A stretch of 64,000 nucleotides of DNA from Anagrus nilaparvatae (taxonomy: Eukaryota; Arthropoda; Insecta; Hymenoptera; Mymaridae), in NCBI GenBank assembly GCA_022575985.1, contig JAKSXM010000237.1, positions 4,482,501-4,546,500 of the forward strand, written 5' to 3'. The notes below the pieces were generated by a model, which saw only the letters and a program-made list of their open reading frames with translations, did no database searches and was not told the origin of the DNA. The position numbers were made by a program, and so were the translations under genes. Positions 1 to 64,000 of this stretch are shown here, piece after piece (position 1 is the first letter of the stretch; the number at the start of each line of letters is the position of its first letter).

Positions 1-293
1 AGTGGCATGCCGCAGTTCTTTTGTTTCGTTGTTTGCTGCGACATGCTCTCATATGCATCCTTCATTTCAGCGTGGTGTTTTTCCATTGCCTGGACGGCTT
101 CCTTCATCACAGCTATGTGGTGAAGAAAGGCGGCTGGCTTTTCCAGCGCTGCTTCGAAACCTTCATGAAGGCTGCCATCGCTGCCTGCTATGCATTTAAA
201 TTTATCAGCATAGCTCTCTCGTTTTGCATCTGTCATACCCTGAGTAGATTCTACCTGCATTAGTTCTACTTGTTCTCCTTGGCCAGCAATAAT
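1..293 (-). CDS. Partial unknown ORF, open at left edge
   Basis: The minus strand is open from 293 to the window edge, with a stop codon just upstream (294-296) that lies at the satellite junction. The first ATG is at 260-258. The peptide begins with Met-Gln-Val-Glu-Ser and is charged and probably helical; residues around EAVQAMEKHHAEMKDAYESM could form a coiled coil. Base composition is much richer in GC than the satellite beside it, which suggests real coding sequence or a fragment of a mobile-element ORF. Reading back from the ATG, the open frame includes 11 codons before the stop, so an upstream exon or a broken 5' end is possible. I do not recognise the family. Plus-strand frames here look like shadows of this one. 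Confidence 0.45.
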   Translation of the reverse strand, partial: MIAGQGEQVELMQVESTQGMTDAKRESYADKFKCIAGSDGSLHEGFEAALEKPAAFLHHIAVMKEAVQAMEKHHAEMKDAYESMSQQTTKQKNCGMP

Positions 294-296
294 TTA

Positions 297-1648
297 ATGC
301 TATTATTGCATAAAAACAATTGAAATTACAACATTTCTATAAAAGAGGACAGTATTCGAAAACATTTAAGTAGGGTATATTTTGCTGAATTCAGTACTAA
401 TAATTCAATGATATTATTGCATAAAAACAATTGAAATTACAACATTTCTATAGAACATGACAGTATTCGAAAACATTTAAGTGGGGCATATTCTGCTAAA
501 TTGAATACTAATAATTCAATGATATTATTGCATAAAAACAATTGAAATTACAACATTTCTATAAAAGAGGATAGTATTCGAAAACATTTAAGTGGGGTAT
601 ATTTTGCTAAATTCCGTACTAATAATTCAATGATATTATTGCATAAAAACAATTGAAATTACAACATTTCTATAGAACATGACAGTATTCGAAAACATTT
701 AAGTGGGTCATATTCTGCTAAATTGAATACCAATAAATCAATGCTATTATTACTTAAAAACAATTGTAATTACAAAATTTCTATAAAAAAGGACAGTATT
801 CGAAAACATTTGAGTGGGGAATATTCTGCTAAATTCAATACTAATATTTCAATGCTATCATTGCATAAAAATAATTGAAATTACAAAATTTCTATAAAGG
901 AGGTCAATATTTGAAAACATTTAAGTGGGGTATATTTTGCTAAATTCAATGCTAACATTTCGATGCTATCATTGCTCAAAAACATTGAGAATCAACTTTT
1001 CTATAAAACAGGGGAAAAAAATTTAAAGTGGGTTATATTTTGCTAAATTGAATACTATTAATTCAATGCTATTATTGCATAAAAAAAATTGAAATTACAA
1101 CATTTCTATAAAAGAGGATAGTATTCGAAAACATTTAAGTGGGGTATATTTTGCTAAATTCAGTACTAATAATTCAATGCTATTATTGCTTAAAAACCAA
1201 TAAAATTACAACATTTTTATAAAACAGGCCAGTATTCTCAAACATTTATGTGGGGTATATTTTGCTAAATGCAGTACTAATAATTCAATGCTATTATTGC
1301 ATAAAAACCATTAAAATTACAACATTTCTATAGAACATGACAGTATTCGAAATCATTTAAGTGGGGCATATTCTGCTAAATTGAATACTAATAATTCAAT
1401 GATATTATTGCATAAAAACAATTGAAATTACAACATTTCTATAAAAGAGGATAGTATTCGAAAACATTTAAGTGGGGTATATTTTGCTAAATTCAGTACT
1501 AATAATTCAATGATTTTATTGCATAAAAACAATTGAAATTACAACATTTCTATAGAACATGACAGTATTCGAAAACATTTAAGTGGGGCATATTCTGCTA
1601 AATTGAATACTAATAAATCAATGCTATTATTACTTAAAAACAATTGTA
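297..1648 (+). repeat. 111-bp satellite, block 1
   Basis: Tandem monomers of 111 bp: the phrase AATTCAATG recurs at 402, 513 and 624, exactly 111 apart. Each monomer runs through a TTGCATAAAAACAATTG segment, an ATTTCTATAAAAGAGG segment and a CATTTAAGTGGGG segment. A shortened variant (TTGAGAATCAAC then CAGGGGAAAAAAA) begins near 978 and is 8 bp shorter. The block stops inside a monomer at 1648, where a transposon is inserted; the array resumes at 14490. Confidence 0.95.
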
Positions 1649-1682
1649 CACAGAGAAAAATTTTTTGGTATAATACCTATGA
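1649..1682 (+). repeat. Left terminal inverted repeat of CMC element
   Basis: Starts CACAGAGAAAAATTTTTTG and matches the reverse complement of 14456-14489 at about 30 of 34 positions (24 of the first 25). The TA at 1647-1648 is the left target duplication. Confidence 0.9.
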
Positions 1683-3294
1683 TTTTATTCAAGCTACTGC
1701 TGGTAGAACAAGCATAGTATTTTAAACAATAAAATCTCGGTGTCTTCCCTATTTAACGCAGTAGAGCTCCTTGCTTGAAAACCTAGCCGATTTAGCTATT
1801 TATATCAAGCCTTGATGGCTACTTTCACTTATAGATATAAAATCTTTATATTATAGCCACGTTGCGTTGGCTAAGTAGATATAGGAAACGGCTTGTACCT
1901 AAATTTTTTAGTTTTATTAGATAATATTATAATACACATTATCTTATATTAAATTTTAAAAATTTATCTGTACCTATGTATTGAATATTTTTATTAATAT
2001 AATTTTAAAGTTTAGAAAGCAATTTATTTTTAATTATACGCTGCAAAAAAGATCTACTTTTTTACTTTCGGGTGATTTTTTTTTCGCTTTTAATGAAAAA
2101 CTATGTGTTGAACACAGGAAAAAATGTAGAAATTTTTTTTTTAATGCTGTCTGCACTCTGCATAGAATAGACAAATCCTATTTTTTTCCCATGTTGAACA
2201 AATAGATATTTTATAACCTGTTATATTACTGCAGAAGATTCAATTATAAATGTTTATTATTATAAATCTAAACGTTTTGAAATGAGAATGCTTCATATAC
2301 TAAAATCGCGTAACTCCGTAGTTCTTTTTATACGTGTATACGGTTCAGAAACCTTCAAAATCACAGAAAAGGTAAAAAAGATTTTTTTAAACATATTTAC
2401 TGTTTAATATTAGATTTATTGCAAATATCAAATAAAAATTATAAAATTATAAGATGAACAGTTAGATTTAAACAAATAATCTTTTAATAAAATTTGCTAA
2501 TAAGTCCGTACTTAAAAAGATTATCAAAATCGTAATTTTTTGGTTATAGCTTTATAACTTATAAACTTTATTTTTCTCAAAATAAAAATAAATCACGTGT
2601 TTAATAGCATTAAAAATAAATATATTTTAAAATAATAATTTATATTTTAACAACATTCTAATGCATTTTAAAAAACATTTTAAGCTACAACCCTTTAAAT
2701 TTAAAAAATTATCCAGAAAAAATAAATAAGTACTAATATATTTTATTTATAAATATATTGCCTTATCAAATAAATATTTTAAAAAATTTTTCAAAGAATA
2801 TTTCGAGGAATATTTCTACCATATCTTTACGTTAGAAATTTATTAAAAAATATTTGAAAATGGTTTTTCTGCTCGTTTATTTTATTTGAAATCAAATATT
2901 TTTTTTGATACTTAACAAACTTGTTACAGTATAAAAAACTATAATCCGTTTATTCACATATAAAAATTTGACTTTTTATTACAACTTACTGAAATTTAAT
3001 TTTTTTATTAAGAAATTTATAGAAAAAAACTTCTATTATTTATAAAATTCAACTTAAAATTAAATTTAAAGAACTGAAATTTTAATAAAAATTTTTGTAA
3101 TTACTGTAAATATCGATTTTTACTATTATTTTATAAACACTAATTGATTTAATGATTTAATTGCAAAGAAAATTTTCTGGAAAATTCTAAATGCATTTAG
3201 TTAGTGTAATCTAAAAGTGCATCTATTTAAAAGATAATAATATAAAACTATAATCGTAGTCAAATTTTCAATGAATAAACAGTGAAAAAGTAAT
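1683..3294. other. AT-rich non-coding part of CMC element
   Basis: The first 200 bases form a subterminal region of more mixed composition, with an AAAACCTAGCCG segment that resembles AAAACCTAGGCG seen in inverse near the right end. From about 1920 to 3294 the sequence is low-complexity AT-rich DNA with no convincing ORF. The open frame at 1981-2205 looks like chance. Confidence 0.6.
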
Positions 3295-5978
3295 TTAATT
3301 AACCAACTCTATTGACTCTAAATCACTTATTACTTTTGATGTAATAGCATATTTACTGTAATGGTCAAAGATTTTATAGCAAACACATTCCAAAAAATGC
3401 CAAACATATGGAACTATTTTTCCATATACATTTTTTTTTGGCATACTTGTTAATATTTTGTATGAAATATCAACTGCAGATACAACGTTATCTGCTTTGT
3501 ATATTACATCACCGTAAACAACAAAATGTTTTGATTCATCTAAAGTAGGTCCACAGCTTACAACTCGCGGTAACACAGGATTAAAATCTTTATATGACAG
3601 TTTTATATTTTCTTGGCTTTTTCTAATTATTTCAAGAATGGTATTTTCTTGCAAATTATCAAGTACCTAAAATAAAATTTCATTATTAATTTAATTTATA
3701 TAAATGAAAATAAAATTAGTTGAAAAATTATACCTCAATATACTGAATGAAGAAATTTGCGACATTAATATCTTTTGGCTTTTTTATCGGTGCACTTTTT
3801 AATAGGTAAGGTAAGGTAAGAAAAGCTATATGATCTAAAAATTAAAATATGCTTAATATTGTTATTAAAATTTAATTTGATATTAATCATTTTTAAAACT
3901 GACCATTATTGCCATCATCTTGTCTCTTAATACTTTGCCACATATTTTTTATTTCCGTTTTATTTTTTGCTTTTACTGCTAATATCATAATTTTATTTGC
4001 ACAATCTTTCCAGTTGTTAAATAGGCCGTCTTGAACACTTCTATTCTCTATCAGAAAATCTTCAACCATCTAAAAAAATATATTTAATCATAAAATATTT
4101 TATTTAATTTGAAAATTGTTAATTATTTAAATTACTAGTTTAAATCCATCGGATGACTTTAAAACCGGAATTTCCTGAGTTAAATCATCGATTTCTTTAT
4201 TATACATAAATTTTTGGCGAAATTCATACAAATTCGCCCAAGTATTCAAAGCCTCATCATCAATTTTATCAATGGTTTTTAATTTTTCTGCATTTATACG
4301 GTCAGATTCTCGATTATCTATAAAATAAATTTTTTATATTATAATATATTTTATAATAAAAAATCTTTTTTGCATATTACTTAATTTACTAATTTTATTT
4401 ACCTGTCCTCGTTTGTGACGATTTGCTGGCCTTAATTAACTCAACTTGCTTAGCCCTCTCTAGAAATCTTCTATATGAATTGTATAAATGTCCTCGTGGT
4501 GTTGTATTATTCTCAACAGAATTAGGAACATAATAACTATTTATTTTTCGTTTTTCTTTTTTATCCATTGGAAACAAATCCAATATGTAACTAACTAATT
4601 CAAAAAATCGTTCCTTTTTGTGACTGAAAGGTATAAAACAATTTAAAATGCGCATGTACATTTATAATATCAGCAGACCTCAATCAAATAATTGAGGTGT
4701 AAAATTTAATTGTATAAAATTAAAGACAGAATTGATAAAATTTCATAACTTTCAAAGCAATAAACAGATTTTTTAAAGTGATTTGATAATTTTAATATGT
4801 TAAAAACAATATAAGAAATAAGAAACTAATAACTTCCTTTAAATTTTACTTAAATCATTGTTAAAAACAATTTAATACAATTCGTTTCCTAGAAAATAAA
4901 AAAATGGTTTCAAAAATTTTACTTGACGTTTCCAATATCAAACTCGTGTGCCATTATCATGTCACATATTTTTGATCTATATTGATCAAAAATGATATCT
5001 TTCCCCGTGTTTTCATAAATCTTATAAGCAGCGTTAATAAGTTTTTCATTGTAATAACTTTTCCGTATTAGCTGGTATACTAAATTTCTTTCTTTAGGAT
5101 TTGATAATGCTACTGTGCCTAAAAAGTGTACATGTATTTTAATAAATTTTAATGTTTGCTGATACTATTAATACTGAAGTATTTTTATAATTTTACCAGG
5201 AATTTGTTGTACTATTTGTTCATGAATTTGACCCTCTTGATTATCCTTATTTGATAAGCTCTTAATTAAAAAATTTTGATTAGCTACATTTAAGCTTGAC
5301 TTTTTTGGCGTTTGAATATTGGTTATGTTAAAAAATGGAGTATTTTTTGAAATGTCAAGTAAAATTTTTTTTCGAGTAGATTCATCGCCCAAGTTGATAG
5401 ATGAAGTTCTCTTATTGTTCGAATTTTCAATTAAGTCAGGAAAAATCGAAGATGGCGACTGATTCAATGGTACTACTGGGTAAGCTGCTGGTCCATACAT
5501 CAATGAAAATTGATTTTGCATGAAATTGTTATAATGCAACAGCTGGTTTCTTTGACATTCGTCTTGTATGTTTGATTGATTTACTGAAAATATGATAATA
5601 TACAGTACCAAGTGCAAAAAACAAAAATATTTTTTGTGACATAAACAAAATTTCATGACACAAATTTTACACTTTATGATAACAAGGAGCTTGCATGGGT
5701 TGAAAAATTAATAATTGTTTTGCATAATTTGCATAACTATTAAAAAATATTACACACGTATTTAAGAAGTTATGAGTTACCTTAGGTAAAGTATCAATTA
5801 AAACATGACGTGTTAAATATTTTTGCATATACTTGCAGATTCTGCTAACAAAAATTAAAATTTTCATATATGCGAGCCTTACTTAAATATAAACCATAAA
5901 TAATTTTAATCAGAAAAAAAAATTTTTTAATACTGTAAAGATAAACAAACCATCATTTTTGCTTATATTTGTTTCCAT
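3295..5978 (-). CDS. Eight-exon companion gene of the transposon (550 aa)
   Basis: Joined by me from minus-strand exons 5951-5978, 5197-5583, 4923-5118, 4403-4623, 4136-4317, 3904-4069, 3734-3834 and 3295-3666. Every intron starts GT and ends AG, and the reading phase is preserved at all seven junctions, giving 1653 nt with ATG at 5978 and TAA at 3297-3295. The protein has an Asn/Gln/Ser-rich N-terminal third, a charged middle (around LFPMDKKEKRKINSYYVP), and a C-terminal region with VVYGDVIYKADNVVSAVDIS followed by VPYVWHFLECVCYKIF. From memory, this arrangement resembles uncharacterised arthropod proteins found with CACTA-like repeats, but I cannot name a family. It sits downstream of the transposase on the same strand, as accessory genes of CACTA elements do. 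A role in end binding is possible but unproven. The first exon (28 nt) is the least certain. Confidence 0.65.
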
Positions 5979-6604
5979 ATTGAAGCCAATTTCCTAAAAT
6001 TAAAGGAATAAATATTACTAAAAACATTTGCCTTTCTTACATGATAACTTACATTAGAATAGTTACTAATTGTGTTTGTATGTAAATAGTCATATGTTAC
6101 AAATGCAGATTAAATAAATTATATGTATGTAAGTACAATAATCTATTTTTTAATCTATTTTAATTAATCTATATTATTATAAAAATATATCTGAATTCAT
6201 GTAAAAAATAATCGTGTTAATTTATTCAGTTACTTTTATTATAATTATAAATTTTTACAACATACTGTAATTATTAGTGTACATAACAAATTATTTTAGT
6301 TTATTTGTTTTCGAAAATTCTTTTTGAATCTGTCTTACAAATTTTTATTTTTTGGTAATGATAATTTTTGTAATTTTATGATATAAATAAAAAATATAAC
6401 AAATATTACACGTGATATGGTAAACAGCATTTGTTTAAGAAAAGCATTTTTAATATGCCATGAATATTTTGCTTATATTGTAATCTCGAGCTTAATTATT
6501 TAATACTATAGTTAACCAATTAAAAAAAGTTGTTTTTAGAAACAAAAAATTATTTACGCGAGTAATAAATTTAATTATTTAAAGCAATTATCTTTCAAAA
6601 ATTA
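5979..6604. other. AT-rich spacer between transposon genes
   Basis: No ORF or repeat seen. This would hold the 5' region of the companion gene and the 3' end of the transposase transcript; AATAAA-like strings occur but none is decisive. Confidence 0.5.
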
Positions 6605-8746
6605 TTAAACTTGATGCCGTGTAATAATAAAATCAGAATTATCTTTGTTTACTAGTAAACATTGGCATGATAAATGAAGTTGACTAATTTCTTTTAAAAT
6701 ATCTATTTCTTTTGATAATATTACTTCATATGCGTGATAATGTGAATCAAAATCAATTGTCTCTATTTTATTCAGCAGAAAATATATCTTACTGTATATA
6801 TTATAAATTTTTGAAATTTTGCTAAAAATTGGTACTCCTAAATCATCTACATTCAGAACTATTGTCATGCCAGGACGATAAACTTTATTATCTATTTTAA
6901 TATATTTGTAAGTCTTAGCACTGTCAACATTAGGAATATATTTTCTTATGCCTAAATCATATTCTGAATCAATTGAACCAACTTTGATTCTGAATATGTC
7001 TTGTGAATTCTTCATATTTAAATTAGCCATTTTTAATTGATGACGAATGGCTATAGTATGTGGCAAATTAATGTGATTACAACTGCTGGTAGCTAAATCC
7101 TTCAACTCCTTATTTTTCCTTTCATAGGGCATACCCCAGTAATGTACCAATGGTCCATTTTGTATCAAACTTTCTACGTAATGCAACCAAAAATGCATTT
7201 TTGGTTTTAAGTTCTTAAATAGTTTAATATATTTTTTATTATGTTTCCGTAATAAAGTCCGTAACAAAAATGGATCAGGATTAGCAAATCTAGGTGAAGT
7301 GACGATATCAATAATTTGCCTCAGGATCAAATATAATTTCCAATGTTTATTTTGCCTAGGAATCAAATCGCCTATAATAAGTCCGAGGTAACGTGCCAAA
7401 CAAAGGCTCTCAGCAGCAGATTGTTTAAATTTTATATTTTTTTTACTTCCTGTAATTAAAAATTTCTTAGCATTATACTCCGTTTTAAAAGGTTGAGGTT
7501 TATTTTGTTCAGATTCTCCAAAATCAAAATTTTTAATTCGATCATTCAAAGTTTCTAACGTAAAAAATTTTTCGATTTGAATAAAAACGGTTAAAATGTT
7601 GCCAATTGTGTATGGAATTATGCCTTCGCATAGATCATGCATTAAATCATTAGTTTTATTTTCTGCGATATGAAAATTTAAAACTCCATTAAAACAACAT
7701 TTTTCTTTCATACCAGATGAAAATGAAATATTGTTGATTTGCCTATTATAATTTTCTCTATTTCTTAATAATGCAATGTCTATATCATATAATACTTTAC
7801 AATCAGCTGATGTTGCTGTGCACATTCTGCAAAATCTATGCGAACGAAAACTTTCAACAAAACCACATATTCCATTTAATCCTAAGTTATCTCCAGTAAC
7901 TAGCACAAGATCAAAATAAATAATAATGCTTTCATTATTTACGAAAATTTCTAATCCATTGCGAGACAATGAATTTAATTCTTCAATTATTTTGCTAAAT
8001 ACTGCATTATTTCCAAATACTTTTCTATATTTTGAGTAGAATAATGTAACAAGAAATATGTTGTTCATATTAAAAACTAAATGAGGTGGTAAAAAAGGAA
8101 GCGAAATGTAAACACCCATTAATTTTTGTTCTCCTGCGTGACTTCCTAGACAGTTACCCGTTTCAAAGTCATCAGCAAAAAGAATAAGAGGCAAAGTAAA
8201 TTTTTCGTTACTTAAATATTTTGAGCGCCATAACTCTCCTTGCATAATATTTGAAACGATGTACTTTTCCTCATAAAGTTCCTGAACATAATTCATTATT
8301 ATACCGAACATATGAGGAGTTTCAAAAAGTTTTTTTAAAGCTGGTTTCAAAGGAATGAACGTAGCATTTCGAGGAATTTCTTCTACTTTAATTTCTTCTT
8401 TACCAATTATAAAAAACATTAATTCTTTACCAATTTCAAAAATTTGCGGTTCTATTAAAATGTTATTTTCCTTGTATATTTTAAACCGCGAATGTTCAGT
8501 AAGGTACGGATTTAATGGATATCTATTATCTTCTAATTTCACATGTACGGATCCACAAATATCTTTTGAACAGTGATCTTTAATTTCTTCTTCAACTTCT
8601 TGCCCTAAAAATGGCACAAATATTTCAAAAAGGTTAGCAACTTTTTCTAATATTTGTTGAACCCCATTACGTGGAATATTTGGAATATCATATAGATCTA
8701 ATGCGAATTCTAGAAACTTTTGGTCAACAACTTGCTTAGTTATCAT
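6605..8746 (-). CDS. CACTA/EnSpm-type transposase (713 aa)
   Basis: The intronless frame runs from ATG at 8746 to TAA at 6605. The open frame extends 9 codons further (to 8773) but without an ATG, so 8746 is the likely start; an upstream exon cannot be excluded. Numbering from 8773, the likely acidic triad is Asp201/202 in LFADDFETGN, Asp295 in VTGDNLGLNGICGFVESF, and Glu383 in NDLMHDLCEGIIP. A CRMC zinc-type pair follows the second Asp (about 315-318), and a late motif KPKMHFWLHYVESL...GPLVHYWGM...RHQL is typical of animal CACTA-like transposases. These enzymes cut at the TIRs and reinsert the element. The frame has no stop or shift, so the protein could be active. The superfamily is confident from motif layout; the family assignment is inference. 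Confidence 0.85.
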   Translation of the reverse strand: MITKQVVDQKFLEFALDLYDIPNIPRNGVQQILEKVANLFEIFVPFLGQEVEEEIKDHCSKDICGSVHVKLEDNRYPLNPYLTEHSRFKIYKENNILIEPQIFEIGKELMFFIIGKEEIKVEEIPRNATFIPLKPALKKLFETPHMFGIIMNYVQELYEEKYIVSNIMQGELWRSKYLSNEKFTLPLILFADDFETGNCLGSHAGEQKLMGVYISLPFLPPHLVFNMNNIFLVTLFYSKYRKVFGNNAVFSKIIEELNSLSRNGLEIFVNNESIIIYFDLVLVTGDNLGLNGICGFVESFRSHRFCRMCTATSADCKVLYDIDIALLRNRENYNRQINNISFSSGMKEKCCFNGVLNFHIAENKTNDLMHDLCEGIIPYTIGNILTVFIQIEKFFTLETLNDRIKNFDFGESEQNKPQPFKTEYNAKKFLITGSKKNIKFKQSAAESLCLARYLGLIIGDLIPRQNKHWKLYLILRQIIDIVTSPRFANPDPFLLRTLLRKHNKKYIKLFKNLKPKMHFWLHYVESLIQNGPLVHYWGMPYERKNKELKDLATSSCNHINLPHTIAIRHQLKMANLNMKNSQDIFRIKVGSIDSEYDLGIRKYIPNVDSAKTYKYIKIDNKVYRPGMTIVLNVDDLGVPIFSKISKIYNIYSKIYFLLNKIETIDFDSHYHAYEVILSKEIDILKEISQLHLSCQCLLVNKDNSDFIITRHQV

Positions 8747-8899
8747 TTTAAAACTTTTTTTCGTTTTTAGCAAATTACTTAATTAAATGCCTAAATTTAC
8801 CTATAAAATATATTTATATGAAATAAATAATTTATTATTATTTAAATAAAATCCTGTTTTCAGCAAATATAGGGGCAGAGTTGTTCTCTAGTAAAATCA

Positions 8900-9300
8900 C
8901 GGGTTTGATTGTATTGTTTGTGAATGAATTTAAGGGTGATGACTTAATTTTTAATTGACAAGACATTGATTTTTGTGAACAGCGACGCATAAAACCCTCT
9001 TAGACCAAATCTTAGAGGGCTAGAGCGAAAATAGCAAAAACACCCCGTTTTGGGGTACTTTAGGCTATTTTAAGAGTGAAGACTTAATTTTTAATTGAAA
9101 AGACATCGATTTTTGTGATAAGTGACCACTAAAACCCTCTTAGACCAAATCTTAGAGGGCTAGAGCGCAAATAGCGAAAACACCCCCCTTAGGGGTAGTT
9201 TTGGCTAATTTAAGGGTCAAGCTACAATTTCTTATAGAAAAGACCCCGATTTTAGTGTTTAACCAAAAAACCTGCAATAGACCAAATCTGGTGACAACGA
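8900..9300 (+). repeat. About 138-bp tandem repeat, three units
   Basis: Three head-to-tail units, most clearly marked by AAAACCCTCTTAGACCAAAT at 8991 and 9131 (140 bp apart) and a diverged third copy near 9265. Each has a reading like TTAAGGGTGAAGACTTAATT followed by an AGCGACC-type segment. The array ends in a run of C near 9310. Related units recur within the foldback at 10476-12695 and at 35941-36320. Confidence 0.8.
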
Positions 9301-9366
9301 CAATCAGTACAACCCCCCCCCCCCCTCTTAAACGTGATTTTACTGGAGTATTGGGCAAATACTATA

Positions 9367-9719
9367 TAGTGGAAGCAAATTAGACATAAAAATCACTGAA
9401 AAATGATGTAAAAGGGAAGTGCAATTTTTTTTTTTGTGTGTTTAATATACATATGTAAGAAGGAATCTGTTTTTTTTTTGTGTCCCGGAGGAACGCTTGG
9501 CCAGATATATGGCAGAAACTACTTTTTTGCTAAATTTTAAGAAGTTTGCTATCGGATTTTGTCATATCTCTGGTTAAAATGGTCATAAATCTGGCCATAT
9601 CTGGCCAAGCGTTCCTCCGGGACACAAAAAAAAATCAGATTCCTTCTTACATAAAAAACACAAAAAAAAATTGCACTTCCCTTTTACATCACTATTAAAT
9701 GCTAATTTGCTTCCACTCA
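9367..9719. repeat. Foldback repeat (353 bp)
   Basis: Near-perfect inverted arms: AGTGGAAGCAAATTAG at 9368-9383 pairs with CTAATTTGCTTCCACT at 9702-9717, and the arms meet around 9535-9585 with GAGGAACGCTTGGCCAGATA and its complement. Arms are roughly 140-160 bp with a short unpaired centre. There is no ORF. It is probably a hairpin MITE or the end structure of the tandem repeat just before it. Confidence 0.85.
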
Positions 9720-10475
9720 TACTTTCGGATAAAAGTATGAGTATTTACAATGTATCTTATATGGCCGCGCTTAACACGCGGTCCACTTATGCCGAGATCT
9801 GTAATATGGATATAAAGTAGACACTATAATATTATTGACGCATAATCACAAAATTTTTGCAAAATAAAAAAATGTCCATCATGAATATTTTTATATGCTG
9901 GCTTAAAAGAATATTCATGCAATTGATTGGCCATCTTGGTTTTGAATATTTTAATTTTTAATAAAACTTTTTTTAAGAATTAATTTTTTTTCATACTTTG
10001 GTATCAATTATGGGACGATATTGCAAGTAAAATGTTGCAAAAACAGAATATTACCAGCGCGTATCCAATAAAGTAAAGAATGGTCCAAATCGCAAGTAAA
10101 TTACCTTACAAGGCGAAGCCGAGGATGGTAAACTGCGATCTGGGGCATTCTTTTATATGGAAAACAGATTTTCACTTTATTGTGTAAGTAAGACTTAGTG
10201 AAAAATCACTATTTAAAATATTAATTTCATGAAAATAAACTACTCAGGAAAAAAATTTCTAGATCTGATTAGATCTGACCAGATTTGCTTTTTATTAACG
10301 ATTTGAGATGAAATTAACATACATTCATCAAAATTCAAATTTAATTAAAATTAAACTCAATCCATCCATTTTCATTAAAATTTCTTAGCAGCTTCGTTTT
10401 TTTTTGTAAGCATTTGAGTTGTAATGTTCTGGGGCTGCACTGATAACCATGATTTTCGGGTAGATTGAATCCAAT
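9720..10475. other. Non-coding spacer inside CMC element
   Basis: No gene recognised. Short GC-richer phrases occur (around 9760-9800 and 10100-10150) but do not match an RNA gene that I know. Confidence 0.4.
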
Positions 10476-12695
10476 AGAATGCAAAAAAAAAACGTGAACA
10501 CGAAATCGGTGATGGATACCAAAAAGATTACTGAGAATTGTTAGCTATAATTATATTACCTCTATATGAGTATTTCTACCAAAAAATACGTTTTAATAGC
10601 ACGAAAAATAAAAACAAAAATTTTTGACGGGGCCGCGCCGTGCCTACCTTGGCTAAATTTCATAGTAAAAACAACATTTTTTTTTTTAGAAGTGGTTTTT
10701 CTCTATAGTCCGGGGCATAGTGTGAAAAAAAAGGTCAAATTTCAAACTGACTCTGAAAGTGGATGAATTTTAGTGAAACCTTTTGCATTCGCTTCAGAAA
10801 AATAATGCTGACAAAGCGTCCTCCCGGAAAATTGTATAGTATGTCGGGGGGGGGGGGGGTGATTTTCCCACCCATTTTTTACCCCTTTTCCCCCCAATAT
10901 TGAAAAGTAGTAAAAAAATATTTTTTTACACTTTTTAACGATGCTATGTGGTTATTTAGGCCGGTAAATAAGAATTTGGGGTCAAAAATTACATTTAACA
11001 GGTTCCAAGGGGTGAATTTGGCCCTTTTTCACCCCAGTTACCCCAAAATATGACATAAATCTTAAATATACATTTTTTCAAAATAAAAGGTTTTTTAGGT
11101 CGCTGATCTCAATATAATATATACGTATATAAATATTCTACAGTAATTAATTCTATTATAATAATTGTGCACTTAAATTTTAAATTTCGACTGCACGTTT
11201 TGAAGAGTACTCCCAAAAATAAAATTTCATTTTTTTAAATAAAATTTAAAAAAATATTTAAAAGAAGAAATATTACATTTAGTTTTACTATTTCTTAATT
11301 AAAAATTATAAAGAAATAAATTACAGAGCAAAAATATGAAGAAAAAAAACACTTATTAAAAAATAGAAAATTGAATGTATAGTAAACAATAAATTTATTT
11401 TAGTAAATGTAATAATTTCTCTTTTAAGAATGTTAATTTAATAATTTATTCAAAACCCATTTATTTAATTAAAAATTGCAAAATTCACCCTTTTGAACCT
11501 GCCAAATGTGATTTTTGACCTCATTTTAGAGATCAGCGCCCAAAAAAAACCTACTTGACCCTTTCAAAATAAAAAAATCAATTTTTTTGTAAATATGAAT
11601 TTTTGAGGGTTGAAAGGGGTAAAAATGGCCAATTTTACCTTTCATAACCTCTTTAATGTAATTTTTTACATCATTTTTGAGATCAGCGCCCAAAAAAACA
11701 TACTAGACCCTTTCAAAATAAAAAAATTAATTCTTTTGAAAAAATGAATTTTGACGTGTCGAAAGGGGTGAAAAATGGCCAATTTCACCCTTTAGAACCT
11801 GCTAATGTAATTTCTGACATCATTTTTGAAATCAGCGCCCAAAAAAATCTATTAAACCTTTTCAAAATAAAAAAAATTTTTTTTTTTTTTAAATGAATTT
11901 TTTAGGGGTGAAAGGGGTTAAAAATGGCCTATTTCACCCTTCAGAACCTGCTAAATGTAATTTCTGACATCATTTTTGAAATCAGCGGCCAAAAAAACCT
12001 ACTAGACCCATTCAGAATAAAAAAAAAAATTCTTTTTAAAAAATGAATTTTTTACGGGTCAAAAGGGGTGAAAAATGGCCAATTTCACCCTTTAGAATCT
12101 GCTAAATGTAATTTTTGACATCATTTTTGAGATCAGCGACCTAAAAAACCTATATAGTTAATTTTATTTTGAAAAAATGTATATTTAAGATTTATTTCAT
12201 ATTTTGGGGTAACTGGGGTGAAAAAAGGCCAAATTCACCCCTTGGAACCTGTTAAATGTAATTTTTGACCCCAAATTCTTATTCACCGACCTATATAACC
12301 ACATAGCATCGTTAAAAAGTGTAAAAAAAATATTTTTTTGCTACTTTTCAATATTGGGGGGGAAAGGAGTGAAAAATGGCTGGGAAAATAACCCCCCCCC
12401 CCGACATACTATACAATTTTCCGGGGGGACGCTTTGTCGGCAATATTTTTCTGAAGCGAATGCAAAAGGTTTCACTAAAATTCATCCACTTTTATAGGGA
12501 CTTCGAGGTGAAAAACACATTTCCCCGGACTACTAGCAATCCAAAATTCATCTATTTCTTAAAATTTTAATTATCAAAAATGTTATTTTAAAAATTTGGG
12601 ATAGCGCAGATGAAAAACGCGGTTTTTGACATAAAAGTGGAAAAATCTTTTTTGCACCCATCGCCGATTCCATGTTCCCGTTTTTTATGCATTCT
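10476..12695. mobile_element. Foldback element FB1 with tandem-repeat core
   Basis: Long inverted arms: the left arm (10476 to about 11105) matches the reverse complement of the right arm (about 12140 to 12695), including GAATGC at both outer edges, the segment with a G or C homopolymer run followed by the ACATACTATACAATTTTCCGG phrase in one orientation, and GTAACTGGGGTGAAAAA in the inner arm. The centre, 11456-12150, holds five head-to-tail units of about 140-160 bp, each with GATCAGCGCCCAAAAAAA or a close variant. This is the architecture of foldback elements, which carry no transposase and need one in trans. I could not identify a target duplication. The short plus-strand frames at 10566 and 12376 lie in the arms and are not genes. 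Confidence 0.8.
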
Positions 12696-14290
12696 GTACG
12701 GTAGGAACGACTCTGTTAAATTTTTTTTTTTTAATCCAATAATCAGAAAATCAATTTTTAAATTTATAATTTTCTCGCAATTGATTTGATATCATTATTA
12801 TATATTTTATTGCTACATCTCAGAAGTTTCATTCATGAGTGCAAAAAAAAAATGCTTTGAATCTTAAGGGGTAATAAATAATATTTGCCAAAAACTTAAA
12901 AAATGTTGTTTAGACAATGTATAATACTAACCTGTATCAAATTTTAAAATTAAAAAAAAATGTTGGCAATTTTTTTACTGATGGTGATTGATAAATAAAT
13001 TAAATAAATATTTTGCGTCTTAATGTATGACTCTTTACAATAGTCAGATGTTATAGTTTCCAATTTTAAATTTTCCAATATATTTTGTATCTGCTACTTA
13101 ATTTCTGACATTAAATATTTAATAGATTTGAATATCTATTTAAAGTTTAAAGAACAAAAATTATAATGAATATTTTTTTACATGAAATGTTAAAATTTAA
13201 TTTTTATAATATTCAAAAAAATAGAAAAATATATATAATTAATTAATTTTTTTTAATTTTACATTATTTTATATTAAATTATTACATTGTTGCACTTTTA
13301 ATAACTTTAAAAAATATTTAAACTAAAGTTTTATTTTAAAGATCTATATAAAAAAAGAATTAATTAAATTTTCTTTAAAATCAAATATATATTTTAAAAA
13401 TATAAAATATATATACCTGATGTGTCAATAAAGATTTTTTTCAAAATGCACAGTTATGGCGCGTGTTATTCTCTTAATGCAACAAAATAGAAAGGGGTAT
13501 ATTTTGTAAACAATACAAAATGTTTAGATGAATCACGCCTCAAAAATTTGTATTACAGGTTTTCTTATCTTCTTATAAAAAAGTTTTAATTATTTTTATA
13601 TACCTGCAAGCAAGAAGTTAAAATTTTTCTTTTTAAATTTAAGAAAATATATATTTGAAATACTATTTCTAAAATATTTTACATGGAATTTATTAAAAAA
13701 ACTTATAAATAATTTTTATAATTATGTCATAAGGCCAAAAATCTTTTTAAATAATTATTTGTGTTATTTTATTAATATTTTCAATATTTAAAAATTTTTA
13801 TTAATATTTCTTATTATTATGATCATAAACTAAAATTAACATTCATTTTTAATAATTTTTAAGATATTCGAATTTAATAAATAATTTTTAAAATATTTTT
13901 TTTTTATGTTAAAAAAATAATTTCATCAATACGGTAATATATTTTATAATAAATTTTTTAATTAAATTTGGATGGTAAATAACTATAAGAATTCAAGAAT
14001 TACATTTAACTAATAAATTAAAATATAATTATTAATTTAAATAATTATAAGTACTATAATTATTTAAAATGCATTTATTTAATTGCCTAATATGAATAAT
14101 TTACATATATCTTACCTTTCATATACTTTATTATCTTGAATTTATCTCAAATTGTCACTTATTTTGAATACAATCCCATAGAGCACTACTACGCGACTAT
14201 AGTATTTTTACTATTAAATAAGGTAGCATCAATGGCTTATCGAGGATAGAAGAAACGCCTAGGTTTTTAAAGCCCTCAACGTTATAAGAT
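12696..14290. other. AT-rich right part of CMC element
   Basis: Low-complexity DNA with very few G or C. No ORF, RNA or repeat worth naming was seen until the subterminal repeats at 14297. Confidence 0.5.
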
Positions 14291-14296
14291 AGTACA

Positions 14297-14436
14297 GAGG
14301 TGGCACCTACATTTTAAAGTTAATTCTAATAGAAGTACCGAACTGATTTTCTTACAGTATATTCCAGAGGTGGCACCTATATTTTAAAGATAATTCTAAT
14401 AGAGGGATCGAAGTAATTTCTTTAAAGTACTTGCCT
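14297..14436 (+). repeat. Subterminal direct repeats of the CMC element
   Basis: Two copies, 70 bp apart (14297 and 14367), of GAGGTGGCACCTA, ATTTTAAAG and TAATTCTAATAGA. CACTA transposons usually carry such subterminal repeats as binding sites for their accessory protein; that role here is inference. Confidence 0.75.
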
Positions 14437-14455
14437 AGAAAAAATAGCTATACCT

Positions 14456-14489
14456 TCATAAGCGTTATATCAAAAAATTTTTCTCTGTG
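14456..14489 (-). repeat. Right terminal inverted repeat of CMC element
   Basis: Reverse complement begins CACAGAGAAAAATTTTTTG and matches the left end. It is followed by TA (14490-14491), the second copy of the target duplication, and then satellite sequence in register. Confidence 0.9.
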
Positions 14490-17400
14490 TAATTACAAAA
14501 TTTCTATAAAAAAGGACAGTATTCGAGAACATTTAAGTGGGGAATATTCTGCTAAATTCAATACTAATATTTCAATGCTATCATTGCATAAAAATAATTG
14601 AAATTACAAAATTTCTATAAAAGAGGTCAATATTTGAAAACATTTAAGTGGGGTATATTTTGCTAAATTCAATGCTAATATTTCGATGCTATCATTGCTT
14701 AAAAACATTGAGAATCAACTTTTCTATAAAACAGGGGAAAAAAATTTAAAGTGGGTTATATTTTGCTAAATTGAATACTATTAATTCAATGCTATTATTG
14801 CATAAAAAAAATTGAAATTACAACACTTCTATAAAAGAGGATAGTATTCGAAAACATTTAAGTGGGGTATATTTTGCTAAATTCAGTACTAATAATTCAA
14901 TGCTATTATTGCTTAAAAACCAATAAAATTACAACATTTTTATAAAACAGGCCAGTATTCTGAAACATTTATGTGGGGTATATTTTGCTAAATGCAGTAC
15001 TAATAATTCAATGCTATTATTGCATAAAAACCATTTAAATCACAACATTTCTATAGAACATGACAGTATTCAAAAACATTTATGTGGGGCATATTCTGCT
15101 AAATTGAATACTAATAATTCAATGCTATTATTGCATAAAAGCAATTGAAATTACAACATTTCTATAAAAGAGGACAAAATTCAAAAACATTTAAGTGAGT
15201 AAATTTTGCTAAATTCAATACTAATATTTCGATGCTATCATTGCTTAAAAACATTGAAATTCAACTTTTCTATAAAACAGGGGAAAAAAATTTAAAGTAA
15301 GTTATATTTTGCTAAATTGAATACTATTAATTCAATGCTATTATTGCATAAAAACCATTAAAATTACAACATTTCTATAAAAGAGGATAGTATTCGAAAA
15401 CATTTAAGTGGGTAATATTTTGCTAAATTCAGTATACTAATTATTTAATGCTATTATTGCATAAAAACAATTGAAATTACAACATTTCTATAAAAAAAGA
15501 CAGTATTCGAGAACATTTAAGTGGGGAATATTCTGCTAAATTGAATACTAATAAATCAATGCTATTATTACTTAAAAACAATTGTAATTACAAAATTTCT
15601 ATAAAAAAGGACAGTATTCGAGAACATTTAAAGTGGGTTATATTTTGCTAAATTGAATACTAATATTTCAATGCTATCATTGCATAAAAATAATTGAAAT
15701 TACAAAATTTCTATAAAAGAGGTCAATATTTGAAAACATTTAAGTGGGGTATATTTTGCTAAATTCAATGCTAATATTTCGATTCTATCATTGCTTAAAA
15801 ACATTGAGAATCAACTTTTCTATAAAACAGGGGAAAAAAATTTAAAGTGGGGTATATTTTGCTAAATTCAGTACTAATAATTCAATGCTATTATTGCTTA
15901 AAAACCAATAAAATTACAACATTTTTATAAAACAGTCCAGTATTCTGAAACATTTATGTGGGGTATATTTTGCTAAATGCAGTACTAATAATTCAATGCT
16001 ATTATTGCATAAAAACCATTTAAATCACAACATTTCTATAGAACATGACAGTATTCAAAAACATTTATGTGGGGCATATTCTGCTAAATTGAATACTAAT
16101 AATTCAATGCTATTATTGCATAAAAGCAATTGAAATTACAACATTTCTATAAAAGAGGACAAAATTCAAAAACATTTAAGTGAGTAAATTTTGCTAAATT
16201 CAATACTAATATTTCGATGCTATCATTGCTTAAAAACATTGAAATTCAACTTTTCTATAAAACAGGGGAAAAAAATTTAAAGTAGGTTATATTTTGCTAA
16301 ATTGAATACTATTAATTCAATGCTATTATTGCATAAAAACCATTAAAATTACAACATTTCTATAGAACATGACAGTATTCGAAAACATTTAAGTGGGGCA
16401 TATTCTGCTAAATTGAATACTAATAATTCAATGATATTATTGCATAAAAACAATTGAAATTACAACATTTCTATAAAAGAGGATAGTATTCGAAAACATT
16501 TAAGTGGGGTATATTTTGCTAAATTCAGTACTAATAATTCAATGATTTTATTGCATAAAAACAATTGAAATTACAACATTTCTATAGAACATGACAGTAT
16601 TCGAAAACATTTAAGTGGGGAATATTCTGCTAAATTGAATACTAATAAATCAATGCTATTATTACTTAAAAACAATTGTAATTACAAAATTTCTATAAAA
16701 AAGGACAGTATTCGAGAACATTTAAGTGGGGAATATTCTGCTAAATTCAATACTAATATTTCAATGCTATCATTGCATAAAAATAATTGAAATTACAAAA
16801 TTTCTATAAAAGAGGTCAATATTTGAAAACATTTAAGTGGGGAATATTTTGCTAAATTCAATGCTAATATTTCGATGCTATCATTGCTTAAAAACATTGA
16901 GAATCAAGTTTTCTATAAAACAGGGGAAAAAAATTTAAAGTGGGTTATATTTTGCTAAATTGAATACTAATAATTCAATGCTATTATTGCATAAAAAAAA
17001 TTGAAATTACAACATTTTTATAAAAGAGGAAAGTATTCGAAAACATTTAAGTGGGGTATATTTTGCTAAATTCAGTACTAATAATTCAATGATTTTATTG
17101 CATAAAAGCAATTGAAATTACAACATTTCTATAAAAGAGGACAAAATTCAAAAACATTTAAGTGAGTAAATTTTGCTAAATTCAATACTAATATTTCGAT
17201 GCTATCATTGCTTAAAAACATTGAAATTCAACTTTTCTATAAAACAGGGGAAAAAAATTTAAAGTAGGTTATATTTTGCTAAATTGAATACTATTAATTC
17301 AATGCTATTATTGCATAAAAACCATTAAAATTACAACATTTCTATAGAACATGACAGTATTCGAAAACATTTAAGTGGGGCATATTCTGCTAAATTGAAT

Positions 17401-20400
17401 ACTAATAATTCAATGATATTATTGCATAAAAACAATTGAAATTACAACATTTCTATAAAAGAGGATAGTATTCGAAAACATTTAAGTGGGGTATATTTTG
17501 CTAAATTCAGTACTAATAATTCAATGATTTTATTGCATAAAAACAATTGAAATTACAACATTTCTATAGAACATGACAGTATTCGAAAACATTTAAGTGG
17601 GGAATATTCTGCTAAATTGAATACTAATAAATCAATGCTATTATTACTTAAAAACAATTGTAATTACAAAATTTCTATAAAAAAGGACAGTATTCGAGAA
17701 CATTTAAGTGGGGAATATTCTGCTAAATTCAATACTAATATTTCAATGCTATCATTGCATAAAAATAATTGAAATTACAAAATTTCTATAAAAGAGGTCA
17801 ATATTTGAAAACATTTAAGTGGGGTATATTTTGCTAAATTCAATGCTAATATTTCGATGCTATCATTGCTTAAAAACATTGAGAATCAACTTTTCTATAA
17901 AACAGGGGAAAAAAATTTAAAGTGGGTTATATTTTGCTAAATTGAATACTAATAATTCAATGCTATTATTGCATAAAAAAAATTGAAATTACAACATTTT
18001 TATAAAAGAGGAAAGTATTCGAAAACATTTAAGTGGGGTATATTTTGCTAAATTCAGTACTAATAATTCAATGGTATTATTGCTTAAAAACCAATAAAAT
18101 TACAACATTTTTATAAAACAGGCCAGTATTCTGAAACATTTATGTGGGGTATATTTTGCTAAATGCAGTACTAATAATTCAATGCTATTATTGCATAAAA
18201 ACCATTTAAATCACAACATTTCTATAGAACATGACAGTATTCAAAAACATTTATGTGGGGCATATTCTGCTAAATTGAATACTAATAATTCAATGCTATT
18301 ATTGCATAAAAGCAATTGAAATTACAACATTTCTATAAAAGAGGACAAAATTCAAAAACATTTAAGTGAGTAAATTTTGCTAAATTCAATACTAATATTT
18401 CGATGCTATCATTGCTTAAAAACATTGAAATTCAACTTTTCTATAAAACAGGGGAAAAAAATTTAAAGTAGGTTATATTTTGCTAAATTGAATACTATTA
18501 ATTCAATGCTATTATTGCATAAAAACTATTAAAATTACATCATTTCTATAGAACATGACAGTATTCGAAAACATTTAAGTGGGGCATATTCTGCTAAATT
18601 GAATACTAATAATTCAATGATATTATTGCATAAAAACAATTGAAATTACAACATTTCTATAAAAGAGGATAGTATTCGAAAACATTTAAGTGGGGTATAT
18701 TTCGCTAAATTCAGTACTAATAATTCAATGATTTTATTGCATAAAAACAATTGAAATTACAACATTTCTATAGAACATGACAGTATTCGAAAACATTTAA
18801 GTGGGGAATATTCTGCTAAATTGAATACTAATAAATCAATGTTATTATTACTTAAAAACAATTGTAATTACAAAATTTCTATAAAAAAGGACAGTATTCG
18901 AGAACATTTAAGTGGGGAATATTCTGCTAAATTCAATACTAATATTTCAATGCTATCATTGCATAAAAATAATTGAAATTACAAAATTTCTATAAAAGAG
19001 GTCAATATTTGAAAACATTTAAGTGGGGTATATTTTGCTAAATTCAATGCTAATATTTCGATGCTTTCATTGCTTAAAAACATTGAGAATCAACTTTTCT
19101 ATAAAACAGGGGAAAAAAATTTAAAGTGGGTTATATTTTGCTAAATTGAATACTAATAATTCAATGCTATTATTGCATAAAAAAAATTGAAATTACAACA
19201 TTTTTATAAAAGAGGAAAGTATTCGAAAACATTTAAGTGGGGTATATTTTTCTAAATTCAGTATACTAATAATTCAATGCTATTATTGCATAAAAACCAT
19301 TAAAATTACAATATTTCTATAAAACAGGACAGTATTTAAAAACATTTAAGTGGGGTATATTTTGCTTAATTCAGTACTAATAATTCAATGCTATTATTGC
19401 ATAAAAACCATTAAAATTACAACATTTCTATAGAACATGACAGTATTCGAAAACATTTAAGTGGGGCATATTCTGCTAAATTCAATACTAATAATTCAAT
19501 GCTATTATTGCATAAAAACAATTGAAATTACAACATTTCTAGAAAAGAGGAAAAAATTCAAAAACATTTAAGTGAGTATATTTTGCTAAATTCAATACCA
19601 ATATTTCGATGCTATCATTGCTTATAAACATTGAAATTCAACTTTTCTATAAAACAGGGGAAAAAAATTTAAAGTAGGTTATATTTTGCTAAATTGAATA
19701 CTATTAATTCAATGCTATTATTGCATAAAAACCATTAAAATTACAACATTTCTATAGAACATGACAGTATTCGAAAACATTTAAGTGGGGCATATTCTGC
19801 TAAATTGAATACTAATAATTCAATGATATTATTGCATAAAAACAATTGAAATTACAACATTTTTATAAAAGAGGATAGTATTCGAAAACATTTAAGTGGG
19901 GTATTTTTGCTAAATTCAGTACTAATAATTCAATGATTTTATTGCATAAAAACAATTGAAATTACAACATTTCTATAGAACATGACAGTATTCGAAAACA
20001 TTTAAGTGGGGCATATTCTGCTAAATTGAATACTAATAAATCAATGCTATTATTACTTAAAAACAATTGTAATTACAAAATTTCTATAAAAAAGGTCAGT
20101 ATTCGAGAACATTTAAGTTGGGAATATTCTGCTAATTTCAATACTAATATTTCAATGCTATCATTGCATAAAAATAATTGAAATTACAAAATTTCTATAA
20201 AAGAGGTCAATATTTTAAAACATTTAAGTGGGGTATATTTTGCTAAATTCAATGCTAATATTTCGATGCTATCATTGCTTAAAAACATTGAGAATCAACT
20301 TTTCTATAAAACAGGGGAAAAAAATTTAAAGTGGGTTATATTTTGCTAAATTGAATACTATTAATTCAATGCTATTATTGCATAAAAAAAATTGAAATTA

Positions 20401-22419
20401 CAACACTTCTATAAAAGAGGATAGTATTCGAAAACATTTAAGTGGGGTATATTTTGCTAAATTCAGTACTAATAATTCAATGCTATTATTGCTTAAAAAC
20501 CAATAAAATTACAACATTTTTATAAAACAGGCCAGTATTCTGAAACATTTATGTGGGGTATATTTTGCTAAATGCAGTACTAATAATTCAATGCTATTAT
20601 TGCATAAAAACCATTTAAATCACAACATTTCTATAGAACATGACAGTATTCAAAAACATTTATGTGGGGCATATTCTGCTAAATTGAATACTAATAATTC
20701 AATGCTATTATTGCATAAAAGCAATTGAAATTACAACATTTCTATAAAAGAGGACAAAATTCAAAAACATTTAAGTGAGTAAATTTTGCTAAATTCAATA
20801 CTAATATTTCGATGCTATCATTGCTTAAAAACATTGAAATTCAACTTTTCTATAAAACAGGGGAAAAAAATTTAAAGTAGGTTATATTTTGCTAAATTGA
20901 ATACTACTAATTCAATGCTATTATTGCATAAAAACCATTAAAATTACAACATTTCTATAAAAGAGGATAGTATTCGAAAACATTTAAGTGGGTAATATTT
21001 TGCTAAATTCAGTATACTAATTATTTAATGCTATTATTGCATAAAAACAATTGAAATTACAACATTTCTATAAAAAAAGACAGTATTCGAGAACATTTAA
21101 GTGGGGAATATTCTGCTAAATTGAATACTAATAAATCAATGCTATTATTACTTAAAAACAATTGTAATTACAAAATTTCTATAAAAAAGGACAGTATTCG
21201 AGAACATTTAAGTGGGGCATATTCTGCTAAATTCAATACTAATATTTCAATGCTATCATTGCATAAAAATAATTGAAATTACAAAATTTCTATAAAAAAG
21301 GACAGTATTCGAGAACATTTAAGTGGGGCATATTCTGCTAAATTCAATACTAATATTTCAATGCTATCATTGCATAAAAATAATTGAAATTACAAAATTT
21401 CTATAAAAGAGGTCAATATTTGAAAACATTTAAGTGGGGTATATTTTGCTAAATTCAATGCTAATATTTCGATGCTATCATTGCTTAAAAACATTGAGAA
21501 TCAGCTTTTCTATAAAACAGGGGAAAAAAATTTAAAGTGGGTTATATTTTGCTAAATTGAATACTAATAATTCAATGCTATTATTGCATAAAAAAAATTG
21601 AAATTACAACATTTTTATAAAAGAGGAAAGTATTCGAAAACATTTAAGTGGGGTATATTTTTCTAAATTCAGTATACTAATAATTCAATGCTATTATTGC
21701 ATAAAAACCATTAAAATTACAACATTTCTATAAAACAGGACAGTATTTAAAAACATTTAAGTGGGGTATATTTTGCTTAATTCAGTACTAATAATTCAAT
21801 GCTATTATTGCATAAAAACCATTAAAATTACAACATTTCTATAGAACATGACAGTATTCGAAAACATTTAAGTGGGGCATATTCTGCTAAATTCAATACT
21901 AATAATTCAATGCTATTATTGCATAAAAACAATTGAAATTACAACATTTCTAGAAAAGAGGACAAAATTCAAAAACATTTAAGTGAGTATATTTTGCTAA
22001 ATTCAATACCAATATTTCGTTGCTATCATTGATTATAAACATTGAAATTCAACTTTTCTATAAAACAGGGGAAAAAAATTTAAAGTGGGTTATATTTTGC
22101 TAAATTAAATACTAATAATTCAATGCTACTATTGCATAAAAACCATTAAAATTACAACATTTCTATAAAAGAGGACAGTATTCGAAAACATTTAAGTGGG
22201 TAATATTTTGCTAAATTCAGTATACTAATTATTTAATGCTATTATTGCATAAAAACAATTGAAATTACAACATTTCTATAAAAAAAGACAGTATTCGAGA
22301 ACATTTAAGTGGGGAATATTCTGCTAAATTGAATACTAATATTTCAATGCTACGATTGTATAAAAATATTTGATATTACAAAATTTCTTTAAAAGAGGAC
22401 CGTATTCGAAAACATTTAA
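14490..22419 (+). repeat. 111-bp satellite with 11-mer higher-order repeats
   Basis: The shortened monomer variant (AAAAACATTGAGAATCAAC) marks positions 14701, 15797, 16890, 17872, 19076, 20281 and 21487. Steps are 1096, 1093, 982, 1204, 1205 and 1206 bp. These differ by multiples of 111 bp, so the basic unit is 11 monomers (11 x 111 less two 8-bp deletions = 1205) with 10-mer and 9-mer deletion forms. Copies of the same position in the unit look far more alike than neighbours do, as expected for homogenised arrays near centromeres or heterochromatin. No gene lies here; short frames in it are chance. Confidence 0.95.
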
Positions 22420-23198
22420 CGACGCTCTGGCCTTGAATCCCAAGTCGTTGAGTGGTAAAAAAAAAATACACATTTAAATATTTAAATGATACAAATAATA
22501 CTTTATAAATTCAAAAAATTAATTTTTTAATAATATTTACTAATTTAATGGTAAATATCTCTTAATTTTACTAATTTACATTTAATGCGTTATTACTTTT
22601 TAATCACGCAGTACTTCTGCAAAAAGAACAAATTCAAAACTCAAATTTAAACTCCCGTGTATATATTTATTAACTATATATTAGTATTTCTTATTAAATG
22701 CAGTTTACAAATTATTTTATGGAAAAAAATTTATTTTAAAATAATTATTATTACTTAATTAATAAATATGAAATTACGAATAAAGAATAATATTAAAATT
22801 GTGTTTTTATTTACTATAACCTTAGTGCGCGCGCTTTGTACAGTAAACAAACAATATGGCGTCCTTGCTGCTAAAACTGCGTTATCAAATTTTTTTCGTT
22901 TAATTACACGAAATTTCCCACGTATACCTCATATTTGGAAAGTACCAATAAATTCTTTAAGCTTTGAATATTCAATTTATCACTATCTGCATTCGGGAAT
23001 TCGCGATTTGATGGTAAAAATAATCAACTTCCTGAATTCTTCCCATAAGTCTAATGTAATATTTACTTATCTTTGGACCTTTATATCTCAAAGTTATGCA
23101 CGACTATCGACTATAAGGTCCATACCATTCGATTCCTGAGACTTTCCTCTAATAACCAGTATATGCCTTATTTGGGGAATTCATTGGCCAGAGCGTCC
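22420..23198. mobile_element. Non-autonomous TTAA-site transposon (779 bp)
   Basis: Interrupts a satellite monomer that elsewhere reads ACATTTAAGTGGGG. TTAA occurs on both sides (22416-22419 and 23199-23202). The ends are CGACGCTCTGGCC and, in reverse, GGACGCTCTGGCC, a short inverted repeat with one mismatch in 13. TTAA duplication is typical of piggyBac and Kolobok superfamilies; the ends do not decide between them. The plus frame at 22768-23139 (123 aa) has no transposase motif, and I treat it as chance or captured sequence. Confidence 0.8.
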
Positions 23199-23838
23199 TT
23201 AAGTGGGGTATATTTTACTAAATTCAATACTAATAATTCAATGCTATTATTGCATAAAAACAATTGTAATTACAAAATTTCTATAAAAAAAGACAGTATT
23301 TGAGAACATTTAAGTGGGGAATATTCTGCTAAATTCAATACTAATATTTCAATGCTATCATTGCATTAAAATAATTGAAATTACAAAATTTCTATAAAAG
23401 AGGTCAATATTTAAAAACATTTAAGTGGGGAATATTCTGCTAAATTCAATACTAATATTTCAATGCTATCATTGCTTAAAAATATTTTACATTACAAAAT
23501 TTTTATAAAAGAGGTCAATATTTGAAAACATTTAAGTGGGGTATATTTTGCTAAATTCAATACTAATATTTCAATGCTACGATTGTATCAAAATATTTGA
23601 AATTACAAAATTTCTATAAAAGAGGACCGTATTCGAAAACATTTCAGTGGGGTATATTTTACTAAATTCAATACTAAAATTTCAATGCTATAATTGCATA
23701 AAAATAATTGAAATTGCAACATTTCTATAAAACAGGACAGTATTTGAAAACATTTGAGTGGGGAATAATCTGCTAAATTCAATACTAATATTTCAATGCT
23801 ATTATTGCATAAAATTAATTGAAATTACAACATTTCAT
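23199..23838 (+). repeat. 111-bp satellite, diverged edge block
   Basis: Continuation of the same array after the TTAA element, about six monomers, less alike than those in the main array and ending with ACAACATTTCATG near 23838. Divergence at an array edge is usual because recombination homogenises the interior. Confidence 0.9.
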
Positions 23839-23999
23839 GTCTACAACATGAAAATCTTTCAAATATTTCAATGTATATTGTCGGGTGTTTTATATATGAA
23901 AAAATTCGAGAAATTTCACCAAATAAGAAATTGGATATCCGCTGTCTTAAACATGAAAAACCCTAAAATTCAAAAATTTTGACTGTAAGTCATTTTTTT
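23839..23999 (-). repeat. Short fragment of the 168-bp tandem repeat
   Basis: Contains ATATTGTCGGGTGTTTTATA and a GGATATCCGCTGTCTTAAACATG phrase split over 23932-23954. In reverse these match the repeat at 54360-55985 (CCGACAATATAGATTG and GCCGATATCCATTT). It links satellite and T24 here in the same order as in the copy around 56-58 kb. Confidence 0.6.
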
Positions 24000-24518
24000 G
24001 CTATTTCTCTTTAATGAATGCATTAAATAAAAAACAAAAAAAAGTGGTTTTAGAAAAGTGCTTAATAAATACAAAGCAATTTGGTTTTTACATTTTGATA
24101 CAATCCATTTTAAGTTATCATGTGGCAAGGATGACAAGTTTTAGAGTTTTTAAAAAACATCTTAGCTTCAAAATGTTGTAACTCAGGACCGAGAGATCAA
24201 ATTAAAAAAATTAAAGAGGCATTGATAGCATTTTCTCCAAGGATTAATCTGAACTTAAGTTCGTCTCCAAACACCTCTTAGATCTTGAGAAAAATCAGTT
24301 TTAGTGAAAAAAAATTAAATTTTTTGACGTTTTCGACTACTAACTTCTGAGTTTGATATCTCAAAATCTTTTGAATATTTTTTAAAAATTAAAAAAACGG
24401 CTGGGGATATTTCTTAAAAGATTAATTTAAAACAACTTTCATGTATTTTCGTCCATACAGCTCTTCATAAATTAGTGCTGAATAATATTAGAAATAAACA
24501 ATTTTTTCGATTATTTCA

Positions 24519-24525
<7 letters not shown>
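24000..24525 (+). repeat. Dispersed repeat T24, empty-site copy
   Basis: Begins TTTGCTATTTCTCTTTAATG and contains GATACAATCCATTTTAAG. A direct copy lies at 59632-60114 plus 61107-61160, and an inverted partial copy at 55985-56275. This copy is uninterrupted at CTTCATAAATTAG (about 24463), which is where the hammerhead-bearing array sits in the 60-kb copy. It has no ORF. Confidence 0.8.
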
Positions 24526-24549
<24 letters not shown>

Positions 24550-24600
24550 TAAATATATATATTAAATATATATATATATACTATATATATATATATATAT
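24526..24600. repeat. TA microsatellite
   Basis: Almost pure alternating T and A, ending at the ACTAG of the Helitron-type end. Confidence 0.9.
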
Positions 24601-24601
24601 A

Positions 24602-25076
24602 CTAGGGGGCTCCGCCCCCTGCGCGCTTCGCGCGCCAACCCCCGTTGAGTGATTGAAAAAGTGGGTTAGTCATGAGAACAAAAAATGTAAAATTTTAAAT
24701 ACAATTTTAATAATTACTTTCAATTAAAAATATTGATTATAATGTTTTTCTTTTATTTTAAAATTCGTTAATAGGTTTATAATTAATTGATTTATCGGCT
24801 TAAAAATAAAAAAAAATAAAATCACTTAGACCCACAAGAGCTGGTTTTGCCCAGTAGTATCTTATTGGCCCGAAAGTATCAAATTAGCCCAAAATTGTCA
24901 ATAAATAAGAAAATGGAAATGATGCAGATTGGCCCAAAAGTGTCAGAATGGCCCAAAAGTGTCAGACTGGCCCAAAAGTACCATATTGTGTGGCCCAAAA
25001 GTGTCAGATGGCCCAAAGGTGCCATTCGACAGCGGCGGCAGCGGCGGCAGCGGTTATAACTTTATAATATATAGAG
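24602..25076 (-). mobile_element. Helitron-like 3' end with minisatellite
   Basis: Read on the minus strand, the end is GGGGGCGGAGCCCCC then CTAG then T, preceded by a second hairpin GCGCGCGAAGCGCGC. Helitrons end in a short GC-rich hairpin followed by CTRR and insert next to T. The same end recurs at 40417 where a decayed Helitron helicase lies upstream on the same strand, which supports the class. The body carries the 18-bp minisatellite. There is no coding sequence; the element is non-autonomous or truncated. Confidence 0.55.
24864..25030 (+). repeat. 18-bp minisatellite
   Basis: Variants of TGGCCCAAAAGTGTCAGA repeated about seven times, followed by a CGG/CAG-rich stretch (25029-25052). 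The open frame through it is a by-product of the repeat. The same motif is found at 40952-41160. Confidence 0.9.
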
Positions 25077-25084
25077 ATAATATA

Positions 25085-25330
25085 CTAGCATAGATGATAG
25101 GGGGTAGGGGGGATAGCTCCGCCCCCCCCCCCTGTGTCACATTTCTTTCTGTTTCTGTTGCTTTAAAAAATCATTTTTCACTGCAAATTTATAATTATGC
25201 CAACACATTCAAACTATTGCGTAGTGATTAGAGCAGCGTTATTATTACAGACAGACAGGCAGACAAATAAATGTTTAAATATATATAGTATATAGTATTC
25301 GTATATGTACATATAGATGGTTCTAGAATT
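25085..25330 (-). mobile_element. Helitron-like 3' end, second
   Basis: CTAG at 25085-25088 followed, 10-40 bp inward, by a G-run/C-run hairpin (GGGGGGATAGCTCCGCCCCC). The interior phrase TTTCTGTTGCTTTAAAAAATC is shared with the next copy at 25957. No coding sequence. Confidence 0.45.
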
Positions 25331-25956
25331 GACTGAATCAAATAATACCAATTGCGACATTAAAATTTTATCATATTTTTCAGATATTTCACTTTTTAAC
25401 CAAATTTTCAGAAAATTAATTTTTTTTTCAAAAATAGTAAAAATTTTTTTATTTTAACTTTATTTTGACAATGGTTTTATGTAATTTCTTTCATTGATTT
25501 GAGCCTCATGATAAAACACATAGACACATAGATACATAAATAAATTATTAAAAATACCATAAAAAATAAAAAAATGAAAAAAATTTTTTTTACCAGCTTC
25601 AAAAATATTTGATAAAATTTTAAAGATACCTCCGTTTTGCATAAAAATTTCAGAGAATAAGTAAAAATTAGTGCCGAATCGAATACTGCAAAGTGTGATA
25701 AAAAATTTTTCGATAGTCTCGAGATATATCAAATTTTGTTAAAAATTTTAAAAAATTTTATCAAGTTAAAAAACACTAAAAATTAAATATCTCAAATAGC
25801 TGAGCAAAAAATCTATAGCCTATGTCACCCGCAGACTTTTTTTCTTTATTTTGACACCGGTTTATACCAATTGGTTTGGTGGTTCTTGAGTCATTAGGGT
25901 ACAAACAAACAAACAAACAAACAAACAGACAAATAAATTTTCAGATATATATAGTA
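25331..25956. repeat. Tail-type repeat with CAAA microsatellite
   Basis: Contains TATGTCACCCGCAGACTTTT, GACACCGGTTT and a run of CAAA before ATATATATAGTA. Copies occur at 26480-26820 and, reversed, at 52701-54060. The minus-strand frame at 25460-25732 lies in it and shows no protein motif. Confidence 0.6.
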
Positions 25957-26320
25957 CTAGCAAAAGCTGGAGTGGGGGCTCCGCCCCCCCTGTATTGCAT
26001 TTACTTCTGTTTTTGTTGCTTAAGAAAACCAGGTTTCACTGTAAATTTATAAGTATGCAAACACATTCAGAGTTTTCAGAGGAGCCTAGTTCTGTCCCCA
26101 GTAAAGTTATTATTATTAATTACAGAAACATAATTAAAAAGGTATTGTAATCCTAAAGATAATTTTTTTCTTATGGAATCAATGTGTTTCTCCCGAACGA
26201 ACAGAATCTAGCATTTTAGTATTAGTATCTCGTGTACTGTTTTGGTACTATATAAATATAGAGACTTCAAGACCTGTTACGAATCATGTTAGTCGGCTAG
26301 TAATTTCATAATTTAAACTT
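25957..26320 (-). mobile_element. Helitron-like 3' end, third
   Basis: CTAG at 25957-25960 with hairpin GGGGGCTCCGCCCCC about 14 bp inward, the classic spacing of a Helitron 3' terminus. It shares TGTTGCTT and CACTG(C/T)AAATTTATAA phrases with the copy at 25085, so both belong to one family. The inner limit is not visible. Confidence 0.5.
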
Positions 26321-26820
26321 TTTGTTATTAACTGGATATCCAATTTTTTCGGTATTTTTTGATCTAGTGAATTTAAGGCCGCCAATCACAGAAATTATTT
26401 ACAAATTTTTATTGAAATGTCCTTTTTTTATGCAAATTTATCTGAGTACGTATAAATTAGTGCCGAATCGAGTAATACCAATTGCGGCCGTAAAATTTTA
26501 TTTTAAATAAAAATTTAGGAGAATACGTAAGAATTGGTGCTAAATCGAATACTACAAAGTGTGACTGTAAAATTTTTCGATATTCTAAAGATATTTCAAT
26601 TTTTGTTAAAAATTTTTAAAAATTTTATTAAGTTCAAAAATACTAAAAATTGAATATCTCCAAAAGTATGATAGCTGCGTTGCAAAGCTATGGCCTATGT
26701 CACCCGCAGACTTTTTTTCTTTAATTTGACACCAGTTTTATTAAATTTCGTTCACTGGTTTGATCCTGATGATAATACACACACACAGACACACAAATAA
26801 ATTTTCAAATATATATAGTA
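26321..26820. repeat. Second copy of tail-type repeat
   Basis: Repeats TGCCGAATCGA(A/G)TA, TATGTCACCCGCAGACTTTT and a CA-rich run before ATATATATAGTA, as in 25331-25956. No gene seen. Confidence 0.55.
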
Positions 26821-26925
26821 GTAAGATGAGATAAGATAAGATAAGATAAGATAAGATAAGATACGATAAGGTAAGATAAGGTAAGGTAAGGTAAGATAAG
26901 ATAAAATAAGATAAGATAAGACTAG
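26821..26925 (+). repeat. GATAA pentamer microsatellite
   Basis: AAGAT/GATAA units in a near-perfect run with some AAGGT variants. Not the insect telomere repeat TTAGG. Confidence 0.9.
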
Positions 26926-26959
26926 TAAGATATTAAGATATTAAGATATATATATATAG

Positions 26960-27133
26960 GATAGGATTTTATAATTAAAATATTTTTTTAAACAATTTTT
27001 AAATGAAAAACAAAAATTATTTTAATTTCGCGCAGCAATATTTTTTATTTTTAGACATCAACGGATAGTGTGATAGTTAAATGTTCAAAATTACTGTCAC
27101 ATTCTGCCGAGCGAAGCGAGGCCAATCAGCTTG
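26960..27133 (+). mobile_element. Helitron-like 3' end on plus strand
   Basis: Hairpin GCCGAGCGAAGCGAGGC (27106-27122) then CAATCAG and CTTG followed by TTT. At 54068 the same terminus, in reverse, ends in a perfect CTAG, so CTTG here is a mutated CTAG. Hairpin plus about 7 nt plus CTRR is the Helitron rule. Confidence 0.55.
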
Positions 27134-28339
27134 TTTTAATTAAACTAAAATCGGTCGAGTAGTCTTAAAGAAATCTTAATTAGAAGATGTGAAAACATAG
27201 TTTTCTGAATACGAATAAAATCTTTTTTTTCGTAGAAATTTAAGAAAAAATTTTTTTTGTATATTTAAGTATACTTATAAGTATAATATAGGTTATAAGT
27301 ATAACATAAGTTATAAGTGATGTAATACTAAATCTGTAGCTGATTTTACCCCTGCTGCTGGGCTGATTTACTATTTTTTACTATTTTGGCACGGCTAAAT
27401 TTGGCGTCGTAAACAATCGCGAATATTAGCAAAATTTGCTGATAATTTCTATCTATTTAAAAATAGAAGAAATCTAAGAGTATAATAGAGCCATATACCG
27501 TCAAATTTGATAAAAAGCACGTTTGATGGTGCGCAAAAACAGGCAAAAAAATATACTTAGCGGGGAGGATTTAAAATAATTTTTTTTACATACTCTTGAG
27601 ACATATATAAACTAGTTAATAAAAATCGATTATCAAAAAAAAGTTTAGGTAAAACGACCCTTTATAAATAAATATTTAATAACTGTGCATATTTTGTTGA
27701 TATCTTATCAAATTATACAGCCAAGTGTGATACGCGAAAAAGAGTAATGAAGTGACTGAGAATTTTTTTTAGTAGTTAAATTGATAAAAACACCAGTACT
27801 CCATATTTTACTGGTCGCACCGCAAGCTATTCTTTTGGCGCGGTAGTCAACTGAATTTTTATCCGTGTAGAAAAAAGTAAACATATTGTTAAATTAATAG
27901 TCAAATTCAATGAGAAAAAAAAGAACATAAAAAAATAGATACCGAAAATAAAAATAAAAATAAAAATAGTAAAAAACAAAAAAAGCAAAGATAGATCAAA
28001 AGTCTAGAATTCTTAGAAAAATTATGTATTTATTAAATAATACAAAATATATATGAATAAATAAGAAAGAGAGAGAGAGAGAGAGTAGACACGCAAGCCG
28101 TCGCTTGCTACTGAGTCGATCGACTAACATTTTTAATTATTTTTTATTTTACTTAAAATTTTTGTTTGAAAGTTTTTTTTTTAACTCGACAAACAATAAT
28201 TTATCAAAATTAAATTTTAATAATTTTTGTTAGATTGCAGGTCAATAGTTCTTAAACAATTTTCTCAAAATAAATTTTATAGGATCATGTATAAAGCACT
28301 CAAAACCTTTTTTTTCCATTGCAAACATTTAAAAAAACG
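27134..28339. other. AT-rich DNA, no gene seen
   Basis: Only short features: direct ATAAGTATAACATAAGTTATA-like phrases near 27280-27315, and a GA run at 28068-28086. No ORF above noise. Confidence 0.4.
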
Positions 28340-29904
28340 CTGCCAAGTGATTGGCACTATGGTTCCTCATTAACAATAGCAAAATATTTATAATGGTCTA
28401 TTTTATCTAATAAAAATTATAATTTGAGATATCAGTATTTCATAAAAAAAAAGTTAAATACCGTACTTTATAAGAAAAAAAATGTTGCTGTGATTTAATG
28501 TTTTTTATTTAACAAATTTTTAGAAAAAAATTTTCAATAAACTAGGTATTACACTTAAAAAAAAAAACTATTACAGATTTTTTAATTTTTATGTTTTATT
28601 AATATTGAGAAAAAAATTTTGAAAAAATTCGGTATCAGATCCAAAAAATTACTATGAATAAGTTTTCTAAAACTATTACTCTCATAGAAATTAATTAGGT
28701 ACTACGTCCGAACAAAAAAAAAATTTGGTATTCTTTGTATTTTTTTGTGAAAAAAATTTTGGGAAAAAAATTTTCAAAAAATTAATTATCAGATTTGAGA
28801 TATCGAGTAAAAACCATACTTTCAAATATAAGTACTTTTATGGAAATAAATGAGATATTACACCTAAATTAAAAAAAAAAAAAAGTATTTTGAAATCTCT
28901 TGATGAAAAAATTTTTGAAAAAAAAATTAGATCTTAATTCCATAATGGTTGTTAAATACCACCGATTGCAAAATTTTCAAATATTAGTACTTTCATGAAA
29001 TTAAAGGTAGTATTACACTAAAAAAAAAAAAAAATATTACAGATTTTTTAATTTTTTTGATTTTTTAATTTTGAGAAAAAAATTTTGGAAAAAATTAAGT
29101 TTCAGGTCCAAAAAATTACTATAAACGATATTTCTAAAACTAGTACTCTCATAGAAATCAATTAGGTACTACATCCAAAAATAAAAAAAAATTAAGTTTT
29201 TTTTGTATTTTTTTTTTTGAAAAAAATTTTGAGAAAAAAATTTTCAAAAAATTAGTTATCAGATTCGAGATATCGAGTAAAAATCGTACTTTCAAATATA
29301 AGTACTTTCATGGAAATAAATTAGGTATTACATCCAAATTAAAAAAAAAAAAAAAGTAGTTTGAGATTTTTTGATGAAAAAATTTTGGAAAAAAAAATTA
29401 GGTCTTAATTCCATAATGGTTGTGAAATATCACCGGTTACAATATTTTCAGATATTCGTACTTTCATAGAAAAAAATTAAGTATTACGTCCTAAAAAAAA
29501 AAAAAATTTTGGCATTTTTTGTATTTTTTGGCAACAAAAATTTTGAGAAAAAAATTTAAAAAAAATTAAGTATCAGATCCAAAAAAATGCTATAAACGAT
29601 ATTTCTAAAACTAGTACTTCCACAGAAATAAATTAAGTACTGCGTCCGTAAAGAAAAAAAAAATTGGTATTTTTTGTATTTTTTTATGAAAAAAATTTTG
29701 GGAAAAAAATTTTCAAAAAATTAGTTATCAGATTCGAGATATCGAGTAAAAATCGTACTTTCAAATATAAGTACTTTCATGGAAATAAATGAGGTATTAC
29801 ATCCAAATTAAAAAAAAAAAAAGTAGTTTGAGATTTTTTGATGAAAAAATTTTTGAAAAAAAAATTAGGTCTTAATTCCATAATGGTTGTGAAATTTCAC
29901 CGGT

Positions 29905-29966
<62 letters not shown>

Positions 29967-30120
29967 TACTTTTTTTAAAAACCGGTTTTTTAGCTTCCTG
30001 AGGTCCCAAAACGTGCTTATATGCCAAAAAATCAAAATTTCATCTATCACAAAGGTTCCTCTATGAGGAACCAAAATAAATATTTCCAAAATGTAATTTA
30101 ATGTAAGCTTCAACATTATT
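28340..30120 (+). repeat. Family X repeat with 470-bp tandem units
   Basis: TATCGAGTAA followed by CTTTCAAATATAAGTACTTT recurs at 28801, 29271 and 29740, 470 and 469 bp apart. Each unit holds two half-repeats with long A runs (AAAAAATTTTGAAAAAAA-like). The right end has a CA microsatellite (about 29912-29963), AACCGGTTTTTTAGCTTCC and the palindrome GGTTCCTCTATGAGGAACC. The left end, CGCTGCCAAGTGATTGGCAC, is an uninterrupted copy of the site where a foldback element inserted at 50304. Related blocks lie at 47209-50303, 52419-52700, 55195-55510 and 58475-59150. No protein; the minus frame at 29904-30116 is the CA run. Confidence 0.85.
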
Positions 30121-30143
30121 CCTGCAGATTCTTATATCTAGAT

Positions 30144-30571
30144 TGAGACGGTATGATAGGCACCCCGCCAATATGTAATTTAAATGATAAATATATTTTT
30201 TATTATAATCATACCCTCTCATAACCTAACCCCAACTCACATTTATTAGAAATTTATCAGCTGTGCTTCCGTGATCAAAGATCACGTACACACACACTTA
30301 AAACAAGGCGACGCATGCGCTTCTAATCATATGAATAATCATATAATTATTGCCTGATTATAATATAAATTTTTATAAAGTCAATTATTACTTAACAAAT
30401 AACTATTATAGAACAAGCCATATATTTTCATAAATAAAAACTCTACTTTATTTTTATTCTGTAAAATCAAGTCTAGTTATTGTGTTACCAAATACCCATC
30501 CTAATAGATCTGGTCTATATTATTATAGAAAAGAATCGAAGGTACCCTGGGCCCCCTTTCGTACCGTCTCA
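30144..30571. mobile_element. MITE, 428 bp, AGAT duplication
   Basis: Inverted ends TGAGACGGTATGA and, in reverse, TGAGACGGTACGA, followed by G/C-rich stretches on both sides. AGAT lies directly outside both ends (30140-30143 and 30572-30575), giving a 4-bp target duplication. There is no ORF. The superfamily is not clear from the ends alone. Confidence 0.7.
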
Positions 30572-30575
30572 AGAT

Positions 30576-31794
30576 ACAATATTTTATATCGATATTTAAT
30601 CTTATATGGAAATTAAAACTACGCTTTTACCAACATATGATATTCAAAGATGGTCATAATTATTTCCGGTAATCGCCAAACGTTAAAAATTTCTTTATCC
30701 TACAAATAACTATTTGCAATTTTTTTGAATAGTTGATTTCTAGTTTATTTCTAAGAAAAACATATACATATGAAAGGGAGTTATTCAAATTTCTGAACCT
30801 AAAATAGAGAACAGTTGAACAAAAATTGATAGTGACATTTTTTATGTATCATTTAAAAGTTATTCTTTGGATCGACTGAGCCATTGCGAATTTGGATGTA
30901 TTGAAAATATAATAATTCTGGATTCATTATCATCATCAAAATTTTCATCTTTGAATGAGTCATATAATAAAAAGAAATTTTATATATATCGAATGATTAT
31001 TTATAATCTACCAGTACTGGACTAAAAATAAAATTAAAATAAAACATTTTTAACATATTAATTAATTTTGACAGTACTTTTATGTATATAATTTTATGTA
31101 ATAGCAGTGCAATTTTTTTAACTTAGAACAATATACAGATATTTACAAAACATGCAATATTAATGTTTAAGAATACATATATAAAATAATACAGGTACAT
31201 TTATGAAACAATTTACGCGCATTATATAAAATTTTTATATGCTAATTTTTAAAAAATTTTTATATTTATTAATAATAAAGCTTATAATTGGAGATAAGTG
31301 AAACGTCTAACATCAAATAAAGAACAACTTTTTAAAAATTAAAAATGCATATACACAAATATTTACATATATACATTTTCACAACATTTCCACCCACCAC
31401 ATTTTAAAGAATTTAAAATGTATCAACAAATTAATATTTTAATGTTAAAAAAAAAGATTACAAGTCCAAATATGTGGTGAAAAGAAATGATGCATTACAA
31501 TATTTTATACTATAAAAAAGTCAAAATCTATATAAAGCCATTAGGCAATCTAAATTATAGTTATACATATTTTTATAAAAAAGATAATAAATGATTTAAA
31601 AAGGATAATTACATATAACAAATTTTTCTATCAAAACCAATAAATTTTTACAATTTTTAAAATAAAAGTTATCATGTAATTCAATACAATATAATTTATA
31701 GTATTTCAAATACAACATACATAAATATTTTATAAATAATATAAACAATAGTTTACATAAACAGAATTTCCATAATTCTTTACAAAGATTTTAT
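30576..31794. other. AT-rich DNA, nothing recognised
   Basis: No ORF, RNA or clear repeat was seen. Base composition is very AT-rich and simple. Confidence 0.4.
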
Positions 31795-31886
31795 TTAAAA
31801 AACATCTAATCCAATTGAGTTGATGACCCGGTCTCGAATCCAACCACAAAATACCAAACCACCAAGACTTCCATAAACTCCAATGC
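31795..31886 (-). CDS. Possible terminal exon of an unknown gene
   Basis: After an acceptor TTATATTATAG (31887 onward on the minus strand), an open frame of 29 codons reads IGVYGSLGGLVFCGWIRDRV and ends with Asp-Val-Phe-stop; the stop overlaps an AATAAA signal. The hydrophobic, glycine-rich start would suit a membrane segment. Codon use is less AT-biased than its surroundings. The preceding exon is not established; 33380-33492 on the same strand is one candidate. This is a weak call. Confidence 0.25.
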
Positions 31887-31921
31887 CTATAATATAACTA
31901 ATCCACCATAAGTATCACATG

Positions 31922-32046
31922 ATACCATTGGAGCTTTTACTAAGTAAACATTAATTAATAAATCAACATTATATGGCATTATATGGCAACATTATATACC
32001 ATTGGAGCTTTTACTAAGTAAACATTAATTAATAAATCAACATTTT
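31922..32046 (+). repeat. Direct repeat of about 50 bp, two copies
   Basis: ATACCATTGGAGCTTTTACT and TAAACATTAATTAATAAATC occur twice, separated by a short ATATGGCATTATATGGCAAC linker. Confidence 0.8.
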
Positions 32047-33379
32047 ATGATGAAATTGTAATATCCACTTATCCCTCCCCAACCAAAAAAAGAAAAATAT
32101 TTTTCAATACTTTACTAATACTAATACTTTACTCCAGTGAGCTAAAAGTCCAAAAAATTAAATATTTTGTCAAAAGCTATCTGCAAAGGAATTAATTTTA
32201 TTTGAGCCAAGTACCTAAAAAACCAAAAATTTGAATATAGAATGAATGACTAAAATAGTTTATTTTTAGCCAAATATTTATAAGAACCAAAATTCTATAT
32301 CTAATGAATAATTATAAAACAATATTACATTAAAAAAAGACCAAAAATAAAATATAGAATGAATTACTAAAAAATAGTATATTTTTAGCCAAATATTTAT
32401 AAGAACGAAAATTCTATATTTTAATAACTAATTTCACACCTAAATACGACTAAAATATATTATGTGCAGTGAGTTTCTTATTTATTAATATGTGCTTAAA
32501 AATGATTTGTAAAAAACTTTTTAAATATAAATAAAACGTTTTTACAGTTTGGTTACGCTAAAAATTCCACATCTTCTTAAAATGATTATCATTTAATCAA
32601 ATTATTTACTCTTATGTAAGTTAAATTTATATATATAAAAATTATGTATGTGTTTTTGTAACATTGTTAAATTTTTGTAGATCCTGAAGAAGGGGGTACA
32701 AACCCCTGAAATGTTGATGAAATAAAAATATTTTAAAACTAAATTGTTCCTCTTGATCATTATTATTATTTATAATAAGAATTTTTATTAAAAACTCTTA
32801 AACATTTGGAACATAACAAATATTTATATTTGTTTAATCTATAAAATTTTTATTAAAAACTTTTAATAACTAATTTCAAAATAATATTATTTTAGCTTTA
32901 AAATATTTGTCAATAAATTATTAACAAGATACCTAAGGAAGGATAATACACATCCCCAAAATCATCATATATGTGATCAATTAATACTACCAAAAAATAC
33001 AGATGTTAACATTTTTCTTTTCTATCAAAGTCAAGGCATAATATCACATGATTTACTACAATTGAAAGCTATTCAAAAATTTACTAAATTAATATATTAC
33101 CACCCACCTTGATAGATCCAAATATATTTTTCTAAAAGATTTATAATTTACATTTTATTTTGTTTAATTTAAGTTAAAACCACCATAATCTACAAAATTC
33201 TACAAGTGTAGATAATAATACTAAATTTTAATAATAATAATCATAAATTTTTTTTTTAAATCAAAATGTCTAAAAAATATCAATATTATTTATCAAAATT
33301 TTAATACTTAGAATTAACAAAAAAAGAAAAAAAGATCCAATGATACATGAATACCTTCTGGTCTGCACTAATATAAGCA
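32047..33379. other. AT-rich DNA with repeated short phrases
   Basis: Contains duplicated phrases such as TAGCCAAATATTTATAAGAA (32267 and 32387 regions), and a hairpin-containing motif at 32684-32710 that resembles repeat 3' ends. No gene recognised. Confidence 0.4.
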
Positions 33380-33492
33380 TCCACATCGCTCAAAATAAGT
33401 TCCATTAGGGTTTACAAAGCCCGATGCAGTCCAGCCGTGTAGTTCCATCCAAAAACCAAGGCAGCAACCAACTTTGCTCCAAAATTCTCTAT
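33380..33492 (-). other. Coding-like GC-richer segment
   Basis: A sudden rise in G+C follows an acceptor-like TTTAAATATAG on the minus strand. All three frames are open for at least 70 bases (for example FWSKVGCCLGFWMELHGWTA in one and NFGAKLVAALVFGWNYTAGL in another), and all close by 33380. A donor-like GTAAAC lies near 33420. This may be an internal exon or a pseudogene fragment; the frame cannot be fixed. Confidence 0.25.
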
Positions 33493-33959
33493 ATTTAAAA
33501 AAATAAATAATTAGTAAATTGAATAAAATAAACAATACTAAACTAAACACATTTTATTTTAATGATTTGATTTTAATTTTCAAAATATGAGAAACCAATT
33601 TAATTCAATTTTCAAAAGATAAGTTATAAAAAAAGAAAATAATCAATCAAATTTTATTATAATACTAAAGATACATCTTTTGAAAAATAAATAATTGTAT
33701 AATTTAAAATAATCAAAGTAATTTTAATATTTAATAAAAAAAAAAAAATTCTAAATAATTAGCATGAAAAACAAACATTGAAAACATTCGTACTGCCTCT
33801 TATACCATGTTCTTTTTTTTGATAGTAGTATTAGTTTAAATATAACGAACAAAGAGAGAAAAAATTCTAAATATAGAAAAAATTCTCATTTTCAAATTAA
33901 TAAAACAAATGAAAGGACAACAAACAATTTTACAATTAAATAATTATCGGTTAACTAAA
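33493..33959. other. AT-rich DNA, nothing recognised
   Basis: No ORF or repeat of note. Confidence 0.4.
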
Positions 33960-33989
33960 ATAGCAGAAGAAACACGGTTACTTATCTTT

Positions 33990-34500
33990 TTTTTGAGAAA
34001 AATAAATTTTCGTCTGGTAACTCCCCTCTATTTGTTGACGTTACATCATGTTGCTAAAAATCTTGATGCGCTTTGCCATGGATAATTTTAAACCAGAACC
34101 AACATACTGCGCAATATTTTGAACCAATGAAATGCTTGGATACTGACGTCAGAATATCCGGAAAGAAATTATCGACCAATGAAAAAAATTTTTGGTTTCT
34201 TCACTATTTGTTCTTTTCCAACTAATTGATAATGAATACGCCATGATGGTGAGTCAACACCCGCCAAAAGAGTTTTTTTTGCATACTCTTAAATAAATAT
34301 TTTTCTTCTTTAAATAAATCCACTACGCCACCAAATGACGTAAAAGAGAAATTAATCTATATTTTTGCAAAAAATTTTTTCTCCTCTTTCTCCTTTTCAA
34401 AATTCACCACGCCGCCAAATTACGTGAAAAAGAAAAATTTTTCCAGCTGAGCACGTTTTTTTTGGGCGCCGCCAAATGACGTTCAAGATAATTATTTTTT
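33990..34500. promoter_or_regulatory. Promoter-like region with repeated ACGT motif
   Basis: Has TGACGTCA (CRE-like, about 34144), two CCAAT boxes (GAACCAATGAAATG and GACCAATGAAAAA) and, on the plus strand, ATGATG directly followed by the splice donor GTGAGT (34244-34255). Downstream, CGCC(A/G)CCAAAT(G/T)ACGT occurs three times (about 34325, 34411, 34470). A fourth related site, CCCGCCAAATCACGTGACC, is near 37468. The cluster suggests a transcription start region, but no downstream gene can be traced. Confidence 0.35.
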
Positions 34501-34509
34501 TTTTTTTTT

Positions 34510-35940
34510 AACACAAAAAAAGTTTTCCAATTTTTAGTTAAGAAAAATCACCAAACATGAATAATTTTTTATTTTTTATCTGTATCTTGCACTTTGCTGA
34601 TTTTTCTTTTTTATTGTATCTTCTTCATCACATTTGCAAAAAGTAAAAAATTTTCTTTTTCTTCCACTTTTTTAATGATCAATTTTAATTTAAAAAAGAA
34701 ATTGTTTATTTTTAATGAATGTTCAATCACGAAAAATAAAATGCACACCTTATGAATTCTTAATAATCTTGAGTCACGTGTTTTGAGCCCCCTGGACCCC
34801 TGCAGCTTTATTTTTCCAAAAATATGTTGTTTTAGGTAACTCAATATTTTGTAAAATAACCTTTTTTTACCCGAAGTATTATTTAAAATTTACTAAATCA
34901 TAAAAATTACGGGCATATGAACCCAGACAGATAATTAGTGATGAGCAATACAAAGTTTAGCTACCCTTCCATAGGATCCACAAGTAGTCGCTGTTTCCCT
35001 CGAATACCCATTCTAGGGTTCTGTCTGATAATAGCTGTTCAAGCTTTTTTAGTTATTATATTCAGTTACTACATCTGTGGCTGATAAAAAGTAGAAATAT
35101 ATATAATATTAGTCCTAAACTTTTATAATTATCGAAAAACTATAGTAACTTTTGAAAGATCGAACCGATTATCTTGAAGATTTAGGTGGATACGTAAAAA
35201 ATATACCTGAATCGAATAAAATACTTTTTGATAAAAAAAATTTTCCTCGGTTTTCAATTTTTTTGGTTTTTTTTTTTTAAATTTGATAAAAATTTTTTTC
35301 TTGGAAATCCAGTTTTTTCAACATAAAAATTTTTTGCCGTTATATCAAAATAAAACCTAGCCTATGTTTTTACCCGTAATTTTTGCCGTTTTTTGCCGTA
35401 AATCCGATGTCTATAGCTTTTAAAGTGTTCTCCTTTATCACGTTCGGACATACAAACATACATAAGTAAAAATTTATATATATGTAGGATATAGATATAG
35501 ATAGGATAGGATATAAATTTGCAATCCAAATTTTATGCTAATAAATATATGTAACTCTGGAAACATCTAACCGATTTGCTTGAAAATTTAGATGGACACG
35601 TAAAAAACAATTCTAAATCCTATAACAACTTTTCAGATTACAAAAAAATTTCAAGTTTATCAGTTAATTACGATTTTTTTGAGAATTTACGAAAACATAA
35701 AAAAGTCCCGTTCCAAAATTGAAGTATCTAGTATATTATTTCTTCGTGTCTCAGCCAACGAAGGCATACAAGAAGGCAATAATTTTATTTAGTTTTGGGT
35801 AGATAAATTTTTCGAGACTAAAAACTGTTTTATGTACAACTTTAGATTGCTTTTGATTATTTCATATTTTAAAATATATGTTTGATCTATTTCCACAAAA
35901 TTGCGATAGCAAAACTAATAGATTGCGATCTTTAATATAA
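34510..35940. repeat. AT-rich DNA with decayed TE tails
   Basis: 35120-35520 and 35545-35720 are diverged direct repeats (GAACCGATTATCTTGAAGAT versus CTAACCGATTTGCTTGAAAA), the first ending in GATATAGATAGGATAGG. These look like 3' tails of mobile elements. The minus frame 34611-34844 has no motif. Confidence 0.4.
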
Positions 35941-36320
35941 GGGTGAGAAATTAATATTTAACAAAAACTTCCCCAAAATTCTTGTTCACCGACCCAGAAA
36001 ATCTATTTGAACCGAATCTGAACACTTAAAGTAAAAAATAGCTTTAAACATTTTTAGGGGTATTTTTTGCTAATGGAGGGGTGAAATATTAACTTTTAAT
36101 AGAAAAATGCTCAATATTCTTGATCAGCGTCCCAAAAAACACTTGTAGACCAAATTGGACCACCTAAAATTCGAATACATAAAAAATACTCCGTTACGAG
36201 TTTACCGCACATTTCTCATAGAAAAGACATAAAAATCATAAAAATTCGTATTCAGCGACCCAAACAACCTATAGTAGACCAAATCTGGTAGTTGATGGAA
36301 AGAATACTTACCTTCCCCCC
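35941..36320 (+). repeat. Diverged 130-bp tandem repeat, FB1-core family
   Basis: Three degenerate units starting near TAAGGGTGAGAAATTAAT, each with a TTC(A/T)(C/G)CGACCCA or GATCAGCGTCCCAAAAAA segment and a GTAGACCAAATCTGG-like end. The same phrases make up the tandem repeats at 8900-9300 and 11456-12150. Confidence 0.65.
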
Positions 36321-36839
36321 CTCCATATATTGACTGAAGTATATACTGCTTTAAATATAATTTGTATATGAAACATTAAATTTATAACAAAAATAATTAT
36401 TTTCTTTCTCTTTCATGAGCTTAATTTAGATGTCTCAGAAGAATCATGAATATACTTAAAAATGTGGTTTTGGACATGCATTTTATTTTAATGTGCACAA
36501 CAGCATACAAGGATTGTAGTTTTGGACATTTGACTTATTTTTTAAAGATAGAGGTAATATCTCTATTCTGAAAAGAATCTATTTATTAAATGTTGTGAAA
36601 TCCAATAGGAAATATTAAGAAGTACTACACAATATCTTTAATTTAGAAAAATTTGAAATTTATTGCCACTGTATACAATTATTATCATGTTTATTTTTCT
36701 CACTATTATAACCATGTTTGCTCGCTTTTTTTGCTAATTATTTTTTTTTACGTAGGAAATATGTGAATCTTGAATCACTCATGGAGCGTTTGTGAGTCTT
36801 CAGAATACCCGCTGATTTCCATGACCACCCAGCTGTACA
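36321..36839. other. AT-rich DNA, nothing recognised
   Basis: No supported feature. A run of C and a T-rich stretch occur at its edges. Confidence 0.4.
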
Positions 36840-37915
36840 AAGTACAACTTGTGTTTTTCTGAAAGTACTTAAAAATAAGTCACCAGTCCAATGTTTAGCC
36901 TCCCAGAGCAAAATCTCGATTTTGGGCAGCCATTTTTGTGTTTTGGACTTTTTCAAAAAAAGTAAGAAAAATGATGGATAATTTAACATGAAAAATTTTT
37001 TTCTCTTAGGTCCAAATAGGAAATTTCCCTGGCTATCAGATTCTAGGATCAAAATTTTTTTTGAGTAGCACATGCACGAGAAATCGATAAATTAAGCTGT
37101 TTTTTTTTCAAAATTCGATTTCTCAAATGCCTATTATCACATAAAACCAGGATTAAGGGGCAGTGCAGGTTAAAATCTTTAAAGATATATTTTCAAAGAA
37201 AAAATTCTCCAAGCAAACATACTATAAAAAGATCAAAACCCACAGTTTTGAATCCACCAAAGTCTTGGCAATGTTTCCCTCTTCTTGGATTTTCAATTTT
37301 TTGTTAACATTTTCTGAAAATTAGGTTTTTTCAAAAAAGTCGGATTTTAACTGACCCTTAAATTTTTTCTTGAACTTTATATTTTATAGCGAAAAAAAAA
37401 TTTGGATGGGACGTTGCTTTTTGGAATCTCTGGATAAAAAAAAAGAAGCTTTCAAAAGATCAATTTCCCGCCAAATCACGTGACCAATCAAAAATCTGAC
37501 CAAAAATTTAAATTTCGCGGGAAATTTTACATATAAGAATATAACTTTTCATGTTTTTAGGAGCGTTTATGTTAAAGCAGCGAAATTTCAAATTGAAAGT
37601 AAAATATCTTATTTCTTTAAGGAATTTTTTTATTATGTAAATTATACTAATAATTATTCAAAATTAATTAGAAAATTCTTTATTATTTTGCTGTTTTAAC
37701 ATAAAAGCTCTTAAATTTTTCATGTTAATGATAGTTTTTAACATAAAAAATAAAAAAAATTATCCCTCATTTTTCTTACTTTTTTTGTAAAAGTCCAAAA
37801 CACAAAAATGGCTGCCAAAAATCGAGATTTTGCTCTGGGATTTTGCTTTTGCTAAAAATTGGAATGGTGACTTATTTTTAGTAGTACTTACAGAAAAAAA
37901 CACTTTGGGGCAGTT
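36840..37915. repeat. Inverted repeat, about 150-bp arms
   Basis: AAAATAAGTCACCAGTCCAA (36869) and the CCCAGAGCAAAATC segment at 36902 are matched in reverse by 37755-37915. CACAAAAATGGCTGCCAAAA at 37801 is the complement of the 36912-36945 region. The loop of about 750 bp includes a CCCGCCAAATCACGTGACC site. The minus frames at 36738-37073 and 37760-37951 are the two arms read through and are not separate genes. Confidence 0.75.
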
Positions 37916-38430
37916 TTGAAGAATCGAACATACAAGTCGTATACGCTTCATTTAAATCTTCCCATATATTCTTGTACCCAAAAAAAAAGAAATTTTTTTT
38001 CTCATTCATACATATTTCTTTTTTTCATTGTTACATTTTTTTTTCTTTTTTGTTTATTTTTTTTTTTATTTATTCGACTTACGCCAACCTTACTTTTTTC
38101 CTGGTAAGAGCCTAGTTTTTCAAATCTGTTTTTCCCAATGATTTTTTTTTCCAAAGTCCTTTTTTCCCAAAGTACATTTTTCCCAAAAAAAAAATCGTTT
38201 TTTTCTAAAAATATATTTTACTGATATGAATTTACATTAAAAACGTAAATTGTTCCCTATATTTCTCAAGTAAGACCTAATTTTATTTTTTTCAACATAA
38301 TTGTGATAGTTGTTTGTAATGTTGAATAAACGTTCTTCTTTCTGTTTTCTTATGTAATCCTTATTTTTTCTAATTTTTTGGCCTAATGTTCTGACAGAGA
38401 TGGAAATAGCAACAAAGAACGAAATCCACA
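37916..38430. other. T-rich low-complexity DNA
   Basis: Long T runs and a few TTTTTCCCAAAGT repeats at 38130-38190. No gene. Confidence 0.4.
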
Positions 38431-38550
38431 TTCTAAAACTTTGGTTGCTATGTGGGATACTTTTTTTTACGTTAAATTTTAAAGTTAAAATTCTAAAACT
38501 TTGGTTGCTATGTGGGGTGCTTTTTTTACGTTAAGTTCAGCGTTAAATTT
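38431..38550 (+). repeat. 60-bp tandem duplication
   Basis: TTCTAAAACTTTGGTTGCTA starts at 38431 and again at 38491, exactly 60 bp apart, each followed by a T run and ACGTTAA. Confidence 0.9.
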
Positions 38551-38735
38551 AATGTTAAATTTTAACATTAAATTTAATAATAAAACTGTCTGATAATAAT
38601 TATGAAATTATGGACTCAAAAACAAAGAAAGTACAATTAGTACATGCCAAAAAGCAAAAATTATCTTTCAAGCACAAACTATAATTTCAAAATTATTTTT
38701 TTATTTTTTTTTAATTAATCACTATATATATATTA

Positions 38736-40399
38736 GGGTTGTTCACTAAAAAAAAAAAGTGTGCCAAAAATGTTCTTCCTGAAGTATGTTGAAGTTTAGG
38801 TAACAAAATGATCCCGTACCAATTTTCGGCTCATTTGAGAACAATTCAGGGGTCGCACAAACCCAGGGTAGCTCTCAAGTGGTTAGCTAATACCAACAAT
38901 TAGTGCGAACCACAAAAATTTTTTTCAAAATACGTTTTCTATGCTTCCTAATATGTTTTCGGTGTCGCTTAACTCAAAAATGAGGTCCTCAGAGTCCGAA
39001 AATACCTTAATTACCCTTAAACACCGAAAACACCCCTTTTTTTACCAAAAATTTTTGGATTTTATAGCGAAAATAGTATACATTCGAAACATCTGGATTA
39101 TAAATTACAATTGATGACTTAAAAATGTTGAAAAAATACCGAAAACTCCTTCCGTTTATTCCAACGCGCCTTCTTGGCCGAGAAACGCAGGGCTCAATTC
39201 TATAACAATGTTATAAGATAGGGTTTTTAGGCAATTTTCCAAATAACGTTGTTTTATTGCAATTCTACCAAAATACTATCTTTTGGTCTCATTTTTTTTG
39301 TATAAGTTCTACCTTTCAAATGCCGTAAACCGCAATTTTTCATCACCGATTCTCTTACCGCTATAGTTAGAAAATCAAATGTCCATTTTTTGCCAAAAAT
39401 GACCAATTTTAAAATTACTGTAAAAATTTTAATTTTGGATGAATATGAGTCTTAAAGGTCTCAAAAACTTCAATTAAGCTATAAGTTTTAAAAATTTTTA
39501 CTCCTTCCTTTTCAATTGTTTGTTCAGCAGATATGATAATTTAAAAAAAGAGTCTTAATTTAAGGTTTTTTTAAAAAAAATCATATTTTATCACTATCTT
39601 TGTCGAGTCACATCTCGAAAAGGTATAAAGCAAAATGGACAAGTGAAAAATTTTTCAAAACTTGAGACTAGTTCAAACTGTTGGAGACCTATAAGACTTA
39701 TTTTCTTCAAAAATTACAATTTTAGCAGCAATTTTAAATTTGGTCATTTTTGGCAAAAATGGACATTTGATTTACTAACTATAGCGATGAGAAAATCGGT
39801 GATGAAATATTGCGGTTTACGGCGTTTGAAAGGTAGAACTTATACGAAAAAAATGAGACCAAACGGTAGTATTTTGGTATAATTGCAATAAGACAGCGTT
39901 ATTTGGAAAATTGCCTAAAAACCCTATCTTATAACATTGTTATAGAATTGAGCCCTGCGTTTTTCGGCCAAGAAGGCGCGTTCGAAATAGCGGAAGGAGT
40001 TTTCGGTATTTTTTCAACATTTTTAAGTCATCAATTGTAATTTATAATCCAGATGTTTCAAATATGTAGGATTTTCGCTATAAAATCCAAAAATTTTTGG
40101 TAAAAAAAGGGGTGTTTTCGGTGTTTAAGGGTGATTAGGGTATTTTCGGACTCTGAGAACCTCATTTTCGAGTTGAAAACATATGAGGAAGCATGGAAAA
40201 CGTATTTTGAAAAAAATTTTTGTGGTAAGCACTAATTGCAGGTATTAGCCAACCACTTGAGAGCTACCCTGTATTTGTGCGACCCCTAAATCGTTCTCAA
40301 ATGAGCTGAAAATTGGTACGGGATCATTTTGTCACCTAAACTTTAACATACTTCAGGAAGAACATTTTTGGCGCACTTTTTTTTTTTAGTGAACAACCC
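38736..40399. mobile_element. Long-arm foldback element, 1664 bp
   Basis: Starts GGGTTGTTCACTAAAAAAAA and ends with the complement TTTAGTGAACAACCC. Arms of about 800 bp match along nearly their whole length (for example GATCCCGTACCAATTTTC near 38812 and its complement near 40310), closing around 39540-39600. TA lies outside both ends, but both flanks are TA-rich, so a TA duplication is probable, not certain. The plus frame at 39643-39882 is arm sequence. A diverged one-armed relative lies at 61150-61570. Confidence 0.85.
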
Positions 40400-40951
40400 T
40401 AATATATATATATATACTAGGGGGCTCTGCCCCCTGCGCACCAACCCTCGTAGAATGATTGAAATTTTGTGATGATGGTTTCATATTCGCCTGAAAGTTG
40501 TACCTTGTTCATTTTGACCCAAATGGTTCACGTAACAGTGGTTGAAGTGTTGGCAATGTAATACAACTTTATAATATTTGGAGAAGTATTTTCATTGCGA
40601 AAATTGCAGCATAAAAGTTGACAATATGTTTACGGTATTTTAAAGACTATTTATTAGACAGCTTTTTATTGAAAATAATAAATATTCATCTTACACGAGT
40701 TTTGCCAAATTGTACTATATAGCAATAAAGAATTGCCGCTCGTAAATAATATTAATTTACTTAATTAAATTAATTATTTTTAATATGTTTTTTCTAATAT
40801 CTTTTTTATATTATCTTTTTAATATTTATTTATGTATAATAATTGTGACACAATTCAAAATATAAAAAAGACAACAACAAAAATCCCTTTTTTATGAGTA
40901 CAATAACGTGTAATAAATTCCAGGTATATTATTTTCGAAAAGCAATTTTTT

Positions 40952-41160
40952 ATGGCTAAATATACTCAAAAGTACCAGATTGGCAGATTGGTACTGCCAA
41001 TCACGCCGCAAAAGTGTCAGATTGGCCTAAAAGTGTCAGAATGGCCCAAAAATGTCAGAGTGGCCAAAAACATTCAGATTGACCCAAAAGTGTCAGATTG
41101 GCCCAAAAGTGTCAGAATGTCCAAAAAGTGTCATAGTGGCCCAAAAGTATTGGAAAAATT
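40952..41160 (+). repeat. 18-bp minisatellite, second locus
   Basis: Variants of AGTGTCAGATTGGCCCAA, about nine copies, as at 24864-25030. The two open frames through it arise because 18 is divisible by three. Confidence 0.9.
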
Positions 41161-41439
41161 TGTGGAAAATTTCTACTTTTCATTCTTTATTTAACAATAG
41201 ACTCATTTATCTCCTTAATAGGTGTAAATTTTGTTATTTAGTGGCTCAAATTTTATTTTAAAATATAATTAATTATAAATTTGAATTAAATCAATTCATC
41301 TAATCTTGTATTTGACGTTAACTATATTAAAATTATATATTTATTTTAATCTATATTGTAATTAAAGACTTATATTGTAAATTTTTTTTAAATGTATTTT
41401 TATGTTATATGCCTGGCTTACCCACATATAGACTCTATC

Positions 41440-41940
41440 TCAGAAAGCTGCATACCAATGTATAATTACTTTACTGGTAATAAATATTATCATTATTATT
41501 AGAGAATTAATTTTTTTATTAAGTGAAATAGAATTTAAATTAATATCATTATTTAAATTATAAAAAAAATATTCATTATGTTTATTACTATCTTCTTCAA
41601 AATGTAAATAATAATTTTCACATAAATTAATAATTTTTTCTAAATCCATATTATTTTCGAAAACTTTTATCATTTTTAGAATAACTTTTTCGTGAACATT
41701 ATAAATATCTAAAAATTTATTAGAATCTAATAAATCGATTTCTTCATTCCAAAAAGGAAAAAATAAATTTATAGCCTCTCGCTTTTATTTATATACAATA
41801 CGTATTTTATAATTTCTGTAAAGAATAATTTTGGGTATTTTTCTTATACAATTTATTTTTAGTAGAAACCATGACATAATTTGCTGCAAATTTAGCCAAA
41901 CAAATAAAAGATAAATTATTTGTTCTTTGTTCATATTTTT
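41440..41940 (-). pseudogene. Helitron Rep/helicase remnant
   Basis: Three frames together give the order of a Helitron protein: LSFICLAKFAANYVMV (about 41915-41860), then KIPKIILYRNYKI (about 41840-41800), then AINLFFPFWNEEIDLLDSNK and the following lysine/asparagine-rich helix down to 41500. The LxDLCxxxFAxxY, PKIIRYRxY and LFxPxRNE motifs lie in this order in known Helitron proteins (from memory). At least one frameshift and a stop separate them, so it is dead. Confidence 0.55.
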
Positions 41941-42009
41941 GTATTATATTTTTTTTCCAAATATTTGTAAAATTATAACTGATCTACTGAATTTAAGCAT
42001 ATTTAATCT

Positions 42010-42640
42010 TAATAAATACTATGCAGCCTTTTGTGTACAAATTTCCTTATAGTAAAAATTAATTCATTATTAAGTAATATTTCAGAACTTCGTAACATTT
42101 CCGGGACCACTCGCTCTGGCCTGCAAGTCGGGATGTGCGGGCGACCTCTGAGTAGCGCACAAACCCATGACGGCTCTACGGTATCTACCTCACCCTGACA
42201 GTGCAAGACCTGGATGAGATAGAAATCTACCACCTCATGTAATCGCCCCATTCAGGCCTCCAGATGCGGAATTAGTCTGTGCGTCCCATCGTCTCTGCCA
42301 TTCATTCATACCTTTGGAGTGTGCGCGGGTGGAAGCCACTTTGTGCTCCTCTACGCTTTCGTAGATGGATGTCCACTCCAATGCTAGCAGATCAATAGGA
42401 AGAACACAAGTTACCAACTGGATCACCGATATTGATACCGGGCGTTATGCGCTGGCGATCCTGAGTGCCAGTTGCCACTGTACAAAGCAGGTCTTATGCC
42501 TGCACTATTGGATTCGGGTGGCCACTCAAATTTCCAATCCGTAAAGCAGAACAGAGTTTACTACGGATATCAGGAATCTACGCTTCCCTGGTTTGGGCCC
42601 ACTTGTGTTGGCCATGAGCTATAAAAAGGAGGATTTAATT
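42010..42640 (-). pseudogene. R1-clade LINE, C-terminal RT remnant
   Basis: Read from 42625 downward on the minus strand: SGPKPGKRRFLISVVNSVLL, a stop, then LALRIASA, VTCVLPIDLLALEWTSIYES, NEWQRRWDAQTNSASGG, then after a frame change EVVDFYLIQVLHCQGEV. This series (GRRRLLxSVVxSVLLYG, RIASAYRTVS, PPIDLL, WQxRWD, VDFYLTQxLTGHG) is the usual end of R1-clade non-LTR reverse transcriptases. Several stops and shifts mark a pseudogene. The GC content stands out from the host. It may derive from the same family as the LINE at 45245. Confidence 0.65.
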
Positions 42641-42993
42641 GTTTTTTAAATATTTTTTGGTAAAATTAATACCATCCTGAAAACATTATTCTAACACCGT
42701 GATATGTTTATTTTTATTTAAATGATCTACAGAGGCGTGTCGCCTCGGAACGCAAGTTTGAACAACACCTAGATATACGAAAATTTTCTCTTCCGTTTCA
42801 CAGACTGGCACGCTAATGTAGTCTTTTAAGAGAAAGTTTATTATTCGAGAAGTTCGAGAGATTCGATTCGACCAGCGGCAGTACTTTTAAAAAAATTGTA
42901 TATAAATTTAAGATGACTGCCTAGGAGAAGTATACGAATAGACAGACTATAATAATAATAACAATTAATAGTAGTAAGGGATATTGTACATAA
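42641..42993. other. Unassigned mixed-composition segment
   Basis: Includes TTCGAGAAGTTCGAGAGATT and a TATATAAATTTAAG (TATA-like) stretch, which might be the promoter part of a degraded element. Nothing firm. Confidence 0.3.
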
Positions 42994-43875
42994 ACTCTAC
43001 CGACAAAACGAGAAAATAAGTATCACAAAACCCGATATTTTGTATTTTCTCATTTACAAACGAGATTTTTATTAAATCTCGTTTATAAAATAGAAATGGC
43101 GCCGCCTCCTATTTGTAAACGAGAAATAATTAAATTTCTCGTTTTGAAATCCAACGCGTCTTAAATAAAAACTTCAAAACAAGAAAATGTAAAAAAACTC
43201 TTTTTAGAAAAAAGAATATAATATTAAAAGCGCGAACAAGGGACGCAACATCACGAGCAATTTATTTATTTATTTTGTATTTGAAAATGATATAATAATT
43301 GTGTTATTATAAAATGTTTAAAACATTATTTTTTAAAAAAGTGGAAATTCCACTGTTAACTCGATAAATAATTATTTTTAAGAATTATCTTTCAATCATA
43401 TAAAAGGCTCTATGTTCTTAATGTTCGCATTAAAAATAATATACATTCTAAGACTAATAACATAACCTTATTATATTATAATAACACAATTATTATATCA
43501 CTTTCAAATACAAAATAAATAAATAAATTGATTTAATCAATAAAATTATATATACATATAATATAACCTTAACGTTTCGCACGCCGGCAACGAACACTGC
43601 TACCCATCAGCTAATCGTGATTTGCGTCCCTTGTTCGCGCTTTTAATATTATATTCTTTTGAAAAAGAGTTTTTTTTTACATTTTCTTGTTTTGAAGTTT
43701 TTATTTAACACGCATCGGATTTTAAAACGAGAAATTTAATTATTTCTCGTTTACAAATAGAAGGCAGCGACATTTCTATTTTATAAACGAGATTTATTAA
43801 AAATCTCGTTTGTAAATGAGAAAATACAAAATATTGGGTTTTGTAATACTTATTTTCTCGTTTTGACGGTAGAGT
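42994..43875. mobile_element. Foldback element, 882 bp
   Basis: Ends ACTCTACCGACAAAACGAG and, in reverse, ACTCTACCGTCAAAACGAG. Arms pair along about 320-400 bp through GCGAACAAGGGACGCAA to the inner phrases near 43312 and 43474. Within the arms, short AACGAGA...TCTCGTT stems form nested hairpins. No ORF. Target duplication is unclear. Confidence 0.8.
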
Positions 43876-43949
43876 GTAGATTTATATTAAAGAAAAATCT
43901 CCAATTTGACTGTGTAAAAATGTATATCTTTAAAGAAATGAATGAGATC

Positions 43950-44562
43950 TTACAACAACAAAAACATTTAAATATAAAAATGACGCAAGTTTGCTATATG
44001 TACTTGAATTTTGGCTTTTGTTATTAGCTGTAAGAATTTTTCACTGCTAAAGTTTTAAGATCTGAAAAACTTTACGCAAGTTTTAAATATTTAAAAAATG
44101 TATATTATCTAAATTTGCTGTATTGAAAATTGCCAACTATTATCTGAAGCGAATTGACTCTTAATTAATTCATCTTACAATTACCAATAATTATTTTAAA
44201 AAACTTGTCAGGCCGTTAATTAATTATGAAAATTGCTTTATTTTGCAAATTTTGCAAATTAATATTTAAATTTTCAACTTTTTTTTACTTGGCGGCCTGG
44301 CAAGTTTTTACCAATAATTTTTGATAATTGTAAGTTGGTTTAATTAAGGCCTAATTCACTTTAGATAATAGTTGGCAATTTTCAATACAGCAAATTTAGA
44401 TAATATACATTTTTTAAATATTTAAAACTTGCGTAATGTTTTTCAGATCTTAAAACTTTAGCAGTGAAAAATTTTTAAAGCTAATAACAAAGGCCAAAAT
44501 ATAAGCACATAAGGAACACTTGCGTCATTTTTACATGTAAATGTTTTTGTTGTTATAAGATT
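43950..44562. repeat. Large near-perfect palindrome, about 600 bp
   Basis: Arms of about 290 bp (43950-44240 and 44275-44562) match, for example TTCAGATCTTAAAACTTTAG at 44443 with its complement near 44067, and TAGATAATAGTTGGCAATTT with its complement near 44125. The centre is around 44257. The minus frame at 44458-44661 overlaps the right arm, and I do not call it a gene. Confidence 0.8.
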
Positions 44563-44817
44563 GTTAATACTAGAAATAACACTGTACCTAATATCATTAA
44601 AAACTTCACGATCAAATTTATGATTATTAAAAACTTGTTCATTATTTTTAATTGTATCCAAGGCATTTTTATTATCTAAACTAGAATTAAATGAATATTT
44701 TTGGTCTATAGAAACAGAGTTAATGCCAAAAATTTTAAAATCGCTTTTTCTACACCTTCAAAAGCTTGCATTTGAATGTTCATTATTACCTAAAATAATA
44801 ACATTGTCAGGAACTTA

Positions 44818-44935
44818 GGATTATCTAAAGATGCTGCAGAATATCTTGCTTCAGAACTTAAATATGATGACCTAACCGCAAAATATATATCAAGTTCCTA
44901 CTATCACGATCAAGAAAAGAGGTTCTATATTTAGG
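44818..44935 (+). pseudogene. TE-derived ORF fragment
   Basis: Open frame reading LGLSKDAAEYLASELKYDDL followed by TAKYISSSYYHDQEKRF and a stop. From memory, this LGLSKxxAExLxSxLKxxNLL...SxYRxRxxxF pattern is common in arthropod repeat-derived proteins of unknown class. No start codon or complete domain, so it is a remnant. Confidence 0.4.
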
Positions 44936-45244
44936 TTTCATCTGGATGTGTTTAATTGTCAGTCAAATGATAAGATTCTTTTTTTAAATAAGAAAAACTG
45001 TGATTTTTTTGAAGTAATAATGTGATTGGGTATTCTGGAGATATAAATTCTTTGCTTTTTCAATTATATATTGAATGATACTTATGGCTAAGCTTTAAAA
45101 TTGATCAAATTATTGCAGGTTATAAAAATTAACTTTAGAGTAGTTTTTTGAACATTACTATACATTTTTGTATTTCACAATTGTTAACAAAGAAGAAAAA
45201 GAAATTTAAAATTATTTTATACGAACATTTCTTACAACCTAATA
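44936..45244. other. AT-rich DNA, nothing recognised
   Basis: No feature seen between the fragment above and the start of the LINE. Confidence 0.4.
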
Positions 45245-47208
45245 TATTGTTAGTTCCGGCAGAGGTTTTGTCTGGATTAAGACGCAAAGTGTTACTTACA
45301 TAAGTGTGTACTTAACACCAAATGAATCCAGAGAGGACACTCTGACCAAACTTAGCAGTCTGGAAGATGCAGTAAGGTACATGACCGGCGAAATTGTCAC
45401 AGGAGACGATTTCAACGTATGCCCAAAATGGATGACAGAGGAGAGGATATACTTGACCTGTGTGCCAGGCTCAACTTAGCGGTGATAAATGTAGGTAACA
45501 CTACAACTTTCAGAATACCTGGCTACAGAGAGATCATCCCGAATATATCCCTTGCAACAAAAGATTTAGCTGCTAGAATTATAGACTGGCAAGTTCTGGA
45601 GGAATTCTCAGTGAGTGACCACCAATATATCTCTTTTGTGGTACATGACGAACGGCGACAGATACGAAGAGACGAAGCACGGAAATGTTGTAGATGGAAC
45701 ATCAAGCGGCTAAACCGCGAAATATTTGTGAACATGCTTAAAAGAGGAGAGACTGCTATCCTGGGAAAAGCAATAAGGCCAGGAAATATTAACGACGCAG
45801 AGATATTAGCAAATGAAATCATGACTTTGTTGGAAAAGGCATGTAACAAAGCCATGCCCAAAAAAAGAACCTGCGAATATAGACCACCAGCCTACTGGTG
45901 TAACGATGTAATAGCCCGTCTAAGAATTACGAGCTTAACCACAAGAAGGAGAGCCACACGTGCTAGGACCAGATCGAATGCTGCCGAGCTTATGGCAGAG
46001 CATAAGCAGGTTAAAAAAAGCCTGAGACTGGCTGTTAGGAGAAGTAAGAGAGCATGCGAGGTAGCTTTGTGTAATGAGGTGGACAATGACCCATGGGGTC
46101 TTGGTTACAAAATAGTCACCAAGAGAATTGGGGCTCTTTCCGCAAGTGGCATTATGAACGAAGAGGAGGTTGGCCGTATAGTTGACGGACTTTTCCCTAC
46201 CCACCCTGAGAGGGAGAAAGAGGACGACTTAGAGGAGGATGACTTGGAGGATATCCCCGAATTTACCGTGGAGGAGCTTGTAACAGCAGTAGACTTGATC
46301 AAAAATGGAAAGGCACCTGGGCCTGATGGAATACTGACTGAGATTCTGAAGATAGCCGTACGCGAGTGTCCACAGCTTATTCTGTGTATGTACAATACCT
46401 GTGCACGAGCGGGCGTCTTCAGCAACCTCTGGAAAAGAGCCAGACTAGTCCTAATCAGCAAAGCTAAAGGGGACCCTATGGTTCCAAACTATTGGCGTCC
46501 TCTAGGATTACTGGACACAGCCGGGAAAATTATGAAAAGATGCTGCAACCACGGATACTGAGGGCTGTAGAAACTGCAGAAGACCTTTCTCCACGACAAT
46601 CTGCGTTCCGCCGAGGTAAGTCAACTATCGATGCCATAAGCAGCATCACCCATGTCATTAAGAATGAACATACAGGCAATCACTACTCTAGAAAAATTAC
46701 GCTACTTGTGACCCTAGATGTAAAGAATGCCTTTAATTCAGCAAGATGGATCGATTTTATAGAGGGGCTAAGGAACTTTCAGGTGCCAAAATATCTGTGA
46801 AGAATCATCAGCAGTTACCTGAGCGATCGAGAAATGAAATTTGAAACTGCGCAAGGAACAAGATTGAGGAGATTAACTGCAAGAGCAGTCCAAGGATCGG
46901 TCCTCGGGCCGGATCTATGGAACATCATGTACGATCAGGTACTTAGGCTCCCAATGCCGGAGGATACTTTTACCGATGGGTATGCTGACGATCTGGTCCT
47001 AGTTATCCAGGCAAAAGATGTACAAACTGCCGAGGAGAAACTGAACCAGGCAATACACGGAGTCAACTACTGGATGGAAGACCACGGTCTAAATCTTGCG
47101 ACGATGAAAACTGAGATTATCCTATTCAACCGTAAACATAATGAGACCATCATCCCAATATGTATTGGGGAGGATAGGATAGAAACAAAAGATTACTTAA
47201 AGTACTTG
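45245..47208 (+). pseudogene. R1-clade LINE: endonuclease and RT, broken
   Basis: 5'-truncated non-LTR retrotransposon. Frame 1 (about 45247-45415) has YISVYLTPNESREDTLTKLS, VTGDDFN, part of the APE endonuclease. After a frameshift near 45418, an open frame to 46561 contains the end of the endonuclease (SVSDHQYISF, the SDH motif) and the start of the reverse transcriptase (NGKAPGPDGILTEILK, NYWRPLGLLDTAGK). A second frameshift near 46500 leads into LSPRQSAFRRGKSTIDAI and LVTLDVKNAFNSARW. An in-frame TGA lies at 46798-46800. Then VQGSVLGPDLWNIMYD and the catalytic YADD at about 46981-46992. The element stops abruptly at 47208, where family X begins, so the RT thumb and 3' end are missing. Two shifts and one stop make it non-functional. 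Minus frames here are shadows. Confidence 0.85.
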
Positions 47209-48204
47209 AGGAACCATTCTGATAGATCAAATTTCGATTTTTGATTTTTTGGCATAGAAGCACGTTTTGAGACCCCAGGAAGCTATAAAACCGGTTTTTA
47301 AAAAAGGTCTGTGTATGTGTGTATGTATGTAATCGGTGATATTTCACAAACATTATAGAGTTAAGACCTAATTTTTTTTTCAAAAATTTATTCACCAAAA
47401 AAGCTCGAGGTACTTTTTTTTTTTTTTAATTTAGATGTAATACCTAATTTATTTCCATGAAAGTACTTATATTTGAAAGCACGATTTTTACTCGATATCT
47501 CGGATCTGATACTTAATTTTTTGAAAAATTTATTCCCAAAATTTTTTTCACGAAAAAATACAAAAAAAATTAAATTTTTTTTTATTTCTGGATTTAGTAC
47601 CTAATTCATTTCTATGAGAGTACTAGTTTTAGAAAGTTCGTTTATAGTAATTTTGGTTCCTCATAGAGGAACCTTTGTGATAGGTGAAATTTTGATTTTC
47701 GATATTTTGGCATATATGCACGTTTTGAGACCTCAGGAAGCTAAAAAACCGGTTTTTAAAAAATGTATGTCGCACTGTAACCGGTGATATTTCACAGCCA
47801 AAACGTCATTAAGACCTAACTTTTTTTTCAAAATTTTTTTCACCAAAAAAGCTCGAGGTACTTTTTTTTTTTTAATTTGGATGTAATACCTCATTCATTT
47901 CCACGAAAGTACTTATATTTAAAAGTATGGTTTTTACTCGATATCTCGAATCTGATACTTAATTTTTTGAAAATTTTTTTCCCAAAATTTTTTTCATAAA
48001 AAAATATAAAAAACACCAATTTTTTTTTTTTTCTTTGAACGTAGTACATAATTTGCTTCCATGGAAGTTCTAGTTCTAAGAACCTCTATAAAAGTAATTT
48101 TTTGGACCTGATACTTAATTTTTTGAAAATTTTTTTCTCAAAATTTTTGCCGCCAAAAATTATAAAAAATGCCAATTTTTTTTTTTTTTTTAGGATGTAG
48201 TACT
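47209..48204 (-). repeat. Family X repeat, inverted
   Basis: Reverse-oriented counterpart of 28340-30120: GAGGAACC, AAGCTATAAAACCGG, CTCGATATCTCG(A/G)ATCTGATAC and long T runs, with GGTTCCTCATAGAGGAACC at 47653. It is two units long, ends at GATGTAGTACT and is interrupted there by foldback FB2. Confidence 0.8.
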
Positions 48205-49215
48205 TACGGAAGCCACATAGTATCATGGAAAATTAGAGAGAGGGTGGGTAAATAGTCGAGAGACTTGTTGAGAGACTTGTTGTGCGAGTTGTTGGGCGAG
48301 TTGTAATACATTAGAAAATAAAATTTCTACGTTACCGGAAGGTTTTTGAGGTCAAGTAAAATGAATTTGAAAGAGAAAATTTTCAATTTTTCACCCTAAA
48401 ATATTTTTTAATTTTTCAATATGGCGGACATAAAAAATATGAAACTGAAAATTCTACGTTACTGATGGATTTTTGAGATTGAAAAAAACTAATTTTAAAA
48501 GGAAAATTTTCCGCCATCTTGAAAACTCGAAAAATATTTTATGGTGAAAATTTGAAAATTTTCCCTCTAATATTCGTTTTAATATTTTTTATAACCGCCG
48601 CGCCATCTTGAAAAATTGGAAAATATTTTAGGGTGAAAAGTTGAAAAGTTTCCTTCTGAATTTCGTTTTTCTCGACCTCAAATACCTCGCGGTAACGTAG
48701 AATGTTCATTTTAATATTTTTTATGTCCACCATCTTGAAAAATCGGAAAATATTTTAGGGTGAAAAATTGAAAATTTTCCTTCTAAAGTTCGTTTTTCTC
48801 GACCTCAAAAACCTCGCGGTAACGTAGAATGTTCATTTTAATATTTTTTATGTCCGCCATCTTGAAAAATCGGAAAATATTTTAGGGTGAAAAATTGAAA
48901 ATTTTCCTTCTAAAATTCGTTTTTCTCGACCTCAAAAACCTCGCGGTAACGTAGAATGTTCATTTTAATATTTTTTATGTCCGCCATCTTGAAAAATCGG
49001 AAAATATTTTAGGGTGAAAAATTGAAAATTTTCTCCTTGAAATTTGTTTTCCTTGACCTCAAAAATCTTCCGGTAAAATAGAAAGTTCATTTTCTAATGT
49101 ATCACAACTCGATCACCAACTCACCCGACAACTCGCCCAACAAGTCTCTCAACAAGTCTCTCGACAATTTACCCACCCTCTCTCTAATTCTCCATGATAC
49201 TATGCGGCTTCCGTA
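48205..49215. mobile_element. Foldback element FB2, 1011 bp
   Basis: Ends TACGGAAGCCACATAGTATC and, in reverse, TACGGAAGCCGCATAGTATC; arms about 150 bp. AGTACT flanks both sides (48199-48204 and 49216-49221), a 6-bp duplication. An uninterrupted copy of the site (GATGTAGTACTTAATG in reverse) exists near 58590. The core is a tandem of 127-bp units (TTATGTCC at 48721, 48848 and 48975), each with CCGCCATCTTG or CACCATCTTG. No ORF; the minus frame at 48539-48733 is repeat sequence. Confidence 0.85.
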
Positions 49216-49221
49216 AGTACT

Positions 49222-50303
49222 TAATGTTTTTCTACGAAAGTACGAATATTTAGAATTATCGTTTTTAAATGATTATTTCATGTGATACGTAATTTTTCGA
49301 AATTTTTTTTTTTCAAAATTTTTTTAATAAAATAATTAAAAAAATACAATAATTTTTTTTCTTTTTGGACGTAATACTTAATTTATTTCTATGAAAGTAC
49401 TAATATCCAGAATTATGGTTTTAAAGGATTTCTCCATCTTATATGTAATTTTTCGAAATTTTTTTTTTCAAAATTTTTTGTATAAAAAAATTAAAAAAAC
49501 ACAATAATTTTTTTTCTTTTTGGACGTAGTACTTAATTTATTTCTATGAAAGTACTAATATCCAGAATTATGGTTTTAAAGGATTTCTCCATCTTATATG
49601 TAATTTTTCGAAATTTTTTTTTCAAAATTTTTTGTATAAAAAAATTAAAAAAACACAATAATTTTTTTTCTTTTTGGAGTTAGTACTTAATTTATTTATA
49701 TGAAAGTACTAATATCTAGAATTATTGTTTTTAAAGGATTTTTTCCATCTGATACGTAATTTTTCAAATTTTTTTGTGTGAATATTTTTCATATAAAAAA
49801 ATTAAAAAAACATCATAATTTTTTTTTCTATTTTGACCTAGTACTAAATTTATTTCTATGAAAGTGCTAATATCTGGAATTATCATTTATAAAGGAATTC
49901 AGCATTTGAGACGTAATTTTTTTGAAAATTTATTTTTTCAAACTTTTTTACATAAAAAAATCATAAATACCTTATTTTTTTTCCTTTTTTGACGTAGTAC
50001 TTAATTTTTTCTATGATAGTATTAATATTTAGAATTATTACGATAAGCATATGGTAAAGTTAATAAGTTACTTGCAGTTTAGAAAGATTTCTACTTTTTT
50101 TACGGTTCAGATTTAAAATTATTTTAATGTTACTGTTTTTTGATATACAAAAATTTAAAACATTAAATCACAGCAACATTTTTTTTCTTTTGGAATACGG
50201 TACTTAACTTTTTTTTATGAAATACTGATATCTCAAATTATCATTTTTATTAGATAAAATAGACCATTATAAATATTTTGCTATTGTTGATGAGGAACCA
50301 TAG
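49222..50303 (-). repeat. Family X repeat, 155-bp tandem units
   Basis: TTTTTGGACGTA(A/G)TACTTAA recurs about every 155 bp (near 49367, 49522 and 49676), each followed by ATGAAAGTACTAATATC. The block runs on to ATGAGGAACCATAG, where foldback FB3 is inserted. Confidence 0.8.
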
Positions 50304-52418
50304 TGCCCGTATCGAAAAATCCTGTACAAGCGTTGTGCACAAGATGTACACAAGTTTGTGCACAAGCTTGTGCACAAACGCGAAATTTTGTGCACAAAAT
50401 AGAAAAAAACTTAAATTTAATAAATATTGACGGCGAACCAAAATATAGTCCTCCAGGAGTCCAGGTAATCCTCAGGAAGGTATTATTACTTTATTTACCG
50501 AAAAAAGGGTATACAAGTTTTCCAATATGGCAAATCCGAAAACTCTAAAAACACCCGAAAATCAATATTCTGCATTAGATTTGGGCTTTCAAGCTCAGTA
50601 AAAACGAATTTAAGATATAAATTTTCATTATTTGACCTCGCAAATATTTTTCGGTTTTCCAATATGGCGGACCCAAAAATTTCAAAAACACACGAAAATA
50701 AAATTTCTGCATTAGATTTGGGTTTTCATGCTCAGTAAAAACGAATTTGAGATAAAAATTGTCATTATTTGACCTCGCGAATATTTTTCGGTTTTTTAAT
50801 ATGGCGGAACCGAAAATTTCAAAAACACCCGAAAATCAATTTCCTGCATTAGATTTGGGTTTTCATGCTCAGTAAAAACAAATTTTAAATAAAAATTTTC
50901 ATTGTTTGACCTTGCGAATATTTTTCGGTTTTTCAATATGGTGGTCCCAAAAATTTCAAAAATACCCGAAAATCAATTTTCTGCATTAGATTTGGGTTTT
51001 CAAGTTCAGTAAAAACGAATTTGAGATATAAATTTTCATTATTTGACCTCGCAAATATTTTTCGGTTTTCCAATATGGCAGACCCGAAAATTTCAAATCA
51101 CCCGAAAATAAAATTTCTGCATTAGATTTGGGTTTTCAAGATCAATGAAAACGAATTTGAGATGTAAAATTTCATAATTTCACCGTGCAAATATATTTCG
51201 GTTTTCCAATATGGCAGACCCGAAAATTTCAAAAATACTCGAAAATCAATTTTCTGCATTAGATTTGGGTTTTCAAGCTCAGTAAAAACGAATTTGAGAT
51301 ATAAATTTTCATTATTTGACCTCGCAAATATTTTCGGTTTTCCAATATGGCAGACCCGAAAATTTCAAAAATACCCGAAAATCAATTTTCTGCATTAGAT
51401 TTGGGTTTTCAAGCTCAGTAAAAACGAATTTGAGATATAAATTTTCATTATTTGACCTCGCAAATATTTTTCGGTTTTCCAATATGGCAGACCCAAAAAT
51501 TTCAAAAACACCCGAAAATAAAATTTCTGCATTAGATTTGGGTTTTCAATATTTGAAAGATCAAATTATGAAATATTGCATCTCAAATTAGTATTAATGA
51601 GCTTAAAAACCCACATATAATGCAAAAAATTGATTTTTGGGTATTTTTGAAATTTTCGGTTCCGCCATATTGGAAACCCGAAGAATATTCACGAGGTCAA
51701 ATTATGAAAATTCACATCTCAAATTTGTTTTTACTGAGCATGAAAACCCAAATCTAATGCAGGAAATTTATTTTCGGATATTTTTGAAATTTTCGGTTCC
51801 GCCAAATTGGAAAACCGAAATATATTTGCACGGTCAAATTATGAAATTTTACATCTCAAATTCGTTTTTACTGAGCATGAAAACCCAAATCTAATGCAGA
51901 AATTGTATTTTTGGGTGTTTTTGAAATTTTCGGGTCCGCCATATTGGAAAACCGAAAAATATTCTCGAGGTCAAATAATGAAAATTTAACTCTCAAATTC
52001 GTTTTTACTGAGCTTGAAAACCCAAATCTAATGCAGGAAATTGATTTTCGGGTGTTTTTGAAATTTTCGGGTCCGCCATATTGGAAAATCGAAAAATATT
52101 TGCGAGGTCAAATAATGAAAATTTATATCTCAATTTCGTTTTTACTGAGCTTGAAAACCCAAATCTAATGCAGAATATTGATTTTCGGGTGTTTTTAGAG
52201 TTTTCGGATTCGCCATATTGGAAAACTTTTATACCCTTTTTTCGGTAAATAAAGTAATAATACCTTCCTGAGGATTACCTGGACTCCTGGAGGACTATAT
52301 TTTGGTTCGCCGTCCATATTTATTAAATTTAAGTTTTTTTCTATTTTGTGCACAAAATTTCGCGTTTTTGTGCACAAGCTTGTGCACAACGCTTGTACAG
52401 GATTTTTCGATACGGGCA
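50304..52418. mobile_element. Foldback element FB3, 2115 bp, asymmetric arms
   Basis: Outer arms of about 230 bp start TGCCCGTATCGAAAAATCCT on both sides and include repeated TTGTGCACAAGCTTGTGCAC phrases. Inside, the left arm has about seven 137-bp units (TTTGACCTCG at 50631, 50768, 50905, 51042, 51178, 51315 and 51451) and, beyond a centre near 51555, the right arm has about five units in reverse. Each unit carries CCAATATGGCGGACC or a variant. The open frames at 51316-52168 follow the repeat unit and are not genes. The insertion interrupts the family X site seen intact at 28340. Confidence 0.9.
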
Positions 52419-52700
52419 TGCCAATCAATTGGCAGCGTTTTTTGAATTTAATACCGAATTTTTAAAAAATTTTTTTCTCAAAATTAAGAAAACTTGCAAT
52501 ATTTTTTTTTTTTAGTGTAATACCTCATTTAATTCCATGAAAGTACATACTAATATCTAAAAATATTGTAACCGATGATATTTCACAACTATTATGGAAT
52601 TAAGAGAGAAATGTATGTATGCTTGCATGGTTGTAATCGGTTATATCAGTGGCATATTAATGTATTCAGCTCATTGTTTGAGGAACCTTAGTGCCAGCTA
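52419..52700 (-). repeat. Family X remainder
   Basis: TGCCAATCAATTGGCAGCG onward matches the reverse of 28340-28620 only loosely after the first 40 bases, then shows GTAACCGATGATATTTCACA and a second GAGGAACC boundary at 52680. Confidence 0.6.
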
Positions 52701-53510
52701 GTTGGCAGGGTATTTTTTATTTATTTATTTTTTATGGTATTTTTAATAATTTATTTGTTTCACTGTGTCCAATAAACGAAATTACATAAAACCGATGTTA
52801 AAATTAAGTTAAAATAATAAAATTCTTACTATTTTTGGGAAAGATTAAATTTCTTAAAATTTAGTTAGAAAGTGAAATATTTGAAAAATACGATAAAATT
52901 TTATGTCGCCATTGGTACTGATTGAGTCAATTCTAGAACCATCTATATATACATGGTTCTAGAATCTTAATACTATATATATTTGAAAAGTTTATTTGTT
53001 TGTTTGTGTGTTTGATTGTTTGTCTGTACCCTAATGACGCAAGAACCGCCGAACCGATTGGCATGAAACCGGTGTCAAAATAAAGAAAAAAAATCTGCGG
53101 GTTGGCAGGGTATTTTTCATTTATTTATTTTTTATGGTATTTTTAATAATTTATTTATTTCCGTGTCCAATAAACGAAATTACATAAAACCGATGTCAAA
53201 ATTAAGATAAAATAATAAAATTCTTACTATTTTCGGGAAAGATTAAATTTTTTAAAAATTTAGTTAGAAAGTTAAATATCTGAAAAACACGATAAAATTT
53301 TATGTCGCCATTGGTATTGATTGAGTCAATTCTAGAACCATCTATATATACATGGTTTTAGAATCTTAATACCATATCTTAATGCTATATATATTTCAAA
53401 AATTTATTTGTTTGTTTGTGTGTTTGATTGTTTGTCTGCACCCTAATGACGCAAGAACCGCCGAACCGATTGGCATGAAACCGGTGTCAAAATAATGAAA
53501 CAAAATCTGC
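52701..53510 (+). repeat. 400-bp tandem duplication of tail repeat
   Basis: GTTGGCAGGGTATTTTT starts at 52701 and 53101, 400 bp apart. Both units hold CCTAATGACGCAAGAACCGC, GGCATGAAACCGGTGTCAAA and a GTTT-rich run. In reverse they match the tail-type repeats at 25331-26820. Confidence 0.85.
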
Positions 53511-54067
53511 GGGTGACATAGACTATAGATTCTCTGCTCAGCTATCGTAGTTTTTCAGATATTTAATTTTTAGTGTTTTTGAAATTTATAAAATTTTTTA
53601 AAATTTTTAAAAAAATAAAAATATCTTGAGACTATCGACAAATTTTATTGTCACAAGTTTTGTAGTATTCGATTCGGCACCAATTTTTACGTATTCTCCT
53701 AAATTTTTATTCAAAACAAAGGTATCCTTAAAATATTATAAAATATTATTGAAGCTAGTAAAAAAATTTTATTTCATTTTTTTATTTTTTATTGTATTTT
53801 TAATAATTAATTTGTGTGCCTATGTGTCTATTTATTTCATCACAAGGCTCGAAATAATGAAAGAAATTACATAAAACCGGTGTCAAAATAAAGTAAAAAT
53901 AAAAAAATGTCTACTATTTTTGGGAAAAATTAATTTTTTTGAAAATTTGGTTAAAAAGTGAAATAACTGAAAAATATGATAAAATTTTAATGTCGCAATT
54001 GGTACTACTTGAATTAGTCAATTCTAGAACCATCTATTGTATATACATATCTGAATACTATATACTA
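53511..54067 (+). repeat. Further tail-type repeat copies
   Basis: Third, diverged copy (GACATAGACTATAG, ATAAAACCGGTGTCAAAATA, CAATTCTAGAACCATCTAT). Frames at 53626 and 53939 lie in it and show no motif. Confidence 0.6.
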
Positions 54068-54130
54068 CTAGCTGATTGGCCTCGCGATGCTCGGCTTAAC
54101 CAAATAAAAACTCTTGTGCATTAATTTTTT
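54068..54130 (-). mobile_element. Helitron-like 3' terminus, minus strand
   Basis: CTAG at 54068-54071, then CTGATTG and hairpin GCCTCGCGATGCTCGGC. It is the same terminus as 26960-27133 in reverse, with the canonical CTAG kept. The rest of the element is not recognisable. Confidence 0.5.
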
Positions 54131-54359
54131 TTATATTTTAATCATATGTAGTTAATTATAATAAATTTAATCATACGTGATTAAAATGCAATTTAATTTT
54201 ATGCTTCTAAAATTAACAAAAAAATTTTATAATTCATATTAAGAAAAAGATAAATGATTATTTATAAATATTTATAACTAATGAGGTATATTTTATAACA
54301 TAAATAATTATTGATAATAAATAATAATTGAAAATAAAATATAGTGATATGCAGCTTTT
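54131..54359. other. AT-rich DNA
   Basis: No feature seen. Confidence 0.4.
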
Positions 54360-55985
54360 TTAACAAATTTTTCAGTTTTTTTCATACTGTAGACAATCAA
54401 TATTTGAATATTTTCAATTTTCATATACATCACAACTGATATTGTAGACAATCAATATGAATATGACTATAGAATGAAATTTTCATAATTTTTTATTGTT
54501 CATAAATAGGACAGGCGATATCCATTTCACTCTATGGTGAAATTTTTTTAGCTTTTTCATAAATAAAACAGCCAGCAATATAGATTGAAAATTTTGAATT
54601 TTTTTTATAATGTAGACAGCCAATATAAATTTTACTATAGAGTGAAATTTTTATAATTTTTTGTTTTTCAATTAATAGTAGAGCCAATATCCATTTCACT
54701 CTATGGTTAAATTTTTGGGATTTTCCATATATAAAACAACTAATAATATAAATTGAAATTTTTACTGTTTTTTTATATTTTAGACAATCAATATGAATTT
54801 TACTCTGGAGTCAAATATTTATTATTTTTTTTTTTTCATAAATAGGAGAGAAGATATTCATTTTACTCTATAGTGAAATTTTTTGGGTTTTTTCTTATAT
54901 AAAACAGTCAACAATATAGATTGAAATTTTTTCAGTTTTTTCATATTGTTGACAATCAATATGAATTTTAATATCGAGTGAAACTTTTATAATATTTTTT
55001 ATAAACTTTTATAATTTTTATAATGTTTTCATAAATAGAACAGCCGATATCCATTATACTCTATATATGGTTAAATTTTTGAGTTTTTTCATATATAAAA
55101 CAACTAACATTATAGATTGAAATTTTTGATGTTTTTTTATATTGCAGAGAATCAATATTAATTTTACTCTAGAGTGAAATATTTATGATTTTGGTTCCTC
55201 ATAGAGGACCCATTGTTTTAGGTGAAATTTTTATTTCTAATTTTTTGACATATACGCACGTTTTGAGATCTCAGGATTCTAAAAACCAGTTTTTAAAAAA
55301 ATTATTTATGTGTGTGTGTGTGTGTGAGTGAGTGTATGTATGTAAGTATGTATATAGCACTGTCACCGGTGATATTTCACAACCAATATGACATTAAGAC
55401 CTATTTTTTTTATAAAATTTTTTTCACCAAAAAATCTCCAGGTATTTTTTTTTTTTTAATTTGGATAGGTAATACCTCATTTTTTTCCATGCAAGTAAAT
55501 TTTTGTAGTATTTTCATATTGTAAACAGCCAATATGAACTTTACTATACAGTTAAATATTTCAAATTTTTTTTTTCATTCTTAGGACTGCCGATAATATG
55601 TATATTATTACATCGTGAAATTTTTTTAATTTTTCATATATAAAATAACCAGAAATATAGATTGAAATTTTTGTAGTTTTTTCATATTGTAACAGCTAAT
55701 ATGAGAATTTTACTATGCAGCTAAATTAAAAATGTTTTATTTTTTCATTCTTAAGACTGCCGATAACTATTTTATTTCATAGTGAAATTTTTTGAGTTTT
55801 TTGATATATCAAATAGCCGACAATATAGATTGAAATTTTTCTAGTTTTTCATATTGTAAACCGACAATATGAATTTTACTATACAATTAAATTCTTAAAA
55901 TTTTTGTTTTTTTCTATTATTCTTAGGACTGCCGATGTCTATATTATTTCATATTCAAATTTTTGAGTTAATTCATATATAAAAC
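54360..55985 (+). repeat. 168-bp tandem repeat
   Basis: GACAATCAATATGAATTTTA or variants recur at 54615, 54783 and 54951 (168-bp steps), each followed by an ACTCTA(T/G)AGTGAAATTTTT phrase and a GCCGATATCCATTT half-unit. A family X fragment (55195-55510; GGTTCCTCATAGAGGACCC, GT microsatellite) interrupts it. Confidence 0.75.
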
Positions 55986-56289
55986 AAAGGAGCTTCAGTG
56001 CAAATTACTCCTTGGAAAAAATGCTATCGAGTTGACGCTTTCTTTTTAGTTTTAGCTCATGACACAGAGTTACAACTGTTTAAAGCTAAGAAGTACAAAA
56101 TTTAAAAACTCAAAAATTGGTTATTTTCATCACTTCATATCTTAAAATGGTTTGTATTAAAATATAAAAACCAAAATGCTTTGTTTTTATTAAACGCATT
56201 TCTAAAGCAGCTTTTTTGTTGTTTTTTATTTAATGTATTCATTAAAAAGAAATAGCAAAAAAAAGACTTAGAGTCCGATTTAATGAGTT
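55986..56289 (-). repeat. T24 repeat, inverted partial copy
   Basis: In reverse it reads AATGAATACATTAAATAAAA and GGTTTTTATATTTTAATACA, as at 24000. Truncated near GGAGCTTCAGTGC (55990). Confidence 0.75.
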
Positions 56290-58470
56290 ATTGGGTTTAT
56301 TGATTGAAATAATAGTATTGAATTTAGCAGAAACTATACTTCACTTTAATTTTTTTTTCTAAAACAAACCTGTTTTATAGAAATGTTGTAATTTCAATTG
56401 TTTTTATGCAATAATAACATTAAATTATTAGTATTGAATTTAGTAAAATATACTTAACTTAAATGTTTTCGAATGTTGTCCGGTTTTATAGAAATCTTGT
56501 AATTTCAAATATTTTTATGCAATGATAGGATTGAAATATATGTATTAAATTTAGCAAAATATACCCCGCTTTCAATTTTTTCGAATAATAGCCTGTTTTT
56601 TAGAACAGTTGTAATTTCAATTGAGAACGGTTGTAATTTCTTAGATTTTTTTTAGAACAGTTGTAATTTTTTTTTAGAACAGTTGTAATTTCAATTGCAT
56701 TGAAATATTAGTAATTAATTTAACAGAAACTATACCACACTTTAGTTTTATTTCGAAAAGTGTCCTTTTTTATATAAAAGTTGTAATTTCAATCGTTTTC
56801 ATGCAATAATAGTATTGATATATTATAGTATTGAATTTATCAAAATATACCCAACTTAAATGTTTTTGAATTCCGTCGTGTTTTATAGAAATGTTGTAAT
56901 TTCAAATGTTTTTATGCAATGATAGCATTGATATATCAGTATTAAATTTAACAAAAATTATACCCCTCTTTAATATTTTGTTCGTTAACAAATTAAAAAG
57001 ATAAACTCATATTGATTGTCCACAATTTAAAAAACACCTAATAATTTTAATATATATTGTCGGGTGTTTTATATAAGAAAGAACTTAAATAATTTCATTA
57101 TAGAAGGAAATGGATATTGCCTGTATTAAACATGAAAAAATAAAAATTTCGACAACATATATCGTATAGATAAATTCAAATTGATAGTATACAATTTAAA
57201 AAACGTATAAAATTATAATATATATTGTCGGATGTATCATAGCAGAAACTTTACGCTATTCTATATTTTTTTCGAATAATGTCCTCTTTTATATGAAAGT
57301 TGGAATTTTAAATATTTTTATGCAATGATTGCATTACAATATTTTTATTGGCTTTAGCAGAAACTATACGCCATTATAAATTTTTTTCTAATAGTCTCCT
57401 GTTTTATAGAAAAGTTGTAATTTTAAATATTTTTATGCAATGATAGCATTGAAATTTTTTTATTTACTTTAGCAGAAACTATACGCTATTCTAAAATTTT
57501 TTTTTATTAGTTTCCTCTTTTATATAAAAGTTGTAATTGCAAATATTTTTATGCATTGATTGCATTGCAATATTTTTATTGACTTTAGCAGAAACTATAC
57601 GCCATTTAAAATTTTTTTTTATTAGTTTCCTCTTTTATATAAAAATTGTAATTGCAAATATTTTTATGCATTGATTGCATTGCAATATTTTTATTGACTT
57701 TAGCAGAAACTATACGCCATTTAAATTTTTTTCGATTAGTTTCCTGTTTTATAGAAAAGTTGGAATTTCAATTATGTTTATGCAATGATAGCATTGAAAT
57801 TTTTTTATTGACTTTAGCAGAAACTATACGCCATTATAAATTTTTTTCTAATAGTCTCCTGTTTTATATAAAACTTATAATTCCAAATATTTTCATGCAA
57901 TGATAGCATTGAAATTTTTTTATTCACTTTAGCAAAAACTATACGCCATTCTAAATTTTTTTTAGTTGTGATACATTTTTATGCAGTGATTGAATTGAAA
58001 TATTTTTGTAATTTTAAATATTTTTTGCAATGATAGCCTTAAAATTTTTTTTTTGATTTTAGCTGAAACTGTACATCATTTAACATTTTTTTCTAATAGT
58101 ATCCTGTTTTATTTAAAAGTTGGAATTTTAAATATTTTTATGCAATGATTGCATTGAAATATTTTTGTAGTTTCAACAATTTTTATGCAATGATAGCATT
58201 GAAATTTTTTTATTGACTTTAGCAGAAATTACATGCCATTCTAAATTTTTTTTTAATAGTCTCCTGTTTTATAAAAAAGTTATAATTTTAAATATTTTTA
58301 TGCAATGAGAGCATTAAATTTTTTTATTGACTTTAGCCAAAACTATACGCCATTTAAAATTTTTTTAAAAAATATTTTTATGCAATGATAGCATTTAAAT
58401 TTTTTTTTGGACTTTAGGAGAAATTATACGCCATTCTAAATTTTTTTTTAATAGTCTACTGTTTTATTAT
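56290..58470 (-). repeat. Decayed 111-bp satellite, inverted
   Basis: About 18-20 degenerate monomers reading TTTTTATGCAATGATAGCAT, TTTAGCAGAAACTATACGCC and GTTTTATAGAAA on the plus strand, i.e. the complement of the satellite at 14.5-22.4 kb. Spacing is 105-130 bp and divergence is high, with an interrupting 168-bp-type fragment at 56990-57240. The plus frame 57652-57903 is repeat sequence. Confidence 0.85.
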
Positions 58471-58474
58471 TGTA

Positions 58475-59150
58475 TTTTTTTAATTTTTTTATTAAAAAAA
58501 TTTTGAAAAAAAAAATATCGAAAAATTACGTATCACATGAAATAGTCATTTGAAAACGATAATTCTAAATATTCGTACTTTCGTAGAAAAACATTAAGTA
58601 CTACATCCTTAAAAAAAAAAAAAAATTGGCATTTTTTACATTTTTTGGCGGCAAAAATTTTGAAAAAAAATTTTCAAAAAATTAAGTATCTGGTCCAAAA
58701 AATTACTTTTATAGAGGTTCTTAAAACTAGTACTTCCATGGAAGCAAATTATGTACTACGTTCAAAGAAAAAAAAAAAATTGGTCTTTTTTGTATTTTTT
58801 TATGAGAAAAATTTTGGGAAAAAAATTTTCAAAAAATTAAGTATCAGATTCGAGATATCGAGTAAAAACCATACTTTCAAATATAAGTACTTTCGTGGAA
58901 ATAAATGAGGTATTACATCCAAATTAAAAAAAAAAAAGTACCTCGAGCTTTTTTGGTGAAAAAAATTTTGAAAAAAAAATTATGTCTTAATGTCGTGTTG
59001 GCTGTGAAATATCACCGGTTACAGTGCGACATGTATACATACATACATACATAAATACATGCACACACACACACACACACACACATACACACACACAGAG
59101 AGAGACTTTTTTTAAAAACCGGTTTTTTAGCTTCCGGTTAGTTAGCAGTC
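58475..59150 (+). repeat. Family X repeat, direct orientation
   Basis: AAATATTCGTACTTTCGTAG, then AACATTAAGTACTACATCC (an uninterrupted version of the FB2 site), CGAGATATCGAGTAAAAACC, a CA microsatellite at 59060-59092 and AACCGGTTTTTTAGCTTCC. Confidence 0.8.
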
Positions 59151-59631
59151 TTATTTATGAAAAAATCGAAAAAAAAAATAATAATTTAGACGTCAGCATT
59201 TTTAGTTATGAGAAAATAAAAAAAAATATTTTAGATTTTGGCTGTCCTAGTTATGAAAAAATAAAAAAAAAAAAAAAAAAATTAGATGTCGGCTGTCCTA
59301 AGTATGAAAAAATAAAAAAAAAATAATAATTTAGATGTTGGCTGTCCTAATGATGAAAAATTCAAAAAAAAAAATTTTAGATGTCGGCTGTCCTATGTAT
59401 GAGAATATAAAAAAAAATAATAATTTAAATATCGGCATTTTTAGTTACGAAAAAATAAAAAAAGAATAATTTGGATGTTGGCAGTCTTAGTTATGAAAAA
59501 ATCGAAAAAAAAATAATAATTTAGATGTCGGCAGTTTTAGTTATGAAAAAATCGAAAAAAAATAATTATTTAGATGTCGGCTGTCCTATGCATGAAAAAA
59601 TTAAAAAAAAAAATTAGTTCTAAATAGTTTT
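59151..59631 (+). repeat. About 48-60-bp tandem repeat
   Basis: TTAGATGTCGGCTGTCCTA followed by a TATGAAAAAAT phrase and an A run, about nine copies. In reverse it equals a half-unit of the 168-bp repeat (GGACAGCCGACATC). Confidence 0.75.
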
Positions 59632-60114
59632 TTTGCTATTTCTCTTCAATGAATGCATTAAATAAAAAACCAAACAAAGTTCCTTTAGAAAATCGTTTAT
59701 TAAATAGAATGCAATTGGGTTTTTACATTTTGATACAATCCATTTTAAAATATGAAGTGATGAAAATTACCACTTTTTACGTTTCTAAATTTTCAACTTC
59801 TTAGCTTTAAACAGTTGTAACTCGAAACGGTGAGCTCTAATTAAAAAAAAAGAAAACGTCAAATCGATATCATTTTTTCCAAGGGATAATTTGCACTAGA
59901 GTTTGTCTCAAAAGATCTCTTAGATCCTGAGAAAAAACAGTTATAGTGAAAAAAAAATATAATTTTTTACCTTTTTGATCACTAACTTCTGAGATTGATT
60001 TCTCGAAATCATTTAATTATTTTTTAAAAATAAAAAAATCGGTTGGGGGTATTTCTTTAAGGATTAATTTAAAACCAATTTCATGTATTTTCGTCCATAC
60101 AATTCTTCATAAAT
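59632..60114 (+). repeat. T24 repeat, left part, carrying insertion
   Basis: Direct copy of 24000-24463 (TTTGCTATTTCTCTTCAATG, GATACAATCCATTTTAAAAT, TTTTCGTCCATACAATTCTT). It breaks at CTTCATAAAT and resumes at 61107. Confidence 0.8.
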
Positions 60115-60158
60115 AATCTGATGAGTAAGAGAGAGATAACAGGTTTAACGAAACATCA
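60115..60158 (+). ncRNA. Truncated hammerhead 3' half
   Basis: Has CTGATGA (60118-60124), stem II and GAAA, but the upstream stem III strand and GUC are replaced by T24 flank, so this first copy cannot cleave. This means the insert starts within the ribozyme, near the end of stem I. Confidence 0.7.
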
Positions 60159-60465
60159 ACAATGTAGTTTTCTACATTGCTTTAGAAAAACCCGCGAGTT
60201 TACAAAATTTTAATTGCATGATGGTATATCATGAAAAAAGTGTAATCCTTGCACATGCTCAGAACGTCCAATAGATTCTATAAATATATCTTAGAAAAAT
60301 ATAAAGAGCGATAAATTCATACTAAAACTATAATGTAATGGTTGGATAGGACAAAAAATCAACCAATAACAACAATAACAGATGGCTATACTTCAGCTGT
60401 CGCTCTCGTAAGCGACAAAATACACTTCCATTCTGTATATAAAGAAAGTCTCGACTAACAAAATC

Positions 60466-60547
60466 TGATGTCATTGGCTTTGGCCTGTTATCTCTAAAAA
60501 GCCAATCTGATGAGTAAGAGAGAGATAACAGGTTTAACGAAACATCA
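60466..60547 (+). ncRNA. Type III hammerhead ribozyme, copy 1
   Basis: Order of parts: stem III strand TGATGT (60466-60471), C17 at 60472 (GTC triplet), predicted cut between 60472 and 60473, stem I ATTGGCTTT (60473-60481) closing with AAAGCCAAT (60498-60506), core CTGATGA (60507-60513), stem II 60514-60538 beginning G and ending C, GAA plus A15.1 (60539-60542), and stem III strand ACATCA (60542-60547), which is complementary to TGATGT. All invariant hammerhead bases are present. Stem II is weak (GUAAGA with UUUAAC has an A-A mismatch). Loop I (CCTGTTATCTCT, 60484-60495) and loop II (AGAGATAACAGG, 60521-60532) are perfectly complementary, which could form the loop-loop contact hammerheads need or a competing hairpin. 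Confidence 0.85.
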
Positions 60548-60854
60548 ACAATGTAGTTTTCTACATTGCTTTAGAAAAACCCGCGAGTTTACAAAATTTT
60601 AATTGCATGATGGTATATCATGAAAAAAGTGTAATCCTTGCACATGCTCAGAACGTCCAATAGATTCTATAAATATATCTTAGAAAAATATAAAGAGCGA
60701 TAAATTCATACTAAAACTATAATGTAATGGTTGGATAGGACAAAAAATCAACCAATAACAACAATAACAGATGGCTATACTTCAGCTGTCGCTCTCGTAA
60801 GCGACAAAATACACTTCCATTCTGTATATAAAGAAAGTCTCGACTAACAAAATC

Positions 60855-60936
60855 TGATGTCATTGGCTTTGGCCTGTTATCTCTAAAAAGCCAATCTGAT
60901 GAGTAAGAGAGAGATAACAGGTTTAACGAAACATCA
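60855..60936 (+). ncRNA. Type III hammerhead ribozyme, copy 2
   Basis: Same as copy 1, shifted by 389 bases: TGATGT 60855-60860, C17 60861, CTGATGA 60896-60902, ACATCA 60931-60936. Cleavage at both copies would release a 389-nt RNA (60473-60861). Confidence 0.85.
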
Positions 60937-61106
60937 ACAATGTAGTTTTCTACATTGCTTTAGAAAAACCCGCGAGTTTACAAAATTTTAATTGCATGAT
61001 GGTATATCATGAAAAAAGTGTAATCCTTGCACATGCTCAGAACGTCCAATAGATTCTATAAATATATCTTAGAAAAATATAAAGAGCGATAAATTCATAC
61101 TAAAAC

Positions 61107-61160
61107 GATATTGAGTAAAATTGAAAATAATAAAATTTTTCAATTATTTCATTTTAATAT
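61107..61160 (+). repeat. T24 repeat, right part after insertion
   Basis: AATTATTTCATTTTAATATA matches 24513-24532 (GATTATTTCATTTTAATATA), so T24 resumes here after the hammerhead repeat. Confidence 0.7.
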
Positions 61161-61600
61161 ATATAGGATATATTAGACTGTGTCTTATTTTTTTTTTTCG
61201 ATATTTTTTGGTTCCCCCCATTTTTTTCGAATATTTTGGTCATAAAAAACACCCAGCTTCAAGGATTTTGATTTTTGATTTTTTTAACCCGTGCCGCCGG
61301 GCAGTTGAAGTTTCCCATTTAAATAACATGGGAATTTCGAGGTTATAGCTTTATAAATTTTTACAGAGGCCGAAATATGTTTTAAGAAGCTAGTTATTGC
61401 TGGAAAACATACTTTCATATGTTGTAAAGATATGAAAACCACCCTCCATTCATTCCAATGGGACTTCTGGGCCTAAATCGCAAATTAACATGTTGGCTAA
61501 ATCTTGTAAAACAGGGTTTTTCAGTAATTTTCGATAAAACGCTGCAACCTCAAAAATTGACAGTAGTAATAGTACCACTGTGGCCAGACCACAGACGTCA
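61161..61600. repeat. Diverged relative of the 38.7-kb foldback arm
   Basis: CATTCATTCCAATGGGACTT, TCTGGGCC and ACAGGGTTTTTCAGTAATTTTC align with TTTATTCCAACGCGCC, TCTTGGCC and TAGGGTTTTTAGGCAATTTTC of the left arm at 39160-39240. Only one arm is visible. No ORF; the frame at 61121-61348 is not supported. Confidence 0.55.
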
Positions 61601-61712
61601 GCAAAATGCGAAATAGACACATATGTACTCTGACCTTGATGTAAGTGAGAAAGATGATGCCTCTCCTTTTCTATTTAATAATAATAATGATAATTATAGT
61701 CTCTTTTTTTAT

Positions 61713-62700
61713 AAATTGCATCGTCATGGCTTTTGCTGCATATAATTTCTGCTTACTCGGTTTGAATTTGAAATGATTATTTATTTTTGAATATTTTTAT
61801 TACTTTTTCCAAGTTTAAATTTTTTATTTTTTTTACCGATGATTTCAATTGATCAATCGTAAATTGCTGGAAATTTATGTGACATAAATTCTTTAAACCT
61901 TTTGGAAATTATTGTAATTTTAGGTAGCTAAATGATGAAATTATTTTTACCTATCCAAAATTTGGTGAAAAGTCAACAGGTGAAATTTTTGGGTTATGCT
62001 ATAACCTTCCGAAGAGATTAAACTTTCACGGATCGATCGGAAATTGTTAAAAATATATATGAGTTGAATCTTTTTTATCTGATGGAAATTGTTGTCATTT
62101 TAGGTAGTTGGGTGATCAAATTATTTTAATTGAACAAAAATTTAGAGAAAAATAGACAGATAAAATTTTTGGGATTTTGAAAATTTTTTAAAATTAAAAA
62201 ATTCTTTGCATCGTCATAGCTTTTTGGTGCATATAACTTCTGCTTGCTAGGTTTGAAATTAAAATGATTATTTAATTTTTAATATTTTTATTACTTTTTC
62301 CAAGTTAAAAATTTTTTTTTTTTACCGATGATTTTCGATTTTAATTGATCAATCGTAAATTGCTGGAAATTTTTGTGACATAAATTCTTTAAACCTGTTG
62401 GAAATTATTGTAATTTTAAGTAGCTAAATTATGAAATTATTTTCACTTTTCCAAAATTTGGTGAAAAGTCAACAGGTGAAATTTTTGGGTTATGCTATCA
62501 CCTTAAGAGGAGATTGAACTTTGACTGATCGATCGGGAATTGTTGGAAATATATATGAGTTGAATCTTTTTTATCTGATGGAAATTGTCGTCGTTTTAGG
62601 TAGTTGGGTGATCAAATTATTTTAATTGAACCAAAATTTAGAGAAAAATAGGCAGGTAAAATTTTTGAGGTTTTGAAAATTTTTTGAAATTAAAAAATTT
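61713..62700 (+). repeat. 493-bp tandem duplication
   Basis: TTGCATCGTCAT starts at 61713 and 62206. Both units share TTGATCAATCGTAAATTGCT, GGTGAAAAGTCAACAGGTGA and GGTAGTTGGGTGATCAAATT. Each unit is itself a loose duplication (GATCAATCGTAAATTGCTGG versus GATCGATCGGAAATTGTTAA). Confidence 0.85.
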
Positions 62701-62855
62701 TTTTGTTGAAAATTTGGTGCTTTTTTGACGATAGAGGTCGTTTCCCTTTAATATTCGGTTGTTTTTTTTATGAATTCTGGGAAATATTTTAAATTATGTT
62801 TAGTATTCTGTAAACCAGCGAGTTATTAACGTCTTAGTTATTTTTTGGAAATAAA

Positions 62856-63074
62856 ATGGGTAATAGACATTCGAAGAACCGTTCCAAATACAGTCGACTT
62901 GAAAACGACGTGAAAAATGACGAAAATACTTACGGTTCTTATTATAAACAAGTAAACTGCAATAAATGGACCACTAATGGTAGTAGCAAAAATAAATGGA
63001 CTACTAATTTTTGTGAAAAATCTGATTCCAAAGACGAAAAGAAGCCATTATTGGGGAAAACGAAAAAGAAATAA
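62856..63074 (+). CDS. Small hypothetical protein, possible N-myristoylation
   Basis: 72 codons from ATG to TAA in a less repetitive stretch. It starts Met-Gly-Asn-Arg-His-Ser-Lys, which fits the myristoylation pattern (Gly2 and Ser6), so the product may attach to membranes. The rest is hydrophilic and rich in Asn, Lys and Ser, with a short internal duplication (NKWTTN twice, residues about 36-41 and 46-51) and a basic tail PLLGKTKKK. AATAAA-type signals follow (63070-63120). The ATG sits after GAAATAAA, an acceptable insect context. No family is recognised, and it could belong to a mobile element. Confidence 0.5.
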   Translation: MGNRHSKNRSKYSRLENDVKNDENTYGSYYKQVNCNKWTTNGSSKNKWTTNFCEKSDSKDEKKPLLGKTKKK

Positions 63075-63703
63075 ATAAATAAATTGGAAATGCTTTTTTT
63101 TGATTTTACGATTTCAATAAATATTTTATATTTATTATTTACTGTTTTGTTATTTAAATCCTCTTTTTTTTTAAAAAATAAATATACTGTTGATTATAAT
63201 GATCATCTTATCAAAAATGAATCGTTCTTTGTTAGAATGTAAAGTAAGTATCTTCTAAGGGTTTTTATTGCTTTATCAGCAAAAATGAAAAAAAAATTTT
63301 TTCCTTGTTATTTATATTATGTTTCAAACTATGTAATGAATTCTTTTTCTGTTTTTATGCAATTATTGTTTATAGTTTAATGGAAAAAGAAATGTATATT
63401 AGCTCGGTGCTAAAAAAATTAATTTTTTTAATTTTTTATTTTTTTTATTTACTTATTATGAGCGTTATATTTATTTATTTTTTTTTTATGGTAAAATATT
63501 GTTGTTTTATGGTGTAAATCGAAATAATTTTTTTGGATTCACGTTTGATGTAGTTTTTATTTAGTACAATTTTTTATGAAACTTCTGTGATAATATACAT
63601 AAATGAGCTGACTTTTTTTTTATCCTATGACATTAAATTTTTACATTTTTATCCAGTTATTGCAGCTTTCTGATCAAGTTAAGTCCTAAGTTATTTAAAA
63701 TAA
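63075..63703. other. AT-rich DNA before right-edge gene
   Basis: No gene called. The plus frame at 63305-63517 is T-rich and hydrophobic by composition alone. Confidence 0.4.
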
Positions 63704-63967
63704 ATGTCTTCGCTAATTAATTTTGATGGCGATGAATTTGATGAATTATTTTGTGAAATTGATTTAAATAATTTACAAAGTATCGTGAGGCGTGTTGATG
63801 TACATGATACAGGTAATTTATTTTTTTTGTATGCTCTATTAATTAAAACTTGATTTTTAAAAATCTTGAAATTGAATTTTTTTATTTGACAGCTGGTGAT
63901 TCATTGTCTACTGACGATGTTAATCAACAAATTTTGAATACAGATAATGCTGCATCAACGAGTAAAG
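63704..63967 (+). CDS. First two exons of an unknown gene, cut by right edge
   Basis: Exon 1 is 63704-63812 (ATG, 109 nt), followed by GTAATT; the intron ends TTTGACAG at 63892; exon 2 is 63893-63967, followed by GTATTT. The phase is consistent (split Ala codon), and the joined protein starts MSSLINFDGDEFDELFCEID and continues with VHDTAGDSLSTDDVNQQ. It is acidic with no recognisable domain yet. The exons have balanced codon use compared with the AT-rich introns. The gene continues beyond the window. Confidence 0.6.
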
Positions 63968-64000
63968 GTATTTTTTTTTTTTAATAATAAATGTATGTCT

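Follow-up and report, generated by a model that had tools for sequence, protein, structure and literature searches.

A dispersed 389-bp tandem repeat with a type III hammerhead motif, resembling animal retrozymes, in the mymarid wasp Anagrus nilaparvatae

Introduction

Hammerhead ribozymes in eukaryotic repeats are described as overwhelmingly of type I, and it has been proposed that the spread of repeats might need this topology (PMC3088659). Those of animal repeats are mostly type I and are found in non-LTR retrozymes of about 170–400 nt (sections on animal retrozymes in Cervera and de la Pena 2020, PMC7229834), for whose repeats the corresponding passages of PMC7761336 describe no motif revealing the mobilising retrotransposon. 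Type III hammerheads have been reported in plant retrozymes, viroid-like RNAs, two HDV-like agents and some dipteran genomes (PMC7229834, PMC7936874, in the sections on their occurrence). So far the type III form is associated chiefly with plants and viroid-like RNAs rather than with animal repeats. Structure searches for atypical type III motifs found none in the hymenopterans examined, as given in the search results of PMC7936874, and insect elements with type III hammerheads are hinted at as work in preparation in a passage of PMC7761336. In open-licence full texts we found no report of type III hammerheads in insect tandem repeats, or of wasp hammerheads like the one described here.

The window, the whole stretch of DNA analyzed, comprised 64,000 nucleotides of contig JAKSXM010000237.1 from the wasp Anagrus nilaparvatae (assembly GCA_022575985.1, positions 4,482,501 to 4,546,500 of the forward strand). 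Near its right end lies a tandem repeat that a first-pass annotation, made from the letters alone, had read as a retrozyme-like element carrying a type III hammerhead.

Results

The 389-bp tandem repeat of the first-pass annotation was confirmed as 2.55 near-identical copies, both by Tandem Repeats Finder (60115–61110, period 389, 2.6 copies, 99% matches) and by comparison of the units. Units 1 and 2 were identical, and unit 3 agreed with them to 61106, followed by one mismatch and three matches; the right boundary of the annotation, 61106, was therefore better than the 61110 of Tandem Repeats Finder, the mismatch standing directly after it. The GC content of the unit was 32.6%, and the longest stop-free stretch round the circular unit was 41 codons on the plus strand and 80 codons on the minus strand. 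The leftmost unit had only half a ribozyme because it begins within stem I. The features, in window coordinates, were as follows.

60115–61106, plus strand: insertion of 2.55 head-to-tail copies of a non-coding 389-bp unit (Tandem Repeats Finder, unit comparison)
60118–60158, plus strand: half ribozyme at the truncated left end, CTGATGA through GAAACATCA, without the 5′ strand of stem I
60466–60547, plus strand: complete type III hammerhead A (motif scan, unit comparison; sub-threshold RF00008 match at 60465–60548)
60466–60471 and 60542–60547: stem III of hammerhead A, TGATGT paired with ACATCA (6 bp)
60472: C17 of hammerhead A, with predicted cleavage at 60472/60473
60473–60481 and 60498–60506: stem I of hammerhead A (9 bp), with a 16-nt loop
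60482–60495, plus strand: loop I stretch GGCCTGTTATCTCT, complementary to loop II
60507–60513 and 60539–60541: core of hammerhead A, CTGATGA and GAA
60514–60538: stem II of hammerhead A, pairs G60514–C60538 and U60515–A60537, 25 nt with loop II
60521–60534, plus strand: loop II stretch AGAGATAACAGGTT, complementary to loop I
60855–60936, plus strand: complete type III hammerhead B, identical to A, with predicted cleavage at 60861/60862
60668–60682, with a second copy at 61057–61071, plus strand: TATAAATATATCTTA, unit position 196–210, common end point of the family

Both internal junctions carried a type III hammerhead, with the parts in the order TGATGT, C, stem I, CTGATGA, stem II, GAA and ACATCA; the parts named in the annotation were found where it had placed them, and again 389 bp further on. 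The rules of the hammerhead core are CUGANGA...GAA, A15.1–U16.1, H17 and G10.1–C11.1, and the window hammerheads followed each of these. Their topology was type III and not the type I of animal non-LTR retrozymes, stems I and II being closed by loops and stem III open, with a stem II of only 2 bp. A scan of both strands of the whole window, which required an exact core in a type I or type III arrangement together with at least 4 bp in stems I and III and at least 2 bp in stem II, was passed by hammerheads A and B alone. Three hundred dinucleotide shuffles of the window, scanned on both strands, yielded 13 motifs in total, none with 9 + 6 bp in stems I and III and the best with 7 + 6 bp. Being unique in the scan and equalled by no shuffle, hammerheads A and B are beyond chance.

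No Rfam match was obtained at the gathering score over the whole window. The 1.25 kb of 60000–61250 gave five matches at E ≤ 10, none of them a hammerhead. Five other loci of the family (12.6 kb) gave four matches, again with no hammerhead. When the 106 bp of 60455–60560 were submitted alone with laxer filters, RF00008 (Hammerhead_3) came first of seven matches at 26.9 bits (E 2.9e-4), below its gathering cut-off of 48.5 bits, which is a curation threshold and not a mechanism. Long loops and a stem II of 2 bp presumably account for the low score. A score so far below gathering counts against the hammerhead and retrozyme reading, and a stem II of merely 2 bp would weigh on the retrozyme reading as well.

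Two features absent from the first-pass annotation were the two-pair stem II and a complementarity between loop I and loop II, which could form 12 consecutive Watson–Crick pairs, or 14 with two G–U pairs; shuffling both loops gave equal complementarity in 1 of 20,000 trials. According to the folding programs used, which are thermodynamic and ignore pseudoknots, the minimum-free-energy fold of the strand (−27.7 kcal/mol) contained the loop I–loop II hairpin and stem III, without stem I, and was about 17 kcal/mol lower than the hammerhead without loop–loop pairing (−10.1 to −11.2 kcal/mol). The hairpin was also present in the fold of the circular monomer. In prefix folding, stem I was formed at lengths of 88–91 only and was replaced by other pairs from 94, before loop II emerges, and the loop I–loop II hairpin took over from 112 nt. 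These predicted prefix folds speak against an easy path to the hammerhead. The complementary loops and the 2-bp stem II make activity in cis less certain than the annotation implied. The whole unit had a folding excess (z −2.7 on either strand); the remaining 303 nt, taken without the ribozyme, had none (z −0.7 and 0.3). A covariation test of stem I and of the loop pairing in 12 divergent loci found one-sided changes, mostly breaks, and no compensated pair, an outcome that neither supports nor refutes the pairing.

Searching the 488.7-Mb host assembly with the unit gave at least 83 matches (40 of 112 candidates scored), and a second search, for which a divergent copy served as query, yielded at least 64 (40 of 106 candidates scored). 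In total, 47 loci were read, 40 from the first search and 7 from the second, of which L034/L035, L052/L058, L069/L070 and L073/L074 were apparent duplicates with the same flanks. The family was dispersed, with single and multiple copies on many contigs and mostly unrelated flanks. A reading as a long satellite was rejected, the copies being dispersed in the assembly. No exact pattern matches were found in prokaryote contigs or viral contigs.

The 3′ ends of the copies were nearly fixed, 36 of 40 loci ending at unit position 203–225 (about 210), while the 5′ starts were spread round the unit, giving lengths of 191–2211 bp or 0.5–5.7 units. Near this end, TATAAATATATCTTA was exact in 21 of 38 loci and present as a variant in most others. 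The window insertion was one of the four exceptions, ending near unit position 245 by unit comparison and at 252 by the aligner. Inspection by eye found no common tail and no common flank after unit position ∼210. There was no clear target-site duplication in 38 loci (the 40 without L043 and L063, which are inverted pairs), the longest shared word having a mean length of 5.76 compared with 5.42 in mismatched controls, and words of at least 8 being shared at 5 of the 38 loci compared with 5.8% in the controls. L043 and L063 each held inverted partial unit copies adjoining within one locus, and L071 had, at 1334–1376, a unit piece in opposite orientation beside the main copy, with part of the 3′ half of the ribozyme. 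L073, L074, and L076 formed an older subfamily, in which the ribozyme region was kept, the body differed after unit position ∼130 and a stretch with ACTGGCTTGGT was common to the members.

Substitutions were compared after trimming of alignment ends and removal of the duplicate loci L035 and L058. Changes were found at 7 of 3382 ribozyme sites and 52 of 10888 sites elsewhere in close copies (p 0.03), and at 10 of 364 and 76 of 831 sites, respectively, in five divergent copies (p 3e-5), p-values that are optimistic since sites in related copies are not independent. The core proper was unchanged at all 445 sites in close copies and changed at 3 of 50 in the five divergent ones, as expected if old copies are dead; core or stem damage was present in older copies. 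Thirty of the 43 complete junctions were letter-identical to the window ribozyme. Change in the ribozyme thus appears to have been slower than elsewhere in the unit.

Two of the 47 loci read were marked at the predicted scissile bond. L002 was a single unit with one mismatch in 389 and both ends at the bond (the 3′ side uncertain by one base), and L068, an old copy with other indels, had a 15-nt filler that by eye lay exactly at it. Both would be expected if linear, cut monomers sometimes served as templates. The type III permutation and the predicted scissile bond of the annotation held up. Since only L002 started at the scissile bond (L059 began three bases before it), most templates were either re-joined or never cut, and most junctions were crossed intact in the insertions of the family.

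Close copies had three unit forms, of 386, 389, and 390 bp. All 12 multi-lap loci (11 if L034/L035 are one) were uniform at unit positions 158–170 and 172–186 with unmixed diagnostic alleles; most of them carry the common allele, and the informative ones were L033, L034/L035, L039, L032, and L031. At 240–272, L032 (five laps), L033 (three), and L031 (two) were each uniform, each with a different allele. Changes confined to a single lap numbered seven in L032, one of which makes 300–316 non-uniform, and one in L034; a 3-nt deletion was present in the first lap only of L034/L035. Such single-lap changes can be later mutations or copying errors. Alleles shared across laps would be simply explained by rolling-circle reverse transcription, although unequal exchange would serve for the longer arrays too. 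The same 3-nt deletion, at unit positions 385–387 and two bases before the scissile bond, was seen in the first lap of L034/L035 and, apparently independently, in L076; copying through a ligated junction might have left it as a scar.

The window as a whole was AT-rich, with a GC content of 23–35% in 4-kb steps. A 722-aa open frame at 6605–8773 on the minus strand had no Pfam match at E ≤ 0.01 and had relatives in several insect orders; among the 120 listed of its 165 matches, most of which carried no name, the best named were from parasitoid wasps, e.g., Eretmocerus and Leptopilina, and the protein may itself be mobile. Pieces of reverse transcriptase and endonuclease at 45–47 kb were taken by us to be an R1-like LINE. 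A 111-bp satellite of ∼72 copies occupied 14491–22419, and further blocks built from this or a similar unit lay apart from it at 288–1646 and 23199–23836. Two 137-bp tandem arrays, at 50517–51549 and 51561–52226, look like inverted arms, their consensus units being reverse complements by eye.

Discussion

We consider it likely, from the sequence of the copies, that the family is a non-autonomous animal non-LTR retrozyme with a type III hammerhead, copied by a reverse transcriptase that starts at a fixed internal point of ligated circles. Multi-unit copies would give read-through transcripts whose hammerheads cleave every junction to release 389-nt monomers, and a host ligase would close these into circles. 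The reverse transcriptase of another element would start at a nearly fixed internal point, at about unit position 210, giving the common 3′ end that was observed, and would run 0.5–5.7 laps round the circle to a variable stop, giving the variable 5′ starts, before the product is inserted in the genome. The type III motif at both junctions, unmatched in 300 shuffles, and the first rank of RF00008 support this reading, as do the common 3′ end, L002, L068, the unmixed alleles and the slower change of the ribozyme. The retrozyme-like interpretation of the first-pass annotation is supported by the dispersal of the family, the internal position of its common 3′ end, the insertion bounded by scissile bonds and the slower-changing ribozyme. 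Counted against the retrozyme explanation were an energy minimum without stem I, no clear target-site duplication, the single locus (L002) starting at the scissile bond, laps that are not wholly uniform, the zero compensatory changes and the altered core of the divergent copies.

The pairing of loop I with loop II probably has two roles, as an aid to cutting and as a later lock. In what is the least certain part of the mechanism, a short kissing contact would aid cutting by the nascent ribozyme, and the longer hairpin would later remove stem I and protect finished circles. It is tentatively suggested that the family represents an insect retrozyme lineage with a 12–14-pair loop switch, in which the kissing contact drives nascent cutting and the hairpin locks the ligated circle, together with one fixed internal start of reverse transcription. 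If so, the dispersed copies would record the priming site and the number of laps. The pairing might instead, though we would hesitate to favor this, be purely inhibitory, which is compatible with the retrozyme explanation; units would then be cut only as dimers or during transcription, with the 14-bp hairpin as the resting state. We liken such a state to the mechanism in satRPV RNA, where an alternative fold reportedly competes with the ribozyme. Dimer cleavage of the Dolichopoda type may apply to the 389-bp unit. An inhibitory role would accord with a hairpin that is ∼17 kcal/mol more stable than the hammerhead with unpaired loops and is present in the circular-monomer fold and in prefixes of 112 nt or more, but the programs behind this result ignore pseudoknots, a 6-bp stem III should not need a dimer, and loop–loop pseudoknots of about 4–6 bp are common and speed up the hammerheads tested (section on loop contacts in PMC3088659).

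It is improbable that the family is a SINE-like element whose templates were linear multimer transcripts left uncut, with the hammerhead a passenger or weakly active and circles without a role. The scissile-to-scissile insertion of L002, the filler exactly at the bond in L068 and the lower substitution in the ribozyme go against such copying, and linear read-through would tend to give a common tail or flank after ∼210, where none was seen by eye; most junctions are nevertheless crossed intact, the common 3′ end might mark where an RNA ends or where a linear RNA was primed, and cutting may be blocked by the stable alternative fold. A local tandem duplication or satellite of the ordinary kind, with a chance hammerhead-like string and spread via unequal exchange, is very improbable, for although it would give head-to-tail units of high identity and diagnostic alleles common to laps, it conflicts with the motif statistics and is largely refuted by single and multiple copies with one 3′ end across many contigs and in mostly unrelated flanks.

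Among known systems, Dolichopoda pDo500 has a unit of about 500 bp. It is likewise a repeat of an insect, and its multimeric transcripts are processed to monomers, as is predicted here, yet it is a satellite family with a 49-bp hammerhead (passages on the repeat in PMC2837043), whereas the present family is a dispersed short-array element. Of the comparators in the annotation, the animal retrozymes fit, and the cave-cricket satellite is a looser match since the element here is a dispersed short multimer. The hammerhead of satCYDV-RPV (satRPV) is also type III with a loop I–loop II pseudoknot (as treated in parts of PMC7936874 and PMC6466107), which in our case is predicted; satRPV is an infectious plant satellite RNA, unlike this chromosomal insect repeat.

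The hammerheads of the toad and termite HDV-like agents and the atypical ones of dipterans are similar in being type III in animals and in having Watson–Crick pairing between loops I and II, according to the structural sections of PMC7936874. The HDV-like hammerheads described there have a 5-bp stem I, an internal loop, an extra hairpin, a 6-bp stem II and GCCR/YGGC pairing, in contrast to the plain 9-bp stem I, 2-bp stem II, complement of 12–14 pairs and dispersed repeat family found here. Genomic type III hammerheads of termites are isolated motifs in the same account (PMC7936874), whereas these belong to a dispersed repeat family, and in place of an HDV-like circle of ∼1.5–1.7 kb encoding delta antigen there is a 389-nt unit without a sizeable ORF.

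Plant LTR retrozymes share the type III hammerhead and have circular RNA intermediates (sections on plants in PMC7229834 and PMC7761336). Those sections give them circles of ∼600–800 nt, a GC content >55%, LTRs, PBS and PPT, whereas the present unit has 389 bp and 32.6% GC and occurs in variable multimers. Neither their ∼700-nt unit between hammerheads nor their GC content was found here, and the variable insertions of 0.5–5.7 units do not resemble two LTRs.

The closest systems are animal non-LTR retrozymes, which as described in the relevant sections of PMC7229834 also have short non-coding tandem units of low GC (<50%), each carrying one hammerhead and scattered through the genome as dimers to multimers. 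Their target-site duplications, where they occur, exceed 4 bp; at the loci of this family no clear excess of shared words over the controls was seen. Theirs is a type I hammerhead, unlike the type III found here, and those sections describe no common internal 3′ end for them. Since it appears to work like an animal retrozyme yet fails the type I feature, the window element would be a variant and not a plain member. The common 3′ end would offer a way to study priming and to trace the helper enzyme, and insertions bounded by scissile bonds would be a genomic footprint of ribozyme cutting, searchable in any retrozyme family without RNA data. Plant retrozymes already argue against a requirement for type I; for animals, the matter would be settled by a type III family dispersed in an animal genome.
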